The notes under the pieces were generated by a model. That model searched no databases. It saw only the letters and a program-made list of their open reading frames with translations, and was not told the origin of the DNA. Shown piece after piece: positions 1 through 64,000 of a DNA stretch of 64,000 nt. This DNA comes from Lutibacter sp. (lineage in GTDB: Bacteria > Bacteroidota > Bacteroidia > Flavobacteriales > Flavobacteriaceae): assembly GCA_030683995.1 (NCBI GenBank), contig JAUXPH010000025.1:1-64000 (forward strand). The letters run 5' to 3'. The position numbers and the translations under genes are program-made. Every line of letters begins with the position of its first letter. Position 1 is the stretch's first letter.

Positions 1-397
1 AAGCCCCGTTAGGGCGACCTGTTTGTAGCATTTTGTGAAAAATCAGCATTTAAAAGCCCCATCGGGGCTACCTGTTTGTAGCATATTGTAAAAAGTCAGG
101 TTTTAAGCTCCGTTGGGGCGAAATGTTTGTGCATTTTGTGAAAAATCAGAATATTAAAGCCCCGTTAGGGCGACCTGTTTGTAGCATTTTGTGAAAAATC
201 AGCATTTAAAAGCCCCATCGGGGCTACCTGTTTGTAGCATATTGTAAAAAGTCAGCATATAAAAGCCCCCGTTGGGGCGACCTGTTTGTAGCATATTGTA
301 AAAAGTCAGCATATAAAAGCCCCGTTGGGGCGACCTGTTTGTAGCATATTGTAAAAAGTCAGCATATAAAAGCCCCGTTGGGGCAACCTGTTTGTTC
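1..397. repeat. Tandem array of about eight 51-54 bp hairpin repeats
   Basis: Units start near 1, 52, 105, 156, 208, 261, 315 and 368. Each has a GCCCC-N4-GGGGC hairpin core followed by ACCTGTTTGTAGCAT and a TTGT(G/A)AAAAA-TCAG tail. The loop varies (GTTG, GTTA, ATCG) while the stem is nearly constant. Units 4-5 repeat units 1-2 almost exactly over about 100 bp, so the array grew by block duplication. It stops just before the stop codon of the minus-strand restriction-modification gene, so it lies directly downstream of that gene and could be transcribed with it. The window edge truncates it. Related units occur at 49604-49764. Confidence 0.95.
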
Positions 398-410
398 TTA
401 TTTTAAGTAC

Positions 411-3400
411 CTACTCAATCTCAATTTTATCAATCTCTTTCATCAATCTATCCGTTTCCGATAATGCAACTATTATTTTTTGGTAATGTAAAATGTCGTC
501 AAACTCTAATTTACGATTTTTACGGTCTTTAAGCCATTTTTGGGCTGGTTGATAACCGCCAATGTAAAATTCCCAAGCAACTAATGGTACATTTGAAAAA
601 TATTGAAGTTCTCCGTTTTCCGAATGGGTTGTTTTGTCGTAATTGATATAAACTTTTCCGTGGGTTGCGGTGGTTTTTTCAAAATAGATTTTGCCAACTA
701 CATTGTTTCCGTCTGTTGGATATTGCGTTATGTATTTCTCAACAGTTGAACTTTCCAATAAATGAATTTGTCTAATTTCTCCGCCCAGTTTTACCAATTG
801 CCAAAAGGTGTTTTTGTCTTTTGGAAACGGCACTCTCGGGAAATCTATTTTCAAAAACTCTTTGTATTTTTCTCTGTATGTTGGTGAATGTAAAATTGCA
901 TATATGTAATCTAAAATGTCAATAGGCGCAAAGCATCGGCTACGCTCAGCTTCCGTTGCCCCCTGAGCGTAGTCGAAGGGCTCATTGGTAAAAGTTAACC
1001 CCAACTTCTCGGCTATTTGCTTTAAAATTTCTGTGTTTAGGTTTGGTGTTCTTTCTAAAGGCAAGGGAGCATGCTCCCTTGTTTCAATGGTTTGTTGGCC
1101 GTTTGTTTCTGGGTAGAGGTAAAGGGGGAAACCATTTCCAGTACCAAATAATTTTGCACTTGCAGTTAGATTCCCTTCAAATATATTATTAACTATGAAT
1201 ATGTGCCTCCATTCTTGAGTCGTTTGTCTAGGAATAATTAAACCTAAATTTTCTTTCAATAAATGTTTCATTACATTATATCTACCATTACAAACAAAGC
1301 CATTTTGTTTCCCAGAATAAAATGTTTTTCTTAAATCAAAGGGACGATAGTTTATGTTTTGCCAAACATTTTTACTTTCAATATTTAATTTTACATCTTC
1401 CTTTGCCCTACCAATTTTCCAATCTCGCGCATCTTCGGTATTGTATTTTTTTGCAATTTCAATTTCATCTAAATCTAAAAAATCGTTTACAACATTTTTC
1501 AAACTATCTGAATTGAAATGTATTGTTATTGCATCTCTAATTGTTTCGATACCAGCTACATTTTCGCCAAATAAATCATCTACTTTAAATCCCTTTTCGT
1601 AGTTTTTAATTTCATCAAAATTCTTTGGAACAAAAAAGTAATTCGGTTTCGTAAATTCTAATTGTTTCCATTCAAAAGTTTGAATAGTATTTGCATTTAA
1701 AGTTTCATATTTAAACTCTCTTTTACCTTGTAAATTGGCATGAAATACTTGCCCTAATTCATTTTTCTTTTTATTGCCAGTTTTTACGAAGATGTTTATG
1801 GAAACACCTTGCATAATGTCAAAAACATTTTGGTCGAGCGAACCATCAGGACAAACTTCTTTTTTCTTCGCGTTTCCGTGCAAATCTAAAATGTAAATTT
1901 TATCAAAACTCTCTAATAAATTATTGCGCATTTGTCTATGGGTAATACCATCAATAAAGCTATTGTTAGAAATGTATGCTAAAACTCCGCTTCCGTTTTT
2001 ATCAATATAATGTTGCCCATACCGAATGAACTTGATGTAATCATCATCAAGGTTTATTTTTCTTTCGTTCAAGTCCTTTTTATAATCAGCAATTAAGTTT
2101 TGAATCCATTCATTTTTATTTGTGCTACTTACTGCATAAGGCGGATTTCCAATTACACACATCACAGGTGTATCACGTTTTATATGGTTTGCTTCATTGG
2201 CTTCAGTGCTTAACCAATTGGCAAATAAGGTTCCTGTATCGGGATGGCTCTCTTCCAAACTGTTGGTGAGGTAAACTCGTAATCTACCACCCCGTCCTGC
2301 GGACACCCCTCCAGAGGAGGGGAATTTGTCAGTTGGTTTGTAGCCCGTTTCGGTTAAAAGCAAATCCAATTTTAAATGAGCCATTGCATAACTTGCCATA
2401 AGCAACTCAAATCCATTAAGGCGTGGCAACAAATGTGTTTCTACATAATTGCTCCAAATACCTTGCTGTCCTTCAAATTTTTTGTGAATGAGTTTTACAA
2501 CTTCGGCTAAAAATGTTCCTGTTCCTGTTGCCGGGTCAAGAATTTGCACTTTGTGCACTTCTTGCTCCACTTTTTTGCCCTGTAAATCAACTTTTATTTT
2601 TGTTTTGCTGGTGTCGGCCAATCCTTGCGGTAAATCAAATTCAGTTTTTAAAATATCGTCAACTGCCCTAACAATAAAATTAACCACTGGGGCAGGCGTG
2701 TACCAAACGCCACGGGCTTTTCGCAATTTTGGGTCGTATTCACTCAAAAAAGTTTCATAAAAATGGATGATTGGGTCTTCCATTTTAGTGCTTTTGCCGT
2801 AATTTTTTAGAATTTCTTCAACATTACAAGCCAAAAATATATCCGTTAAACTATCAACAATCCATTTTATGCGGTCATCAATATCAGGCCCTGCAATGTA
2901 GCCAAACAGTTTTCGCAAAAACGGATTGGATTTTGGAATTAATTCCGCGGCTTCTTGTCTGCTAAATGTTGGTAAAGTAGCATCGTGCAAACGCGCTGCA
3001 AACATTCCGTAAGCAATGGTTTGCGAATAAACATCGGCAAAACCTTTTGGCGTAATGTCGTGAATCAAAATTTGTTTAAAAGCCAACATTTGGTCTTTCA
3101 GCGTACTGTCTTCTTGATTTGCTTCATCACTTGTTAACGCCTTTTCAATAATTTCAGAAAGAAGACGGGCTTTGCCAGCCATCATTTCCGCTAATTTTTT
3201 ACTGCTTTTTATGGTTTGGCCAACGTGGGTGCAAAAGTCTTTAATAAAATTTTCAAAACTCACGAAATTCGCTGTCAAAGGTTTGATGCCTTTTTCCGTA
3301 ATTTCACCAATAGAAATTTTGGTAATAAATTGTCCGTCTATATATAAATGAAAGTTTACATAATCAGTAAAAATAAGATTGTTTAATGAAGCTTTGTAAC

Positions 3401-3698
3401 GGTCGAACTGCTCTTTGTTTCCTGTTTTTTTTGCTCCGTCAAGATCTTTGTCGCCAATATCTTTTGCTTCTATAAAACCTACCGGAATGTCTTTTTTTGT
3501 CAGAATGTAATCGGGAGCTCCGCAACTTTGTCGTTTTGGTTCATTGGTTGCTCTGATTTTTGGCACTAAACTTTCAATAAGTTGTTGTAAATCTCCTCTA
3601 AAAGTGTGTTCTGTTGCGTTTCCTAAAAGGTAGCGTTGGTTTATGTTGTCAAGATATTTTTCTATAGTCATTTTTGATTTTTCAATTTTTTTATTCAA
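411..3698 (-). CDS. Type ISP-like restriction-modification protein (nuclease + N6-adenine methyltransferase + specificity domain)
   Basis: A 1095-residue fused restriction-modification enzyme expected to methylate adenine at a specific site and cut unmodified DNA. Near the N-terminus, D63 followed by E77-A-K79 fits a PD-(D/E)xK nuclease. SAM-binding motif I (DPATGTGTFL) lies near residues 387-397 and catalytic motif IV (NPPY) near 517. The C-terminus (QPAQKWLKDRK ... DDILHYQKI) looks like the LlaBIII-type specificity domain. No helicase motifs were seen, so it is shorter than classical type ISP enzymes and may behave like a type IIG/IIL protein. Met10 (3671) is an equally good start and resembles family N-termini. 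Three palindromic repeats sit in frame (2294-2322, 1063-1080, 940-980) and add low-complexity peptide. No partner methylase or specificity gene is adjacent. Confidence 0.9.
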   Translation of the reverse strand: MNKKIEKSKMTIEKYLDNINQRYLLGNATEHTFRGDLQQLIESLVPKIRATNEPKRQSCGAPDYILTKKDIPVGFIEAKDIGDKDLDGAKKTGNKEQFDRYKASLNNLIFTDYVNFHLYIDGQFITKISIGEITEKGIKPLTANFVSFENFIKDFCTHVGQTIKSSKKLAEMMAGKARLLSEIIEKALTSDEANQEDSTLKDQMLAFKQILIHDITPKGFADVYSQTIAYGMFAARLHDATLPTFSRQEAAELIPKSNPFLRKLFGYIAGPDIDDRIKWIVDSLTDIFLACNVEEILKNYGKSTKMEDPIIHFYETFLSEYDPKLRKARGVWYTPAPVVNFIVRAVDDILKTEFDLPQGLADTSKTKIKVDLQGKKVEQEVHKVQILDPATGTGTFLAEVVKLIHKKFEGQQGIWSNYVETHLLPRLNGFELLMASYAMAHLKLDLLLTETGYKPTDKFPSSGGVSAGRGGRLRVYLTNSLEESHPDTGTLFANWLSTEANEANHIKRDTPVMCVIGNPPYAVSSTNKNEWIQNLIADYKKDLNERKINLDDDYIKFIRYGQHYIDKNGSGVLAYISNNSFIDGITHRQMRNNLLESFDKIYILDLHGNAKKKEVCPDGSLDQNVFDIMQGVSINIFVKTGNKKKNELGQVFHANLQGKREFKYETLNANTIQTFEWKQLEFTKPNYFFVPKNFDEIKNYEKGFKVDDLFGENVAGIETIRDAITIHFNSDSLKNVVNDFLDLDEIEIAKKYNTEDARDWKIGRAKEDVKLNIESKNVWQNINYRPFDLRKTFYSGKQNGFVCNGRYNVMKHLLKENLGLIIPRQTTQEWRHIFIVNNIFEGNLTASAKLFGTGNGFPLYLYPETNGQQTIETREHAPLPLERTPNLNTEILKQIAEKLGLTFTNEPFDYAQGATEAERSRCFAPIDILDYIYAILHSPTYREKYKEFLKIDFPRVPFPKDKNTFWQLVKLGGEIRQIHLLESSTVEKYITQYPTDGNNVVGKIYFEKTTATHGKVYINYDKTTHSENGELQYFSNVPLVAWEFYIGGYQPAQKWLKDRKNRKLEFDDILHYQKIIVALSETDRLMKEIDKIEIE
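940..980. repeat. In-frame palindromic repeat inside the RM gene (CCCTGAGCGTAGTCGAAGGG type)
   Basis: CTACGCTCAG (940-949) and CTGAGCGTAG (963-972) form a 10-bp stem with a 13-nt loop. The right arm extends as CCCTGAGCGTAGTCGAAGGG at 961-980. A near-identical copy with GCGGAG lies in non-coding DNA at 60388-60407. Here the element is read in frame on the minus strand as FDYAQGATEAERSR, near residues 907-920, a peptide that looks foreign between TFTNEP and CFAPIDILDY. Confidence 0.9.
1063..1080. repeat. Perfect 18-bp palindrome inside the RM gene
   Basis: AAGGGAGCATGCTCCCTT is a perfect palindrome read in frame as part of TREHAPLPLE, just before PNLNTEIL. Related enzymes, as I remember the family, usually run directly into a PNLN-like segment here, so this looks like inserted repeat DNA. 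It is the second of three such elements in this gene. Confidence 0.75.
2294..2322. repeat. Double hairpin repeat inside the RM gene
   Basis: Two adjacent inverted repeats, GTCC-TGC-GGAC (2294-2304) and CCCCTCC-AGA-GGAGGGG (2306-2322), are translated in frame as FPSSGGVSAGRGG, near residues 459-471. This lies between YKPTDK and RLRVYLTNSLEE, which would read as a normal family sequence without it. The GC-rich, glycine- and serine-rich peptide stands out in an A+T-rich gene. Confidence 0.85.
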
Positions 3699-3800
3699 AG
3701 CGTATGCTAAAATAGCGCTTTTGTTTTAAGCATCGGATAAAGAATTGGAAAAAAACAAATTTGCTTTTTGTGCGGCTGGCGGTTTGGAAGCATTGATCAC

Positions 3801-4024
3801 AACTTTTAATATTTAATATCTAACCTGCCTGCCGGCAGGCAGGCTTTTAACATATAACATCTCAACATTTAACATATAACATTTCAACTTTTAATATTTA
3901 ATATCTAACCTGCCTGCCGGCAGGCAGGCTTTTAACATATAACATCTCAACATTTAACGTATAACATTTCAACTTATAACATATAACCTCTCAACCTTTA
4001 ACAAATAACATTTTAACATTCCAA
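3801..4024. repeat. 85-bp direct tandem repeat with a 20-bp palindrome
   Basis: Two units (3801-3885 and 3886-3970) differ at one base, and a degenerate third runs to about 4024. Each full unit contains the perfect palindrome CCTGCCTGCCGGCAGGCAGG (3824-3843 and 3909-3928) followed by A+T-rich AACATATAACAT-type repeats. The array occupies most of the gap between the start of the RM gene and the promoter of the aminopeptidase. Confidence 0.95.
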
Positions 4025-4041
4025 CTTCAGTCTATTTATTT

Positions 4042-4049
4042 TATATTTG
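4042..4049 (+). promoter_or_regulatory. Predicted flavobacterial -7 box of the Xaa-Pro aminopeptidase gene
   Basis: TATATTTG matches the Bacteroidota consensus TAnnTTTG and lies 28 nt before the ATG at 4078. No clear TTG -33 element is visible. Confidence 0.5.
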
Positions 4050-4077
4050 GAATTCATAATCATCAATCCATAAAACA

Positions 4078-5538
4078 ATGAAATTCTTCAGCCTAAAATC
4101 ACTTTTATTTCTTTTCATTTTTTCAGCCGGCTACGCCCAAAACGATAAGCCCCAAGATTTTTTAAAAAAGGAATTTCATTCAGAAAGGCGTGAGCAGCTT
4201 CGTGCCAAACTTCCTAAAAACAGCGTTGCCGTGGTTTTTGCAAATCCGGTTAGAAACAGGGCAAATGATGTTGATTTTGTGTATCACCAAGATCCCAATT
4301 TTTATTATTTAACGGGTTATAGAGAACCGAATGCATTGGTTTTTATTTTTAAGGAAAATCAAACCATTGGAAACAAGACTTTTAACGAAGTGATTTTTGT
4401 CCAGGAACGCAATGAACACGCTGAAATGTGGAACGGAAAACGTTTGGGGGTTGCCGGCGCACAGGATGAATTGGGATTTAGGGTTGCTTACAATGGCGGT
4501 GAATTTAAAAGTTTTGAACTCAATTTTTCCAAATTCGATAAAATTTTGTTCGAAAACTTTAAAAATGATGTGAGAGATACCGATGAAACTGCCGATTTAT
4601 ATGATTTGATCAAGGTTTTTAAAGAAAAAGTTTCTTTCGATTTAATTCCATTAAACAATCCCACAAATGACAAATTGTACAATGAAACCAAAAAAAGAAT
4701 AGACACCAAAACCCTGCAAAAAATAATGGCATCTTTAAGGGAAATAAAAACCAAGGAAGAATTGGCATTGATAAAAAAAGCGGTGGAAATTTCTGCAATC
4801 GGACAATTGGAAATGATGAAAGCGATGCATCCAAATATGTCTGAAACTGAAGCGCAGGGCGTGCACGAATTTGTGTACAAAAAATATGGAGCCGAATTTG
4901 AAGGCTATCCGTCCATTGTTGGTGCTGGAAATAACGGTTGTATTTTGCATTATGTTGAAAACAATAAAACAAATATTGGCGACAACAATTTGATTTTAAT
5001 GGATCTAGGAGCCGAATATCGCGGATATACCGCTGATGTTACACGCACAATTCCCACAAACGGAAAATTCTCCACCGAACAAAAATTAATATACGATTTG
5101 GTATATGAAGCCCAGGAAGCAGGAATTGCAGCCTACAAAATTGGTGTTGATATGCAAGAGCCCAATCAAATTGCAAGAAAAATTATCAACAAAGGACTTG
5201 CTAAGTTGGGCATCATTGCCAACGAAAACAGCAAACACAATTACTTTCCTCACGGAACTTCACACCATATCGGCTTGGATGTGCACGACCCTGGAAATTA
5301 TGAGAAATTTGAAGAAAATATGGTGGTTACAATGGAACCCGGAATATATATTCCCATTGGAAGCCCTTGCGATGAAAAATGGTGGGGAATTGGCGTGCGC
5401 ATTGAAGATGATATTTTAGTCACCAAAAACGGACCGGTAAATTTATCGGCTTTGGCTCCAAGAAAATCGGAAGAAATTGAAGCAGCAATGCAACTGCCAA
5501 GTGTTTTGAGCGAATTTATACTTCCAAAACTGGATTAA
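4078..5538 (+). CDS. Secreted Xaa-Pro aminopeptidase (M24B family)
   Basis: A 486-residue metallopeptidase predicted to release an N-terminal residue preceding proline. A signal peptide (MKFFSLKSLLFLFIFSAGYAQ) directs it to the periplasm. An aminopeptidase P N-terminal domain (about 30-165) precedes the pita-bread catalytic domain (about 210-460). The five metal-ligand positions are visible: D309 and D320 (MDLGAEYRGYTADVT), the histidine in HGTSHHIGLDVHD (H396 by position), the glutamate in TMEPGIY and the glutamate in GVRIEDDI. Length is typical for secreted Bacteroidota members. It is monocistronic, between the 85-bp repeat and a separate two-gene unit. Confidence 0.95.
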   Translation: MKFFSLKSLLFLFIFSAGYAQNDKPQDFLKKEFHSERREQLRAKLPKNSVAVVFANPVRNRANDVDFVYHQDPNFYYLTGYREPNALVFIFKENQTIGNKTFNEVIFVQERNEHAEMWNGKRLGVAGAQDELGFRVAYNGGEFKSFELNFSKFDKILFENFKNDVRDTDETADLYDLIKVFKEKVSFDLIPLNNPTNDKLYNETKKRIDTKTLQKIMASLREIKTKEELALIKKAVEISAIGQLEMMKAMHPNMSETEAQGVHEFVYKKYGAEFEGYPSIVGAGNNGCILHYVENNKTNIGDNNLILMDLGAEYRGYTADVTRTIPTNGKFSTEQKLIYDLVYEAQEAGIAAYKIGVDMQEPNQIARKIINKGLAKLGIIANENSKHNYFPHGTSHHIGLDVHDPGNYEKFEENMVVTMEPGIYIPIGSPCDEKWWGIGVRIEDDILVTKNGPVNLSALAPRKSEEIEAAMQLPSVLSEFILPKLD

Positions 5539-5666
5539 TTTTTAAATTTTTCTTTCCTTGGCTAAACTGTGAGTTGCAATTTATAATTATTCCACTTATC
5601 AATTCTTTAAAAATTAAATAATAATCTGTACCTTTATTACTGCTTATTTAACCAATCAAATCAACT

Positions 5667-6005
5667 ATGAAAAATAACGTAAAATATTCCGTTACCTTAA
5701 GTTTTGAGGAAATTAAATTGCCGCCTTTTGAAGAGATTTTGGTGCTGGGAAAAAATTCCCCTCACGGTAAACAAGGGATCTCAAAATCCTTTGATTTATT
5801 AATTCCAAACGGATTTGAAATCATAGACTCCAATCACCAAAATGTTGATTGCGTATTTGTCAATAAACGAATTTTGGCTAAAATGCCAAAAGAGAGAATC
5901 TTAAAAATATTGGAAGCCAATGTCTTTCCTTACGTTTCAGAAAAAGAAATTTTAAAAGTTGATTTTAAAGTTAACATATCATTTACTGTTGTTGCAGAAT
6001 CATAA
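5667..6005 (+). CDS. Conserved hypothetical protein upstream of the histidine kinase
   Basis: A 112-residue soluble protein without signal peptide or membrane segment; I do not recognise the family. It begins MKNNVKYSVTLSFEEIKLPP and ends in alternating beta-like segments (KVDFKVNISFTVV). Only 2 nt separate its stop from the ATG of the CBS-domain histidine kinase at 6008, so the two are almost certainly co-transcribed and translationally coupled. It may act with that kinase, for example as an input or accessory protein, but nothing in the sequence proves this. Confidence 0.75.
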   Translation: MKNNVKYSVTLSFEEIKLPPFEEILVLGKNSPHGKQGISKSFDLLIPNGFEIIDSNHQNVDCVFVNKRILAKMPKERILKILEANVFPYVSEKEILKVDFKVNISFTVVAES

Positions 6006-6007
6006 TT

Positions 6008-7108
6008 ATGAAAATAGCGCATTTTATAAGAAGGGATTTTCTAACGGTTAATCCTTATTCGGGTATAAATGCTATTAAAAACAAGTTGTTAGAGCATTTA
6101 GCCATTGTTGTCCAAGATGATGATGGCATTTTCTATGGCGTTTTAACAATCAATGACCTTGCCCACAATCCAAAAACTTTAATTATAGACTGTCTTACCA
6201 TTAAGGAATTAATTGATGGTGAAGAATGTGTTGAAGCGACACTTTTTAAGATGGAGACAGCCAAAACAGATGTCCTTCCTGTTGGCAAAAACGGAAAATT
6301 TATTGGACTGGTGTTTAAAAACGAATTGTATAAATACATTTCCGATTATAATATTGAATTGGAAAATACCATTAAAGAGCGAACAGCTGCACTTGAAGAA
6401 GCCATTTCCACAAAAGATTTAATGTTTTCAATTATTGCACACGATTTAAAAAGTCCGTTTAACGCTATTTTAGGGTTTACACAACTTTTAAAAGATAAAT
6501 TGAGATCCTTGGATTTTGAAAAGTCGGAAAAATTGATTTCCGGTATGAATACTCAGGCACGAAATACTTATAATTTATTGGAGGATTTGTTAACTTGGGC
6601 AAGAGATAACAGCAATACTATTGCATTTAATCCTGTTTTTTGCAATATTTCAACAATTTGTGATGTCGTAATTGAACAAGTAAAAGATATGGCCAGAATG
6701 AAAGACATTTCCATAAATTCCTTTCATTCACCCGAAGCCGATGCCTATGCTGATAAAAATATGGCTATGGTAATTTTACGAAATCTAATTGTGAATGCCG
6801 TTAAATTTACAGAAAATCACGGAAAAATTGAGATCTATACAATGCCTGTAGGTGAATTTATTGAAATTACGGTTTCTGATAACGGAATTGGAATAGAGGA
6901 GGAAGATAAAACCAAATTTTTTAAATCCGATTTTAATGAATCTACGCTAGGAACCGCTAATGAAAAAGGATCTGGTTTGGGCTTGGTGATTTGCAAACGA
7001 TTTATTGATAGGCATCAAGGGAAAATTTGGATTGAAAATAAAAATGAAAAAGGAACCACAGTTAAATTCACTTTACCAATTTATAAGGATGAAATCCAGA
7101 GTTCCTAA
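6008..7108 (+). CDS. Soluble sensor histidine kinase with N-terminal CBS-like domain
   Basis: A 366-residue two-component kinase. Residues 1-115 resemble a CBS pair (FIRRDFLTVNPYSGINA ... VLTINDL ... VLPVGKNGKFIGLVFKNEL), which often binds adenine nucleotides. A helical linker (about 115-135) leads to the HisKA domain with H145 in the H-box (IIAHDLKSPFNAILGF). The ATPase domain has an N-box (LRNLIVNAVKFT), G1 (DNGIGIEEED) and G2 (GSGLGLVICKRF). There is no transmembrane segment, so it should sense an internal signal. No response regulator is nearby. The CBS pair is my reading of a divergent region. Confidence 0.88.
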   Translation: MKIAHFIRRDFLTVNPYSGINAIKNKLLEHLAIVVQDDDGIFYGVLTINDLAHNPKTLIIDCLTIKELIDGEECVEATLFKMETAKTDVLPVGKNGKFIGLVFKNELYKYISDYNIELENTIKERTAALEEAISTKDLMFSIIAHDLKSPFNAILGFTQLLKDKLRSLDFEKSEKLISGMNTQARNTYNLLEDLLTWARDNSNTIAFNPVFCNISTICDVVIEQVKDMARMKDISINSFHSPEADAYADKNMAMVILRNLIVNAVKFTENHGKIEIYTMPVGEFIEITVSDNGIGIEEEDKTKFFKSDFNESTLGTANEKGSGLGLVICKRFIDRHQGKIWIENKNEKGTTVKFTLPIYKDEIQSS

Positions 7109-7210
7109 AAAACGGAGGGTTTGAAAATCGTAAAATAAATCTTCCTTCAGTTTTTAATTTTATAAAGTTTCACAAAACGCATTAAAGAAACACCAAAGTA
7201 AATTTCATCT

Positions 7211-7418
7211 TTAGTTATTTATTGCCAAAGCACTTTCCCAATCTGCAATCAAATCATCAATATGTTCAATCCCCACTGATATTCTCAATAAGTTATTTGA
7301 AGTTGCGCTGTTTTTCCCTTCAACCGATTTACGGTGTTCCACCAGACTTTCAACACCGCCTAAGCTTGTGGCCGTTGTAAAATAGGCCAATTTTGTCGAA
7401 ATTTTTATAGTTTCTTCC
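7211..7418 (-). pseudogene. Truncated duplicate of the cystathionine gamma-synthase-type gene (C-terminal fragment)
   Basis: About 193 bp (7226-7418) is nearly identical to 7892-8085, the 3' end of the full gene at 7889-9016. It encodes the last 64 or so residues (EETIKISTKLAYFTTATS ... DDLIADWE). The PLP-lysine domain is absent, so it cannot be catalytic. Homology ends at TATAGTTTCTTC, where unrelated DNA begins. The few mismatches point to a recent event. An ATG in the joined DNA (7438) gives a 75-codon frame, but expression is doubtful. Confidence 0.9.
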
Positions 7419-7483
7419 TGAGTTTTGCATTTTAACACCCAAAATCACTGATCTAATTGCGTAACTTGCGAAAAAACTTTGCG

Positions 7484-7501
7484 TCCCGATAGATATCGGG
7501 A
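7484..7501. repeat. Short hairpin repeat
   Basis: TCCCGATAGATATCGGGA forms an 8-bp perfect stem with a 2-nt loop, in non-coding DNA between the duplicated fragment and the intact enzyme gene. It resembles short palindromic repeats common in Bacteroidota intergenic regions. Confidence 0.7.
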
Positions 7502-7573
7502 TTGCGGTTAAAAGACGTAATTAACTTGCTTATCATAAATGAAATTTTTCTCCGTGTAACTCTGTGATTCTTG

Positions 7574-7611
7574 GTGTAACTTTGTGCAATAACTTTTACA
7601 CAGAGTCACAC
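7574..7611. repeat. Imperfect inverted repeat (CTTTGTG / CACAGAG type)
   Basis: GTGTAACTTTGTG (7574-7586) and CACAGAGTCACAC (7599-7611) pair at 11 of 13 positions. Similar GTGTAACTCTGTG text lies just upstream at 7554-7566. It looks like a decayed small palindromic repeat, not a terminator. Confidence 0.7.
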
Positions 7612-7888
7612 AAAGAAAAAAAATAAAGACTCACAAAGATGAATGGCTTATTAAATTTAGATAAGAACCATTAATATATTTAAAAATTTCACCCAGATTT
7701 AATATGAAATTCCCTCTTCTTGTCGTATAGTTTTTTCCTGAGTTTTGCATTTCAACACCCAAAATCACTATCTAATCATACTTTAATAACTATGTGTCAA
7801 TAAGTAATAGTTTTAAGAAAATTAGAGTGCGAAAGTCAGGAGATTGTTTCATTTTATAAAAATAAAACCTTCATCCTTGATTATTCAT

Positions 7889-9016
7889 TCACAAAGCATT
7901 TTCCCAATCTGCAATCAAATCATCAATATGTTCAATCCCCACTGATATTCTCAATAAGTTATTTGGAGTTGCGCTGTTTTTCCCTTCAACCGATTTACGG
8001 TGTTCCACCAGACTTTCAACACCGCCTAAGCTTGTGGCCGTTGTAAAATAGGCCAATTTTGTCGAAATTTTTATAGTTTCTTCTTCATTTCCATTGATTA
8101 ATACTGAAAGCATTGCGCCAAACCCTTTTTTCTGCTGCTTTTTTGCCAATAAATGTTGCGGATGGCTTTTTAGTCCAGGATATAATACAGTAACGATTTT
8201 TGGATGATTTTCTAAATATTTTGCCAATTTTAAGGCATTTTTGCTCTGTTTTTTAACGCGTAAATAAAGCGTTTGAATTCCTCTGCCAATGAGCCAGCAA
8301 TCGAATGGCGCAGGTACCGCGCCCGACAAAATTTGAATATTTTTTATTTTTTCAGCGAGTATTTCATCATTAACAACCACACAGCCGCCAATAACATCGC
8401 TGTGGCCACCAAAATATTTGGTGGTGGAATGCACCACAATATCAGCGCCAAAATCAAACGGATTTTGAAAAACCGGCGTTAGCCACGTATTGTCTACTGC
8501 ACAAAGCGCTTTATTTTGATGTGCAATTTCAGCAATGGCTTCAATATCGCTTAATTTTAATTGCGGGTTTGATGGAGATTCTATCCAAATTAACGAAGTA
8601 TTTGGTTTAATGGATTTTTTAATGAGTTCACAATCAGTCATATCCACATAATCACAATACAAATCCCAGCGTTTGAAAACTTCTTCCATTAATTTTCTGA
8701 CGGCAAAATAAATATCGTCTGGCAACAAAATGTGATCGCCAGCTTTTAAACTTTGAAAAACAGCGCTGATAGCTGCCATACCTGAAGAAAAAGCATAAGC
8801 GTGCTTGCCGTTTTCCAATAGGGCAATGCTTTCTTCAACAATGGAGCGATTCGGATTATTGGTACGAGAATAAACAAAATCATTCATATAAGAGCCGTCG
8901 CTGCTTCGTTTATAAGTGCTCGATAAATAGATTGGCGTACTAACCGGTGCTAAATCGGTATATTTATTTTCAGCGCTTTTTATGGCGATTGTTTCAAATT
9001 TTGGCTTTTGCTTCAT
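7889..9016 (-). CDS. Cystathionine gamma-synthase/lyase-family PLP enzyme
   Basis: A 375-residue fold-type I PLP enzyme of the Cys/Met metabolism family, probably transsulfuration (cystathionine gamma-synthase, metB-like). K200 in HSTTKYFGGHSDV is the PLP lysine. Y49 and R51 in YSRTNNPNR bind the phosphate of the neighbouring subunit's cofactor, and D174 (AVDNTW) supports the pyridine nitrogen. Length is normal. Homoserine made by the nearby thrA product is the precursor of its likely substrate, which fits the context, but the sequence alone does not separate synthase from lyase. The C-terminal 64 codons are duplicated at 7211-7418. Confidence 0.88.
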   Translation of the reverse strand: MKQKPKFETIAIKSAENKYTDLAPVSTPIYLSSTYKRSSDGSYMNDFVYSRTNNPNRSIVEESIALLENGKHAYAFSSGMAAISAVFQSLKAGDHILLPDDIYFAVRKLMEEVFKRWDLYCDYVDMTDCELIKKSIKPNTSLIWIESPSNPQLKLSDIEAIAEIAHQNKALCAVDNTWLTPVFQNPFDFGADIVVHSTTKYFGGHSDVIGGCVVVNDEILAEKIKNIQILSGAVPAPFDCWLIGRGIQTLYLRVKKQSKNALKLAKYLENHPKIVTVLYPGLKSHPQHLLAKKQQKKGFGAMLSVLINGNEEETIKISTKLAYFTTATSLGGVESLVEHRKSVEGKNSATPNNLLRISVGIEHIDDLIADWENAL

Positions 9017-9357
9017 CTGTTTAAATTTTTTATGAAAGTAGTAAAAACCGATTTAATTTTTCCTGGGTTGAAATATTTTTTGAATATTTATTTAAAAATA
9101 ACCTTAATGCTTTTAAATTATTTTTTTGCAGAATTGAATTTTTCATCTTGTTTTTTCAGAATATTTCTCAAAAAAAAACAGATAGAAGATGAAATAACAT
9201 AAGCAGGTATTAGAAAGTGGAGATAAATTGCTTTTCAATAATGAGAACAAATACATTGGACAATTATAAAGTGTATTGAATATTTTAATAAAACATTAAA
9301 CACCTATCACATAATTATCCTATAATTTATTTTATCTTAAAAAGAAATTTAAAATAG
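9017..9357. other. Gene-poor gap upstream of the PLP enzyme gene
   Basis: An A+T-rich 341-bp stretch with no recognisable riboswitch, terminator or repeat. A 43-codon minus-strand frame (9015-9146) overlaps the enzyme's ATG as ATGA, but its composition is not convincingly coding. The 16 nt before the ATG (AAAATTTAAACAG) match the thrB upstream sequence at 12053-12065. Confidence 0.4.
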
Positions 9358-9552
9358 TTATAGTTCTTTTCTTCTTGGTTTGTTCCAAATGGCATTAATT
9401 GCCATTGCCGGCAAAATAGCAAAAATTAGTGGAGAATAAATAGGAACATTTTTTTCATCCATTGCAATTACATACATAAAAGTAAAAAATAATATTATTG
9501 AAACCAACGCAATAAGAATGGTGGCAAGTATTTTTCTTCTTGTAGGAGTCAT
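9358..9552 (-). CDS. Small two-helix membrane protein
   Basis: A 64-residue protein of unknown family with a basic N-terminus (MTPTRRK), a long hydrophobic helix (about 8-30), a short loop (MDEKNVPIYS), a second helix (about 40-54) and a basic tail (WNKPRRKEL). That pattern suggests a hairpin membrane protein with both ends in the cytoplasm. It stands alone, with a perfect palindrome (9748-9765) about 200 bp upstream. Confidence 0.65.
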   Translation of the reverse strand: MTPTRRKILATILIALVSIILFFTFMYVIAMDEKNVPIYSPLIFAILPAMAINAIWNKPRRKEL

Positions 9553-9747
9553 TAGCGTAAAATTAGAATTTTGAAAAATAAATTTATAAAAGAATTTTTC
9601 CCTATAAATTAAATTGACTGAGCAATGGGGTTAAGCTAAATATGGAAAATTGGAATAAAATTTACCATAATAAAAGATCCAAATTTAAAAATAAATAAAT
9701 CTATGTATAAAATACAATTCTAAAAGTATTATAAATTAACCTAATAT

Positions 9748-9765
9748 TTATGATAATTATCATAA
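9748..9765. promoter_or_regulatory. Perfect 18-bp palindrome, possible operator
   Basis: TTATGATAATTATCATAA is a perfect palindrome whose core ATGAT-N4-ATCAT equals the two sites upstream of hsp20 (31432-31445 and 31454-31467). It lies in a 273-bp gap between thrC and the small membrane protein gene, both on the minus strand. No T-tract follows, so it is not a typical terminator. The GATAAT-like halves loosely recall metalloregulator boxes; the regulator is unknown. Confidence 0.5.
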
Positions 9766-9825
9766 TATGACGTATTTTATGCAAATAATATAATTTATGG
9801 ATGATAAAAATATAGATATGTGATT

Positions 9826-11121
9826 TTAAGCATTAACCAGAAACTGTTTTAATTCTTCGTAGAATGAAATATTAATCGATACTTTTTCTTTGTCAATTAC
9901 TTCTTTAATTTGTTTTGGCAATTCAAGGGTTTCATTGATAATTGGCTCAACTACATTTAAAAATTTTACGGGATGTGCAGTTTCTAAAAAGATGCCAAAC
10001 GCATTTGAATCAATCCCGTGTTTTTTCAATCCCAAATAACCAACAGCACCGTGAGGATCTGCAATATAATTGAACTTTTCATTTAATTCCTTCATCGCTT
10101 GCCGGGTTTCTTTATCGGTAAATGAATAGGAGGAAAGCACCTTTTTTAATTTTACATCATCATTGTTAAAAATTTCTAAAATCCGAACAAAATTACTTGG
10201 ATCGCCAACATCCATTGCGTTGGAAATGGTTTGTTTTGAGGGTTTTGACGTGTAAATTCCTGTTTCTAAATAATCAGGAACAATATCATTGATGTTTGTG
10301 GCAGCAATAAACTGTTTTACCGGCAAACCTAATTTGTGTGCCATAAGACCAGCACAAATATTGCCGAAATTTCCGCTTGGGACAGAAAAAATAAAATCTT
10401 TTTGCTTGTTTTTCAATTGTTTGTAGGCAAAAAAGAAATAAAACATTTGCGGAAGCCAACGCGCTACATTAATTGAATTCGCTGAGGTCAAATTTTTATT
10501 TGCGATTAATTCTTCATCCAAAAAAGCAGTTTTCACCATGGCCTGGCAATCGTCAAAAGTGCCATGAACTTCCAAAGCGGTGATGTTTTGCCCTAAAGTT
10601 GTCAGTTGCTTTTCCTGAACATCACTCACTTTACCGCTTGGGTATAAAATAACCACATCAACGCCTTCAACCCCTAAAAAACCACTTGCGACGGCTCCTC
10701 CCGTATCACCGGAAGTCGCTACCAAAACAGTTACTTTATTCGTTTTTTCTTCTTTGTTGAAATAACCCAAACATCGCGCCATAAAACGGGCTCCGACATC
10801 TTTGAAAGCCATGGTCGGACCGTGAAATAATTCCAAAGCGGCAATATTTTCTTCTATGGTAACAATGGGAAAATCAAAGTTTAACGTTGCTGAAATAATT
10901 TCTTTAAGTTCGTTCTCCGGAATTTCATCAGCCACAAATTGTTTGATCACTTCAAAAGCAATTTCGGCATTTGAAAAATCTTCAATATGATCAAAAAAAT
11001 CTTTGCTTAAAGGCGTAATTTTCTCTGGAAAATACAAACCTTTGTCGGGTGCCAAGCCTTTAATTACGGCATCTTTAAAGGTTACGTTTGGCGCTATTTT
11101 ATTTAAACTGTAAAAGTTCAT
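9826..11121 (-). CDS. thrC: Threonine synthase
   Basis: A 431-residue PLP enzyme that converts O-phosphohomoserine to threonine, the last step of the pathway. K107 in HGPTMAFKDVGARF is the PLP lysine. The glycine-rich phosphate-binding loop is ATSGDTGGAVASGF, and SGNFGNICAG follows. It is the last gene of the thrA-thrB-thrC operon and starts 1 nt after the thrB stop, so translation is probably coupled. No terminator hairpin is evident downstream. Confidence 0.97.
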   Translation of the reverse strand: MNFYSLNKIAPNVTFKDAVIKGLAPDKGLYFPEKITPLSKDFFDHIEDFSNAEIAFEVIKQFVADEIPENELKEIISATLNFDFPIVTIEENIAALELFHGPTMAFKDVGARFMARCLGYFNKEEKTNKVTVLVATSGDTGGAVASGFLGVEGVDVVILYPSGKVSDVQEKQLTTLGQNITALEVHGTFDDCQAMVKTAFLDEELIANKNLTSANSINVARWLPQMFYFFFAYKQLKNKQKDFIFSVPSGNFGNICAGLMAHKLGLPVKQFIAATNINDIVPDYLETGIYTSKPSKQTISNAMDVGDPSNFVRILEIFNNDDVKLKKVLSSYSFTDKETRQAMKELNEKFNYIADPHGAVGYLGLKKHGIDSNAFGIFLETAHPVKFLNVVEPIINETLELPKQIKEVIDKEKVSINISFYEELKQFLVNA

Positions 11122-11122
11122 A

Positions 11123-12052
11123 TTACTTGCTTTCTAAAATTTTTATTCCTTCTTTATTTACTTTTGAAACGTGGATATCATAGGGCACACCAACTTTATC
11201 ATAAACAATCCTCATAGCTTCCGCGACTTTTAAAGCAGTGTCTTTTCCTTTGCTTAAAGCAAAAACGGATGGCCCGGAGCCAGAAATACCGCATCCCAAA
11301 GCGCCTGCTTTTACTGATTCAAGTTTCAATAAATCAAAAGCGGGAATTAAAATAGAACGTATCGGTTCCACAATAAAATCTTCCAAAGAACGTCCGATAA
11401 GGTCATAATCTTCGGTATAAAGTCCGCTGATCAATCCGCCCACATTTCCCCATTGTTTGATGGCATTTTTCAAGGTAACTGTCGTTTTCAAAATTTCACG
11501 GGCGTCTGATGTTTTTACTTCAATTTGAGGATGGATTACCGTTACAAACAATTCGCTTGGCGTATGGATGTTAATAATGTCCAATGGCTCATAACTTCTA
11601 ACCAACGTAAATCCGCCAAAAAGGGCAGGAGCCACATTGTCGGCGTGCGGCACACCGCTTGCCAATCGTTCGCCTTCCATGGCAAAACGCACCAAATCTT
11701 TGGGGCTGAAAGGATCTCCCAGCAATTTATTTATGGCCCAAACCGCTCCGGCTGAACTTGCAGCACTGCTGCCAATTCCGCTTCCCGGTTTTATGCGTTT
11801 GTCTATTTCAATTTCAAATCCGAATTCGGTGTTTATTTCAGCCAAAAGCGCCAATGCCGCAACGCCCGACACATTTTTATGCGTTTCCAAAGGAACCGAT
11901 TGTCCGGTAATTTTTGTGATTCTCACGCCTTTTTCGGCCACTTTTCTAATGGTCATTTCATCGCCTACAGTATCTAAAGCCAAGCCCAACACGTCAAATC
12001 CGCAAGAAACATTTGCAATGGTTGCCGGCGTAAATATTTTTAGTTCTTTCAT
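11123..12052 (-). CDS. thrB: Homoserine kinase
   Basis: A 309-residue GHMP kinase that phosphorylates homoserine with ATP. The GHMP ATP loop is PGSGIGSSAASSAGAV and the C-terminal motif is GCGISGSGPSVFAL. It sits between thrA and thrC. The gap to thrA (102 bp) is filled by a dispersed repeat whose end overlaps the thrB ATG (12050-12052), so this repeat forms the thrB translation-initiation region. Confidence 0.97.
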   Translation of the reverse strand: MKELKIFTPATIANVSCGFDVLGLALDTVGDEMTIRKVAEKGVRITKITGQSVPLETHKNVSGVAALALLAEINTEFGFEIEIDKRIKPGSGIGSSAASSAGAVWAINKLLGDPFSPKDLVRFAMEGERLASGVPHADNVAPALFGGFTLVRSYEPLDIINIHTPSELFVTVIHPQIEVKTSDAREILKTTVTLKNAIKQWGNVGGLISGLYTEDYDLIGRSLEDFIVEPIRSILIPAFDLLKLESVKAGALGCGISGSGPSVFALSKGKDTALKVAEAMRIVYDKVGVPYDIHVSKVNKEGIKILESK

Positions 12053-12147
12053 CTGTTTAAATTTTATTTTTTAGCGGTAACAGATGCTGTTCGCTATTAA
12101 TCATTCTTTTGAATGCCAAAATTTGAAATGCTCGTTTCATTTCTTTA
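12047..12147 (-). repeat. Dispersed intergenic element, copy A (thrA-thrB gap)
   Basis: About 100 bp closely related to 36656-36754. On the minus strand both read TAAAGA..TGAAACGAGC, then CAAATTTTG, AGAATGATTAAT, a CATCTGT...ACAGATG hairpin and ACAGATGAAA. Here the hairpin arms are CATCTGTT (12050-12057) and AACAGATG (12079-12086). The element starts just after the thrA stop and ends across the thrB start codon. Function is unknown. Confidence 0.85.
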
Positions 12148-12154
12148 CGAATTA

Positions 12155-14599
12155 CTAATTATTGCCAATTCTGATAATATCGGCAAACAAGCCCGAAGCC
12201 GTAACATCAGCTCCTGCGCCAGCGCCTTTGATAATCAATGGTTGTTCGTTGTATCTGTTGGTAAAAAACAACACAATATTGTCTTTTCCCGCCAAATCAT
12301 AAAATGGGTGTGAGGCCGGAATTTCTTTCAACCCAACTTTTGCCTTGCCATTGTTGAATTCTGCTACATATTTAAGTCGGCAGTTTTTTGCTTCTGCATT
12401 TTTCCGCAATAGGTTAAAATGATCGGCTTCCACTTTTAAGGTTTCCATAAAATTGGGTACGGATTTGGCTTCCAGACTTAATTTTGGCAAAAAAGAATCG
12501 TTCGCAATATCATTTAATTCGAGTTGTGTACCGCTTTCCCTGGCCAAGATCAAAATTTTACGGGCAACGTCAACACCACTTAAATCTATTCTTGGGTCAG
12601 GCTCTGTATATCCTTCAATACCAGCTTGTTGAACAACGTCAAAAAACGAATTTTGTTCATTGAAATTGTTAAAAATAAAGTTCAAACTGCCCGATAAAAC
12701 AGCCTGTATTTGGGTAACTTTATCACCAGAAGCTATTAAATTTTTAAGTGTATCTATAATTGGCAATCCTGCACCAACATTGGTTTCGAATAAAAATGGC
12801 GCACTGTATTTCCGACTTAAATTTTTCAGATTCACATAATTATCATAATTCGAAGCGCAAGCAATCTTATTGCAGGTTACCACGGCCACGCTTTCCTTTA
12901 AATAACTTGCATATAAATTGGCGACAGATTCTTCGGCGGTGTTATCGACAAAAATGCTGTTTCGGTAATTTAAATCGGTGATTTTTTCGTGAAAAGCATC
13001 CATGTTCAGATTTTCGGCCTTGTCCAACTGCATTTTCCAAGATTCTAAATCGATACCGTCTTCATTAAATAACATTTTTTTTGAATTCGCCAATCCAATG
13101 ACTCGTACCTGCAATTTCAACTGTTCCAGCAAATAGGGTTGTTGATTTTTAATTTGTGCCAACAATTTTTGTCCGACATTACCAACGCCCACCACAAATA
13201 AATTGAGCTGTTTTGTCTGATCCTCAAAAAATTCGGCGTGCAACGTATTCAAAGCTTTTTTTATGTCCTTATGTGTAATGACTGCCGAAATATTTTTTTC
13301 TGAAGCACCTTGCGCGATGGCTCTGATGTTTACGTTATTTCTTCCCAAAGCGCTAAACATTTTACCGCTAATGCCTTGGTGACTTTTCATATTGTCGCCC
13401 ACCAAAGCAATAATGGCGTTGTTTTTTTCAACGATGAGCGGATTCACTTTATGTTGTGAAATTTCAAAGCTAAAGGTAGCATTGACTGCTAGCTCAGCTT
13501 TTTCAGCATCCGCATTGTTGATGGCGATACAAATTGAATGCTCGGACGAGGCTTGCGTGATTAAAGAAACATTTATTTTTTGCTGAAACAAGGCTTCAAA
13601 CAAACGCTTTGAAAATCCGGGAATACCAACCATTCCGCTTCCTTCCAAGGTTATTAACGTCATATTTTCAATATGGCTGATTCCTTTGATCGGATTGGTA
13701 TTTGAAGTCACTTTTGTGATTAAAGTGCCTTCAGCATTGGCATCAAAAGTATTTTTTATTTTAATGGGAATTTCCTTTTCTAAAACGGGTTGAATGGTTG
13801 GCGGATACAACACTTTTGCACCAAAATGCGACAATTCCATCGCTTCCTGATAAGATATATTTTTAATGGGAAAAGCCTGTTGCACAAAATTAGGATTTGC
13901 GGTGTACATGCCGCTCACGTCTGTCCAAATTTCCAACACAGAAGCATTTGCTCCAGCCGCAACAATAGCTGCGGTATAATCTGAGCCACCACGGCCTAAA
14001 GTAGTAGGTTCTCCGCTTTCTGTTTTTGCAACAAAACCTGGCAAAACCACAATTTTATGATTGTTTTTACTGAAAAAGGATGCAATATTTTGATTGGTTT
14101 GATCGAACTTTACTACCGCATTCGAAAAATTTTCATCGGTAACAATGAGTTCTTGGGAATTTTTCAATGCTGCGTCCAATTCTTTGTTTTTCATTGCTTC
14201 AACAATGATAAATGAAGAAAGCAATTCTCCGAAGCTCACAATTTTATCGGAAGTTTTGGCCGACAATTCATTGATTAAAAAAACGCCTTCCAACGTGGCT
14301 TCCAACTTATTGAGCATTTTTTTTACGTGGCCCAAAACACCGCTTTGGTTGCCAACGGGAATCAATTCCCGGATGACTTTTAAATGCCGTTCTTCAATTG
14401 ATTTAAACTTGTTTTTGTAATTTTCATCGTCAATGCAAGCCAAGTTTCCTGCTTCCAATAATAAATCTGTTATTCCGCCAAGTGCAGAAACCACTACAAT
14501 TATTTCGGTAGTCAATGCGCTGTCTTTAACAATTTCGATTGCTTTATTGATGTTTTCTGAAGTGGCAACTGATGATCCGCCAAATTTTAATACTTTCAT
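12155..14599 (-). CDS. thrA: Bifunctional aspartokinase / homoserine dehydrogenase
   Basis: An 814-residue fusion that catalyses the first and third steps from aspartate to homoserine. The kinase begins KVLKFGGSSVA and continues through GFVAKTESGEPTTLGRGGSDYTAA. ACT-type regulatory repeats (about 310-460) imply feedback control, classically by threonine. The dehydrogenase begins with a Rossmann motif (VVGVGNVGQKLL, near 465) and includes NVGAGLPIIDTL and YTEPDPRIDLSGVDVARK. It is the first structural gene of thrABC, with a threonine-rich leader ORF 108 bp upstream. Confidence 0.97.
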   Translation of the reverse strand: MKVLKFGGSSVATSENINKAIEIVKDSALTTEIIVVVSALGGITDLLLEAGNLACIDDENYKNKFKSIEERHLKVIRELIPVGNQSGVLGHVKKMLNKLEATLEGVFLINELSAKTSDKIVSFGELLSSFIIVEAMKNKELDAALKNSQELIVTDENFSNAVVKFDQTNQNIASFFSKNNHKIVVLPGFVAKTESGEPTTLGRGGSDYTAAIVAAGANASVLEIWTDVSGMYTANPNFVQQAFPIKNISYQEAMELSHFGAKVLYPPTIQPVLEKEIPIKIKNTFDANAEGTLITKVTSNTNPIKGISHIENMTLITLEGSGMVGIPGFSKRLFEALFQQKINVSLITQASSEHSICIAINNADAEKAELAVNATFSFEISQHKVNPLIVEKNNAIIALVGDNMKSHQGISGKMFSALGRNNVNIRAIAQGASEKNISAVITHKDIKKALNTLHAEFFEDQTKQLNLFVVGVGNVGQKLLAQIKNQQPYLLEQLKLQVRVIGLANSKKMLFNEDGIDLESWKMQLDKAENLNMDAFHEKITDLNYRNSIFVDNTAEESVANLYASYLKESVAVVTCNKIACASNYDNYVNLKNLSRKYSAPFLFETNVGAGLPIIDTLKNLIASGDKVTQIQAVLSGSLNFIFNNFNEQNSFFDVVQQAGIEGYTEPDPRIDLSGVDVARKILILARESGTQLELNDIANDSFLPKLSLEAKSVPNFMETLKVEADHFNLLRKNAEAKNCRLKYVAEFNNGKAKVGLKEIPASHPFYDLAGKDNIVLFFTNRYNEQPLIIKGAGAGADVTASGLFADIIRIGNN

Positions 14600-14643
14600 G
14601 GTATTAATTTTTTATCCTGATTTTTATAAATATTTGAATGGTT

Positions 14644-14675
14644 ATTCGTTGTTTTCTGAATTATTGAAAACGAAT
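14644..14675 (-). promoter_or_regulatory. Stem-loop between thrL and thrA, possible attenuator
   Basis: On the minus strand ATTCGTTTTC pairs with GAAAACAACGAAT as a 10-bp stem with a 3-nt bulge and a 9-nt loop, 33 nt after the thrL stop. No strong U-tract follows, so it could be an anti-terminator or a weak pause/terminator hairpin. A smaller ACCC-GGGT hairpin overlaps the thrL stop codon. Confidence 0.45.
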
Positions 14676-14707
14676 ATAGCTACGGGTGATATAAATAGAC
14701 AGAACCC

Positions 14708-14803
14708 CTAAAGGGTAGTACAGAATGTGGTTGTAGTGGCAACAACAAAATAGAACGCAGATTTTGCGCTTAACAGGATGTTATGTGAATTTGTTTTTTG
14801 CAT
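14708..14803 (-). CDS. thrL: Threonine-rich leader peptide of the thr operon
   Basis: A 31-codon ORF ending VVATTTTFCTTL, with six threonine codons among the last nine and four of them consecutive (ACT ACA ACC ACA). It lies 108 bp before thrA. Such Thr runs ahead of thrABC are the signature of ribosome-mediated attenuation, as with thrL of enterobacteria, although this peptide has a different sequence. Its ATG lies 4 nt after a TACTTTTG -7 box, so the mRNA probably starts at or next to this ORF. Codons are unambiguous; function is inferred from context. The peptide begins MQKTNSHNILL and contains SAFYF. Confidence 0.8.
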   Translation of the reverse strand: MQKTNSHNILLSAKSAFYFVVATTTTFCTTL

Positions 14804-14807
14804 AGGT

Positions 14808-14836
14808 CAAAAGTAATTATTTTTTTAAATACACAA
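14808..14836 (-). promoter_or_regulatory. Promoter of thrL-thrABC
   Basis: On the minus strand TTG (14836-14834), an 18-nt spacer and TACTTTTG (14815-14808) match the flavobacterial promoter consensus TTG-N17-23-TAnnTTTG. Four nucleotides (ACCT) then separate the box from the thrL ATG, which predicts a nearly leaderless transcript. Confidence 0.7.
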
Positions 14837-14946
14837 TCGTTTTAACTGATTTTTCATAAAAATTTATTTTATATTCTTAATTACTGCCCATTTACCGTTA
14901 AAAGTCTATTTATTTTGTGAAAAACCAAATTACATTTAAGAAATCG

Positions 14947-16155
14947 TTAATCCAAATCAACAATGACCTGATTATTAATCAGATCTTCGAATGTTTCTTC
15001 TTTTCTGATCAAATAATCCTTGCCTTTATAATACAAAACTTCAGCAGGTCGGTATCTCGAATTGTAATTGGAAGCCATCGAAAAGCAATAAGCGCCCGCA
15101 TTGTTAAAACAAAGCACATCGCCTTCGGTAATTTCACTGATTCTGCGATTGGTGGCAAAAGTGTCTGTTTCGCATATATAACCGACTACAGAATAGTAGC
15201 GTTCACGACCTTCCGGATTTGAAATATTGTGAATATGATGGTATGAATCATAAAACATTGGTCGGATCAAATGATTAAAACCTGAATCAATACTCGCAAA
15301 AACAGTGGAAGTTGTATGTTTCACCACATTGACGTGCGCCAAAAAACAACCGGATTCACTCACCAAAAATTTTCCCGGCTCAAACATCAATATTAAGTCT
15401 TTACCGTAATCTTTACAGAAACTATTGAAACGCTCGGATAATTTTTCACCCAATTCTTCAATATTTGTTGAAATATCGCCTTCTTTATAAGGTACTTTAA
15501 ATCCGCTTCCAAAATCTATAAATTCTAAATCTTCAAAGGCTGTTGCCGTATTAAATAAAATTTCAGTAGCCGCCAAAAACACATCGATATCCAAAATATC
15601 GGAACCCGTATGCATATGAACACCGTTAATATGCATTCCGGTATTTTCTACAACTCTTTTAATATGAGGTAATTGGTGGATTGAAATTCCGAATTTTGAA
15701 TCGATATGGCCCACAGAAATTTTTGAATGTCCGCCCGCCATAATATGCGGATTGATACGCACGCAAACCGGCGTGTTAGGGTAGCGATGGCCAAATTGTT
15801 CCAAAATAGACAAATTGTCGATATTTATTTGAACTCCCAAAGCTGCCGCTTTTTCGATTTCCGACAATGATACGCCGTTTGGCGTAAAAATGATGTTTTC
15901 AGGTTCGAATCCTGCTTCCAATCCCAAAAGCACTTCTTGTATGGAAACTGTGTCAATTCCCGAATTCAACTTTTTGAAAAATTTCAAAATACTGATGTTA
16001 GAATTTGCTTTTACGGCATAATTCAATTTTAAATTTTTAACAGACGAAAATGCTGCCGTAATGCGATTGTATTGCGATTCCATTTTTTCGGCATCATAAA
16101 CATACAGCGGACTTCCATATTTTTCAGTAAGAGAAACTAACAATTGACTTTCCAT
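14947..16155 (-). CDS. lysA: Diaminopimelate decarboxylase
   Basis: A 402-residue fold-type III PLP decarboxylase that makes lysine from meso-diaminopimelate. K49 in NYAVKANSN is the PLP lysine. HMHTGSDI and FGSGFKVPY form part of the barrel active site, and the C-terminal motif CETDTFATNRRI supplies the substrate-binding cysteine region. It lies directly upstream of the thr operon on the same strand. The thr promoter lies in the 143-bp gap, so the two are probably separate units that both draw on aspartate semialdehyde. Confidence 0.96.
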   Translation of the reverse strand: MESQLLVSLTEKYGSPLYVYDAEKMESQYNRITAAFSSVKNLKLNYAVKANSNISILKFFKKLNSGIDTVSIQEVLLGLEAGFEPENIIFTPNGVSLSEIEKAAALGVQINIDNLSILEQFGHRYPNTPVCVRINPHIMAGGHSKISVGHIDSKFGISIHQLPHIKRVVENTGMHINGVHMHTGSDILDIDVFLAATEILFNTATAFEDLEFIDFGSGFKVPYKEGDISTNIEELGEKLSERFNSFCKDYGKDLILMFEPGKFLVSESGCFLAHVNVVKHTTSTVFASIDSGFNHLIRPMFYDSYHHIHNISNPEGRERYYSVVGYICETDTFATNRRISEITEGDVLCFNNAGAYCFSMASNYNSRYRPAEVLYYKGKDYLIRKEETFEDLINNQVIVDLD

Positions 16156-16176
16156 AAATTTAATTTTTTAATTTTT

Positions 16177-16184
16177 CAAAAGTA
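16177..16184 (-). promoter_or_regulatory. Predicted -7 box of lysA
   Basis: TACTTTTG on the minus strand matches TAnnTTTG, 21 nt before the lysA ATG. No clear TTG -33 element is present at the usual spacing. Confidence 0.5.
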
Positions 16185-16252
16185 ACCATCTAGCCGTTGT
16201 TTTGAAAGATAGTGGCAATAAAATAACAATATTTAACATTTTGTTAAATAAA

Positions 16253-16281
16253 AAACCCCATTCTTATTGAGAAAGGGGTTT
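16253..16281 (-). terminator. Rho-independent terminator of pepT
   Basis: On the minus strand AAACCCC and GGGGTTT form a 7-bp stem around a 15-nt loop, followed by TTTTTTA. It lies 21 bp after the pepT stop. Confidence 0.85.
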
Positions 16282-16301
16282 AGCAATAAAATTAATATTT
16301 T

Positions 16302-17534
16302 TTATTTTGCTTTTTCAGCAGTTAACATTGCGATTTTCACCACAACGTCGGTTGCCAATTGAATGGCTTCTGCGGCAACAAATTCATAACGTCCGTGAAA
16401 ATTATGTCCACCCGCAAAAATATTTGGACAAGGTAAACCTTTGTATGACAATTGAGATCCGTCAGTTCCTCCTCTAATCGCTTTGATGATTGGCGTAATT
16501 CCCAACTGTTTCATCGCTTCTTCCGCAATATCAACAATGTGCATCACAGGTTCAATTTGTTTGCGCATATTGTAATATTGGTCTTTCATCTCAATTTCAA
16601 CCAAATTGCTGCCCAATTTTTTGTTTAAATCATCGGCAACTTTTTGAAAAACAACTTTGCGTTCTTCAAACAACTTCATATCGTGGTCGCGGATAATGTA
16701 CTCGAGTTCGGTTTTTTCAACTTCACCGTGAATGCTGCTCAAATGATAAAATCCTTCGTAACCTTCAGTTTCCTGCGGAATTTCGTTTTTTGGCAATCCT
16801 GCAATAAATTCACTGGCGATTAACATAGAGTTAATCATTTTTCCTTTTGCGTAGCCTGGATGCACAATTTTTCCGTGGATGATTACTTTTGCTCCGGCGG
16901 CGTTAAAGTTTTCATATTCCAACTCTCCAACAGCACTTCCATCCATCGTATAAGCCCACTCGGCACCAAATTTTTCCACATCGAACATGTGCGCTCCTTT
17001 TCCAACTTCTTCATCGGGCGTAAAGCCAATTCTAATTTTGCCGTGTTTTATTTCGGGATGGTTGATTAAATATTCCATTGCCGAAACAATTTCCGTAATT
17101 CCGGCTTTGTCATCGGCGCCCAAAAGGGTAGTGCCATCGGTTGTAATTAAAGTCTGGCCTTTATACAACAACAAATCTTCAAAATAACTTGGAGACAAAA
17201 CAATATTTTGTTCTTTGTTCAACAAAATATCACCGCCATCATAATTTTTATGAATTTGAGGTTTTACGTTGGTGCCAGAATAATCCGGACTTGTATCAAT
17301 ATGGGCAATAAAACCAATGGTTGGCACTTTAAAGTCCACATTAGATGGAAGCGTGGCCATGAGATAGCAATTCTCATCTAAAGTAACATCTTCCAAGCCA
17401 ATTTCTTTCAATTCATCGACCAAAATATGCGCCAAATCCCATTGTTTTTCTGTGCTTGGGAAAGCAGGATTGTTTGGGTCAGATTGTGTGTCTACTTGAA
17501 CATATTTTACAAATCGGTCTATTATTTTTTGCAT
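16302..17534 (-). CDS. pepT: Peptidase T (tripeptide aminopeptidase)
   Basis: A 410-residue M20B di-zinc peptidase that removes the N-terminal residue of tripeptides in the cytoplasm. Metal and catalytic motifs are in order: [34 protein letters not shown] with the catalytic and ligand glutamates, [10 protein letters not shown], and the C-terminal histidine in [11 protein letters not shown]. Length matches the family. It is a single-gene unit with its own -7 box (17551-17558) and terminator (16253-16281). Confidence 0.96.
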
Positions 17535-17550
17535 ATTTTTAAATTTTTAT

Positions 17551-17558
17551 CAAAAGTA
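17551..17558 (-). promoter_or_regulatory. Predicted -7 box of pepT
   Basis: TACTTTTG on the minus strand, 16 nt upstream of the pepT ATG, matches the flavobacterial consensus TAnnTTTG. Confidence 0.5.
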
Positions 17559-17590
17559 ACGATTCAATAAAGTTTTCGCAATCTAATTTC

Positions 17591-17639
17591 CATAAATTAT
17601 TCCAAAAACCGAATGCTTTCCAACAACGAAATAGATTTA
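17591..17639 (-). repeat. Orphan copy of the 3' end of the lipoprotein gene
   Basis: This 49-bp stretch matches 18526-18574 at 45 positions. In the second copy it encodes the last codons and stop of the lipoprotein at 18532-19089. Here it is non-coding. The two direct copies bracket the unknown gene at 17659-18429, which suggests that gene arose next to or replaced a duplicated lipoprotein gene. Confidence 0.85.
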
Positions 17640-17658
17640 AAGGAATATTTACGGCTGT

Positions 17659-18429
17659 TTAAAAAGATTTTGAAACAGGTTCTTTCACTAAATCGTAAAT
17701 CATAGTTGACACTTCTACGTGAAACCATTCCTTAAACATTTTGTAATTTCGCTTTTGGGGCCATTCTTTTTTGTTAAGATGCCAATCACCTAATTCTAAC
17801 ATAAAGAATTTATCGAATTTCTTTTTTAGCCACAATTCTAAATCATCAATTTCTTCATTTACAAGGTAAATATTGCTTTCATTAAATTCGGGAACTTCTT
17901 CATTTGGATATAAATTAATATACCAATCAACAAAAGGCTGGAGTGGTTTCAAAACAATGGCATGCCTATTAATATAGCTTTCATCATAATCTCCATTTTC
18001 ATATTGATTATCTATAGAATTCATCATTTCTGCAAGATAATTTTCTTCTGATTGTGTAACTACCGTTAAAATATCTTCTCCGTTTTTTTCGGTTAATTCA
18101 AAATCAGAAATAAAATTTGTGAATTCTTTAAAATTTTTCGCCTTATGTGCAATCATCCTTTTTAATAACGGATAGTTTATATCTTCGTCTGCGGAAGCCA
18201 AAGCCATCGTTTTTTCAAACTCTTTTTTGGGAAACAAAAGGCTCATATTGCCAAAATTCCAAGCACTAGTTGCAAATTCAATAATTTCTTCCATATAAAG
18301 GTCTTTGGAAAAATCGTTTTCAAAAGGTGCCATAAATTTATCTAACAAAGAGGAGTAACTTATGCCGGTGGTGTTTGGAATCACATTTTTGTTTCCAAAC
18401 AAATTGATTACTTTATTTTTTTTAGCCAT
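17659..18429 (-). CDS. Hypothetical protein flanked by direct repeats
   Basis: A 256-residue soluble, acidic protein with no signal peptide or recognised domain. It is rich in aromatic residues near the C-terminus (WLKKKFDKFFMLELGDWHLNKKEWPQ). A helical middle (about 50-130) and acidic segments (NQYENGDYDESY) suggest a multi-helical fold. It is flanked by 49-bp direct copies of the 3' end of the neighbouring lipoprotein gene, a sign of rearrangement. The ATG follows an A+T-rich leader without a clear SD. Function unknown. Confidence 0.75.
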   Translation of the reverse strand: MAKKNKVINLFGNKNVIPNTTGISYSSLLDKFMAPFENDFSKDLYMEEIIEFATSAWNFGNMSLLFPKKEFEKTMALASADEDINYPLLKRMIAHKAKNFKEFTNFISDFELTEKNGEDILTVVTQSEENYLAEMMNSIDNQYENGDYDESYINRHAIVLKPLQPFVDWYINLYPNEEVPEFNESNIYLVNEEIDDLELWLKKKFDKFFMLELGDWHLNKKEWPQKRNYKMFKEWFHVEVSTMIYDLVKEPVSKSF

Positions 18430-18531
18430 AATTTTACTGTTTTAAATTATTTTCTAATATATAAAGTCCTACATTGTTTTTTTTATTTTGTCTGATAAAA
18501 ATTCATTAAAAAGGATTTTAATTGTCATAAA

Positions 18532-19089
18532 TTATTCCAAAAACTGAATACTTTCCAACAACGAAATTGATTCACAGATGCGTTCATCGATATTGGTGTT
18601 TCCATAAATTTCACTATACGCTGAAAAATAGCTGTTTTCCGAAATTTTTGTCAGGACTGTAAAACGATGATAGTCAAAATCATTTTTTGTTCCTTTTGAA
18701 ATATACCAAAAAGAAGGTTTTTTTTGAAATAACTCATTCCCTGAATCAATTATTTTAAGGTTGTTTGCATTCAAAACCGAATCTTTTCGATGGTGAAAAT
18801 CACTGTCGAAATTCAAGTTTCCCAAATTAAAAGAAGCCGCTAAAATATAGGTTTCAGAAAGCTGTTTAATCGTGTCGGCAGTAAAAATTTCAGACTGATA
18901 ATTGTCAAAGTATAATTCTGTTTTCCAATTACTTGGAATACTTAATGTAAAGTTTTTATTAAAATCTGTAATTTCTTTGGTGTTTTTATAAGTTGTCGGA
19001 CTGCAATTCAACTTTTTTCCTATTTCAGATTGATTTGAACAGCCTAAAATCAGCAATAAAATCAAAACGTAAAAAGTAATATTTCTCAT
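18532..19089 (-). CDS. Hypothetical lipoprotein
   Basis: A 185-residue protein with a lipoprotein signal peptide (MRNITFYVLILLLILGC, lipobox LILGC, Cys17), so it should be anchored to a membrane facing the periplasm. The mature part has a domain containing NFTLSIPSNWKTELYFD that resembles PsbP/MOG1-like stress-response lipoproteins, a tentative match. It stands alone. Its last codons are duplicated at 17591-17639. Confidence 0.8.
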   Translation of the reverse strand: MRNITFYVLILLLILGCSNQSEIGKKLNCSPTTYKNTKEITDFNKNFTLSIPSNWKTELYFDNYQSEIFTADTIKQLSETYILAASFNLGNLNFDSDFHHRKDSVLNANNLKIIDSGNELFQKKPSFWYISKGTKNDFDYHRFTVLTKISENSYFSAYSEIYGNTNIDERICESISLLESIQFLE

Positions 19090-19170
19090 TTTGTAAAAAT
19101 AATTTATTTTGATTGACTTAATTGGTATAAAAAAATGAAAATTAAATAATTAGCTGATTATTTTTTTGCA

Positions 19171-19200
19171 CTTCGGACTTCCGTCTTCCGTCTTCTGACC
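19171..19200. repeat. GACTTCCGTCTTCCGTCTTC-type low-complexity repeat
   Basis: CTTCGGACTTCCGTCTTCCG and the following TCTTCTGACC form the reverse-complement type of the GACGGAAGTCCGAAGACCGAAG repeats at 23995-24106. It lies between the two lipoprotein genes. Confidence 0.8.
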
Positions 19201-19223
19201 TTTCATTTTACCAATGGCAAAAT

Positions 19224-20261
19224 CTATTTAATCGTCATTTTAGTAATCACTTCATTGCCTGAAACCCAAGCGGTATTTTCATTTACAAAACGAATTGAGT
19301 GAAAAGCTTCGTCACTCACTTTTTCCCAGTTTTTTCCTAAGTTTTTTGAATAAAAAACGCCGTTGTCGGATACTGCAAAGACTTCTTTTCCTTGTGTATT
19401 TGGCACATACTGCACGCAACTCACATATTTTGGCTCCGTATTTTCTGAAACGACTTCCCAAGTTTTTCCGCCATTTTTGGTGATTGCCTTATTGGCATAA
19501 TTTCCTTGCATATCGGTATAATCACCGCCACAAATAATTCCTTGTTTTTCATTGTAAAAATCGACCGAATAAATTCCGGTGCTGCTTTTTCCCTGAACAA
19601 TTGGCGTATCATAAACTTTCCACGTCAAACCCATATCAGGCGAATGAAAAACACGTGATTTCATTCCGCCCGTCACAATCCACGCATTTTCGCCCACAAT
19701 GGCAATGTTGGTATTGCTGGCTGCGAAAGCGGCTTCGCCTTCTTCAATTTTCGGTAAATTCTTGCAATCCATTTTTCCCCAGGATTTTCCGCCGTCGCGG
19801 GTAATTAAAACGGACAAACATTCATCGGTTGGGTCGCCGATGGCGATTCCGTTGAGTTCATCAAAAAACTTCATAGAATCGTAAAAAACTTTTTCGTGCA
19901 CTTCTTTATAAACCAATTCAATTTCGTTGTTTTTATAGCGATACAACAGTGCCGGATTTTCAATACTCAAAGCAAAAACAGCTTCTTTGGTATAGGCAAT
20001 CGCCCTGAAATGCGGAATAATGGTATCGGTTATAATTTTTTTTGTGGCAACGAATTTGCCGTTTCCGGTTAAAATGCCGATGGTTCCGTTTGAGCTTGCA
20101 TAAACAACCGAAGAATCGTTCACAATTTCAATGGCGCGAATGCTGGCGCTGTCTATGTTGAATTTTTCGATGGAAATTTTTACGGTTTCACGTGGTTGAT
20201 AGTTGGTATTACACGCTATTAAAAAAGTAAAGAGGATTGTAATTATCGCAACGTTTTTCAT
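19224..20261 (-). CDS. Ycf48/BNR-type beta-propeller lipoprotein
   Basis: A 345-residue predicted beta-propeller anchored by a lipoprotein signal (MKNVAIITILFTFLIAC). Asp-box (BNR) motifs of the S/T-x-D/N-x-G-x-x-W type recur: TRDGGKSWGKM, SPDMGLTWKVY, TKNGGKTWEVV and SKNLGKNWEKV, each ending a blade. Bacteroidota homologues are often labelled oxidoreductase or photosystem-assembly-like, but no catalytic residues are visible. It probably has a structural or binding role in the periplasm. Confidence 0.85.
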   Translation of the reverse strand: MKNVAIITILFTFLIACNTNYQPRETVKISIEKFNIDSASIRAIEIVNDSSVVYASSNGTIGILTGNGKFVATKKIITDTIIPHFRAIAYTKEAVFALSIENPALLYRYKNNEIELVYKEVHEKVFYDSMKFFDELNGIAIGDPTDECLSVLITRDGGKSWGKMDCKNLPKIEEGEAAFAASNTNIAIVGENAWIVTGGMKSRVFHSPDMGLTWKVYDTPIVQGKSSTGIYSVDFYNEKQGIICGGDYTDMQGNYANKAITKNGGKTWEVVSENTEPKYVSCVQYVPNTQGKEVFAVSDNGVFYSKNLGKNWEKVSDEAFHSIRFVNENTAWVSGNEVITKMTIK

Positions 20262-20319
20262 TTATTCCTATTGAAGATTAAAACAAATTTAGGTAAAATA
20301 AATCGGATTTTTAAACAAC

Positions 20320-20349
20320 AAAAAAGGCAAGTAAAAACCTGCCTTTTTT
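20320..20349 (-). terminator. Rho-independent terminator of the S41 protease gene
   Basis: AAAAAAGGCA (20320-20329) and TGCCTTTTTT (20340-20349) form a 10-bp stem with a 10-nt loop, 21 bp after the S41 gene stop. Its A and T runs on both sides would let it work in either direction. Confidence 0.85.
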
Positions 20350-20370
20350 GTTTATTTATATCAATAAAGT

Positions 20371-21846
20371 TTACTGATTGAAAAACTCATCAGTAATATA
20401 CATTTCTTTATCAAATCTTTTTTCAAGCTTGGAAACTTCAACTTCTTTAATTTCAGAAAACTTGGCCGAAGGTTTTACCTGCCTTGCAGAAATTCCTCTA
20501 ATATTATCAAGCGCAGCTTTTAAAACCACTTCATTTTCATCGCCAAAAGGCAAAATGTTATACCAGAATTGATATTCCTTAACTTCAATATCCGGAACGA
20601 AACCTTGCGTATAATCGCTTTGGTCCAGTTTATTGTAAATTTGAAAAACAATGGGTTGCATCGCGTATAAATGCGCTGAATTGGCAGATGATTCACTTGT
20701 ATAATCGGACGATGGAGAATCATATAAAGTAATTGACCCCACATTTTTACCGTATGTGGTGGTTCCCACCACTTTAATAGGCATAAAAGGTTTCAATCCG
20801 TTGATAATCATTTCGCTTGCAGAAGCCGTGCTACTGGAAGTCAATACATACAATTGGTTAATTCCGGTGAGTCTGTTAATATTTTCTTCCCCGGTTTTAG
20901 TGCCACTTACATCATATACATTTAACTTATTTTGAAAAGTATAAGAACTGTTTTGGTTGGTATGTTTTGCATTAAAAGTTAATTTAGCAAAGGTCTCCGT
21001 TCCTGCAACAGAATTAATCATACTTGCCAAATAGGCAGATGTTAACACAGATCCGCCACCATTTAATCTTAAATCCAATACCAATTCTTGTATTCCTTCA
21101 TTTTTGAAATAGGCAAAAGCGGCGTTTAACTCGTCATTATAAGAAGATCTAAATCCATTATAAACCAAATATCCTACTTTTTTACCGTTAATATCAGCAA
21201 ACACTTTCTTCAAATATATTGGGTCTTCTGAAATAACCACTGCGGTAATTGTTTTATCGGCGATAAGAGTTCCGTTTTCCGTAACAATTGAAAATTTTAC
21301 AGTTTCATTAGAAAGTTTGCTTACCACAGATGAATAATTACTTTCATTCATTAATACACCATCCAACGCATTGATAAGGTCACCTCTTTTAATGCCTGCT
21401 AAATCAGCCGGTGAATTTGGCGCCACATATCTTATATAAAAAATAATGTCGCCGGGAGTTGTATTAATTTTCACTGCCTGTAAACGAATTCCAAATGATT
21501 TTGTAATTCCCTGAAAAGAATTATTTAAAGCCACAAAATCATCAACAATCCAGGAAAATCTATCCGTGTTTCCCTGATCAAACAACAAACTGTAGAATAA
21601 ATCTTCCGGTTCGGCGAACCCATTTAAATAAGAATTATAAGCATCTTTGTCATCATCTTTGGTATTTGCCAAATTAGGAACGACGGTTTGCCAATTGTAC
21701 CAGGAATTCATTCCCTTCCAAACAAAATCATTTATTGGTTTGTCTAAACCACTGCTTATAGGGGCTGGGTCATCATTTTTATCGCAACTGGCAAATGTTA
21801 AACCTAGCACTACGTATGTTGCCAGTATATAGCCTAATTTTCTCAT
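20371..21846 (-). CDS. S41 family C-terminal-processing-type peptidase, lipoprotein
   Basis: A 491-residue serine protease counted from MRKLGYILATYVVLGLTFASC. This start gives a clean lipobox (FASC); the frame could open 27 nt earlier. An N-terminal S41 accessory region is followed by a PDZ-like domain (APNSPADLAGIKRGDLINALDG) and the catalytic domain with DLRLNGGGSV, the serine in SSSTASASEM and the lysine in TTYGKNVGS, a Ser-Lys dyad. It is likely to degrade or process proteins in the periplasm. It is divergent from the sigma factor operon. Confidence 0.92.
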   Translation of the reverse strand: MRKLGYILATYVVLGLTFASCDKNDDPAPISSGLDKPINDFVWKGMNSWYNWQTVVPNLANTKDDDKDAYNSYLNGFAEPEDLFYSLLFDQGNTDRFSWIVDDFVALNNSFQGITKSFGIRLQAVKINTTPGDIIFYIRYVAPNSPADLAGIKRGDLINALDGVLMNESNYSSVVSKLSNETVKFSIVTENGTLIADKTITAVVISEDPIYLKKVFADINGKKVGYLVYNGFRSSYNDELNAAFAYFKNEGIQELVLDLRLNGGGSVLTSAYLASMINSVAGTETFAKLTFNAKHTNQNSSYTFQNKLNVYDVSGTKTGEENINRLTGINQLYVLTSSSTASASEMIINGLKPFMPIKVVGTTTYGKNVGSITLYDSPSSDYTSESSANSAHLYAMQPIVFQIYNKLDQSDYTQGFVPDIEVKEYQFWYNILPFGDENEVVLKAALDNIRGISARQVKPSAKFSEIKEVEVSKLEKRFDKEMYITDEFFNQ

Positions 21847-21978
21847 TTTATTATTTTTGTTATTTGGACGCAATATATCAATTTTTATTCCAAATTTAAT
21901 ATATGCTGTTACAAAAACGTAACTTGCTCGTCATAATTGTAATAACATCAGAAAATCGTTTTAACAACCAAACTTAAA

Positions 21979-22488
21979 ATGGATCAGTCAGAGTTTTTAA
22001 AAAAGGTAATGCCTTTTAAAGATAAAGTGTTTCGATTGGCGAAAAGACTGCTGGTTTCAACTGAAGAGGCAGAGGACGCAACCCAGGAGCTTTATTTTAA
22101 GCTTTGGAAAAACAAATCGAAATTAAACGAATATAACAGTATTGAGGCATTTGCGATGACGATGACGAAGAATTATTGTTTTGACCGATTAAAATCGAAG
22201 CAGGCAAATAATTTATCGCTGGTTCACAGTAACTATAAAGAAGGTGGAACGTCTTTACAGAAAAGGGTAGAATTAAATGACAGTGTAAGTTTGGTTCATA
22301 AATTGATTGAGAACTTACCGGAGCAACAAAAAATAATCATACAGCTTAGAGATATTGAACAATATGAATTTGATGAAATAGCGGAAATGCTGAATATACA
22401 ACCAGCCACAATCAGGGTTTCATTATCAAGAGCAAGAAAAACAATTAAAGAACAATTAATAAAACAACACAATTATGGAATTAGTTAA
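21979..22488 (+). CDS. ECF-type RNA polymerase sigma factor
   Basis: A 169-residue sigma-70 family protein. Region 2 includes EEAEDATQELYFKLWKNKSKL, and region 4 includes LPEQQKIIIQLRDIEQYEFDEIAEML with a helix-turn-helix QPATIRVSLSRARKTI. It is the first gene of a four-gene operon and overlaps the next gene by 14 nt, a typical sigma/anti-sigma arrangement. Its target promoters cannot be told from this window. Confidence 0.95.
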   Translation: MDQSEFLKKVMPFKDKVFRLAKRLLVSTEEAEDATQELYFKLWKNKSKLNEYNSIEAFAMTMTKNYCFDRLKSKQANNLSLVHSNYKEGGTSLQKRVELNDSVSLVHKLIENLPEQQKIIIQLRDIEQYEFDEIAEMLNIQPATIRVSLSRARKTIKEQLIKQHNYGIS

Positions 22489-22897
22489 CATAGAAAAGTT
22501 GTTGGAAAAATACCTGGATGCTGAAACTTCCATCGCCGAAGAAAATGAATTAAAAACTTATTTTTCAGGAGATGATGTAGCACTACATTTAGAAGAATAC
22601 CGTGCAATGTTCGGTTATTTTTCAGCCAGTAAAAACGAGATATTTACAAAAACCATTCAATTAAAAAGTCGAAAACTGAATTGGAAATGGTTATCTGTAG
22701 CGGCCTCAGCAATTTTATTGGTAAGTGTGTACACCGGGTATCAAAAAAACCAACAAGCAAAAGCCGAAAAAATTTATCAGGAAACGCAATTTGCTTTCGC
22801 AATGTTATCGGCAAATTTAAACAAAGGAACTGCAGCAATCACTGAATTGCAAGAGTTTGAAACCACCACTAACAAAATTTTTAACAAAGCTAAATAA
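22475..22897 (+). CDS. Single-span membrane protein, probable anti-sigma factor
   Basis: A 140-residue protein with a cytoplasmic helical N-terminal half (IEKLLEKYLDAETSIAEENEL, like anti-sigma or zinc-finger-type regulators but without a visible zinc motif) and one transmembrane helix (WLSVAASAILLVSVYTGY, about 70-88). A periplasmic tail follows. Overlap with the ECF gene and this topology make anti-sigma activity likely. The tail contains ATTTNKIF-like low-complexity sequence. Confidence 0.8.
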   Translation: MELVNIEKLLEKYLDAETSIAEENELKTYFSGDDVALHLEEYRAMFGYFSASKNEIFTKTIQLKSRKLNWKWLSVAASAILLVSVYTGYQKNQQAKAEKIYQETQFAFAMLSANLNKGTAAITELQEFETTTNKIFNKAK

Positions 22898-22905
22898 CCA
22901 AAAAA

Positions 22906-23424
22906 ATGAAAAAAATAATTTTTATAATCGCCCTTGCTATTTTGCCATTCGCAAATTATGCACAAGTTTCAATTTTCGATAAGTTTGAAGCGATGGATGA
23001 TGTAACCTCTGTGATTGTAAACCAAGAAGCTTTTAAAATGTTAAGCAAATTTAAAAGCAGCAGTCCTGAAGCAAAACAGTATGCTGAAATGGTGAAAGAC
23101 CTAGAATCTTTAAAAGTTTTTACTACGGAAAACACTGCAATTGCAAGCCAAATGGAAGAAGTGGTCTCAAAATATTTGAAAACTTCAAAACTTGTGGAGA
23201 TGATGCGCATAAAAGATAAAGATGCCAACGTTAAAATATACATTCGTCCGGGTAAAGATGACAATCATGTAAGTGAATTGTTAATGTTTGTGAACGATAT
23301 GACAAATAAAGCCAATAAACAAGCTGTTGTATTATCGTTAACAGGGAATATCGATTTAAATAAAGTTTCTGAAATTACGGAAGCCCATATCCCAAACAGC
23401 GGCAAACAACTAAAAAATAAATAA
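22906..23424 (+). CDS. DUF4252-family secreted protein
   Basis: A 172-residue exported protein with signal peptide (KKIIFIIALAILPFANYAQ). The mature part (SIFDKFEAMDDVTSVIVNQEAFKML near the start) matches the DUF4252 family commonly found behind ECF sigma factors in Bacteroidota. Function is unknown. It is 8 nt after the anti-sigma-like gene and shares its operon. A second DUF4252 protein follows. Confidence 0.88.
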   Translation: MKKIIFIIALAILPFANYAQVSIFDKFEAMDDVTSVIVNQEAFKMLSKFKSSSPEAKQYAEMVKDLESLKVFTTENTAIASQMEEVVSKYLKTSKLVEMMRIKDKDANVKIYIRPGKDDNHVSELLMFVNDMTNKANKQAVVLSLTGNIDLNKVSEITEAHIPNSGKQLKNK

Positions 23425-23432
23425 ACACAGCA

Positions 23433-23981
23433 ATGAAAAAGTTTTTAAAAGTTTCAATGGTCGCTTTTGCTTCAGCAATTTTAACTGTTGCCTGTGACAC
23501 AAAGCCATCTTTGCAAAAATATTATGTGGACAGTAAAGAAAACAATGCGTTTATTTCTGTTGATTTGCCGGCAAACATTATTGAGCTAAAAGATGAGAAT
23601 GTTTCTGAAGAAGTTAAAAACACTTTAAAAACCATCAAAAAAGTCAATTTTTTAGCCTTACAAATTAATGACAGCAATCAGGAATTGTTCGCTGCTGAAA
23701 AGGAAAAAGTGGCAGAAATTCTTAAAAACCCAAGCTACAAAGAATTGATGCGTATGAACACAGGAAATGGAAATGTCACTGTGAATTATTTGGGAGAAGA
23801 AGATGCCATTGATGAAGTGATTATTTTTGGATCCGACAACAAAAGAGGATTTGCGCTTGTAAGGGTTCTTGGAGAAAATATGAATCCGAGCGAAATTTTA
23901 AGTCTGGCCCAAGAAATTAAATTAGACGGAAATTCCCAACAACTTAAACAATTGGGAGGTTTGCTTGGTGGTATCAAATAA
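23433..23981 (+). CDS. DUF4252-family lipoprotein
   Basis: A 182-residue lipoprotein (MKKFLKVSMVAFASAILTVAC) of the same family as the preceding gene: both have a conserved middle with KVNFLALQINDSN/KVFTTENTA-like strands and an MNPSEILSLAQEI-type end. It lies 8 nt downstream and is the last gene of the sigma operon. The two probably form a periplasmic pair, one anchored and one soluble, that reports envelope state. That role is inferred. Confidence 0.85.
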   Translation: MKKFLKVSMVAFASAILTVACDTKPSLQKYYVDSKENNAFISVDLPANIIELKDENVSEEVKNTLKTIKKVNFLALQINDSNQELFAAEKEKVAEILKNPSYKELMRMNTGNGNVTVNYLGEEDAIDEVIIFGSDNKRGFALVRVLGENMNPSEILSLAQEIKLDGNSQQLKQLGGLLGGIK

Positions 23982-23994
23982 TTAGACGGAAGTC

Positions 23995-24106
23995 CGAAGA
24001 CCGAAGACGGAAGACCGAAGACGGAAGTCCGAAGACGAAGCTTGACTGCCGGAGGCAGGACCGAAGACCGAAGCTTGACTGCCGGAGGCAGGACTGAAGT
24101 CAGAGG
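23995..24106. repeat. GACGGAAGTCCGAAGACCGAAG repeat block
   Basis: Short G/A-rich units (GACGGAAG, TCCGAAGA, CCGAAGAC) repeat imperfectly just after the DUF4252 lipoprotein stop. The block includes two copies of GAAGCTTGACTGCCGGAGGC (24037 and 24070) with a CTGCC-GGA-GGCAG hairpin. It looks like a flavobacterial dispersed repeat. The reverse-complement type is at 19171-19200. Confidence 0.9.
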
Positions 24107-24181
24107 TTCACAATTAAACGATTAAACGTTTAAACAATTACACGCTTAAACGATTTAATAAATCAACACATAAACAAAACT

Positions 24182-24213
24182 AAAAGCCATACCTTAATAA
24201 AAGTGTGGCTTTT
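24182..24213 (+). terminator. Terminator of the sigma/DUF4252 operon
   Basis: AAAAGCCA (24182-24189) and TGGCTTTT (24206-24213) form a stem extended by AC-GT pairs, followed by TT. It lies about 200 bp after the last operon gene, beyond the repeat block. Confidence 0.7.
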
Positions 24214-24249
24214 TAACTATCTGTTAACTGCTTAAGATAATTAAATCCT

Positions 24250-24257
24250 TATTTTTG
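24250..24257 (+). promoter_or_regulatory. Predicted -7 box of the M1 aminopeptidase gene
   Basis: TATTTTTG matches TAnnTTTG, 24 nt before the ATG at 24282. It overlaps a TTG codon at 24255, which argues against starting translation there. Confidence 0.55.
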
Positions 24258-24281
24258 CCTATTAAATTTTATACATTTCAA

Positions 24282-26717
24282 ATGAAAAATATTTTATTCG
24301 CACTCCTCTTATTCTTTTCAATAGTTCTTGGCGCCCAAAACGCTATTTACCAACCCGAAAGAGACAAAATTAACAATCTGGTCCACACCAAGTTAAAAGT
24401 GGATTTCAACTTTGAAAAAAGTCAGTTAAACGGTGAAGCCTGGGTAACGTTAACACCACATTTTTACACTGTAAACAAAGTGGTTTTAGACGCCAAATCC
24501 TTTAACATCCACGAAGTAAAAGTGAACGACAAAAAAGCAGGTTTTAATTATTCTGAGGATGAATTAACGGTGGAGCTCGACAAATCCTACAAAAAAGGAG
24601 AAGAATATGTTGTATACATAAAATACACCGCCAAACCTGAAGAAATTACCCAAAAAGGAAGCGAGAATATAAAGGATGCAAAAGGGTTGTACTTTATTGA
24701 TCCGAAAGGAGAAGATCCAAACAAACCAACGCAGGTTTGGACGCAGGGCGAAACAGAATCAAACAGTTGCTGGTTTCCTACCATTGATTCCCCAAACCAA
24801 AAAACAACACAGGAAATTTATATGACCGTTCCCAATAAATATGTAACGCTATCAAACGGAACATTAAAAAGCCAGGTTGTAAATCCAAACGGAACTAGAA
24901 CAGACTATTGGAAAATGGACCAAAAACACGCGCCATACCTTGTTTTTATGGGCGTTGGCGAGTTTAGCATCACAAAAGATTCTTGGAATGGCCTTGAAGT
25001 TAATTATTATGTTGAACCAGAATTTGAGTCTGAAGCAAAAGCCATTTTTGGAAATACGCCTGAAATGATGACTTTTTTCTCGAACATTACCGGAATTCCT
25101 TATCCGTGGGATAAATACAGCCAAATTGTGGTACGCGATTTTGTAAGCGGCGCCATGGAAAATACCACCGCCGTTGTTCATGCCGAAGATGCGCATCAGA
25201 AAAAAGGCCAGCTAATTGATAACAACGAATGGGAGGGAACCATTGCCCATGAATTGTTTCACCATTGGTTTGGTGATTTGGTCACTACAGAAAGCTGGGC
25301 CAATTTAACTGTTAATGAATCGTTTGCAACCTATAGCGTTTATTTATGGTTTGCCCATAAATATGGAAAAGACAAGGCCGATGCAAATATGTACAGCGAT
25401 GTTCAGACTTATATGACCAGCCAAAGTGAAGACAAAGATTTGGTTCGTTTTAATTATTTGGACAGGGAAGATATGTTTGATACGGTAAGTTACCACAAAG
25501 GAAATGCCATTTTACATATGTTGCGCGACGTGATTGGTGATGAAGCCTTTTTTGAAGGTATGAATATTTTTTTAACAACCTACAAATACGGAACAGCAGA
25601 AGCGCATCAGCTTCGTTTAGTGTTTGAGAAAGTAAGCGGAAAAGACCTAAACTGGTTTTTTAACCAGTGGTATTACGGAAGCGGACATATAAAAATGAAT
25701 GTGACATACGATTTCAACACCATCAATAAAACAGTTACCGTTAACGTCAATCAAAAAGGAAAGACGTTTAAATTTCCTTTAAGCATTGATATTTACGAAG
25801 AAACGGGAAAAAACACCCACAATGTTTGGGTTGAAAACGCCCAAAATTCTTTCACTTTTTCTTTCAATAAAATGCCAAAACTGATTAATATTGATGCAAA
25901 ACATGTGCTTTTGGCTGAAATTGCCGTTAAAAAAACAGTAAATGAATATATTTACCAATTCAATAACGCCTCGCATTATTTAGACAGAAGATTTGCGCTG
26001 GAAGAAATTTCAAAAGACCAATTAAACAAAGATGTTTTTAACACCTTTATTAAAGCGCTTAACGATCCTTACTATGAAATTAGGATCTTGGCCTTGGAAA
26101 ATATTGATTTGTTCCAAAAATCTAACAAAAAAGAAGCCATCGATAAAATAGTGAAAATGGCGCAATCCGATCCTAAAACATTGGTGCAGGCAGCCGCTAT
26201 TGGCGTTCTGGGCAAATTGGTGGATCCTGTTTACAAGCCTCTTTTTGAAAACGGAATGAACAGTGAAAGCTTTGCAGTTACAGGAAAATCATTGATTTCC
26301 TTATACCAAATTGATAAACAAACGGCTTTAAAAAAGTTGAATGCCATTAATGAAGATACCAAAACATATTTGGCAGATGCCGTTACAAGTATTTATATCA
26401 GCGAAAAGGACAAAACAAAGCTGCCTTTTATTGCCAATCATATTTTGAAGGGTATGTTTTTAACGGAAGACAAAAGAACACAACAAACGTATGCTGAAGC
26501 TTTTAAATGGATTTCAGAAAGCGACAATAAAGAAGCAATCACTAATTTAACTAACGATTTTGTAAAATTGGGGTTGCGGTATAAAAAATACAAATTTGAC
26601 CAGATGAGCATAAATATGTTAAATCAATTGGTTTATGCACAGCAACAATCTAAAAACAGCAATAAAAACGAACTCATCATCATTTTAAAAACAGGTATCG
26701 CAAAGTTGATAGAGTAA
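24282..26717 (+). CDS. Secreted M1 family metalloaminopeptidase
   Basis: An 811-residue aminopeptidase N-like enzyme counted from MKNILFALLLFFSIVLGAQ, a clear signal peptide. An upstream TTG (24255) would put residues before the signal and sits in the -7 box. The beta-sandwich N-domain (about 30-230) precedes the catalytic domain with the substrate motif GAMEN and zinc motif HELFHHWFGDLV, whose distal glutamate is in NESFA. A C-terminal HEAT-like helical region (about 540-810) completes the M1 layout. It likely trims peptides in the periplasm. Confidence 0.95.
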   Translation: MKNILFALLLFFSIVLGAQNAIYQPERDKINNLVHTKLKVDFNFEKSQLNGEAWVTLTPHFYTVNKVVLDAKSFNIHEVKVNDKKAGFNYSEDELTVELDKSYKKGEEYVVYIKYTAKPEEITQKGSENIKDAKGLYFIDPKGEDPNKPTQVWTQGETESNSCWFPTIDSPNQKTTQEIYMTVPNKYVTLSNGTLKSQVVNPNGTRTDYWKMDQKHAPYLVFMGVGEFSITKDSWNGLEVNYYVEPEFESEAKAIFGNTPEMMTFFSNITGIPYPWDKYSQIVVRDFVSGAMENTTAVVHAEDAHQKKGQLIDNNEWEGTIAHELFHHWFGDLVTTESWANLTVNESFATYSVYLWFAHKYGKDKADANMYSDVQTYMTSQSEDKDLVRFNYLDREDMFDTVSYHKGNAILHMLRDVIGDEAFFEGMNIFLTTYKYGTAEAHQLRLVFEKVSGKDLNWFFNQWYYGSGHIKMNVTYDFNTINKTVTVNVNQKGKTFKFPLSIDIYEETGKNTHNVWVENAQNSFTFSFNKMPKLINIDAKHVLLAEIAVKKTVNEYIYQFNNASHYLDRRFALEEISKDQLNKDVFNTFIKALNDPYYEIRILALENIDLFQKSNKKEAIDKIVKMAQSDPKTLVQAAAIGVLGKLVDPVYKPLFENGMNSESFAVTGKSLISLYQIDKQTALKKLNAINEDTKTYLADAVTSIYISEKDKTKLPFIANHILKGMFLTEDKRTQQTYAEAFKWISESDNKEAITNLTNDFVKLGLRYKKYKFDQMSINMLNQLVYAQQQSKNSNKNELIIILKTGIAKLIE

Positions 26718-26738
26718 AAGTTTAAAAAATGCAATTTA

Positions 26739-26768
26739 AAAGCTTCCCATAAACCGGGAGGCTTTTTT
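26739..26768 (+). terminator. Terminator of the M1 peptidase gene
   Basis: AAAAGC-TTCCC pairs with GGGAG-GCTTTT around ATAAACC, followed by a T-run. It is 22 bp after the stop. Its last bases overlap the stop codon of the convergent XRE gene. Confidence 0.8.
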
Positions 26769-27190
26769 TATGGGGTGTAATTTTTAAATGTACCGTCCTT
26801 ATAAAAAATAACGATTCTTTCAATTTCTTGTTCGGTACTTTCCTTTCTCTGATTCTCAATTTCTTGAATAGCCGGTTTTGCCATCGCCTTAGGTTCATTC
26901 ATTTTAATCTCAGGCGACTCAATTTCAGAAAATAGTGTAGGAGCAGCCCCTTTAACTTCAGAAGGCTTTGGGAAACTGCCAACGCCGTTTAACAACCAAT
27001 ACAACTCAACTTCAGGAAACGCTTTTAAAACCTTCAATACAAATTCAAGGCTTGGTTTATTCCTTCCGGATAGGATGTGGGAAATGCTGGATCGCTGCAC
27101 TTCAATTTTTTCGGCCAATAAAGCAGCCGATATTTCATAATAATCCATAAGGATATTCAGTCGTTTCGCAAATTGCTCTATGTTTACCAT
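26768..27190 (-). CDS. XRE-family helix-turn-helix regulator
   Basis: A 140-residue DNA-binding protein. Residues 5-60 form an XRE domain (LNILMDYYEISAALLAEKIE, then QRSSISHILSGRNKPSLEFV). The C-terminal half is polar and charged with a short basic end (VIFYKDGTFKNYTP), a layout I associate with flavobacterial regulators. It is divergent from the M14 peptidase gene. Its promoter contains TTACAAATGTAA, the reverse complement of two sites before that gene, so it may regulate both. Confidence 0.85.
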   Translation of the reverse strand: MVNIEQFAKRLNILMDYYEISAALLAEKIEVQRSSISHILSGRNKPSLEFVLKVLKAFPEVELYWLLNGVGSFPKPSEVKGAAPTLFSEIESPEIKMNEPKAMAKPAIQEIENQRKESTEQEIERIVIFYKDGTFKNYTP

Positions 27191-27207
27191 TGTAAATTAA
27201 TATATCA

Positions 27208-27219
27208 TTACAAATGTAA
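27208..27219 (-). promoter_or_regulatory. Palindrome-like site at the XRE gene promoter
   Basis: TTACAAATGTAA reads on the minus strand as TTACATTTGTAA, containing a TACATTTG -7 box. The two sites at 27441-27452 and 27465-27476 on the opposite strand are identical. It lies 18 nt before the XRE ATG. An autoregulatory operator is a reasonable guess. Confidence 0.5.
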
Positions 27220-27440
27220 TCTATTTAATTTTAATTCGCAAACATCGTTATAAAATCGCTCGTAAAATAGTTTATTTTATGTAAGTATAACTTCATACTA
27301 GTTGCACTATAATATTAAATAATAGTTAGTTAAATATTTTACATCAACTTTTATTATAGTTCTTTTTTGGTTGAGGCAGCGGACCGATTTTAGCATTAAA
27401 AAATAATTACAATTGTATATTATTGATTCTAAAACATCGT

Positions 27441-27476
27441 TTACATTTGTAAACATTCTATTATTTACATTTGTAA
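27441..27476 (+). promoter_or_regulatory. Twin TTACATTTGTAA sites and promoter of the M14 peptidase gene
   Basis: TTACATTTGTAA occurs at 27441-27452 and 27465-27476, 24 bp apart. The second contains the -7 box TACATTTG (27466-27473), 4 nt before the ATG; the first contains a TTG at the right place for a -33 element (spacer about 16 nt). Both promoter elements are thus embedded in copies of one near-palindrome. A weaker TTACAATTGTA lies at about 27408. Confidence 0.6.
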
Positions 27477-27477
27477 C

Positions 27478-28590
27478 ATGAAATTAATAGACGTAAAAAC
27501 CTTAGAACTTTTGTATTCGCTAAATTTTGAAAAAAATTTAAAAGGAAGAAGAATTTTATTTGATGATATAGATCCATTAATTCAAAAACTATCCACAAAA
27601 TTTGAAAAAGAAATTTTAGGCTATTCAGAAAATAACATTCCAATCTATAAAATTTCTATAGGAACCGGGAAAATCAACATACTTGTCTGGTCTCAAATGC
27701 ACGGAAATGAAAGTACGGGAACCAAAGCGCTCTTCGACTTATTTAATTTTTTGGAAAAAGACAACGCCGAATTGTCTGAAATCATAAAAACCATCCTTAC
27801 AAATTGCACCATTCAGTTTATTCCAATGTTAAATCCGGATGGAGCCATAAAGTTTACAAGGGAAAATGCGAAAAATATCGATTTAAACAGAGACGCTGTT
27901 GAGCGCAAAGCAAAAGAAAGTAACTTGCTTCGTGAGGTTTTGGACACATTTAATCCGAAGTTTTGTTTCAATTTGCACGATCAGCGATCGATTTTTAATG
28001 TTGAAGGCACCAAAAATCCTGCAACAATCTCCTTTTTAGCGCCTTCAGAAGATGTTGAGCGAACAGTAACCAAAGGCCGTAAAGAAACCATGAGCGTTAT
28101 TGTGGCGATGAATAATTTGTTGCAACAAGTTATTCCCAATCAAATTGGCCGTTATACCGATGAGTTTTATCCAACAGCAACAGGAGATAATTTTCAAAAG
28201 CTGGGACACAACACCATATTGATAGAGGCGGGTCATTATAAAGACGATTACGAAAGAGAAATCACCAGAAAATATAATTTTTATGCGCTTTTGCAGGGAA
28301 TCAATTTTATTGCAGCAGCAGAAGATTATACCAATTATATGCCTTACTACGAAATTCCTAATAATGACACTAAGTTTTTAGATATAATTTACAAGAACAT
28401 TAAAATAACTGAAAATAATAGAATTTCAATTACAAATATTGGTATTCAGCTTAAATTCAGAGTAATAGCTCATAAATTGGAGATGTATAAACACATTGAA
28501 AAAGTTGGGGATTTGTCAGATTATTACTCGTATAACATTATAAGTGCAGAAAATTTAGATATAAAGGAATTAGAATTGTCAAATTCGTAA
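27478..28590 (+). CDS. M14 family zinc carboxypeptidase-like protein
   Basis: A 370-residue peptidase of the M14 family. The zinc motif HxxE is in WSQMHGNESTGTKAL. NPDGAIKFTRENAKNIDLNRD contains the substrate-binding arginine region, and FNLHDQRSIF supplies the third zinc histidine. A C-terminal domain after about residue 285 is not recognised. There is no signal peptide, so it acts in the cytoplasm. The ATG follows the -7 box by 4 nt, predicting a leaderless mRNA. It is divergent from the XRE regulator and followed by an Lrp-type gene. Confidence 0.88.
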   Translation: MKLIDVKTLELLYSLNFEKNLKGRRILFDDIDPLIQKLSTKFEKEILGYSENNIPIYKISIGTGKINILVWSQMHGNESTGTKALFDLFNFLEKDNAELSEIIKTILTNCTIQFIPMLNPDGAIKFTRENAKNIDLNRDAVERKAKESNLLREVLDTFNPKFCFNLHDQRSIFNVEGTKNPATISFLAPSEDVERTVTKGRKETMSVIVAMNNLLQQVIPNQIGRYTDEFYPTATGDNFQKLGHNTILIEAGHYKDDYEREITRKYNFYALLQGINFIAAAEDYTNYMPYYEIPNNDTKFLDIIYKNIKITENNRISITNIGIQLKFRVIAHKLEMYKHIEKVGDLSDYYSYNIISAENLDIKELELSNS

Positions 28591-28621
28591 ATTTATTAGG
28601 TGTTTATCGATTTTTTTTTAA

Positions 28622-28629
28622 TAAATTTG
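28622..28629 (+). promoter_or_regulatory. Predicted -7 box of the Lrp-type regulator gene
   Basis: TAAATTTG matches TAnnTTTG, 34 nt before the ATG at 28664, in the gap after the M14 gene. Confidence 0.45.
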
Positions 28630-28663
28630 TACTCAAGTTTTTATCTTAAACAAAAGCAATAAT

Positions 28664-29143
28664 ATGAAAAAATATATACTTGATGAAATTGATCATCAAA
28701 TATTAGATATTCTTATCGAAAACGCAAGAACGCCGTTTACCGATATAGCAAAAAAATTAGTGGTATCCGCAGGAACAATCCACGTAAGGGTTAAGAAAAT
28801 GGAAGATGAAGGTATCATTAAAGGTTCAACTTTAACGCTTGATTATGAGAAAATGGGCTATTCATTTATCTCACATGTTGGGATTTATTTAGACAAAACC
28901 TCGAAAACAAAGCAAGTGATAAGTGAACTAAAGAAAATTCCGAATATTACAATTGCTTACATAACCGCAGGGAAATACAATATTTTCTGTAAAATTAGAG
29001 CCAAAGACACCACGCACGCTAAAGAAATAATTTTTGAAATTGATGATATCGACGGCGTTTCAAGAACAGAAACAATGATTTCTTTGGAAGAAAGCATCAA
29101 CGACAAAACGCGTTTAATGCATTCCATTTTTAGGGAAGTTTAA
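28664..29143 (+). CDS. Lrp/AsnC family transcriptional regulator
   Basis: A 159-residue regulator with an N-terminal winged helix (IDHQILDILIENARTPFTDI ... VSAGTIHVRVKKMEDEGII) and a C-terminal RAM ligand-sensing domain (ISHVGIYLDKTSKTKQVI, TAGKYNIFCKI). Such proteins sense amino acids. The start of the helical DNA-reading segment and the overall length are typical. Its own terminator (29161-29196) makes it a single-gene unit before the E1 gene. Confidence 0.93.
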   Translation: MKKYILDEIDHQILDILIENARTPFTDIAKKLVVSAGTIHVRVKKMEDEGIIKGSTLTLDYEKMGYSFISHVGIYLDKTSKTKQVISELKKIPNITIAYITAGKYNIFCKIRAKDTTHAKEIIFEIDDIDGVSRTETMISLEESINDKTRLMHSIFREV

Positions 29144-29160
29144 TTGAACTCAAATTACTG

Positions 29161-29196
29161 AAAATACCTTATTATTTTTTATAATAAGGTATTTTT
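29161..29196 (+). terminator. Terminator of the Lrp-type gene
   Basis: AAAATACCTTATTAT and ATAATAAGGTATTTT form a 15-bp perfect stem with a 5-nt loop, then TTGTTTT. It lies 17 bp after the stop. Confidence 0.9.
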
Positions 29197-29273
29197 GTTT
29201 TCTGGCATTATGATTATCTTTGATATCATTATTCATTTTTTTAATAGGCGCAATTAGCTAAACAATTGATAAA

Positions 29274-31247
29274 ATGGTTTACAACCGAGAAAATTACACC
29301 GATAAAGAATTAATTAATTTATATAAATTTCTTCTAAAACCTCGATTGATAGAAGAGAAAATGTTAATTCTGTTGCGCCAGGGGAAAATTTCCAAATGGT
29401 TTTCAGGCATCGGACAAGAAGCTATTTCTGTGGGCATTACCAACGCTTTGAATTTCGATGAGTATATTTTACCGATGCACAGAAATTTAGGTGTGTTTAC
29501 TTCAAGAAATATTCCATTATATAGATTGTTTTCTCAATGGCAGGGCAAAAAAAGCGGATTTTCCAAAGGACGCGAACGCTCATTTCATTTTGGAACCCAA
29601 GAATTTAAAATTGTGGGAATGATCTCGCATTTAGGTCCGCAATTCGGCATAGCAAATGGGATTGCGTTGGGCGATTTACTTAAAAATGAACCCAAAGTGA
29701 CCGCAGTTTTTTCGGGTGAAGGCGGAACCAGTGAAGGCGATTTTCATGAAGCTTTAAATGTAGCTTCGGTATGGAATTTGCCGGTGCTTTTTTGTATCGA
29801 AAATAACGGATACGGACTTTCAACACCTGTAAGTCAGCAATTTAAATGTGAAAATATTGCAGATAAAGGAATTGGCTACGGAATGGAAAGCCATATTATA
29901 GATGGCAACAATATTTTAGAAGTTCATTCAACAGTGCGTGAAATTGCAAAAAGTTTACGATTGAATCCTCGTCCGGTATTACTCGAATTTAAAACATTCA
30001 GGATGCGCGGCCATGAAGAGGCGAGTGGTATGAAATACATTCCGCAAGAATTGATCAATGCTTGGGCAGAAAAAGATCCAGTTAAAAATTATCATGCATT
30101 TTTAACTTCAGAAAAAATACTTTCCAATGAAATGGATACGTTGATTAAGGAGGAAATTATTGATGAAATTAATGACCATTTAAAAACAGCTTTTGCTGAA
30201 GAAGAAATCTCATCAACCGCAGAAAATGAATTGGCTGATGTGTACAAACATCAAAATTATAAGGAAATAAAGCCTTCAACAAACACTTCAAATATTCGAT
30301 TTATTGATGCTGTATCTCAAGGATTAAAACAAAGTATGGAACGCTTTGAAAAATTGGTGGTGATGGGACAGGATATTGCTGAATACGGCGGTGCTTTTAA
30401 AATCACGGAAGGATTTTTGGAACAATTCGGCGCTTCCAGAATTAGGAATACGCCTATTTGTGAATCGAGTATTATTGAATCTGCTTACGGACTTTCCATC
30501 AACGGATATAAATCGGTGGTTGAATTGCAATTTTCCGATTTTGTGACATCGGGATTTAATCCGGTCATTAATTTATTGGCAAAATCATTTTATCGCTGGA
30601 ATCAGAACGCCGATGTGGTTTTACGCATGCCTTGTGGCGCCGGCGTAGGAGCAGGGCCGTTTCACAGCCAGACCAACGAAGCCTGGTTTACAAAAACGCC
30701 CGGATTAAAAGTTGTTTATCCAGCATTTCCTTATGATGCAAAAGGTTTGTTGGCAACTTCCGTAGAAGATGAAAATCCGGTCTTGTTTTTTGAACATAAA
30801 GCCTTGTATCGATCTGTTTATCAAGATGTTCCTACAGATTATTACACCATTCCTTTTGGAAAAGCTTCATTGCTTCACGAAGGAAATGACTTGAGCATTA
30901 TCACTTATGGCGCAGGCGTTCACTGGGCATTAAATGAGGTTAAATTGCACAACATTTCAGCTGATGTTATTGATTTAAGAACGCTTCAACCCTTAGATAC
31001 TGAAGCCATATACAAATCGGTAAAAAAAACCGGCAAGGCTTTAATTTTACAGGAAGATACCTTGTTTGGAGGAATAGCCTCAGATTTATCGGCATTAATC
31101 ACAGAAAATTGTTTTAATTATCTAGACGCACCCGTAAAACGCTTGGGCAGTATTGAAACGCCGATTCCATTTGCCAAAAACTTGGAAGACATGTTTTTGC
31201 CAAAAAATAGATTGTATGAGAGCATTGTTGCATTGTTAAATTACTGA
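29274..31247 (+). CDS. Fused E1 alpha-beta subunit of a 2-oxoacid dehydrogenase complex
   Basis: A 657-residue thiamine-diphosphate enzyme combining both E1 subunits of a branched-chain-type 2-oxoacid dehydrogenase. The alpha half (about 1-310) has the ThDP motif GEGGTSEGDFHEALNVAS ... ENNGYGLS. The beta half (about 330-657) includes MGQDIAEYGGAFKITEG, MPCGAGVGAGPFHSQ and FFEHKALYR. The fusion is common in Bacteroidota. E2 and E3 are not in the window. Confidence 0.93.
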   Translation: MVYNRENYTDKELINLYKFLLKPRLIEEKMLILLRQGKISKWFSGIGQEAISVGITNALNFDEYILPMHRNLGVFTSRNIPLYRLFSQWQGKKSGFSKGRERSFHFGTQEFKIVGMISHLGPQFGIANGIALGDLLKNEPKVTAVFSGEGGTSEGDFHEALNVASVWNLPVLFCIENNGYGLSTPVSQQFKCENIADKGIGYGMESHIIDGNNILEVHSTVREIAKSLRLNPRPVLLEFKTFRMRGHEEASGMKYIPQELINAWAEKDPVKNYHAFLTSEKILSNEMDTLIKEEIIDEINDHLKTAFAEEEISSTAENELADVYKHQNYKEIKPSTNTSNIRFIDAVSQGLKQSMERFEKLVVMGQDIAEYGGAFKITEGFLEQFGASRIRNTPICESSIIESAYGLSINGYKSVVELQFSDFVTSGFNPVINLLAKSFYRWNQNADVVLRMPCGAGVGAGPFHSQTNEAWFTKTPGLKVVYPAFPYDAKGLLATSVEDENPVLFFEHKALYRSVYQDVPTDYYTIPFGKASLLHEGNDLSIITYGAGVHWALNEVKLHNISADVIDLRTLQPLDTEAIYKSVKKTGKALILQEDTLFGGIASDLSALITENCFNYLDAPVKRLGSIETPIPFAKNLEDMFLPKNRLYESIVALLNY

Positions 31248-31427
31248 TTATAAAATACCAAATCTGATTTTCATCATATTATAAAAACTGATTAATTCCT
31301 TGTTTTACGGATTTTTATACGTCCTCTAAATTTAAAGGATAAATTTGCATTGCGTTAGCAGTCGATATTGATTCCTAGCAACTTTCCCTAAATTACTACC
31401 TTGGTTTTAGCATAGAAAATTTTATAA

Positions 31428-31470
31428 AAAAATGATAACTATCATTTTTGACAATGATGGGCATCATTGT
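31428..31470. promoter_or_regulatory. Twin palindromic operator upstream of hsp20
   Basis: AAAAATGATA-AC-TATCATTTTT (31428-31449) and ACAATGATG-GG-CATCATTGT (31451-31470) are consecutive palindromes sharing the core ATGAT-N4-ATCAT. The cores (31432-31445 and 31454-31467) are 22 bp apart, two helical turns, so two dimers could bind on one face. They lie about 60-100 bp before the hsp20 ATG. The same core is at 9750-9763. Confidence 0.65.
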
Positions 31471-31527
31471 ATGAACAACGCCTTCAATATAAATTAGTGC
31501 ATTATAAACCAATAAAAATTTTTGATT

Positions 31528-31974
31528 ATGCCATTAGTACAATTTAACCGCCGTCTTCCTATATTGGAAAGAATGTTTCCTGAATTTTCAGACATTACCG
31601 AAAACATGATGACTGAAGATTTATTAAACAGAGAAAATTGGATGCCTTCAATCAATGTAAAAGAGCACAAAAATGATTTTGAAATAGAAGTTGTTGCTCC
31701 TGGATTTACAAAAAAAGATTTTGAAGTTTCTGTTTCTGATGATGTTTTAACAATTTCTGCTGAAAGTAAACAAGAAAAAGAAGAAAAAGAGGAAAACTAT
31801 TCTCGAAGGGAGTTTTTCCACAATTCATTTACAAGAACTTTTACTTTACCAAAAAGCATAGATCTTAAAAAGAACATTAAAGCCAAGTACGATAATGGAA
31901 TTTTGTCCATTCATTTGGAAAAAATGGAAGCAACAAAAAGTATTGAAAAGAAAAAAATGATTGAAATAAGTTAA
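31528..31974 (+). CDS. Hsp20/alpha-crystallin family small heat-shock protein
   Basis: A 148-residue ATP-independent chaperone that holds unfolding proteins. The alpha-crystallin domain runs from about 35 (PSINVKEHKNDFEIEVVAPG) to the YDNGILSIHLEK strand near 130, followed by a basic tail. I start at the ATG at 31528; an upstream TTG (31522) adds only two residues. Two palindromes upstream suggest repressor control. A hairpin separates it from a helical protein gene in the same direction. Confidence 0.93.
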   Translation: MPLVQFNRRLPILERMFPEFSDITENMMTEDLLNRENWMPSINVKEHKNDFEIEVVAPGFTKKDFEVSVSDDVLTISAESKQEKEEKEENYSRREFFHNSFTRTFTLPKSIDLKKNIKAKYDNGILSIHLEKMEATKSIEKKKMIEIS

Positions 31975-31987
31975 GTTTATTCATTAA

Positions 31988-32013
31988 ATTAGGGAGGTTA
32001 ATGCTTCCCTAAT
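31988..32013 (+). terminator. Hairpin between hsp20 and the following gene
   Basis: ATTAGGGAGG and CTTCCCTAAT pair at 9 of 10 positions around TTAATG, followed by ATTTT. It may end or weaken hsp20 transcription before 32037. Confidence 0.65.
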
Positions 32014-32036
32014 ATTTTAACTTAAATTATATTAAA

Positions 32037-32489
32037 ATGGACAAAAATCAATTAACTCAGAATGAAAAAACAGCAAATTTTGAAATAAGTGTTGAGCGAT
32101 TGCATACCAAAGCCCAACAATGGATTTCAGAAATTGAGTTTATTAAAATTGAACAAAATTTTTTAAAAGAATTGCTTACTGAACATATTATGGGGTTATG
32201 TGAAACCCATAATTATGATAAAGCTAAAATGTTTTTGAACGGTATTGAACATGAATCTAAATTGGGCAATAAATTAATAGAATCTATTAAAGAACATAAA
32301 ATTAATTTGGCCTTGCTGCTGGAAAACATTCAATTAAAAAAAGAATCTAAATATAGAGACAACCACAAACTGCTAAAAGTGGAAGTTAAAAATTATATTG
32401 AAAACTTTAAATATATTAAAGAACAGGTGTTTGAACTGGTGTTGTTAATTATGAGAAACGAGAAAGAAAAAAAATTGCTTTCAAAATAA
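32037..32489 (+). CDS. Hypothetical helical protein downstream of hsp20
   Basis: A 150-residue soluble, all-helical protein of unknown family, rich in Lys and Glu, with probable coiled-coil segments (EIEFIKIEQNFLKELLTEHI; IKEHKINLALLLENIQLKKE). A histidine-containing middle (LCETHNYDKAKMF) is the least charged part. It follows hsp20 by 62 bp across a hairpin, so it may be partly co-expressed. A stress-related role is only suggested by position. Confidence 0.75.
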   Translation: MDKNQLTQNEKTANFEISVERLHTKAQQWISEIEFIKIEQNFLKELLTEHIMGLCETHNYDKAKMFLNGIEHESKLGNKLIESIKEHKINLALLLENIQLKKESKYRDNHKLLKVEVKNYIENFKYIKEQVFELVLLIMRNEKEKKLLSK

Positions 32490-32999
32490 GGCAGCAACTG
32501 TTCAAATGCTTAATAAACCGTTTTCAACTTTTGGTTCTTTGAAATTTTTTACACTGAATTAAAAACAAATCACTTTGTAATACGTTGTGGGCGTGACAAT
32601 TAAATATTGTGAAGCGTTATTAATTTATGAAAACACATTTTAAAAAAGCGTTATTTTATTTGGGTGAAATGTATACTGATTTTATTGTGTTTACAGAAAA
32701 TTTTGAAACAGCAAAAGTGCAAGAACCAAAAAGTGAAAACGGTTCCTTTTTTAAATTATTCCGTTTTCAATTTTTTAAGTTCTTTGAAGTTTTGTGTAGT
32801 TAATTTTAAAAATGTTATATGAAAATGTTAGAGGAGATTAAATTAGCTATATAAATTTGATAAAGTTTTTTTATACTGTTTTTTGCTGTTTATGTGGTTA
32901 TTATTATTGGGATATGGATTGTACTCAAATAGATTGCATTAAATTTTTATGAAAAACATAAAAGAGGAAGTATAAGAATTTAAAATTGAAAACGGTTTA
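32490..32999. other. 510-bp gap with a doubtful 58-codon ORF
   Basis: An A+T-rich stretch. The only sizeable frame is 32627-32803 (+), 58 codons rich in Phe and Lys (begins MKTHFKKALFYLGEMYTDFI), too skewed to trust as a gene. Within it GAAAACGG (32735-32742) and CCGTTTTC (32761-32768) form an 8-bp stem with an 18-nt loop. Otherwise no feature is recognised. Confidence 0.4.
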
Positions 33000-33695
33000 T
33001 TAATTAAGATCCCAATTAAATAGTTTAAAAATTTTAATCCAGTCAGCCGGAAAAGAAGCGTTTAATTCAATCCTCTCTTGGGTTATAGGTTGCGTAAAAT
33101 GAAGTGAATAGGCGTGCAAGAATAAATTTTTACAGTCAAGTTCTTGTTCAAACATTCTGTTGTGAAACCGATCTCCATATTTATAGTCACCCACAATTGG
33201 GTGGCTAATTTTATTTAAATGAATTCGAAGTTGGTGCATTCTTCCTGTTGCAGGTATTAATTTTACAAGGCTATAACGTGAGTTTTCATAAGGAATTACT
33301 GGAATTTCAAGTAATTTTTTATAAATGGGTTCGCAATAAGTTTCTGCATCTTTATAGACTTTGGTGTCAGGATTTTTAACGGGAGAGTTTATAACTTGGG
33401 CTAAATCCACAAATCCGCGCACAATTCCAAAATAGGTTTTTTGAATTTGGTTGGCATTAAACAACTCCTGTAAGACAGCAACATTTTCTTTTTGTTTTGC
33501 TAAAATTAGTACACCCGATGTTTTTCTATCTAATCTGTGAACAGGATAAAAATGGTTTTCAAATTGTGTGAAAAGCAAATCTAACAGCGTTTCGTCTTTT
33601 ATGTTACGCGCATAATAAGAATTGTGAATCAGAATATTATTTGGTTTGTTGACAATAATAATATGGTCATCTTCAAAAATAATTTTAATTTTCAT
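33000..33695 (-). CDS. RluA-family pseudouridine synthase (TruC-like)
   Basis: A 231-residue enzyme that isomerises uridine in RNA. The catalytic aspartate is in HRLDRKTSGVLIL. NKPNNILIHNSYYA and NQIQKTYFGIVRG resemble TruC, which modifies tRNA position 65, more than the large-subunit rRNA enzymes; no S4 domain is present, in line with TruC. The closing motif GRMHQLRIHLNKISHPIVGD is typical. The target is inferred from similarity alone. Confidence 0.9.
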   Translation of the reverse strand: MKIKIIFEDDHIIIVNKPNNILIHNSYYARNIKDETLLDLLFTQFENHFYPVHRLDRKTSGVLILAKQKENVAVLQELFNANQIQKTYFGIVRGFVDLAQVINSPVKNPDTKVYKDAETYCEPIYKKLLEIPVIPYENSRYSLVKLIPATGRMHQLRIHLNKISHPIVGDYKYGDRFHNRMFEQELDCKNLFLHAYSLHFTQPITQERIELNASFPADWIKIFKLFNWDLN

Positions 33696-33918
33696 TTGGC
33701 AAATATACAGGTAAAAGCAGTGATTATAATCATCTTATTTCTTCCTTAAATTGGTCCTTAAATAAAACGTAAATCCCAATAATTTAGGTTGTTTTAACAC
33801 ATCTTTAGCATTTATAACGTGTGAATTTTGTAACTAATTTAAAAAAATATGTAACTTTATAAGATGTATTATTTCGCAAATTTGCAGTATATAATTTCAA
33901 CATTAAAACAATAATAAA

Positions 33919-34401
33919 ATGAAAAAAATAATAGTATTTGTACTTTTAGCTTCCATGGTTATTTCTTGTGGAACTCCAAAAACAGTTATCCAGTCCAAAA
34001 AAGTGATTAAAGGATACTGGTCTTTAGACCAAATTACTTACAGTGAGCCTGGAACATTTGACGTAACCTTGTTGAATGATGCTTCTAAAGATTGTTTTAT
34101 CGGAAGCAAATGGCGTTTTATTCCTAACAACAATACCGGAACATACACCATTACCGATACGCATTGTGTACCAACCGGAGATCGTAATTTCATTTTTACC
34201 ATTCAGCAAACGGATAAAGACACAGGACTTTATGATTTCTTGTTGAAACCAACTGATGCAAGACAAAGATCAGCAGATGATATTGGTTTCAGATTGCAGT
34301 TGGCACAATTGACAGAAACTACTATGAGATGGGAACAAACCGTTTCATTAGAAGGTAAACCATTTATAATTTATATGAACTTTAATAAAATAAACGAATA
34401 A
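33919..34401 (+). CDS. Lipocalin-like lipoprotein
   Basis: A 160-residue lipoprotein (MKKIIVFVLLASMVISCG) with a beta-rich mature part (KGYWSLDQITYSE, GSKWRFIPNNNTGTYTITD, FRLQLAQLTETTMRWEQ) that fits the lipocalin-like family of Bacteroidota. Its stop overlaps the ATG of the OmpA-type gene (TAATG), so the two are coupled. A role in the outer membrane with that partner is likely. Confidence 0.82.
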   Translation: MKKIIVFVLLASMVISCGTPKTVIQSKKVIKGYWSLDQITYSEPGTFDVTLLNDASKDCFIGSKWRFIPNNNTGTYTITDTHCVPTGDRNFIFTIQQTDKDTGLYDFLLKPTDARQRSADDIGFRLQLAQLTETTMRWEQTVSLEGKPFIIYMNFNKINE

Positions 34402-35111
34402 TGAAAACATACTTGAAAAAAATATCTTTAGCGGTTTTAACAGTCATTCTTGTAGCCGGTTTAAGTAGTTGTGAAGCAACTAAAAATGCAAATAACGCAC
34501 AAAAAGGTGCCGTTATTGGAACCGCTGGTGGCGCTATTTTAGGCGCTATTATTGGAAACAATGCCGGTAAAGGCGGAAAAGGAGAAATAGGCGCTGTGAT
34601 TGGTGGTGTTGTTGGCGGAACTGCAGGTGTGCTTATTGGAAACAAAATGGACAAACAAGCCCAGAAAATTGAGGAAGAAATTCCTGGAGCTAAAGTTGAA
34701 CGTATTGAAGATGGTATTTTGGTGACATTTGATGAAAACAGCGGTGTTCATTTTGATACCAATTTATACAACATCACTGCATCTTCAGCAGAATTACTTA
34801 CAAAATTGGCAAATATTTTAAAAGAATATCCTGATACAAATGTATTGGTGGTTGGACATACAGACAGCAGTGGACCAGCGGCATACAATATGACGCTTTC
34901 TGAAAAAAGAGCTTATGCCGTAACCAATTATTTTGTTCAAAATAAAGGATTGGGTTCATCACGTTTTACAACCACTTGGTTTGGTGAAGATCAGCCAATT
35001 GCTGACAACAGCACAGTTGCAGGTCGCGCCAAAAACCGTAGGGTAAATGTGGCTATTGTTCCAAATGAAAAAATGAAAGCAGACGCCAAAAAAGAAGCTG
35101 GCGAAAACTAA
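34401..35111 (+). CDS. OmpA-family lipoprotein with glycine-zipper domain
   Basis: A 236-residue outer-membrane lipoprotein. The signal ends in the lipobox LSSC. A glycine-zipper segment (GAVIGTAGGAILGAIIGNN, then GAVIGGVVGGTAGVLIGN) spans about 35-85. The OmpA peptidoglycan-binding domain (about 110-225) includes VLVVGHTDSSGPAAYNMTLS and GRAKNRRVNVAI. It should tie the outer membrane to the cell wall. Coupled to the lipocalin-like gene and ended by a strong terminator. Confidence 0.95.
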   Translation: MKTYLKKISLAVLTVILVAGLSSCEATKNANNAQKGAVIGTAGGAILGAIIGNNAGKGGKGEIGAVIGGVVGGTAGVLIGNKMDKQAQKIEEEIPGAKVERIEDGILVTFDENSGVHFDTNLYNITASSAELLTKLANILKEYPDTNVLVVGHTDSSGPAAYNMTLSEKRAYAVTNYFVQNKGLGSSRFTTTWFGEDQPIADNSTVAGRAKNRRVNVAIVPNEKMKADAKKEAGEN

Positions 35112-35132
35112 TATAACCTCAAATTCTTACTT

Positions 35133-35157
35133 AACCCGAAACGCGCTGTTTCGGGTT
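35133..35157 (+). terminator. Terminator of the OmpA operon
   Basis: AACCCGAAAC and GTTTCGGGTT form a 10-bp perfect stem with a 5-nt loop and a T-run, 21 bp after the OmpA stop. Confidence 0.93.
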
Positions 35158-35314
35158 TTTTGTTTAGAATACCTTATTTTTTAAAAGCTATAATTCATTA
35201 AAGCAATCTAATGATTAAACAATTTAACTGTTTAAAAACTTTCAACAAATACACGAATAAACAATTAAACAAATACACAATTATAACTAACTTACAGCCC
35301 TAAAATTTGAAGAA

Positions 35315-36082
35315 ATGCAAGGCTTTGTTGATAGTGTAACGCAATTTCAATTATCGTGGTTAAACTGGAGTTTGGCATTTTTGGCATCCTTTATTCTTGG
35401 CATGGGAAAAGCGGGAATAAAAGGGCTTGGGGTTTTAATTGTTACTTTAATGGCTATAATTTTTGGCGGAAAAGCTTCTACAGGAATTTTAATTCCGCTT
35501 ATGGTGGTTGCCGATATTTTGGCTGTTTTTTACTACAATCGCCATACACAATGGAAATTTTTATTAAAAATATTGCCCACAATGGTTTTGGGCGTATTGA
35601 TAGGCGTGTGGTTTGGAAACGATATTTCCGAAAAATTATTCAAACAAATTATGGCTATTTTCATTATTTTGACGGTGGTTATGATGGTTTGGATGGATCA
35701 AAAAAAGAATATGGCAATTCCCAAACATTGGTTTTTTGCCAGCAGTATGGGACTTTTATCGGGAATTACTTCCATGATTGGAAATCTGGCAGGTTCTTTT
35801 GCGGATATTTATTTTTTAGCGGTTCGTTTGCCCAAAAATCAATTTATAGGTACTGCAGCCTGGCTGTTTTTGATTATTAACGTATTTAAATTGCCTTTTC
35901 ATATTTTTGTATGGAAAACGGTAACATCGGAGAGTCTTTTGCTCAATGTATTCCTGATTCCCGCAATAATCACAGGATTTATAAGCGGCGTGGCGCTGGT
36001 TAAGTTGTTAAACAATGAGGTTTACCGCAAATTTATTATGGTGGTAACCGCGGTGGGCGCTTTGCTGATACTTTTTAGATAA
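35315..36082 (+). CDS. TSUP (TauE/SafE) family membrane permease
   Basis: A 255-residue integral membrane protein with about eight helices. The first repeat begins LAFLASFILGMGKAGIKGLG, a typical TSUP signature, and the second has SSMGLLSGITSMIGNLAGSF. The family moves sulfite or sulfonate-type anions; the substrate cannot be told here. Preceded by A+T-rich repeat DNA (TTAAACAATTTAAC type) and followed 16 bp later by a small zinc-ribbon gene. Confidence 0.9.
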   Translation: MQGFVDSVTQFQLSWLNWSLAFLASFILGMGKAGIKGLGVLIVTLMAIIFGGKASTGILIPLMVVADILAVFYYNRHTQWKFLLKILPTMVLGVLIGVWFGNDISEKLFKQIMAIFIILTVVMMVWMDQKKNMAIPKHWFFASSMGLLSGITSMIGNLAGSFADIYFLAVRLPKNQFIGTAAWLFLIINVFKLPFHIFVWKTVTSESLLLNVFLIPAIITGFISGVALVKLLNNEVYRKFIMVVTAVGALLILFR

Positions 36083-36098
36083 TTTTAAAATAAATATT

Positions 36099-36284
36099 AT
36101 GGAAGAACATTTTTTTCAGTGTCCGTATTGTTGGGAAGAAATTTCAATGCTTTTGGACACTTCCGTAAGAAACCAAACTTATATTGAAGATTGTGAGATC
36201 TGTTGCAATCCGATCGAAATAAATCCCATATTTGAAAACGGGGAATTAATTGCTTTACATATTAAAAGTGAAGAGGAACAGTGA
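36099..36284 (+). CDS. CPXCG-motif cysteine-rich small protein
   Basis: A 61-residue protein with two cysteine pairs, CPYC near the N-terminus and CEIC with an adjacent cysteine about 25 residues later, likely binding one zinc ion. It matches the small CPXCG-type family. It is 16 bp after the TSUP gene, suggesting co-transcription, and converges on thioredoxin with only 2 bp between their stop codons. Confidence 0.85.
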   Translation: MEEHFFQCPYCWEEISMLLDTSVRNQTYIEDCEICCNPIEINPIFENGELIALHIKSEEEQ

Positions 36285-36286
36285 AT

Positions 36287-36583
36287 CTATTTTGAAGAGA
36301 TTGCCTGTTTTAATTGAGAAACAGATTGCATGCCAGATTGCCTCCAAATTTGTTTTCCTTGTTTAAAAACCATAAAAGTAGGAACTCCGCGCACTTGATA
36401 TTCCGCTGCCAATGCCGGATTGGTGTCCACATTTATTTTTATAATGCTTATCGAATCTTTTAGTTCCGCTTTTAATTGTTTTAAAATTGGCGCCATACTT
36501 TTACAAGGTCCGCACCAATCTGCGTAAAAATCAATTAAAACGGGAACATTCTGATTTATGATATCGTTGAATGATTTTTTCAT
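36287..36583 (-). CDS. Thioredoxin
   Basis: A 98-residue thioredoxin with the redox motif WCGPC near residues 27-31 (FYADWCGPCKSM) and the cis-proline loop GVPTFMVF. It reduces protein disulfides in the cytoplasm. No signal peptide. It is downstream of an MFS exporter gene, separated by a dispersed repeat. Confidence 0.95.
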   Translation of the reverse strand: MKKSFNDIINQNVPVLIDFYADWCGPCKSMAPILKQLKAELKDSISIIKINVDTNPALAAEYQVRGVPTFMVFKQGKQIWRQSGMQSVSQLKQAISSK

Positions 36584-36655
36584 ATTGTTTTTTTTAACGC
36601 TATTTAAAGTTACAAAAACACCAATAATTAACGAACAAATTAATCAAAAAGTTTA

Positions 36656-36754
36656 TTTCATCTGTTTATCTTTTATTTTTTATTGGTACAGATGCGGTCG
36701 CCATTAATCATTCTGCTGTGTATCAAAATTTGTTATGGCTCGTTTCATCTTTAA
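36656..36754 (-). repeat. Dispersed intergenic element, copy B (MFS-thioredoxin gap)
   Basis: About 100 bp closely related to 12047-12147 in the thr operon. As there, it begins just after the upstream gene's stop (36758) on the minus strand and contains a hairpin CATCTGT/ACAGATG. Here the ATG-like end (ACAGATGAAATAA) is not used by a gene; thioredoxin starts 73 bp further on. Confidence 0.85.
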
Positions 36755-36757
36755 ATA

Positions 36758-37987
36758 TTAAACCGATTTGAAGCTTATTTTTTTAATGATTTGCGGATTT
36801 CCAGACACTTTTAAATAAACAAGTATCAACAACGCCATAGTGCTGCAAATCAGAAATCCGATAAACAACGGCAGGGCAGTGGCTGTAACAAATTTCCCAA
36901 TAACAGTACTGATGGGAACTGCCATCATGGTCGACAGAAATCCTGTAATTGCAGCGCCAATCCCAGCAATATGTCCGATGGGTTCCATTGCCAAAGCCCT
37001 TAAATTTCCAAATAAAAATCCGATAGCAAAAAATTGCAATCCGAAGAAAGTCAGCAAAATACCAATACTCGGATTTGCAGTATCCAGAAATAAAACAATA
37101 TAAAGCAAGGAAACGCTAAAAAAGGAAATCAAAGCGGTGGTCACCATTTTTTCCATGCCATATTTTAAAACTAGCGTGGCATTTAAAAAAGTGGCAGAAC
37201 CAATTGCGATGGATAAGCCTGCAAAAATTAGCGGAAATTGTTCTTTTAAGTTATATTGGGTCTGAAATATTTGTTGGGCAGTACTTAAATAAACCATAAA
37301 CGAACCTGTTACAAATCCGGAAATTAAGGTAAAACCGATGGTTCTTTTAGATTTCGAAAGTTCTTTTAATCCGTTTACAAAAATAGTGCGTGAAAATTTT
37401 ATGCGATTCGCTTTTAATAAAGTTTCTGGCTGTCTTTTCCAAAACCAAAACGACACTAAAACACTAAAAATCAATTGAATATAAAATATCGCTTGCCAAT
37501 TGTAGTGATCCAGCACAAATTTTCCCATAGCAGGGGCAACCACCGGCACCAAAAGAAACACCGAGGTGATAAACGACATAATTCTTGCCATATAATCACC
37601 GCTATACGTATCTCGAACCATTGCAATACTGATGGTTCTAGGCGCTGAAAGTCCGATTCCCTGTAATATTCGTCCGGCAACCATCATTTCAAGGCTTTGA
37701 GAAAGCACACAAATAAAACTGGCAATAATAAAAACGCCAAAGCCCATAAAAACAACAGGTTTTCGTCCCAAACTGTCGGATATAGGCCCAAAGAACAGCG
37801 GGCCAAGTCCGAGACCCAAAAATATCATGGTAATTAACAATTGATTGTCAACCGCCTGGGTAATCCCAATTGAAAATCCGATATAATCCAAAGCCGGCAA
37901 CAGGGCGTCAATAGCCAATGCAACAATGGACATTAAGGATGCCATTAAGGCGATGAATTCAAATGGGGAAGACTTGCTTTTTATCAT
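36758..37987 (-). CDS. Bcr/CflA-type MFS multidrug exporter
   Basis: A 409-residue proton-driven exporter with 12 predicted helices. The MFS loop motif GPISDSLGRKPVVFMGF lies between helices 2 and 3, and the drug-exporter motif GRILQGIGLSAPRTI follows in helix 5. I start at 37987; an in-frame ATG 18 nt upstream lies before the -7 box (37992-37999) and is unlikely to be transcribed. It runs into the thioredoxin region. Confidence 0.9.
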   Translation of the reverse strand: MIKSKSSPFEFIALMASLMSIVALAIDALLPALDYIGFSIGITQAVDNQLLITMIFLGLGLGPLFFGPISDSLGRKPVVFMGFGVFIIASFICVLSQSLEMMVAGRILQGIGLSAPRTISIAMVRDTYSGDYMARIMSFITSVFLLVPVVAPAMGKFVLDHYNWQAIFYIQLIFSVLVSFWFWKRQPETLLKANRIKFSRTIFVNGLKELSKSKRTIGFTLISGFVTGSFMVYLSTAQQIFQTQYNLKEQFPLIFAGLSIAIGSATFLNATLVLKYGMEKMVTTALISFFSVSLLYIVLFLDTANPSIGILLTFFGLQFFAIGFLFGNLRALAMEPIGHIAGIGAAITGFLSTMMAVPISTVIGKFVTATALPLFIGFLICSTMALLILVYLKVSGNPQIIKKISFKSV

Positions 37988-37991
37988 CGTG

Positions 37992-37999
37992 CAAAAGTA
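37992..37999 (-). promoter_or_regulatory. Predicted -7 box of the MFS exporter gene
   Basis: TACTTTTG on the minus strand ends 4 nt before the ATG at 37987, the same spacing as at thrL and the M14 gene, so a leaderless mRNA is predicted. Confidence 0.55.
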
Positions 38000-38057
38000 A
38001 TGCAATTCTAATAAAGAAGTAAAGGCGTGTTAAAATATTCTATTTAACATAATATAA

Positions 38058-38223
38058 ATTATAATACAAATTACATCATTTTCATTTTATGGCTGTTTAA
38101 GGTAATTTGTAAGTTATAATTGTATATTATGCTAAATATCCCAGAAGCCTTATATTCCTTTACGATATTCTGTACTTGGGTTAAGAAAATTTTAAATACG
38201 CGATTCTCAGCGAACAGCATTTG
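38058..38223. repeat. Non-coding repeat family, copy A
   Basis: The first 51 bp (38058-38108) match 42816-42866 at 50 positions. A second block (38149-38223, with ACGCGATTCTCAGCGA) matches the 43041-43113 block less exactly. The copies share orientation and bracket the PfkB, amylase and LytTR genes. Copy B has over 100 bp more between its blocks. Confidence 0.85.
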
Positions 38224-38540
38224 GGTATATTTGTAATTATAATTTGCCATTATGCTAAATTGCCGCTGCCAACAACTTTATTGTTTTGTAAAACCAAATT
38301 GTTATCACAATTTATTTTACACACAATTTGCAGCCGCTTACCAACGCAAAAAAGCAATACTTTAAGTTCCTTACTACTATTTTGAATATTTAGGATATTC
38401 ACGTTCCAAAAGTTTTCAGGATGTTCTCATTAAGTTGGCGCAACAGTTTAAAATTACTGTGCCAGATAATTTCTAAACACTTGCTTAAATTTCGTTTTCA
38501 AATAAGCTTTCTTTCATTATGCTTATCTTTTTTTCTTGAT

Positions 38541-38773
38541 ACGGCATAAATTTTAAAGATTAAGAATCTTTGAAATTTTGAGCGAGTTGGCGCGTTGGAA
38601 AACAAAAAAATGCCAACGCTTCCTTCTCGCCACCAAAAGCAATCATCCACAAGATAATTACTTTTGTCACGTATAAAAATTTGGAAACAATTACAGCTTA
38701 CTCGCTATATTTTAGACGGCATAAATTGAAAAGATTGAGAATCTTTTCAATTTTGAGCGAGTTGGAGCTCTGG
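38541..38773. repeat. Two hairpin units with compensatory changes
   Basis: Unit 1 (38541-38598) and unit 2 (38716-38773) share ACGGCATAAATT, a hairpin, and TTTTGAGCGAGTTGG. Their 14-bp stems (38548-38578 and 38723-38753) differ at two pairs: T-A becomes G-C and T-G becomes A-T, so pairing is kept. The flanking sequence otherwise differs. Confidence 0.8.
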
Positions 38774-38856
38774 CAAAAATGCTGCAATCCCATAAAATTT
38801 ATACGCTCACTCACCTATTGTTTTAACCAAAGTTTTATGAGGCCGTTTTAAAAATT

Positions 38857-39750
38857 CTATTTAACATAATATTTTAAAAACTCTTTTTCAATAAGCGTTT
38901 TACTTAATTTATTACTAGCAATCATCTCTGATTCAATACATAAACCTGCGGTAATTGTCCCAAATTGCATACATTTTTCAATGGCATATCCTTTTGAAAA
39001 TCCATAAAGAAACCCTGAAAAAAAAGCATCTCCTGCTCCATTTGCATTATTCATCACATAACTACTGACAATAGGTACTTCAATCCATTCGCGTTTTTGG
39101 GTAAAAGCAGTTGCACCACCTTTTCCGTGAGTACAAACAGCGATCTTTTTACCATTATCAATCAGTTCTTTCATAAATTTTCGATATTCAGTAAAATTAT
39201 CAGAGCTTAAAAAAATATAATCGGCTGCATCAATAAAATCTTGATGATACGAATTAACTCCGTCATAGTCATGTAAATCTGTCCAAATTTCTTTTTGAAG
39301 TTTTTTACAAACAGGTAAAATATTTCGGCAGTAATTGGCAATATTTACCACTATATATTTTGAAGATTCCAACTTTTTTTCAAATTTAGAATAGTCAATT
39401 ATGGGAGTATCAGAACTTGGATTTGTAAAAATAGAAATTCGCTCTCCCCTATTATTCATAATATTGAGGTGCCTTTCAGTGCCTTTTGGATCAATATCCG
39501 TTATAAAATTAAGGTTTGGCTGGTGTAAAAATGATTTCACTTTTTCACCAAATAAATCATCGCCAATTAAAGCGTGAAACGTGGTGTTAAAACCTAATTG
39601 TGATAAAGACATTGCTTTTCCTGCTCCAGTATTTCCAATAGTTTCATTAAAATGGCAATGATGTATGGTCATTGGCTTAGCCCTCGGAAATTCATCTAAT
39701 GTAATTACAGAATTATAAGATGCTCCGCCAATGACAAATACATTTTTCAT
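38857..39750 (-). CDS. PfkB family carbohydrate kinase
   Basis: A 297-residue ribokinase-fold sugar kinase. The N-terminal signature (ETIGNTGAGKAMSLSQLGFN) and the catalytic NNANGAGDAFFSGFLYGF with the base aspartate are clear. It shares one base with the upstream amylase gene, so the pair is probably coupled. Substrate is unknown; the amylase context suggests a sugar released from alpha-glucans. Its 3' end is echoed at 38037-38055. Confidence 0.88.
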   Translation of the reverse strand: MKNVFVIGGASYNSVITLDEFPRAKPMTIHHCHFNETIGNTGAGKAMSLSQLGFNTTFHALIGDDLFGEKVKSFLHQPNLNFITDIDPKGTERHLNIMNNRGERISIFTNPSSDTPIIDYSKFEKKLESSKYIVVNIANYCRNILPVCKKLQKEIWTDLHDYDGVNSYHQDFIDAADYIFLSSDNFTEYRKFMKELIDNGKKIAVCTHGKGGATAFTQKREWIEVPIVSSYVMNNANGAGDAFFSGFLYGFSKGYAIEKCMQFGTITAGLCIESEMIASNKLSKTLIEKEFLKYYVK

Positions 39751-41597
39751 TATTTTTCCAGTTTTATAATTAACGCTGAATTGGCAATTACCTTCAACGA
39801 TTTTAATGATGCAAAATGCGTATTTGTGATAATTTCAGTTCCTGAAGTATATCCATCTAAAGTCTTTTGAAAACGCTCTAAACCAAACTCATTTATTGTT
39901 GCATCACTGTTATTGATAATAATCATGGTGTTTTCGGTATCAGTATATCTAAAGTACACATAAATATTATTAATTGGCTGGTAGTGCATTAGCTTTCCTT
40001 TATGAATTTCTATCGCAGTCTTTCTCCAATTAAGAATGGCACTTAAATACGTACGGGCATCATTTTCTTGTGCCGTTCTTCCTTTTTGAGCAAAACCATT
40101 TCTTTTGTCTAAAGCCCAACCTCCCGGAAAATCTTTTCTCAAATTGCCATCAGGTTTATCGCCCTTCAGCAGTATTTCATCGCCATAATACAATTGTGGA
40201 ATTCCGCGGGTCGTTAAAATAAAAGCCATACTTAATTTGAATTTAGCAATATCTTCATTTAATAAAGTATATATCCGTCCCTGATCGTGGTTTCCGGCAA
40301 AAATTTTATTGTTTGAAGCATCTCCATAAATAAAATCTTCGGCCAATGTTTCATAAATTTTGAAGATATCGCCATCTTTTTTAAATGCCGAAACAATAGC
40401 GTAATACAACGGATAATCAGACACACTGTTTAAGTTTGAGATATAACCATCGTTATTGGCCTCTTTTTTATTCCAATAAGAAAGGGATGATGCTTTGCTT
40501 TCCCAGGTTTCTCCAACAATATAAAAATTCGGATATTCAGTTTTAATTGTTTTAACCCATTGCGCCATCACGTATTTGTCAGGGTACGGATATGTATCCA
40601 TTCTAATGCCATCTAACTGAGCATATTCAATCCACCAAATAGAATTTTGAATCAGGTAAGTTGCCAAAAACGGATTTTCTAAGTTCAAATCCGGTAAATT
40701 GGTATCAAACCAGCCTCTTGTAAATAAATCGTAATCACTTTTTGAAACGTGTGGATCGGATGCCACAATATTGGTGAAATTACTTCTTGTAAATGTTTCC
40801 CATTGATTCAACCAATCTTTAGAAGGCAAATCATTCATCCACCAATGTCCAGAACCACAGTGGTTAAAAACTTGATCCATTATCATTTTCATTCCTTTTT
40901 GATGACATAAATCAACCAAATTTATAAAATCAGTATTGGTACCAAAACGGCTATCGGTTTTATAGAAATCTGAAATTCCATAACCGTGATACGAATATTT
41001 TGGCTGATTATTTTCTAAAAATGGATTTAACCATAAAGTGGTAACACCCAATTCTTGTATGTAATCTAAATGATTTATAATTCCTTGTAAATCTCCACCA
41101 TGTCTTCCATCTTGGCTTGAACGGTTTGCTTTTTCAAGTGTATCCTCTGTGGTATCGTTTTTTGGATTTCCATTCGCAAAACGATCTGGTGTTATTAAGT
41201 ACATAACATCAGATGCATCAATTGTTTGATTTATATTGTTTCTGTTCTTTTTTGGTTTTAATTCATAATTGTAAACTAATTTTTTTCCACTATCTGTATT
41301 AAAAATAATATCAAAAACACCTTTTTTTACTGCCTTATCAATAGTGAGATTTATAAATAAATAGTTGGCACTTTCTAATTTTGTTACGCTGTTGATAGTA
41401 ACTCCTTCATATTGAATTGTTGGTTTTGTATTACTTATGTTTTCTCCATAGACTAAAAGTTGTAATACAGTATTTTCCATACCAATCCACCAATTAGACG
41501 GTTCTACTTTTTTCAAAGAAACATTTTGTGAACATAAAAATTGTGTAGAAAAAAGAATTAATAAGCAGGTAATTAAAGTTCTAAATAACGTATTCAT
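39750..41597 (-). CDS. GH13 alpha-amylase family enzyme, secreted
   Basis: A 615-residue alpha-glucan hydrolase with signal peptide (MNTLFRTLITCLLILFSTQF). I start here because the 25 upstream residues would precede the signal. An N-terminal cyclomaltodextrinase-type beta domain (about 25-130) precedes the GH13 barrel with DQVFNHCG, the nucleophile region GIRMDTYPY, the acid/base glutamate IVGETWES and FAGNHDQGR. Family enzymes cut alpha-1,4 glucans or cyclodextrins. It is divergent from a LytTR membrane regulator. No susC/susD genes lie nearby. Confidence 0.92.
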   Translation of the reverse strand: MNTLFRTLITCLLILFSTQFLCSQNVSLKKVEPSNWWIGMENTVLQLLVYGENISNTKPTIQYEGVTINSVTKLESANYLFINLTIDKAVKKGVFDIIFNTDSGKKLVYNYELKPKKNRNNINQTIDASDVMYLITPDRFANGNPKNDTTEDTLEKANRSSQDGRHGGDLQGIINHLDYIQELGVTTLWLNPFLENNQPKYSYHGYGISDFYKTDSRFGTNTDFINLVDLCHQKGMKMIMDQVFNHCGSGHWWMNDLPSKDWLNQWETFTRSNFTNIVASDPHVSKSDYDLFTRGWFDTNLPDLNLENPFLATYLIQNSIWWIEYAQLDGIRMDTYPYPDKYVMAQWVKTIKTEYPNFYIVGETWESKASSLSYWNKKEANNDGYISNLNSVSDYPLYYAIVSAFKKDGDIFKIYETLAEDFIYGDASNNKIFAGNHDQGRIYTLLNEDIAKFKLSMAFILTTRGIPQLYYGDEILLKGDKPDGNLRKDFPGGWALDKRNGFAQKGRTAQENDARTYLSAILNWRKTAIEIHKGKLMHYQPINNIYVYFRYTDTENTMIIINNSDATINEFGLERFQKTLDGYTSGTEIITNTHFASLKSLKVIANSALIIKLEK

Positions 41598-41835
41598 TAT
41601 TGTTAAGTTTAAAATTATATGGGTCAATATTAATACTGTAATCCAAAGCGAGCAAACCAATTGTACACACAACCATTTATTAGTGTCAAACTACTTACTA
41701 TTAAATATTTAACAAATCTTATTTGGGGTTTGAATTAAATGAAAGCAATAATATTAAACGTGTTATTTAAATAAAATTACTGGTTGTTTATACTTCACTA
41801 ATGGTTTTTTAGATTAATTTTCAGATTTTAGCAAT

Positions 41836-42654
41836 ATGAATTTTTACAATATGAAGTTTCCTTTTTTTACTAAAAATAACCTTGCCAATAGAATTGGAAA
41901 ACATCTACTCTACTGGTTGATATTTATCCTTTTTTTTACGATTGTTTGGGGAACCTATGATAACGACTATTTTCGAAATTTGATGGTCCAAGTGTTTAGT
42001 TTACCATCTAGAGTAACTTTAGTATATGTAACATTATGCATTTTATTCCCTGTATTTTTTCTTCAAAAAAAGTATACAAAGTTTATCTTAAGTTTTTTGT
42101 TATTGTTGATTGGTGTAACGGTTTTTATTCAAAGACCTCTTATTTTTTATGTTGTACAACCTTTGTATTTACAAGATTTCAAAAGTGAACATTTCTTTAC
42201 AGTTACAGAAATTATGAACACCATTTTAGATGTAAATCTTGCAGTGATTATTCCGTTCGGATACGTATTTTTTAAAAGTTGGCAAAAAACAAATCAAAAA
42301 AAGATAGAATTAGAACAGCAACAATTAAAACAAAATACAGAAGAAGATTTTATTTATTTAAAAGTAGAAAAATCACTTCAAAAAGTCTTTATAAAAGACA
42401 TTATATGTATTGAAAGTCAAAAGAATTATATAAAGTTTAAAACTACTGAAAGAGAAATTATTGTTCTCAAAAGTATTTCATCAATTCAAAAATCCTTACC
42501 AGAAAAAGAATTTTTAAGAGTGCACCGTTCTTATATTGTAGCCATTAAATTTATTGATTCGTTTTCGCCAAGTAAATTAATTCTCAAAGGAATTTCTATT
42601 CCAGTTGGAAGAAAATATAAAGATGAAGTAAAAGAAGTTTTAGGCTATTTTTAG
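41836..42654 (+). CDS. Membrane-bound LytTR-domain transcriptional regulator
   Basis: A 272-residue protein with four predicted transmembrane helices (about 20-155), then a helical linker and a C-terminal LytTR DNA-binding domain (about 170-272; VEKSLQKVFIKDIICIESQK, LPEKEFLRVHRSYIVAI). It lacks a receiver domain. It is divergent from the amylase gene and could regulate it in response to a membrane signal, an inference from placement. Confidence 0.88.
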   Translation: MNFYNMKFPFFTKNNLANRIGKHLLYWLIFILFFTIVWGTYDNDYFRNLMVQVFSLPSRVTLVYVTLCILFPVFFLQKKYTKFILSFLLLLIGVTVFIQRPLIFYVVQPLYLQDFKSEHFFTVTEIMNTILDVNLAVIIPFGYVFFKSWQKTNQKKIELEQQQLKQNTEEDFIYLKVEKSLQKVFIKDIICIESQKNYIKFKTTEREIIVLKSISSIQKSLPEKEFLRVHRSYIVAIKFIDSFSPSKLILKGISIPVGRKYKDEVKEVLGYF

Positions 42655-42815
42655 ATATAAATCAATTAACCATTCCACACACATTTCGCTTCCCTCCTTT
42701 CGTCAGTCAGCAAAATAAGTGTTCCATTAAATTTGTGAGAATGTTTTAGGTATAAAACTTTTCAAAATAAATGTTTATATTGCTTTTTCCCAAAGCAAAG
42801 TAACATAACGCTAAC

Positions 42816-43113
42816 ATTATAATACAAATTACATCATTTTCGTTTTATGGCTGTTTAAGGTAATTTCTGTTTAGCAGTATTTCAGGCTATTTAGCATAAT
42901 TGCAGATATATTGCCTTTAGACTTATATCGTTCATAATTATGTTAAAAGAAATACGAAGCATTCATGAACTCAATTAAAAACAATAAGAATAGCGTGAAC
43001 TAAATTATGGCCTTTAACTTATTAGTTTTATTTCGATGCATTTATATTCTTTACAATATTCTGCACAATCTTCAATAAAAAATATTATACGCGATTCTCA
43101 GCGATTGGCATTT
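42816..43113. repeat. Non-coding repeat family, copy B
   Basis: Same family as 38058-38223: an identical-type 51-bp head (42816-42866) and a tail with TACGCGATTCTCAGCG (43041-43113). Copy A has an unpaired region of different length in the middle. No open reading frame in the gap 42655-43248 was convincing. Confidence 0.85.
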
Positions 43114-43248
43114 CAGTAATACATCAAAACTAAAAATCAAATCAGGATAAATTTTAGCTAAATAAATTTTTACGCAGATCGCATCTTAATCAGTCAATCA
43201 ACTTCAAGTTAAAAATTTACCCTATTTTTGGACTCTAAAATTTTATCC

Positions 43249-43752
43249 ATGAAAAAACGCATTCTATTCATTGCAATCATGCTTTTGGTGATTGATTTAA
43301 ATGCCCAAACATCAGTAATTAAATTGTACAACCCTGAAGCTGACGCTAAAGCAGATCTTCAAAATGTTGTTGCAAAAGCAAATGCCGAAGGAAAACACGT
43401 GCTATTGCAAATTGGCGTAAACTGGTGCAGCTGGTGTATTAAATTCAATTAAAAAACCACTGAAAATGATACTTTACAAAATGTATTAAAGGAGAAATAT
43501 ATTACTTATCATCTTAATTATTCCAAAGAAAACTGGAATGAAGACATCTTGGCTAACTTGGGTTATCCGCAACGATTTGGTTTTCCGGTATTTGTGGTTT
43601 TAGATGGCAATGGAAACAGGTTACACACCCAAAACAGCGTTTATTTAGAGGAAAATAAAGGCTATTCTACCAAAGAAGTTTCGGAATTTTTTAATAGCTG
43701 GTCCCCTACTGCTTTAGATCCCAAAAGTTATCCTTCCAAAGTAAAGAATTAA
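43249..43752 (+). pseudogene. Exported thioredoxin-like protein interrupted by an in-frame stop
   Basis: A frame of 168 codons starts with a signal peptide (MKKRILFIAIMLLVIDLNAQ), has the redox motif WCSWC and then meets TAA at 43450-43452. The same frame continues without shift (KTTENDTLQNVLKEKYITYH ... GFPVFVVLDGNGN) to 43752, including the cis-proline segment FGFPVF. One substitution restores a complete thioredoxin-like protein of about 167 residues. A -7 box TATTTTTG lies at 43223-43230. It is a recent pseudogene unless the stop is read through. Confidence 0.88.
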
Positions 43753-43942
43753 TTAAAATTATTATTGCTCACAACCAGTTTTATAGATATATCTTTTAAA
43801 AATAAAGCGTATAAATCACCTATAACACTCTTTTTACCGTAAGGACGCTAAGCCCTGTTTTTACAATGTGTGAATTATGCAAATATGATTTAAAATTATG
43901 TAACGCGAATTTCAGCTATTGAACGCACCTTTGCACTACGCA

Positions 43943-43967
43943 ATTATTGTTTTCAATAATATTTTTT
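43943..43967 (+). terminator. Possible terminator before the 79-residue gene
   Basis: ATTATTG (43943-43949) and CAATAAT (43954-43960) pair around TTTT, followed by ATTTTTTG. It could end transcription from the broken thioredoxin-like gene. Confidence 0.5.
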
Positions 43968-44037
43968 GTAACATTAAGTAATTTAGATATCTCAAAAATA
44001 ATGCATTGAAAAAATAAATAACTAAAAAACATATCTC

Positions 44038-44277
44038 ATGGAAAAAGGAAATATAGAAATCAAAGAAGAAATTTTAAGAAAATTGGAAGACATAAAAAAC
44101 ACCACAGAAAGTTTGGTGGTGAAGGTTGGCCACCTTCAGGTAGATTTATTTAATTACCCTGATAAAGAACTTGAAAAATTTCTTGATACCCTAAACAAAG
44201 CTTTTTCAGATAAACACGTTTTGATTACCGAAATTTTTAACAAACATGAAGAAGAAGTTAATCACTTAAAATTGTAA
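44038..44277 (+). CDS. Small helical hypothetical protein
   Basis: A 79-residue soluble protein, highly charged and helical (EIKEEILRKLEDIKNTTESL, ELEKFLDTLNKAFSDKH). No signal peptide or known domain; a coiled-coil tendency is likely. It is an isolated gene, ended by a bidirectional terminator shared with the OYE gene. Function unknown. Confidence 0.75.
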   Translation: MEKGNIEIKEEILRKLEDIKNTTESLVVKVGHLQVDLFNYPDKELEKFLDTLNKAFSDKHVLITEIFNKHEEEVNHLKL

Positions 44278-44330
44278 TAAACTATAAGTAATGATAGATA
44301 ACTGACCTTAAAGTCAGTTTATGAAACATA

Positions 44331-44357
44331 AAAATAGCGCCCGAAAGGCGCTATTTT
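44331..44357. terminator. Bidirectional terminator
   Basis: AAAATAGCGCC and GGCGCTATTTT form an 11-bp perfect stem with loop CGAAA. It sits between convergent genes ending at 44277 and 44375 and can serve both. A smaller hairpin ACTGAC-GTCAGT lies at 44301-44318. Confidence 0.92.
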
Positions 44358-44374
44358 ACATGATTTTTGTGTTG

Positions 44375-45481
44375 TTATGATAATTTCACAGGTTCATAAT
44401 CCAAATAACCTTTTTCTCCCGGCGTGTAAAATGCATTTTGGTTCCAATCGGTTAATGCGATATTGTTTTCAAAACGCTCCACCAAATCGGGATTTGAGAT
44501 AAAAGGTTTTCCAAAAGCCACCAAATCGGCCTCACCGCGTTCAATAACATCATTACCGGTTTTTTGAGTAAATCCGCCGTTTATCATTAAAGTTCCATGA
44601 TACAATGGCCGAAAATGTTTCGCGATTTCTTTCACCGCAAAAGGAACAATAGAAACATCGGTAAACGGTTCAGACAAATGAACATACGCCAGTTGATAAT
44701 CATTTAGTTTTTTAATGATGTATTCAAAAGTTGGAATGGTTTCTTCGTCCACCGTAATTCCGTGCAATTTGTGCATAGACGGATTGAATCTTACCCCAAT
44801 TTTTTGTTCCGGAATTTCTTTTTTCACTGCTTCCAGGACTTCAAAAAAGAATCTGGTTCTGTTTTCCATACTTCCGCCATAATTGTCGGTTCTCAAATTT
44901 GAACAGTTATTAAAAAACTGGTGAAACAAATAACCGTTGGACGAATGGATTTCCACACCATCAAAACCAGCTTCAACCGCATTTTTTGCCGCCTGCCTAA
45001 AATCGTTGATGGTTGTTTTTATATCTTCCATATTCATTGCTTTTGGTGTTACAGTATCTTTCAATCCTTGCGGCGTAAAAGATTTGCTGTTAGGATTGAT
45101 GGCCGACGGCGCCAAAGGCAAATTTCCTTGATGAAAATCGGGATGGGAAATCCTGCCCACGTGCCACAATTGGATATAGATCTTCCCTCCTTCTTTATGC
45201 ACACTTTCAGTTACTTTTTTCCAGCCATCCACTTGCGCTTTTGTATAAATTCCGGGAGTATTTACATAACCCACAGCCATTTCAGAAACCTGTGCGCCTT
45301 CAGTAATAATCAATCCTGCCGATGCCCGTTGTTCATAATAGGGAACGTGCAAACTTTTTGTTGGTTTAAATTCAGAATTATCGGCCCTGCTCCTAGTCAT
45401 AGGAGCCATTACAATCCTGTTTTTTAAATTTAGTCCGTTTTTATGATAGGGTTGCAATAATGCTTGTTTATTTTTCATCAC
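44375..45481 (-). CDS. Old yellow enzyme-family alkene reductase
   Basis: A 368-residue FMN-dependent reductase of activated C=C bonds using NAD(P)H. FMN-binding features include VMAPMTRSRAD near the N-terminus and the substrate-binding HSSN motif (GVEIHSSNGYLFHQFF). The C-terminal phosphate-binding portion contains GGFTQKTGNDVIERGEADLV. The protein is similar to NemA-type enzymes, but its physiological substrate is unknown. Monocistronic. Confidence 0.93.
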   Translation of the reverse strand: MMKNKQALLQPYHKNGLNLKNRIVMAPMTRSRADNSEFKPTKSLHVPYYEQRASAGLIITEGAQVSEMAVGYVNTPGIYTKAQVDGWKKVTESVHKEGGKIYIQLWHVGRISHPDFHQGNLPLAPSAINPNSKSFTPQGLKDTVTPKAMNMEDIKTTINDFRQAAKNAVEAGFDGVEIHSSNGYLFHQFFNNCSNLRTDNYGGSMENRTRFFFEVLEAVKKEIPEQKIGVRFNPSMHKLHGITVDEETIPTFEYIIKKLNDYQLAYVHLSEPFTDVSIVPFAVKEIAKHFRPLYHGTLMINGGFTQKTGNDVIERGEADLVAFGKPFISNPDLVERFENNIALTDWNQNAFYTPGEKGYLDYEPVKLS

Positions 45482-45788
45482 TATTATTAATTAAAAGGGT
45501 TTAAAAAAATAGTTTCCAACAAAATTGAAAATTATTGATCGTAAATTTAATATTTTCATTCGCCATAAACAACAATAACAGTTTCTTTAAAATGAGATAA
45601 TTCATAAATGCTTTTCTTTATTAAATTTCTGGATGGCAAAATAAAATTTATAAATGTCATTAAACATTTGAAAAATATTGACTATATTAGAGTTGCTAAA
45701 ATGTTAATATTGAATAATTTGATGCTCGTTTTTTTTTAGTAGTTTTAAAAACGAAATACCTATTGAACCATTGAAAATTCATTTACAA
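45482..45788. other. Gene-free upstream region
   Basis: A 307-bp A+T-rich stretch between divergent genes. No repeat, riboswitch or convincing promoter was recognised. Confidence 0.4.
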
Positions 45789-46898
45789 ATGACACAAATT
45801 ATAAAAACGTTGGTTCCTTTAAAAAGAAATTTATCAGTGCTGGAAATCCTTCAATATACCGTATTGATTTCATTGGTGCTCTACTTCGGCAAAACCCTTT
45901 TTATTCCGCTTAGTTTTTCAATGCTTATCAGCTTTATTCTATATCCGATATGCAAGTGGCTCGAAAATAAAGGCATCAATAAAATGGTGAGTATTTTATT
46001 GGCCATTTCTACCATATTTCTATTATTAGGCGCTGTTATTTATTTGTTTTTCACCCAAATTGCAGCATTTTTACAGGAATGGCAAACATTTAAAGTCAAA
46101 TTTTCAGAATCCTTTTTGCAATTTTGTGGCATTATAGAAGAGCGATACGGCATTAAAACAGAGGATTTTTTGCAGTTGCCTAAAAATTTAGTGAGCAGTT
46201 CAGGAACACAAATTTTTGGAATTCTGATGAATATGGTTTATTCATTATCTATGTCCGCTTTTTTCTTGATTATCATCCCTGTTTTTTCGACATTGATCCT
46301 TTATTACAGAGAAATGCTGACCAACGTTTTGTACAAATTGTTTCCTTCTGATAAAAAAGCATCCATCCACGAAATTCTGCTTGAAACCATTAATTCTTAC
46401 TATAATTTTGTAAAGGGAATGCTGTTGGTATATTTAATAGTGGGCATTTTAAACAGTGTTGGGCTGGCAATTATTGGTATTCCGCATCCTTTTATGTTCG
46501 GATTTATTGCCTCAATTTTAACTTTTATTCCCTACGCCGGAATTATCATTTCTTCACTTTTACCTATAGCTGTTTCTTGGGCAACCTTTGATTCTATGTG
46601 GTATCCTGTTGGTGTGATATTGGTTTTTGCGTTTGTTCAATTGCTTGAGGGAAATATTATTTTTCCATTGGCAGTGGGCAATCGGTTAAAGATAAATCCG
46701 CTCGTGATCATTATTGTAATTATTGCCGGCGGAATTTTATGGGGAGCTGCAGGTATGATTTTATTTATTCCATTTATCAGCATCATCAAATTAATCGCTG
46801 ATCGCTCTGATAGTCTAAAAACATTGTCTTTATTATTGGGAAGCGACTCCCCTGCCAAGAAAAAACGAAATTGGTTACTTCGGAAGAAAGTAACATAG
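45789..46898 (+). CDS. AI-2E family (PerM-type) membrane transporter
   Basis: A 369-residue membrane protein with about eight helices arranged in the typical way: two N-terminal helices, a soluble helical region (about 75-150), then a C-terminal bundle with ILTFIPYAGIIISSLLPI and LEGNIIFPLAVGNRLKINPL. I use the ATG at 45789, as the earlier TTG adds only six residues. Family members export small molecules or sodium; the AI-2 role should not be assumed. Confidence 0.88.
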   Translation: MTQIIKTLVPLKRNLSVLEILQYTVLISLVLYFGKTLFIPLSFSMLISFILYPICKWLENKGINKMVSILLAISTIFLLLGAVIYLFFTQIAAFLQEWQTFKVKFSESFLQFCGIIEERYGIKTEDFLQLPKNLVSSSGTQIFGILMNMVYSLSMSAFFLIIIPVFSTLILYYREMLTNVLYKLFPSDKKASIHEILLETINSYYNFVKGMLLVYLIVGILNSVGLAIIGIPHPFMFGFIASILTFIPYAGIIISSLLPIAVSWATFDSMWYPVGVILVFAFVQLLEGNIIFPLAVGNRLKINPLVIIIVIIAGGILWGAAGMILFIPFISIIKLIADRSDSLKTLSLLLGSDSPAKKKRNWLLRKKVT

Positions 46899-47015
46899 GT
46901 TTTTCATCGATAAATATTTTTTTTAAGCCAATTTATTTATATTTGACAAACACCGGTTTCTTATTACAAACCAAACCAGCTGTATTAGTTCATTTTGAAA
47001 CTAAAAATTATCCTT

Positions 47016-47900
47016 ATGAAAAAAATAACCAAAGAAGATATCAAGCAGGAAGTTTTCGATTTATACGATGACTATGCACACAATAAAATTGAAAGAAGAC
47101 AATTTATTGAAAGATTGTCCTTATTTGCAATTGGCGGACTCACAGTGCCGTCATTGCTCAGTTTTTTGAGCCCTAATTATAAAACGCTTCAAATTGCATT
47201 CGATGATCAAAGACTGAAATCGGAATTTATCACGTACAATTCCCCAAAAGGCGGAGGGGAAATTAAGGGTTTGCTTTCACGACCTGCAGAAAGTAATACC
47301 AAATTACCCGGGATTATTGTAGTACACGAAAATCGCGGATTGAATCCGTATATTGAAGATGTGGGACGAAGAGCCGGGTTGGCCGGATTTATTTCTTTGG
47401 CGCCGGATGCGCTTTCGCCTTTGGGTGGTTATCCCGGAAATGATGATGACGGCAGAAATTTGCAAAAACAACGAACCAGCAATGAGATGTTGGAAGATTT
47501 TATTGCAGCTTATGATTATTTAAAGGTTCATCCTGAATGTAACGGAAAAGTTGGTGTGGTCGGGTTTTGTTTTGGCGGGTGGATTTCAAATATGATGGCC
47601 GTTAAAATTTCCGATTTGCCAGCCGCTGTTCCTTTTTATGGCGGACAGCCAGCTGCGGAAGATGTTCCGAATATAAATGCTCCGTTATTGATACATTATG
47701 CCGAGTTGGATACCAGGGTTAATGAAGGTTGGCCGGCTTATGAAGCTGCGTTAAAAGCGAATCATAAAACATACGAAGTGCATTTTTACCTAGGTGTTAA
47801 CCACGGTTTTCACAATGATTCAACACCGCGCTATGATGAACCGGCAGCATCATTGGCCTGGCAACGAACCCTCGATTTTTTTAAGGAAAAATTAAAATAG
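47016..47900 (+). CDS. Dienelactone hydrolase-family protein with Tat-like signal
   Basis: A 294-residue alpha/beta hydrolase. The nucleophile is the cysteine in VVGFCFGGW, and the acid and histidine are in HYAELDTRV and GVNHGFHND. The N-terminus has a twin-arginine-like motif (ERRQFIERLSLFAIGG) followed by a hydrophobic segment, suggesting export folded. The start at 47016 is preferred over an upstream TTG. Substrate unknown; related enzymes open lactones. Confidence 0.9.
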   Translation: MKKITKEDIKQEVFDLYDDYAHNKIERRQFIERLSLFAIGGLTVPSLLSFLSPNYKTLQIAFDDQRLKSEFITYNSPKGGGEIKGLLSRPAESNTKLPGIIVVHENRGLNPYIEDVGRRAGLAGFISLAPDALSPLGGYPGNDDDGRNLQKQRTSNEMLEDFIAAYDYLKVHPECNGKVGVVGFCFGGWISNMMAVKISDLPAAVPFYGGQPAAEDVPNINAPLLIHYAELDTRVNEGWPAYEAALKANHKTYEVHFYLGVNHGFHNDSTPRYDEPAASLAWQRTLDFFKEKLK

Positions 47901-47919
47901 CCGAAAGCAGAATTAAGAT

Positions 47920-49473
47920 TTACCAGCTTATGGGCCTGTAATCTTTTAAGAATTTTCCGCACCAATGTTTTCCGGTATTGATACCATCAAATAACGGATC
48001 CATCACACGAGCTGCGCCATCAACAATGTCAAGCGGCGGCTGAAAATCGTGCAATTCCTGTTTCATTTTTGCCAGTTCGGCAGGATCTTCATCGGTCACC
48101 CAGCCGGTGTCAACGGCGTTCATGAAAATGCCGTCTTTCGCCAAAGTTCCTGAAGATGTGTGTGTTAACATATTCAAAGCAGCCTTGGCCATATTCGTAT
48201 GTGGATGTCTGTCTTCCTTAAATGAAGGATAAAATTTTCCTTCCATCGCAGAAACATTGATGATGTGTTTTTCTCCGGTTTGGTCTTTTTTCATCACTTC
48301 AGAAAGTCGGTTGCACAACACAAATGGCGCTACAGAATTCACCAGCTGTACCTCTATCATTTCGGTGGTTTCAATCTCGCCAAGCTTTAAACGCCAGCTG
48401 TTTGTTTTTCTTAAATCTACTTGTTGCAAATCGGCATCCAGTTTTCCTTCGGGAAAAATTTCCGTTGTAACCAGTTCTTTATCAAAACTATACGGAATTT
48501 GCGATAATCTAGCAGAAGACCGTAATCCGATTCCAGGTTCTGGTCCGTGCCAAGTCACTGGCATATTTTGGTTGGAGGAAGCTCCGTTAGTCAATGCAGA
48601 TAATTCCTGCAAACAACCCCAATGGTCAAACAATAAATCTTGTGTGTTTTTTGGCAAAGAAGCAATCGGACTTTCCTCATTTTTCATCAAATGCTGATAA
48701 AATCCGGAAGGACGTCTTACCGTTTGTGCCGCATTGTTGATTAAAATATCCAGTCGGCCATATTTTTGCTCCACAAAATTGCAAAAAATCTCCACGCTCG
48801 GAATATGCCGTAAATCAAGTCCGTGAATTTTTAATCGGTGCCCCCACTCCGCAAAATCAGATTCTTGTGAAAATCGTAATGCAGAATCTACCGGAAAACG
48901 CGTAGTTGCGACAACAGTTGCGCCGCCGCGCAAAAGCATCAACGTAATATGATAACCTATTTTCAAACGAGAACCAGTGATAACAGCTATTTGTCCGCTT
49001 ACATTTGCTGTTTGAAAACGTTTTGCATAATTAAAATCGCCACATTCCGTACACATGCTGTCGTAAAAATGGTGCACTTTGATAAAAGGCGTTTTGCACA
49101 CATAACAGTTTTTATGTGATTCAAATTCCAGTGGTGTTTTGCTTTCCAAATGAGCCATTGGAAGCAACTTTGGCACAACAAAAACCGAAGCTTCGCGGGC
49201 ATTTCTGATGCCGGTTTCTTTTCGGGCATTTTTTTCCTTGGCAGCCAGTTTGCGTTTCGCCACTTTTTTACCGTCCTTTTTTCTTCGTGAAAATTCATCC
49301 CGATCAGGTCTGGAAAATAAACCGGCAACTATTATAAGTTCGGTTCTTTGTGCTTTCTCAATATCAAAAATTTCATCGGTATTGGCCACCAATTGCGACA
49401 AAATGGCAATGCATTTCTCAATTTCTTCAGAAGTGATTGACTTGACATTTTCTTTTTCCATCTTTTGCATCAT
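47920..49473 (-). CDS. SDR-family oxidoreductase with N-terminal zinc ribbon
   Basis: A 517-residue protein. Residues 1-120 are a helical, basic extension of unknown role. A zinc-ribbon-like segment (CYVCKTPF ... CTECGDF) precedes the SDR Rossmann fold with [20 protein letters not shown] in place of the usual TGxxxGIG and the NNAAQT motif. The expected YxxxK is not obvious; AMEGKF and [12 protein letters not shown] may supply the equivalent. A paralogue is at the end of the window (63048). Substrate is unknown. It has a -7 box at 49513-49520. Confidence 0.85.
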
Positions 49474-49512
49474 AAAAAATCCTTTGCCGAATAAGTCTAA
49501 GCATTAAGGCTG

Positions 49513-49520
49513 CAAAGATA
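49513..49520 (-). promoter_or_regulatory. Predicted -7 box of the zinc-ribbon SDR gene
   Basis: TATCTTTG on the minus strand matches TAnnTTTG, 39 nt before the ATG. Confidence 0.4.
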
Positions 49521-49603
49521 GTTTTAAAATTTCGGCTGTGGTTTGTTTTTACTGAAACTGAAAAACAAGATATAGAATCATCATTGTCCGGTTAAATTTT
49601 TCA

Positions 49604-49764
49604 AAACAAACAGGTCGCCCCGATGGGGCTTAAACCTGACTTTTTACAATATTCTACAAACATTTCGCTCCTATGGAGCTATTTTTAGTCCCATCGGATC
49701 GACCTGCTTGTAGAAAATAGATTTTCATAAAAAACAAGACCCAGCGGGGCGACCTGTTTGTCAA
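49604..49764. repeat. Rearranged copies of the window-start hairpin repeat
   Basis: AAACAGGTCGCCCCGATGGG and the next 45 bp are the reverse complement of the 1-397 unit (with GACTTTTTACAATAT). A degenerate middle unit (49670-49715) and a forward unit (GGGGCGACCTGTTTGT near 49746) follow. Opposing units suggest inversion or repeated insertion. The rest of the gap 49474-49948 is A+T-rich without a credible gene. Confidence 0.88.
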
Positions 49765-49948
49765 GTCCCATTTATCTTGAGATTTATTAATTAAATGTAA
49801 TGGATTATTATCGGCAACATTGATAAAGAATCTTTCTAACGTAATTATTTTAAAATTTTTAGCCCACAAACATTTGTTATAAAACCATCGCTTTTTCTAT
49901 TATTGGCTTGCAGTTTTTAACTTTACTAATTGCTAGAAACACACCATA

Positions 49949-50914
49949 TCACTCAATATTTTTTATGATTACTTCTCCTTCCTTGTATTTTATTCGCTTG
50001 GTAAATCGGGAAAAAATAATTAAACTTTTCTTTGTATTGATAAAATAAACGCCTGTTAACAGCACCAAAGCGGCCATAATGGACTGAAAAGTAATTTGTT
50101 CCTTTAAAAAATACCAGCCAACTACCATAGCAATAATTGGATTTACGTAGGAAGATGTCGCCACTTTTTCGGGAGAAACTACCCTTAATAAATAATTGAA
50201 TGATGTAAAAGCAACAATACTTCCAAATACAATCAGTAGAATCATAGACAATTGCACCGGCTGGCTCCATTGGGTTGGATATGTCCATTGTTCTCTAAAT
50301 AACAAACTTGCCACCAAAAGCGTGATTCCACCAGTAATCATTTGGTAGCCCGTATTTACAAAAAAGTTTGGCGGAAGATCGGCTTTGGCCACAAATAAAC
50401 TTCCATATCCCCAGCTTATGATACACACAAAAATCATACTCATACCCAATATAGTCCCTTCCTGAGATATAATCTGTTTTTGGCTGACCAAAAGAAACAT
50501 ACCTATCATTCCTAAAATAATTCCAATTACCGACATCGCTTTTATCTTTTTTCCTTCAAGAATCCGCATCAACAATAACACAACCAAAGGCTGCGCGGCG
50601 GTTTCAAGCGCTGCAAATCCGCTGTCGACATATTTAAGCGCCCATACAACTACCCCATTTCCGAAGGATAAAAACAAAAAACCCGCGATGAAGCTGTTGA
50701 TAAATTGTTTGCGGGTGACGCCCAGTTTAATTTTCATAAACTTCGCGATAATGAAAATTAAAATACCTGCAGTGATAAATCTAATAGAAGCCAACATAAA
50801 AGGCGGCAGTTCCGTCACCGCAATCTTATTTAAAAGATAGGTGGAACCCCAAATGACATAAATGGCAAAAAACGCCAAAATGATAAGGAAAGCCGGACTT
50901 TTTAATTTGCCCAT
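49949..50914 (-). CDS. EamA/DMT-family transporter
   Basis: A 321-residue drug/metabolite transporter with ten predicted helices in two EamA halves. The first begins AIYVIWGSTYLLNKIAVTEL and the second has WGYGSLFVAKADLPPN and VSPEKVATSSYVNPIIAMVVG. These export metabolites or amino acids; the substrate is unknown. The C-terminal tail is basic. Monocistronic. Confidence 0.92.
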   Translation of the reverse strand: MGKLKSPAFLIILAFFAIYVIWGSTYLLNKIAVTELPPFMLASIRFITAGILIFIIAKFMKIKLGVTRKQFINSFIAGFLFLSFGNGVVVWALKYVDSGFAALETAAQPLVVLLLMRILEGKKIKAMSVIGIILGMIGMFLLVSQKQIISQEGTILGMSMIFVCIISWGYGSLFVAKADLPPNFFVNTGYQMITGGITLLVASLLFREQWTYPTQWSQPVQLSMILLIVFGSIVAFTSFNYLLRVVSPEKVATSSYVNPIIAMVVGWYFLKEQITFQSIMAALVLLTGVYFINTKKSLIIFSRFTKRIKYKEGEVIIKNIE

Positions 50915-51104
50915 AACTAAATTTTGTTGATTTTAAAGGTGATTTTTAAGACCCCAATATTAAGAAAAACAAATTGATTAATTATACATATATTCGCTTT
51001 AATTTTAAGCGCCCAGAAACGTTCAATAAGTATATATTTAGCGAAAAAGCCATTCATATTTTATGGTACTTATTTCTTAACAAAATGTAATTGATAATAT
51101 AGCC

Positions 51105-52007
51105 ATGAAACTTATTTTTACCATTTTAATTGGATTTTTTGCACTAACGGCCAGTGCCCAAAATTATATTGATATAGCGCGTTTTTATTATGTAAATACA
51201 CCACCTAATACTTTTGAAAATTCTACGGAACACACTAAAGTTGAAGAATTTGGCCTTCAATTGACTTTTCCCATTGTGCTCAATGAAAAGACGGTTATTT
51301 TAACTGGTTTTTCGGCAGACAGAAGTTTGTTGAAATTAGATCCGGATTTTCCAGAACTCATCGGACTGAATAAAGTGAGGCTTCAACTGGGACTAAATCA
51401 GGTGCATTCCGAAAAATGGACAGGAACTTATGTGTTGTTGCCAAGTATTGCTTCCGACTTTAAATCGATATCCAAAGAAGATTTTCAAATCGGAATGTTA
51501 ACATTATTCACCTATAAAAAAAGGGAAAATTTAAAATATAAAGTGGGTTTTTATGCCAATACAGAGAATTATGGGCCGCTTTTTATTCCATTATTGGGAT
51601 TGTATTATTTAAGTCCGAACCAAAAATTTGAATCAACTTTACTGTTGCCGGGACAAGTTGACTTTAATTACAAAATGGCTGAAAAAATCGTTTTGGGAAT
51701 TAATTTCGATGGAATGGCTTCTAGTTATAATTTAGATAAGTCTAATTATATACCTAACGGACAATATGTTGCGAGAAGTTCAAATGAATTGTATACGTAT
51801 CTGCAATTTCATTTTTCAAAATCTTTAATAGTCAAAACCAAGGTGGGTTATACCATTAGTCGAACCTACAAAGTATTTAATGATGATGATAAAGTGGATA
51901 TAAATCTAGGCTCAATATACCTAGGAGACAACCGTACCCAATTAAACACAAATTTTGAAAAAGGGGTTGTTTTTAAGGCAGAGCTATTATATCGAATTCA
52001 TTTTTAA
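51105..52007 (+). CDS. Outer-membrane beta-barrel protein (DUF6268-type)
   Basis: A 300-residue secreted protein with signal peptide (MKLIFTILIGFFALTASAQ). Alternating amphipathic strands and a C-terminal aromatic-type end (LLYRIHF) indicate an outer-membrane barrel; the family label rests on general resemblance. A second outer-membrane protein follows 69 bp later in the same direction. Function unknown. Confidence 0.8.
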   Translation: MKLIFTILIGFFALTASAQNYIDIARFYYVNTPPNTFENSTEHTKVEEFGLQLTFPIVLNEKTVILTGFSADRSLLKLDPDFPELIGLNKVRLQLGLNQVHSEKWTGTYVLLPSIASDFKSISKEDFQIGMLTLFTYKKRENLKYKVGFYANTENYGPLFIPLLGLYYLSPNQKFESTLLLPGQVDFNYKMAEKIVLGINFDGMASSYNLDKSNYIPNGQYVARSSNELYTYLQFHFSKSLIVKTKVGYTISRTYKVFNDDDKVDINLGSIYLGDNRTQLNTNFEKGVVFKAELLYRIHF

Positions 52008-52076
52008 ACCATCAATAATTTTTAATTTAATTTTGTAAAAAGATTTTTCATTTATTTTTATCTAAGAAATCATCCT

Positions 52077-53954
52077 ATGAACTCCAGATTCAAATTTTAT
52101 ATCTTTCTGTCGGCATTATTGTGCTTCAATATCGGATTTTCCCAGGAAAAAACTGTAAAACAAGATTCGACAAAAATGTATGAAAAAATTGAAAAATATT
52201 CAAAGAAAAGGAAGTTTACAAAAATGTTTCATAAATTGATTTTTGAACCGGTAAAAATAAATAAAGCAGTACTTAAAAAAAAGCAGAAGAAAAAAATTCG
52301 CAAGAATATTGAAGGGAAAATTATACGAAACATCAATATCCAAACCTTGGATCCATTTGGATTTTCGGTTACGGATACTACAAAAAAGGCAAGAAATTGG
52401 GCCGAAAAATCTGGGAATCACCTGCACATCACCACACGTAAATTGGCTATTAAAAATCTATTGCTATTTTCCAGAAACAAACCGTTGGATACGCTTTTGG
52501 TAAGTGAATCGGAACGTTTAATTAGGCTGCAAAAATATGTGAGAGATGTAAAAATTATAGTTGAGCCAATAGCTCAAAACACCGATTCAGTCGACGTATT
52601 TATAAGGGTTTTAGACACTTGGAGTTCAATTCCCAAAGGATCAATATCCTCCTCAAGAATGACTATCGGTCTCCAAGAAAGAAACTTTTTGGGAACAGGA
52701 CACGAATTTTACAACCGATATTCCAAACGTTTTGAAGACGGAAAAAGCGCTTACAGTATGAAGTATGAAATTCCAAACATTAAAAATACTTATATTAAAA
52801 CAACCGCCATTTATCATACGGAGTTAAACAATCATTTTGGCAAAAGTTTAAATATTGAACGCACCTTTTATTCACCTTTTACACGCTGGGCCGGTGGGAT
52901 TTATCTTGATGATCAATTAAGAATTGATTCCCTCCAAAACGCGCAACTGCAATACAGTAACCAAAATTTAAAATATAGGTCGCAGGATATTTGGGGCGGT
53001 ATTTCCTTCCCTGTTTTTAAGGACAAGACCACAAGATACACTGCCAATAATTTGGTGATTGCAACCAGATTGTTAAATGTAAAGTACAAGGAAAGTCCGA
53101 CAATTGACTATGACACTATCAATTTTTATTCGGGAGAAACTTTTTATTTAAGCGGTATTGGCATTAGTTCCAGGCAATTTGTGGAAGATGAATATTTGTA
53201 TAATTATGGCATTATTGAAAATGTCCCGATTGGTAAAATATACGGAATCACAGGAGGTTATCAAATAAAAAACAGTACCGGCAGATGGTATGTTGGCGCC
53301 AGGGCTTCATTTGGAAATTACCACAGTTGGGGTTATTTAAGCACCAATTTTGAATATGGCACCTTTTTCAACGGTTCAAAAACAGAACAATCCGCCTTAT
53401 CATTTCAGGCAAATTATTTTACCAATTTGGTGGAATTGGGAAAAAAATGGAAAATGAGACAATTTGTAAAACCCCAAATTATTATAGGAAATAACAGGTT
53501 AAAATCGGTTGGAGACTATTTGGCCCTTAATGAAAATGTTCCTTTTCAGGGGACTTATGGTGCTGGATTTCAAGGTGATAATGATGCCGGAATTAGAGGT
53601 TTTGACAGTGCCATTTTCGGCACAAAGAAATTTGTTCTTTCGTTGCAAACACAACTTTATTCGCCTTGGAATATTATTGGTTTTAGGATAAATCCTTTTT
53701 TCAATTATACGGCCGCAATGCTTGGAAATGAACATATCGGACTCACAAAAAGCAGGCTATTTTCTTCCATTGGAATTGGCGTAATGATCAACAATGATTA
53801 TTTGGTATTCAACTCTTTTCAATTCTCTGTATCCTTTTATCCAAATATACCTGGGCAAGGTGAAAATATTTTTAAAACCAATTCTTTTGGAACGACCGAT
53901 TTTGGGTTGCAAGATTTTGATTTTGGAAAACCAAGAACAGTTATTTACAAATAA
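52077..53954 (+). CDS. Outer-membrane protein with POTRA-like N-terminus and barrel
   Basis: A 625-residue exported protein (signal MNSRFKFYIFLSALLCFNIG, cleaved near FSQ). A very basic segment (about 45-90) leads to a POTRA-like region (GKIIRNINIQTLDPFGFS ... SESERLIRLQKYVRDVKIIV). The rest (about 190-625) looks like a long barrel (SRMTIGLQERNFLGTGHEFY ... FQFSVSFYPNIPG). This resembles BamA/Omp85-type architecture with a single POTRA, but I cannot confirm the family. It may assist outer-membrane assembly or secretion. Confidence 0.78.
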   Translation: MNSRFKFYIFLSALLCFNIGFSQEKTVKQDSTKMYEKIEKYSKKRKFTKMFHKLIFEPVKINKAVLKKKQKKKIRKNIEGKIIRNINIQTLDPFGFSVTDTTKKARNWAEKSGNHLHITTRKLAIKNLLLFSRNKPLDTLLVSESERLIRLQKYVRDVKIIVEPIAQNTDSVDVFIRVLDTWSSIPKGSISSSRMTIGLQERNFLGTGHEFYNRYSKRFEDGKSAYSMKYEIPNIKNTYIKTTAIYHTELNNHFGKSLNIERTFYSPFTRWAGGIYLDDQLRIDSLQNAQLQYSNQNLKYRSQDIWGGISFPVFKDKTTRYTANNLVIATRLLNVKYKESPTIDYDTINFYSGETFYLSGIGISSRQFVEDEYLYNYGIIENVPIGKIYGITGGYQIKNSTGRWYVGARASFGNYHSWGYLSTNFEYGTFFNGSKTEQSALSFQANYFTNLVELGKKWKMRQFVKPQIIIGNNRLKSVGDYLALNENVPFQGTYGAGFQGDNDAGIRGFDSAIFGTKKFVLSLQTQLYSPWNIIGFRINPFFNYTAAMLGNEHIGLTKSRLFSSIGIGVMINNDYLVFNSFQFSVSFYPNIPGQGENIFKTNSFGTTDFGLQDFDFGKPRTVIYK

Positions 53955-53987
53955 TTTATAATCAGTAAATCAAATTTTAAGCAACTG

Positions 53988-54911
53988 TTACTTCATCAAT
54001 TCCAGTACTTTGTCTATATTTTCTTTGGATCCCAAATTTGTTCCTTCGCTCATAGTCGTTGCAACCCCGCAAGCCACGCCCCATTTCAAGATTTTTTCTG
54101 GCGGAAAATTGTTTTGAATGCCATAAATTAATCCGGCCACCATGCTGTCGCCTGCGCCAATGGTACTTTTAACTTTCACAGAAGGCGTAGATTTGTAGAA
54201 AACGCCATCATTACAGGCTAAAAAAGCGCCTCTGGCTCCCAATGAAACAACCACATATTGGGCTTTGTTCGATTTTAACAATTCTGTGGCAATCGCCTCT
54301 TGTTCAGCAGTATATAAAAAATCTTTTCCTGCAAGTTGCGCCAATTCCCTTTGATTAGGCTTTATCAGAAATACATTTTCTTTTAATGCTTCTTTCAAGG
54401 CCGTACCCGAAGTGTCAACAATTATTTTTACATTTTTATCGTTGAATAATTTTATCAATTTGGCATAATAATCGGCAGGCATATTCTCAGCCAAACTTCC
54501 GCTAAGCACCAAAATATCATCTGAATTCACTTTTTCTGATAAAAGATTCTTAATAACATCGAGTTCTTTATCACTCAATTTGTTTCCGGGCATTCCAAAA
54601 CGATATTGCAAGTCGCTTTGCGTATCAACCACCGAAAGGTTTTCTCTTGTCCAATCTTTTACCGGAATAATTTCTGGCTGAATGGTTTCTTTAACCAACA
54701 ATTCCTTCAAGTATTTTCCGGTATCACCTCCTGAAGTCAAAATACAAGTAGTATCTGTACCCAGTCTTTTTAGCATCCTGGAAATATTAATGCCTCCACC
54801 GCCTGGTTGATACTGGATGGAATGGCATTTTAATTTTTGGGTGGGAATCAAACCATCCACTTTGGCGCTTTTGTCTAAAGCCGGATTTACGGTTAAAGTG
54901 ATTATTTTCAT
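53988..54911 (-). CDS. pfkB: 6-phosphofructokinase II-type hexose kinase
   Basis: A 307-residue PfkB-family kinase very like E. coli PfkB: LTVNPALDKSAKVDG, the QPGGGGINISRML substrate loop, KDWTRENLSVV, QYRFGMPG and the catalytic STIGAGDSMVAGLIYG. It should phosphorylate fructose 6-phosphate, though fructose 1-phosphate or tagatose 6-phosphate activity is possible. Monocistronic. It converges on the outer-membrane gene with no clear terminator. Confidence 0.88.
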   Translation of the reverse strand: MKIITLTVNPALDKSAKVDGLIPTQKLKCHSIQYQPGGGGINISRMLKRLGTDTTCILTSGGDTGKYLKELLVKETIQPEIIPVKDWTRENLSVVDTQSDLQYRFGMPGNKLSDKELDVIKNLLSEKVNSDDILVLSGSLAENMPADYYAKLIKLFNDKNVKIIVDTSGTALKEALKENVFLIKPNQRELAQLAGKDFLYTAEQEAIATELLKSNKAQYVVVSLGARGAFLACNDGVFYKSTPSVKVKSTIGAGDSMVAGLIYGIQNNFPPEKILKWGVACGVATTMSEGTNLGSKENIDKVLELMK

Positions 54912-55063
54912 TTAATGGGTTTCTAATAATTATCTCAAATGATTAATTTATTTACAAGTGATTAATTTATTTAAAGGTACAAACTTCAACATTAAAATAG
55001 GCTAAATGCTAAAATTACTGAATTACTTAATAAGAACCCGTAAATTTTCGCCCTTAATTTCAC

Positions 55064-55071
55064 TACATTTG
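55064..55071 (+). promoter_or_regulatory. Predicted -7 box of the GNAT gene
   Basis: TACATTTG matches TAnnTTTG, about 83 nt before the ATG. A TTTCTGT-CCAT-ACAGAAA hairpin follows at about 55073-55090, at the expected mRNA start. Confidence 0.45.
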
Positions 55072-55154
55072 TATTTCTGTCCATACAGAAAGAAAAAGTA
55101 AAAAGCCTTCAAAAAAAGCTTGAAGAGCAGCACTGCCAATTAATTATTCCTTAA

Positions 55155-55655
55155 ATGAATAACTTAAGTCCCCAACAGGGAAAGCAATACAAAATGACAA
55201 AAATAGCTATTATTCCTTTCGATCCAATATTCCAAAAAGATTTCATTTCACTATCTCTTGAATGGTTAAATGAATATAATTTATTAGAAGAAGCTGATGA
55301 AATTGTGTTGAATAATCCACAAGAAACTATTTTGGATAAAGGAGGGTATATTTTTATGGCAAAATATGGAGATGCCATAATCGGTACTGCTTCCTTAGAA
55401 AAAATCAATGAAAAAACGTATGAGATTTTAAAATTGGGTGTTACTAAAAACTTTCAAAAAATAGGAATTGGAAAATTATTGATGCTTCATTGCATTGAAA
55501 TTGCCCAAAAAAATAAGGCGGAAAAACTATTGCTTCATTCTAATAAAAAGCTAAAAGAAGCAATAACGCTATATAAAAAACTTGGATTTTATGAAATCCC
55601 AATTTCAGACAATAAATTTATCACCTCTGATATCATGATGGAATTGATTTTGTAA
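55155..55655 (+). CDS. GNAT-family N-acetyltransferase
   Basis: A 166-residue acetyl-CoA-dependent transferase; Met14 (55194) is an alternative start. The acetyl-CoA loop is KNFQKIGIGKLLML, a variant of the QxxGxG/A motif, and the fold ends in ITLYKKLGFYEIP. Substrate is unknown. Its 3' end overlaps the convergent helicase gene by 23 bp. Confidence 0.9.
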   Translation: MNNLSPQQGKQYKMTKIAIIPFDPIFQKDFISLSLEWLNEYNLLEEADEIVLNNPQETILDKGGYIFMAKYGDAIIGTASLEKINEKTYEILKLGVTKNFQKIGIGKLLMLHCIEIAQKNKAEKLLLHSNKKLKEAITLYKKLGFYEIPISDNKFITSDIMMELIL

Positions 55656-56958
55656 AATTATCGTTTTTATGTTTCAACACATAGTTGGCCATCATTTTTT
55701 CAATCAACTCATCTTTTGTTAAATGATGGAACACCGTTTTGATTTTGTCTTTTAAAATAGCTGGAATTTCGTGGTCGGGTTTGGTTTTAAAGAGCTGTTT
55801 TGCCCATAAAATCATATTATTTTCTTCTATGCTATCTGCGTCAGGTTTTTTGAATTCCTTAAAATCGATGCCCAATTCCTCCTGAAATTCCTTCAATTGC
55901 TCAATTTCTTCCTCCTGAATCACCGTTAAGGAAAGTCCGGTTGCTCCTGCCCTTGCGGTTCTTCCGCTTCTGTGAACGTACAATTCGGCAACATCCGGCA
56001 AATGGTAATTCACCACATAAGATATTTCTTTAACGTCAATTCCTCTTGCCGCCAAGTCTGTAGCCACCAAAATGTTTATAAAACCTTCGCGGAATTGTCC
56101 CATAATCCGGTCGCGAATGGGTTGCGATAAACTTCCGTGCAACGCGCCGGAAGAAAATCGGTTTATCGCCAAGTTTTTGGCCAATTTATTAACAGCCGCT
56201 TTTGTTTTGCAAAAAATAATACCGCGTTCTCCTTCTTTTGAAGTCAAAAAATGCATCAAAACATCTAATTTTTCAATAGGTTCAACCACCACGTATTCGT
56301 GGTCAATTGCCTGATTTCCGACAGTTTCCATATCGGCACTCACCATAATTACGTGTTTGGACATATAGTTCTGCACCAACTGTTTTATAGTTCCCGGCAA
56401 AGTTGCGGAGAATAAAAAAGTCCGTTTCTTTTTTGGCAATTCGGCGCAAATCTCATCCAAACCTTCTTTTAGGGAAGTCACCATTTCATCGGCTTCATCA
56501 AGCACCAAATAATTGGCAAGTTTAATGTCTATCGCTTTGCGTTTGATCAAATCAATTAAACGTCCCGGAGTTGCAATCACAATATGTGTGGTGTTCGACA
56601 AGCGTTCAATTTGCGGTTTTATGGGAATTCCGCCACAAACTTCCGCAATGGAAATTTCTGGCAAATATTTGGAAAATGCTTCTATATTGCTAAAAATTTG
56701 ATGACCCAATTCCCTGGTTGGCACCAAAATAACAGCCTGAATATGTTGTTTATTTAAATCTATCAATTGCAGTAACGGCAATCCGAATGCTGCGGTTTTT
56801 CCGGTTCCTGTTTTTGCCAAACCCACAAAATCATCTTTTTTTGTCAGTAAAACAGGGATTGTTTTTTGCTGAATTTCTGTAGGTTCAGAAATATTTAAAT
56901 CGGATAAACTTTTAAGCAAAGGTGCTGAAATTCCTAAATCGGAGAATTGTTTCGACAT
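55633..56958 (-). CDS. DEAD-box RNA helicase
   Basis: A 441-residue ATP-dependent RNA helicase. It has the Q-motif region (FSDLGISAPLLKSLSDLNIS, then EIQQKTIP), motif I (GLAKTGTGKTAAFGLP), motif II (VLDEADEMV), motif III (SAT) and motif VI (HRSGRTARAG). The short C-terminal tail lacks an RNA-binding domain. A second DEAD-box gene lies upstream on the same strand. It is likely to act in ribosome or mRNA metabolism. Its 3' end overlaps GNAT. Confidence 0.94.
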   Translation of the reverse strand: MSKQFSDLGISAPLLKSLSDLNISEPTEIQQKTIPVLLTKKDDFVGLAKTGTGKTAAFGLPLLQLIDLNKQHIQAVILVPTRELGHQIFSNIEAFSKYLPEISIAEVCGGIPIKPQIERLSNTTHIVIATPGRLIDLIKRKAIDIKLANYLVLDEADEMVTSLKEGLDEICAELPKKKRTFLFSATLPGTIKQLVQNYMSKHVIMVSADMETVGNQAIDHEYVVVEPIEKLDVLMHFLTSKEGERGIIFCKTKAAVNKLAKNLAINRFSSGALHGSLSQPIRDRIMGQFREGFINILVATDLAARGIDVKEISYVVNYHLPDVAELYVHRSGRTARAGATGLSLTVIQEEEIEQLKEFQEELGIDFKEFKKPDADSIEENNMILWAKQLFKTKPDHEIPAILKDKIKTVFHHLTKDELIEKMMANYVLKHKNDNFTKSIPS

Positions 56959-57051
56959 ATTATAAATTTGTGTAAAGGTAAATTGAATTCTATTTTATTT
57001 GAAATAAAATTAAACAATAATAAAATAAAGTTTAAAGTAAAAATACTGCCG

Positions 57052-58371
57052 CTACTCTACCGCTATTCTCACTTTTTTATTTTTCAATTTGGTGTTATTC
57101 AGTACTTTAATAAGTTCATTTGCTTTTAACGCAGGAACGGCCACAAAAGCGCAATCTTGTTTGAGTTCAATAATTCCCAATTCGTCGTTGCCTAATTTTC
57201 CTTGTTTTATAAACAATCCGGCAATGTCGCCTTTTGAAATCTTATCTTTTCTACCGCCTGAAATATACAGCGTTTCCCATTTGGAAGTTTTTGGCGTGGG
57301 TTTGTTTTGAAGGATTTCAATAGCAGCATCTGGCGTAAATTCCGATCTTTTTTCTTTTTCCCACTGTATCACATACGCTGTTCCTTTTGCGTTCATACGG
57401 GCCGTTCTGCCGTTTCTGTGCGTGAACTCATCCTGTTTTAAAGGAAGCTGATAATGAATAATGTATTTTATTTCGGGAATGTCCAATCCTCTGGCCGCTA
57501 AATCGGTAGCCACAATAACCTGATGTGTGCCGTTACGAAATTTTATCAAAGTTTTTTCCCGGTCTTTTTGTTCCATTCCGCCATAAAAACAGCCGTGTTC
57601 AATTTTATGGTCGTTCAAAAAATCGCTCACCATTTCAATGGTATCCCTAAAATTACAGAAAACAATGGCGGGCTCATTTTCTATATGGCAAAGCGTTTTT
57701 ACCAGAGTTTCCAATTTATCTTTGGTTGGAGAAATTATGGTTTTTATTTTTAAAAGTGGTGCTTTTTCCCCAACTTCCTTCAAATAATTGATGGTAGCCG
57801 GATTGTTCAATCCCACAAATTTCGGAATTCTTAAAGCTTGTGTGGCCGAAGTCAAGATGCGTTTGTTCACCTTTGGCAATCCCAAAATAATCTCTTTCAT
57901 TTCTTCTTCAAAACCAATTTCCAATGATTTATCGAATTCGTCCAAAATCAATGTGGTGATGTTTTGAGTTGAAAAAGTGCCGCGTCGTAAATGATCTGCA
58001 ATTCTGCCGGGCGTGCCAATCAAAATGGCCGGTAAATGGTTCAACTCAATTTTATCTTTTGAAAATGGACGTCCGCCATAAACCGCATTCGCTTTAAAAC
58101 CTGTTCCCATCTCTCGTGTAACCTGCTCAATTTGAATCGCCAACTCTCTTGAAGGGACAATAATCAATGCCTGAACTTCAGCACAATCTGCATCCAATGC
58201 TTTAATAATTGGCAACAAAAAAGCCAACGTTTTTCCGGTTCCGGTTGGCGACAATAAAACAATATTGTTGTTAGAGTTGATTGCAATTTCAGCTTCTTGC
58301 TGCATTTTATTGAGCTTTTCAATACTCAATTTGTCTAAAATATGTTGCTGTTCTTTAATGATGTTTGCCAT
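57052..58371 (-). CDS. DEAD-box RNA helicase, DbpA-like
   Basis: A 439-residue RNA helicase with motif I (LLSPTGTGKTLAFLLP), motif II (ILDEFDKSL, where the usual DEAD is DEFD), SAT and HRNGRTARMN. The C-terminal domain (about 365-439; GRKDKISKGDIAGLFIKQG ... LGIIELKQDCAFVAVP) resembles the DbpA RRM that binds 23S rRNA. The DEFD variant is a noticeable departure. It lies 93 bp upstream of the other DEAD-box gene. Confidence 0.9.
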   Translation of the reverse strand: MANIIKEQQHILDKLSIEKLNKMQQEAEIAINSNNNIVLLSPTGTGKTLAFLLPIIKALDADCAEVQALIIVPSRELAIQIEQVTREMGTGFKANAVYGGRPFSKDKIELNHLPAILIGTPGRIADHLRRGTFSTQNITTLILDEFDKSLEIGFEEEMKEIILGLPKVNKRILTSATQALRIPKFVGLNNPATINYLKEVGEKAPLLKIKTIISPTKDKLETLVKTLCHIENEPAIVFCNFRDTIEMVSDFLNDHKIEHGCFYGGMEQKDREKTLIKFRNGTHQVIVATDLAARGLDIPEIKYIIHYQLPLKQDEFTHRNGRTARMNAKGTAYVIQWEKEKRSEFTPDAAIEILQNKPTPKTSKWETLYISGGRKDKISKGDIAGLFIKQGKLGNDELGIIELKQDCAFVAVPALKANELIKVLNNTKLKNKKVRIAVE

Positions 58372-58526
58372 GTTGCAAAAATGTCAATATTTAATTTATT
58401 TATTGAGGTAATGTGTTTTAATGTATTTATATACAATTAATTATATTTTATAAATAAAATAATTTATAAAACAAAAAAGTCCTTTATCAGAAGAAATTTG
58501 GCTAAAATCAATATTCAGAAAATAAA

Positions 58527-60104
58527 TTAATCTTCTGGCGGACGCCCATAAACTTCTTCAAAAACAGTGTCGAAATTATCGCGTAAATACAAACGAAGTT
58601 TTTTTCCGTAATCGTCTTTCAGCCAATCGGCAAAATTTGTGGTGCTTTTGCTGATGCATTTGGTATAATGGTGAATTCTGTATTCAATATCTTCCCCTAA
58701 TTTATTGGCCAAAATTAAAGCGTCGTAAACATCCTCACTGTTTTCGACACAAATTTTTGCGTGTTGTGCAATAGAACGTTCTAAAACCACTTTTGAAGAT
58801 TCTCCTATTTTAACGGCATCTTTATAGGTTTGTTTGATATCGAAATGTACTGTTTGTGAGTTCGAAAATTCAGTACGTAATTCAGCAGGCATTTGGTATT
58901 CAAAATTGCTTTCCAATTCTTCATCATTCAGTAATTTGTCCAAATAATAATTGGGTGAAGTAAAAATGCTTTGCCAGTTTAAATCGGCGCCCCACGGACC
59001 AAATCGATGGAAATTATTTCCCAAATCAATCACGTTAAACGTGTTTTTAGTCTTTAAAATACGGGAACCACGGCCAATCATCTGGTAATATAACGTCAGC
59101 GATTTTGTGGCCCTGTTTAAAATAATAGTGTCAACCGTAGGTTCATCAAAACCGGTTGTTAAAATACTTACCGAAGTTAAAATGGCATTTGGTGTTTTTT
59201 TAAACCACTTTAAAATAAGTTCTCTTTCCTTTTTTGTGGCGGTATTGTCCAAATGCGCAATGGTGTAACCCGCCGCCCTAAACATTTCGTAAACATGCAG
59301 CGAAGTGCTGATTCCATTGTTAAAAATCAATGTTTTCTTTCCTTTGGAATGCTCTTCATAAGCCGACAATAATTTGCCCAGCATATCATTGTTGGAGTAC
59401 AAATCTTCGGATGATTTTACCGTATAATCACCATTGGCGCCAACCACAAGGGAAGTTAAGCCAACATTGTATAAAAATGTTTTTGCGTTCGATAAAAATT
59501 CATTTTGAATCAAAGATTCTATGGTTTCCCCAACAATTAATTCATCATAATTGTCGTTCATCGGCAATTGCATATTCGAACTTAATGGCGTTGCGGTAAC
59601 GCCTAAAAAAAACGATTTGTTGAAAAACTTAAAGAGTTTTGTAAAAGAATTGTAGTGTGCCTCATCAATAATTACCAAACCAATATCAGAAATATCAAGT
59701 TTGTCGTCATTCAAACGGTTATTCAAAGTTTCCACCATCGCCACAAAACAGCTGTAATTTTCCTGATCGTCTAAATTTGCTTTGCTGTGGATGACCTTGT
59801 TGTTAACGTTAAATTCGGTTAACATCGTCGAAGTTTGCTTGCATAATTCAATCCGATGCGTTAACACCAATACTTTTTTGTTGTGATGCTTCAAATATTG
59901 TCGCACAATTTCAGAAAAGATCACCGTTTTCCCGCCGCCCGTAGGCAATTGGAATAACAAATGGTAATCATCCGGCTTATCCTCAAAGCATTTAAAAATT
60001 TTGTTAATTGCTTCTTTTTGGTAGCTGTAAAGATCTTTACCTGCTTTTCTCTCTTCTAATTCTATGGCTGTTATGGACAAACTTTTTGATTTTATGACCA
60101 ACAA
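58527..60104 (-). CDS. SF2 DEAH-type helicase
   Basis: A 525-residue ATP-dependent helicase of the type III restriction/UvrB-like group with Walker A (LPTGGGKTVIFSE), DEAH (VIIDEAHYN), SAT-like TATPLSS and motif VI (MIGRGSRILK). The C-terminal part (about 380-525) is unrecognised. There is no ATG near the N-terminus: the frame opens at TTG (60104) inside a TACTTTTG -7 box (60102-60109), so translation more likely begins lower, for example at TTG 60080, before SITAIELEER. Confidence 0.85.
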   Translation of the reverse strand: MLVIKSKSLSITAIELEERKAGKDLYSYQKEAINKIFKCFEDKPDDYHLLFQLPTGGGKTVIFSEIVRQYLKHHNKKVLVLTHRIELCKQTSTMLTEFNVNNKVIHSKANLDDQENYSCFVAMVETLNNRLNDDKLDISDIGLVIIDEAHYNSFTKLFKFFNKSFFLGVTATPLSSNMQLPMNDNYDELIVGETIESLIQNEFLSNAKTFLYNVGLTSLVVGANGDYTVKSSEDLYSNNDMLGKLLSAYEEHSKGKKTLIFNNGISTSLHVYEMFRAAGYTIAHLDNTATKKERELILKWFKKTPNAILTSVSILTTGFDEPTVDTIILNRATKSLTLYYQMIGRGSRILKTKNTFNVIDLGNNFHRFGPWGADLNWQSIFTSPNYYLDKLLNDEELESNFEYQMPAELRTEFSNSQTVHFDIKQTYKDAVKIGESSKVVLERSIAQHAKICVENSEDVYDALILANKLGEDIEYRIHHYTKCISKSTTNFADWLKDDYGKKLRLYLRDNFDTVFEEVYGRPPED

Positions 60105-60356
60105 AAGTACCGCCTTTTAAGGGTTTTTGCCCTATGTTTTAGAATTATTTTTATTCAGTCTAAATTTAAAATCGATTTAAAATAACATAACTAACTGGCT
60201 GTTAGTGAAATAATTGATTGTTGTTAAAGGAAATTATGAGTGAAATATTTCTTCGCCAAAAAAATATTACTGTCAATTTATAGCCAAAAATGAGTTAAAA
60301 AATTATTATTGATAAAATATCATTGGTTTAATTCAATAATATTTTGGGAGTTTCCC

Positions 60357-60407
60357 GCCAGCTGGCAGGCAGGTCGGGCTTTTTTTACCCTGAGCGGAGT
60401 CGAAGGG
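60357..60407. repeat. Palindromic repeats GCCAGCTGGC and CCCTGAGCGGAGTCGAAGGG
   Basis: GCCAGCTGGC (60357-60366) continues as AGGCAGGTCGGG and recalls the 3824-3843 palindrome. CCCTGAGCGGAGTCGAAGGG (60388-60407) is the non-coding relative of the element inside the RM gene at 961-980. Both lie in the gap 60105-60649, which otherwise carries only the tandem array at its end. Confidence 0.85.
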
Positions 60408-60437
60408 CAATCCCTAACTCAATGTTTATTTTGTTGT

Positions 60438-60645
60438 CAGGGGGTTTAACCCCTTGTTGAAATAGCAGCATTAATATTGGCAAGGGGTTTTAACCCCTTG
60501 TTGGAAGTGCAGCAATGATATTGGCAAGGGGTTAAAACCATTGTTAAAAGTGCAGCAATTTCATTGGCAAGGGGTTAAAACCCCTTGTTGAAAAAACAGC
60601 AATAATATTGGCAAGGGGTTAAAACCCCTTGTTGAAAGTTTAGAA
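60438..60645. repeat. Tandem array of five 43-44 bp hairpin repeats
   Basis: Units start near 60438, 60482, 60526, 60569 and 60613. Each has a AAGGGGTTAAAACCCCTT-type hairpin followed by GTTGAAAGTGCAGCAAT and ATATTGGC. Unit 3 has lost one arm (AACCATTG). The array ends at the stop of aguA, paralleling the 1-397 array at the end of the RM gene. Confidence 0.95.
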
Positions 60646-60649
60646 TCAA

Positions 60650-61690
60650 TTAAGCAGGAATTTGTTGGCTCAAACAATGCAAAGTGCCAAAACCCCAAAT
60701 TAAATCGATGGCGCTTATGCCAATAATTTCTCTGTCAGGAAAACAGTCTGCAATAATATTTAAAACAATTCGGTCATTTGGATCGTTAAAAGTAGGCACC
60801 AAAACACATTTGTTTAAAATGAGAAAATTGGCATAACTCGCCGGAATTCTCAAATTGTCAAAATCGATTCTCTCTGGCATTGGCAAACAAACAATGTTGG
60901 GCGATTTTCCGTTTTCCAGTTTTGCCTGTTGCAATCGTTTTAAATTGTCTTGTAATGGCTTGTAATTTGGATCTTTGGGATTATTTTCCACCTCAGTAAT
61001 AATGGTGTCTTCATTCACAAATCGGCACAAATCATCAATATGTCCGTGCGTATCATCTCCAACAATGCCATCGCCCAGCCAAATTACATTGGTGATTCCC
61101 AAATATTCTTTAAAAACCGCTTCATAATCTGCTTTGGTGAAATTTTCATTTCTGACTTGAATACTGGAATGCAGCAAACATTCTTCTGAAGTTAACAAAG
61201 TGCCTTTTCCGTTGCTGTCGATAGCGCCGCCCTCCAAAACTACAGGTTTTCCTTGATACATTGCCTGCGTTAGCGGAATGTCCAAAAACGCCGCAACTTT
61301 TGATGGCACCAATTTATCAAGTTGATAATTGGAGTATTTTGCCCAACCGTTGAAATTAAAATTTAAGGCTTCCCTCCCATTTTTGCCATTTTTAACAACA
61401 ATCGGTCCGGAATCCCGCATCCAGCTTCTGTTTGTTTTTTGAATGATGAAAGAAACGTTTTTAGTTTTCACGTGCGCCATTTCCAGCATTCCAGTCACTT
61501 TTTCTTTCAATTTTTCATTGGCCACTATTAAAAAAACTTCTTCAACCTGGGCTACTTTTTTGATAAATTCCACAAAAGCCCATTGAATTGCCCCATATTT
61601 TCCTGGCCAATCGTTGCCGTTTTGAGGAAAACAAAGCAATATTCCCTGTTGTTTTTCCCATTCTGCCGGAAATCTTCTGTTATGCTCCAT
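60650..61690 (-). CDS. aguA: Agmatine deiminase
   Basis: A 346-residue enzyme of the Porphyromonas-type peptidyl-arginine deiminase family that converts agmatine to N-carbamoylputrescine. The catalytic cysteine lies near the C-terminus (WGFGTLHCLSQQIP). HGHIDDLCRF carries the active-site histidine and aspartates, and RSWMRDSGP is another conserved segment. It shares one base with aguB, so the two are coupled. The tandem hairpin array follows its stop. Confidence 0.95.
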   Translation of the reverse strand: MEHNRRFPAEWEKQQGILLCFPQNGNDWPGKYGAIQWAFVEFIKKVAQVEEVFLIVANEKLKEKVTGMLEMAHVKTKNVSFIIQKTNRSWMRDSGPIVVKNGKNGREALNFNFNGWAKYSNYQLDKLVPSKVAAFLDIPLTQAMYQGKPVVLEGGAIDSNGKGTLLTSEECLLHSSIQVRNENFTKADYEAVFKEYLGITNVIWLGDGIVGDDTHGHIDDLCRFVNEDTIITEVENNPKDPNYKPLQDNLKRLQQAKLENGKSPNIVCLPMPERIDFDNLRIPASYANFLILNKCVLVPTFNDPNDRIVLNIIADCFPDREIIGISAIDLIWGFGTLHCLSQQIPA

Positions 61691-62586
61691 TATTTATCGA
61701 TGGCTCTTTTAGTGATATCGCCATAAGCCTCAATTCTTCTGTCTCTAAAAAATGGCCAGTTCTGACGCACATTTTCCTGTAAATTTAAATCAACATCAGC
61801 CATCAAAATTTCTTCTTGATCGTGCGATGCCTGTGCCAATATTTCACCTTGCGGACCACAAATAAAAGAAGATCCCCAAAATTCAATACCTGCCGTATTT
61901 GGTGCATATTTTTCCAAGCCTATTCTGTTTGCGGCCGCCACATAAACACCGTTTGCCACGGCGTGGCCTTTCATTACGCTCATCCAGGCATTGTGCTGTT
62001 TTGCGCCATATTCTTCTTTTTCAAGTGGAAGCCACCCAATGGCGGTAGGATAAAACAACACTTCTGCGCCTTGCAAAGCCGTTAATCTGGCTGCTTCCGG
62101 ATACCATTGATCCCAACAAATTAGCGTGCCTATATTGCCTTTTTTGGTGGGAAATGATTTAAAACCGATATCTCCAGGCGTAAAATAATATTTTTCATAA
62201 AATTGCGGATCGTCCGGAATGTGCATTTTACGGTACAACCCTGCTTCAGATCCGTCCGTATCAATAATATAAGCGCTGTTGTGGTAAATTCCTGCCATTC
62301 TTTTTTCAAAAAACGGAACAATAATCACCACGCCCAATTCCTTTGCCAATGCGCTGAAAGCGATGAATGACGTGCTGTACAATTCTTCAGCCAGCGAAAA
62401 ATTATCGGTGTCCTCACTCTGACAAAAATAATGGCTGCTGTACAATTCGGGTAACGAAATGACTTCCGCGCCTTGTTTTGAGGCATCTTTTACCCAGCTT
62501 AAACATTTTTTTAAATTGTTTTCAGCGATATCATTTAAATTTAGCTGCAATACGGCTATTTTATATTTTTTATTTGGCATATTCAA
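61690..62586 (-). CDS. aguB: N-carbamoylputrescine amidohydrolase
   Basis: A 298-residue carbon-nitrogen hydrolase. The catalytic triad is glutamate in SLPELYSSHYF, lysine in YRKMHIPDDP and cysteine in GTLICWDQWYPEAARL. It follows the agmatine deiminase step by releasing putrescine, CO2 and ammonia. The one-base overlap with aguA supports co-expression. Upstream is the small VF530 gene. Together they form a putrescine-producing route from agmatine; arginine decarboxylase is not in the window. Confidence 0.94.
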   Translation of the reverse strand: MNMPNKKYKIAVLQLNLNDIAENNLKKCLSWVKDASKQGAEVISLPELYSSHYFCQSEDTDNFSLAEELYSTSFIAFSALAKELGVVIIVPFFEKRMAGIYHNSAYIIDTDGSEAGLYRKMHIPDDPQFYEKYYFTPGDIGFKSFPTKKGNIGTLICWDQWYPEAARLTALQGAEVLFYPTAIGWLPLEKEEYGAKQHNAWMSVMKGHAVANGVYVAAANRIGLEKYAPNTAGIEFWGSSFICGPQGEILAQASHDQEEILMADVDLNLQENVRQNWPFFRDRRIEAYGDITKRAIDK

Positions 62587-62647
62587 GAATTTATAATGTA
62601 AAAGTAGTATTTTTTACAAACAGATGTGAGTAACAATTTTAGAATTT

Positions 62648-62863
62648 TTATTTGATGGAACGCAAATAAAGATTTTCAACTTTATCCCTCGCCCATTGGG
62701 TTTTTCTTAGAAATTTTAAGCTCGAATTTATGGAAGGATTCGATTTAAAGCAATTGATGTTAATGCGTTCACCCAATTCTTCCCAGCCATACATCGCCAC
62801 CAAAAATTGAAGTATTTCTGCAAGTTTAACGCCGTGAAGCGGATTGTTTGGCTGTTCTTCCAT
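62648..62863 (-). CDS. VF530/DUF2132-family protein
   Basis: A 71-residue protein matching the VF530 family: [20 protein letters not shown] and [20 protein letters not shown]. The [20 protein letters not shown] end is typical. Family members bind DNA in structural studies I recall only in outline. It is 62 bp upstream of aguB on the same strand, but a functional link is not evident. Confidence 0.88.
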
Positions 62864-62893
62864 TGTTTAACTATTTATTTTTCCTATCCCCAG

Positions 62894-63037
62894 CCCTTTC
62901 CGAAGGAAAGGGAGTTTGATTAGAAATTCTAACATTATTTAAAATTAAAAACTTTTTAAAGGCCAACGCGCCAGCTGGCACTATCGCTAAAAACAGCTAC
63001 CAGCTGTTTTCTTTACGCTCCGTCCCCCCTTCGGGGG
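62894..63037. repeat. Cluster of small palindromic repeats
   Basis: CCCTTTCC-GAA-GGAAAGGG (62894-62912), GCCAGCTGGC (62970-62979), AAAACAGCT-ACC-AGCTGTTTT (62990-63010) and CCCCC-TTC-GGGGG (63025-63037) follow one another in the gap between the VF530 gene and the SDR gene. They look like independent insertions of Bacteroidota-type short hairpins. The third could also act as a terminator. Confidence 0.85.
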
Positions 63038-63047
63038 TTAGGGGGCT

Positions 63048-64000
63048 TTACCAGTCTATCGGGCGATAATCTTTTAAAAATTTACCGCTCCAATGTTTCC
63101 CTGTGTTGATGCCGTCGAATAACGGATCCATAACACGTGCCGCACCATCAACAATATCCAAAGGCGGCTGAAAATCGTGCACTTCTATTTTATGTTTGGA
63201 CAAATCAACCGGATCTTCATCGGTCACCCAACCTGTATCCACTGCGTTTATATAGATTCCGCTTTTGGCAAAATCTGAAGCCGCAGTATGCGTCATCATA
63301 TTCAACGCAGCCTTGGCCATGTTGGTATGTGGATGCCGATCTTGTTTCGTAAATCGGTGAAATTTCCCTTCCATTGCCGACACGTTGATGATGTGTTTTT
63401 GTCCGGTATTTTCTTTTTTCATTAAATTGGACAAGCGGTTGCACAACACAAATGGCGCAACGGCATTCACCAATTGAACCTCAATCATTTCTGTGGTTTC
63501 AATTTCGCCCAATTTCAATCGCCAGCTGTTTGTTTTTCTTAAATCTACCTGCTGTAAATCGGCATCCAGTTTTCCTTCCGGAAAAACTTCGCTCGCGGTC
63601 AAAGAATTGTCGAAACTATAAGGAATTTGCGACAATTTTGCGGAAGAACTTAGTCCGATTCCTGGTTCCGATCCGTGCCAGGTCACCGGAATATTGGTTT
63701 GATTGTTTGCAATTTCTGAAGAAAGACTTCTCAATTCCTGCAAACAGTTGTGATGGTTGCTGAGCAAATTTTTGGTGAATTGCGGTAAATCATCAAAATT
63801 CATTTCTTCTTTTGCCATTAAATGATGATAAAATCCGGCCGGTCTTCTTACGGTTTGCGCAGCATTGTTGATGAGAATATCCAATCGGCTGTATTGCTGC
63901 TCTATATAATTGCAAAAAATTTCGACACTTGGAATATGTCTTAAATCGAGTCCGTGAATTTTTAGGCGATCGGCCCAATCAAAATAATCTTTTTCCTGGG
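63048..64000 (-). CDS. SDR-family oxidoreductase paralogue (5' end beyond window)
   Basis: The frame is open to the window edge; 317 codons plus stop are visible. It is a close paralogue of the SDR gene at 47920-49473: [52 protein letters not shown] and [14 protein letters not shown] all recur. The visible part covers most of the Rossmann fold and the C-terminus; any zinc ribbon would lie beyond 64000. It follows a cluster of small palindromes. Substrate unknown. Confidence 0.9.

Follow-up and report, generated by a model that had tools for sequence, protein, structure and literature searches.

The window, i.e., the whole stretch of 64,000 nucleotides of Lutibacter sp. DNA analysed here, carries thrA, thrB, and thrC in this order on its minus strand. 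They encode a bifunctional aspartate kinase/homoserine dehydrogenase (12155..14599; NF006959, 1042 bits), homoserine kinase (11123..12052; TIGR00191/NF002288), and threonine synthase (9826..11121; TIGR00260), respectively. Among named sequences, those nearest to thrA come mostly from Lutibacter MAGs (90-99% identity). Upstream of thrA lies a Thr-rich leader ORF of 31 codons (14708..14803, minus strand), whose upstream neighbour on the same strand is lysA (14947-16155). The translation of the leader is MQKTNSHNILLSAKSAFYFVVATTTTFCTTL, followed by a stop; it ends 108 bp before thrA and has six Thr among its last nine codons, exactly as the original prediction had described. The putative regulatory Thr codon run (TTTTFCTT, 14714..14737, minus strand) is indicated by Thr and Ile codon counts in relatives. 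The window holds 1492 ORFs with lengths of 10-60 aa, and the thr leader is the only one with at least six Thr in nine residues; of 20 Markov-shuffled windows, one contained an ORF of this kind.

The same genome encodes a second aspartokinase/homoserine dehydrogenase (G000:C10:30345-32747, L002; 36% identity to ThrA), and no Thr-rich ATG-started leader was found in the 420 nt upstream of it. In many relatives, this type of second enzyme occurs within a longer open frame of about 1130 aa.

With regard to the promoter, a -33-like TTG element (14836-14834, minus strand) is followed after 18 nt by a -7 box, TACTTTTG (14815-14808), which ends 4 nt before the leader ATG; the elements originally proposed as a promoter are present in the sequence as described. 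The box is of the TAnnTTTG type, which is given as the sigma-A box of Flavobacterium psychrophilum in the available text of PMC9723704.

Recurrence in the genus, family, and class

The search within Lutibacter covered 38 genomes, 36 of which contain thrA (69-100% identity, three partial), and the other two have weaker paralogues only. Thirty upstream regions were read, plus one (L059) that was read with the family set, and five matched genomes were left out; loci L004-L012 duplicate the records L016-L024 and were not counted again. An alignment of thrA upstream regions had been proposed along with the original prediction, a lack of conservation being named as grounds against it. Among the upstream regions read here, the Thr-rich leader is kept in all 30 genus loci and ends in ..TTTxTITL or similar. 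Its stop codon is TAG in 28 loci and TAA in two, and its start codon is ATG in 27 and GTG in three, an inner start that aligns with the other loci having been chosen in L028 and L034. By eye, 22 codons precede the Thr run in each of the 30 loci, and the run changes in length by whole codons. Of the codons after codon 22, 176 of 255 (69%) encode Thr. Across the first 22 codons, codon positions 1, 2, and 3 are about equally variable (0.89, 0.86, and 0.79 bits), so the early peptide shows no sign of codon-level constraint, a point that speaks against the reading preferred below.

The promoter also recurs in the genus. In all 30 loci read, a TAnnTTT box precedes the leader start at a distance of exactly 4 nt (TAnnTTTG in 27), and the full pattern TTG-N17..20-TAnnTTT(G/A)-N4-start was found in 23. 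The leader of the genus may be read from a near-leaderless mRNA, as originally suggested. This arrangement does not extend to all relatives: the 31st genus locus, L059 (G033), has the leader but no TAnnTTT box at that place, and in the family the gap between box and start is mostly longer (16-22 nt in 41/77 loci, 4 nt in 5/77). Of these 77 family loci, 67 have TAnnTTTG no farther than 190 nt from the leader stop, compared with 5-18 of 77 in shuffled sequences.

The family set comprised 130 genomes, 97 of which gave a strong ThrA match, and 95 upstream regions were fetched, one of them from the same genus; the window itself and one locus without an N-terminus were left out. The first residue of the alignment served as the thrA start; in a few family loci there is no start codon at this position. 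A simple rule for Thr-rich short ORFs was satisfied in 50/95 upstream regions, as against 3/95 on the reverse strand and 1-5/95 in shuffles. A second rule, which looks for the hairpin CCC-N3..6-GGG at the end of an open ORF of Thr/Ile codons, identified 77/95 family loci, 67 with at least three Thr and 74 with at least four Thr plus Ile. Its controls gave 1/95 on the reverse strand, 0-2/95 in Markov shuffles, and 0/95 when shifted 300 nt upstream. The ORF of Thr/Ile codons hence recurs beyond the genus, together with a hairpin at its stop codon; a Kordia locus likewise has both. In the last ten codons before this hairpin, 40% are Thr and 20% Ile over the 77 loci. Thr-poor leaders are few (L139 and L144), and some such leaders are Ile-rich, e.g., GIIIITGITPLGV.

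The remaining 18 of the 95 family loci lack the combined leader and hairpin element. Two of them (L131 and L141) have Thr leaders followed by canonical U-tract terminators, and the other 16 have neither design by these rules. By eye, at least some of these 16 upstream regions follow the end of an apparent threonine dehydratase gene.

In the class sample, 29 of 139 genomes matched, and 25 upstream regions were read, 24 of them from other families. Thr codons run into a stop-codon hairpin in nine of these 24; in this sample, the hairpins of ten loci were picked by eye alone. Three of the nine have a stem of another sequence, ACGGG-loop-CCCGU, whose loop holds the stop codon. P2 equivalents of this form (P2 being the stop-codon hairpin) were noted in L182, L184, and L185, with the GNRA-like tetraloops GUAA and GUGA in L182 and L184. 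Three other upstream regions, all from family f41 (L187, L189, and L193), contain Thr leaders with U-tract terminators, and the rest of the 24 have neither a stop-codon hairpin nor a U-tract terminator. To judge from the sequences, the two putative attenuator designs seem to stand in for one another in different lineages.

A model (R1) matched 13/249 family genomes and 25/96 fetched loci. This low yield is explained by the fact that the model was built almost wholly on one genus, and the comparison of ORF and hairpin was used instead.

The recurrence of this codon run makes a Thr/Ile-sensing, ribosome-mediated control of thrABC very probable. The original prediction spoke of translation-coupled attenuation; the recurring Thr/Ile ORF supports this in part, and we infer the regulation itself.

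The stop-codon hairpin and the absence of U-tract terminators

The hairpin P2 (ACCC-UUUA-GGGGU, 14704..14716, minus strand) spans the stop codon of the leader in the window, and in relatives it sits over or just before this codon. The last Thr codon lies in its 5′ arm, and a Thr codon is found inside P2 in 107/107 loci, a count that is partly built in by the choice of ORF. Thr or Ile is frequent at the six codons before P2, and these codons abut the hairpin. A shift of the reading frame relative to P2 between lineages was considered and rejected, as the Thr codon of P2 is in frame and only the stop position varies.

The case for P2 comes from its recurrence in relatives, i.e., in 30/30 genus loci, in Kordia, and in the family loci described above. 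Covariation provides no test of P2 because its pairs are invariant within the family. In the window, P2 alone does not exceed its dinucleotide shuffles in stability (z -0.4), and it is absent from the best fold of the entire leader, in which its 3′ arm pairs with the linker downstream. The z-scores of its fold energy over the loci (-6.1 against mononucleotide and -3.0 against Markov shuffles) are circular because the loci were chosen by that hairpin.

Terminators were sought by an energy-based search for a hairpin plus U-tract in 200 nt for thr and hisG and 500 nt for ilvD. Such a terminator was found in 0/30 genus and 4/77 family thr upstream regions, none at -12 kcal/mol or better. In contrast, 9/9 hisG and 7/9 ilvD upstream regions, this genome included, contain one, all at -12 kcal/mol or better, and Markov-shuffle controls gave 0-2. 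An earlier energy-based run, with unequal lengths and the second ilvD copy (L159) left out, had given 9/9 for hisG, 7/8 for ilvD, and, for thr, 3/77 in the family, 0/30 in the genus, and 1/1 in Kordia, where the hairpin lies far downstream. The energy-based search had replaced a pattern-based rule, under which obvious his and ilv terminators went undetected.

By eye, this genome's his and ilv leaders read MNFSQNHHHHFHNRTQVS and MNQVILNIVAIRVSVIISQGG, respectively. The thr leader thus has no U-tract terminator where the his and ilv leaders have one, and the difference lies in the thr element rather than in the termination machinery of the organism. The five thr loci with canonical terminators (L131, L141, L187, L189, and L193) make a control of termination before thrA plausible in the phylum. 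The output of the attenuator is probably something other than an intrinsic terminator, and the suspicion voiced in the original prediction that the switch may not be a standard terminator agrees with the comparison to his and ilv leaders from this genome and its relatives.

Some further features of these control loci were observed. His-rich short ORFs lie just upstream of the hisG terminators in L165-L173 (this genome being L172; by eye). Before ilvD in L162 (G010), two tandem leader ORFs rich in Ile, Val, and Leu are each followed by a U-tract terminator, and L157 and L158 look similar by eye. In addition, a Flavo-1 RNA (RF01705) was detected near ilvD of this genome (L161:3788-3869, 55 bits).

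P2 itself might act as a weak intrinsic terminator that is blocked directly by a ribosome stalled on the adjoining Thr codons. The fact that these codons abut P2 would suit such a role, and a lax rule (hairpin plus at least five T in eight) was satisfied in 20/31 genus-plus-Kordia loci (shuffled mean 0.1) and 20/77 family loci (shuffled 0.8). All 16 lax-rule examples inspected are P2, and the lax scan of the window flagged P2 together with a hairpin inside the ORF, P1 (two found, 0.1 expected). However, the strict pattern rule found terminators in 0/31 and 4/77 of these loci, the energy-based counts are equally low, and full U-tracts are present in the his and ilv leaders of these genomes. A terminator function of P2 is therefore unlikely, and a ribosome-mediated attenuator with no intrinsic terminator is preferred in what follows.

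Other structures and the linker

Two further hairpins were found in the window. P1 (AGCGCA-AAAUC-UGCGUU, 14754..14770, minus strand) lies inside the ORF and has a fold energy of -5.4 kcal/mol (z -3.0). RNAalifold on a plain MAFFT alignment recovered only three pairs, all of P2, because the hairpin arms shift between sub-groups, and P1 was therefore counted in two sub-alignments. Two-sided changes occur at four of five pairs in 20 genus loci and at two of six in the other 10. In the 20 loci, 88% of the cells are paired, above all 500 shuffles; column slides of -2 and +2 also give four such pairs, but with 61% and 48% of the cells paired.

P3 (14643..14676, minus strand) is an A/U-rich hairpin with no U-tract and a fold energy of -5.7 kcal/mol (z -4.1). 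It corresponds to the hairpin that the original prediction had placed at 14644-14675 and described as lacking a strong U-tract. This hairpin is real, but it is variable, and the recurring hallmark of the leader is the stop-codon hairpin P2, which had been overlooked, as had P1 and the linker. Over 108 loci, P3 is the weaker hairpin, with a Markov-shuffle mean z of -1.9; several loci, among them L073, L081, L116, and L128, have folds that do not contain it, and its covariation, seen in 25 loci, comes from an alignment fitted to the model.

The linker between P2 and P3 (14677..14703, minus strand) is pyrimidine-rich and poor in structure, as judged from its self-fold, composition, and motif counts. 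Over 108 loci, its self-fold is less structured than that of shuffled sequence (z +0.5), and it has no preferred pairing partner, avoiding P3 and the region before thrA. The C fraction is 0.20 and the G fraction 0.10 in the family and 0.065 in the genus. YC dinucleotides number 12.8-14.6 per 100 nt, as against 5.4 in 36 5′ flanks of the window, an excess of 2.4-2.7 fold over the flanks of one genome. The Thr-codon stretch is C-rich and not G-poor, and in the genus it is poor in YC (3.9 versus 5.4 per 100 nt).

Several linker motifs recur, their patterns having been chosen after looking at the loci. ATAT is present in 65/77 family loci (35 when shuffled), at a median of 9 nt after P2. A CCG-like motif follows in 51/77 loci at a median of 17 nt after P2 (10-90% range, 16-20), and TCCGT occurs in 27/77 compared with 1.7 in shuffled sequences; the window itself reads CACCCGT. 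The distance from the leader stop to thrA is 58-110 nt in 73/77 family loci.

For 108 loci, the duplex energy of every pairwise combination of six leader segments was compared with mononucleotide shuffles. No consistent antiterminator or start-site pairing was found among these segments, and the only pair beyond shuffles was that of the early ORF with the Thr region (mean z -1.0).

These results bear on a translational form of attenuation, in which translation of the leader would set the access of ribosomes to thrA through RNA pairing or reinitiation. The absence of U-tract terminators from the thr leaders would suit such control, and the apparently near-leaderless state of the genus leader recalls the mycobacterial poly-Cys leaders (available text of PMC9031893). 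However, no part of the leader pairs consistently with the region before thrA (mean z -0.10 to +0.60 against mononucleotide shuffles of 106 loci), 43 nt separate the end of P3 from the thrA ATG downstream of it, and the occlusion of the start site by pairing, as in the mycobacterial type, was not found among the leader segments. Translational control of this kind appears improbable.

It could also be proposed that P3 acts as a classical terminator with an alternative antiterminator. P3 is a real hairpin, and the full-leader fold of the window pairs the 3′ arm of P2 with the linker. This pairing was tried as an antiterminator and rejected, since it is not general over the 108 loci. Moreover, P3 has no U-tract in 76 of 77 family loci (the exception being L148), neither P3 nor the pairing of P2 with the linker shows alternatives beyond shuffles in 108 loci, and P3 is missing from the folds noted above. 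Nearly all thr leaders examined have no U-tract terminator, no alternative pairing that would exclude one was found among the leader segments, and classical attenuation is quite improbable.

Finally, a promoter of thrA in the linker/P3 region, with the leader as a side transcript or of separate function, is highly improbable, as the box TAnnTTTG between P2 and thrA, although found in 14/108 loci (5.2 shuffled), is absent from the window and from 29/30 genus loci, and the recurring Thr codons would be left unexplained. Nine of the 14 loci have look-alike leaders (L064, L066, L067, L068, L078, L086, L093, L100, and L103), and a second promoter before thrA is possible in these nine.

Proposed control of thrABC and relation to known systems

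The preferred reading, a ribosome-mediated attenuator with no intrinsic terminator, can be summarized as a series of predicted steps. We infer from the arrangement of the codons that the leader is translated, that ribosomes stall on it, and in which direction the control works. The leader would sense the supply of threonyl-tRNA and, in many relatives, of isoleucyl-tRNA as well. When Thr-tRNA is scarce, the ribosome would stall on the Thr codons leading into the 5′ arm of P2, hold P2 open, and cover the leader, and RNA polymerase would continue into thrA. When Thr is abundant, the ribosome would arrive at the stop codon, which lies within P2 or directly behind it, and depart, and P2 would close. 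With P2 closed and the linker bare, transcription would end before or early in thrA.

Rho is a tentative guess for the terminating agent. It might load on the pyrimidine-rich, G-poor, and structure-poor linker once the ribosome has gone, and the genome has a Rho gene encoding a protein of about 600 aa. Several points speak against Rho. The pyrimidine richness of the linker is weak evidence for a rut site, the 58-110 nt between leader stop and thrA are short for Rho, the Thr-codon stretch itself is not rut-like in the genus, and a linker motif at a fixed distance is more specific than Rho needs. The fixed spacing would agree just as well with a programmed pause of RNA polymerase at the motif or with a different RNA-binding factor. 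Taken jointly, a ribosome-mediated Thr/Ile attenuator that lacks an intrinsic terminator and has Rho as its likeliest agent is given slightly less than an even chance. A wider generalization, also tentative and less probable than this joint reading, is a Bacteroidota-wide class of terminatorless thr attenuators. In this class, a Thr/Ile codon run would lead into a stop-codon hairpin, and a sequence-specific, unstructured element AUAU...UCCG, about 17 nt beyond the hairpin, would recruit Rho or another factor or pause RNA polymerase, ending transcription once the ribosome has gone.

By the sequence features tested, the thr leader would belong to the broad kind of ribosome-mediated amino-acid leader-peptide attenuators. 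In the proteobacterial thr operon, the leader peptide thrL (Rfam Thr_leader, RF00506) contains Thr and Ile codons. The Lutibacter leader resembles it in being Thr-rich, with Ile in many relatives, and in preceding a bifunctional thrA. It differs in that no Rfam match was obtained, nearly all loci lack a U-tract terminator, and the codons abut and enter a stop-codon hairpin. In the window, no Rfam family reached its gathering threshold, Thr_leader RF00506 and the T-box included, and two snoRNA matches (E 8.5 and 8.8) were all that the leader region gave at E<=10. In this genome and its relatives, his and ilv operons are likewise preceded by a short ORF containing His or Ile/Val codons, but these leaders carry U-tract terminators and the thr leader has none.

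The tnaC-type leaders are Rho-dependent; their stop codon is followed by Rho-accessible RNA, and the position of the ribosome decides the outcome. The thr leader would be similar in the decisive role of ribosome position and in the RNA exposed after the stop codon, Rho being a guess here, but no arrest peptide is known for it. An E. coli uORF tied to Rho-dependent termination is an example of a coupling between ribosome position and Rho (available text of PMC12121999).

The closest counterpart of the thr leader in kind is found in mycobacteria, whose Cys leaders have been described as lacking terminators, and Rho was once guessed as the agent (PMC1262725, in the part available); translational control was later reported (Canestrari 2020, as cited in the available texts of PMC9031893 and PMC13236596). 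These poly-Cys leaders share with the thr leader a codon run near the stop of a short ORF, which in the genus may be nearly leaderless, and the absence of a terminator. In contrast, the amino acid, phylum, and genes are different, and the thr leader has a recurring stop-codon hairpin and a linker motif and gives no sign of start-site occlusion.

In flavobacteria, a transcriptome study of F. psychrophilum reported "strong clues" that leader peptides mediate attenuation ahead of amino-acid operons; its available text names no operon and no mechanism (PMC9723704). Leader-like short ORFs were mentioned in 5′ UTRs of B. thetaiotaomicron (PMC7366714), and leader genes in general were mentioned elsewhere (PMC4833913), again in the parts of these sources that were available. 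No description of a thr leader in Bacteroidota was found in the literature searched, some searches having covered it in part, and no study on Rho and 5′ regions in Bacteroidota was found. Leader-peptide attenuation in flavobacteria has thus already been suggested in print, and the thr leader would be a terminatorless variant of this kind.

The occurrence of his, ilv, and thr leaders in one genome offers a clean natural comparison for a U-tract-free ending of transcription that would depend on ribosome position. In addition, the stop-codon hairpin and linker would help annotators to find and name such leader genes. In this genome, a strict pattern of P2 plus linker, which would also miss the linker of the window itself, gave two unrelated matches, no more than the backwards control. 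The R1 model found only thrA to be significant (E 4e-12), and its next match (E 9.9) adjoins an ORF that by eye resembles a peptidyl-prolyl isomerase.
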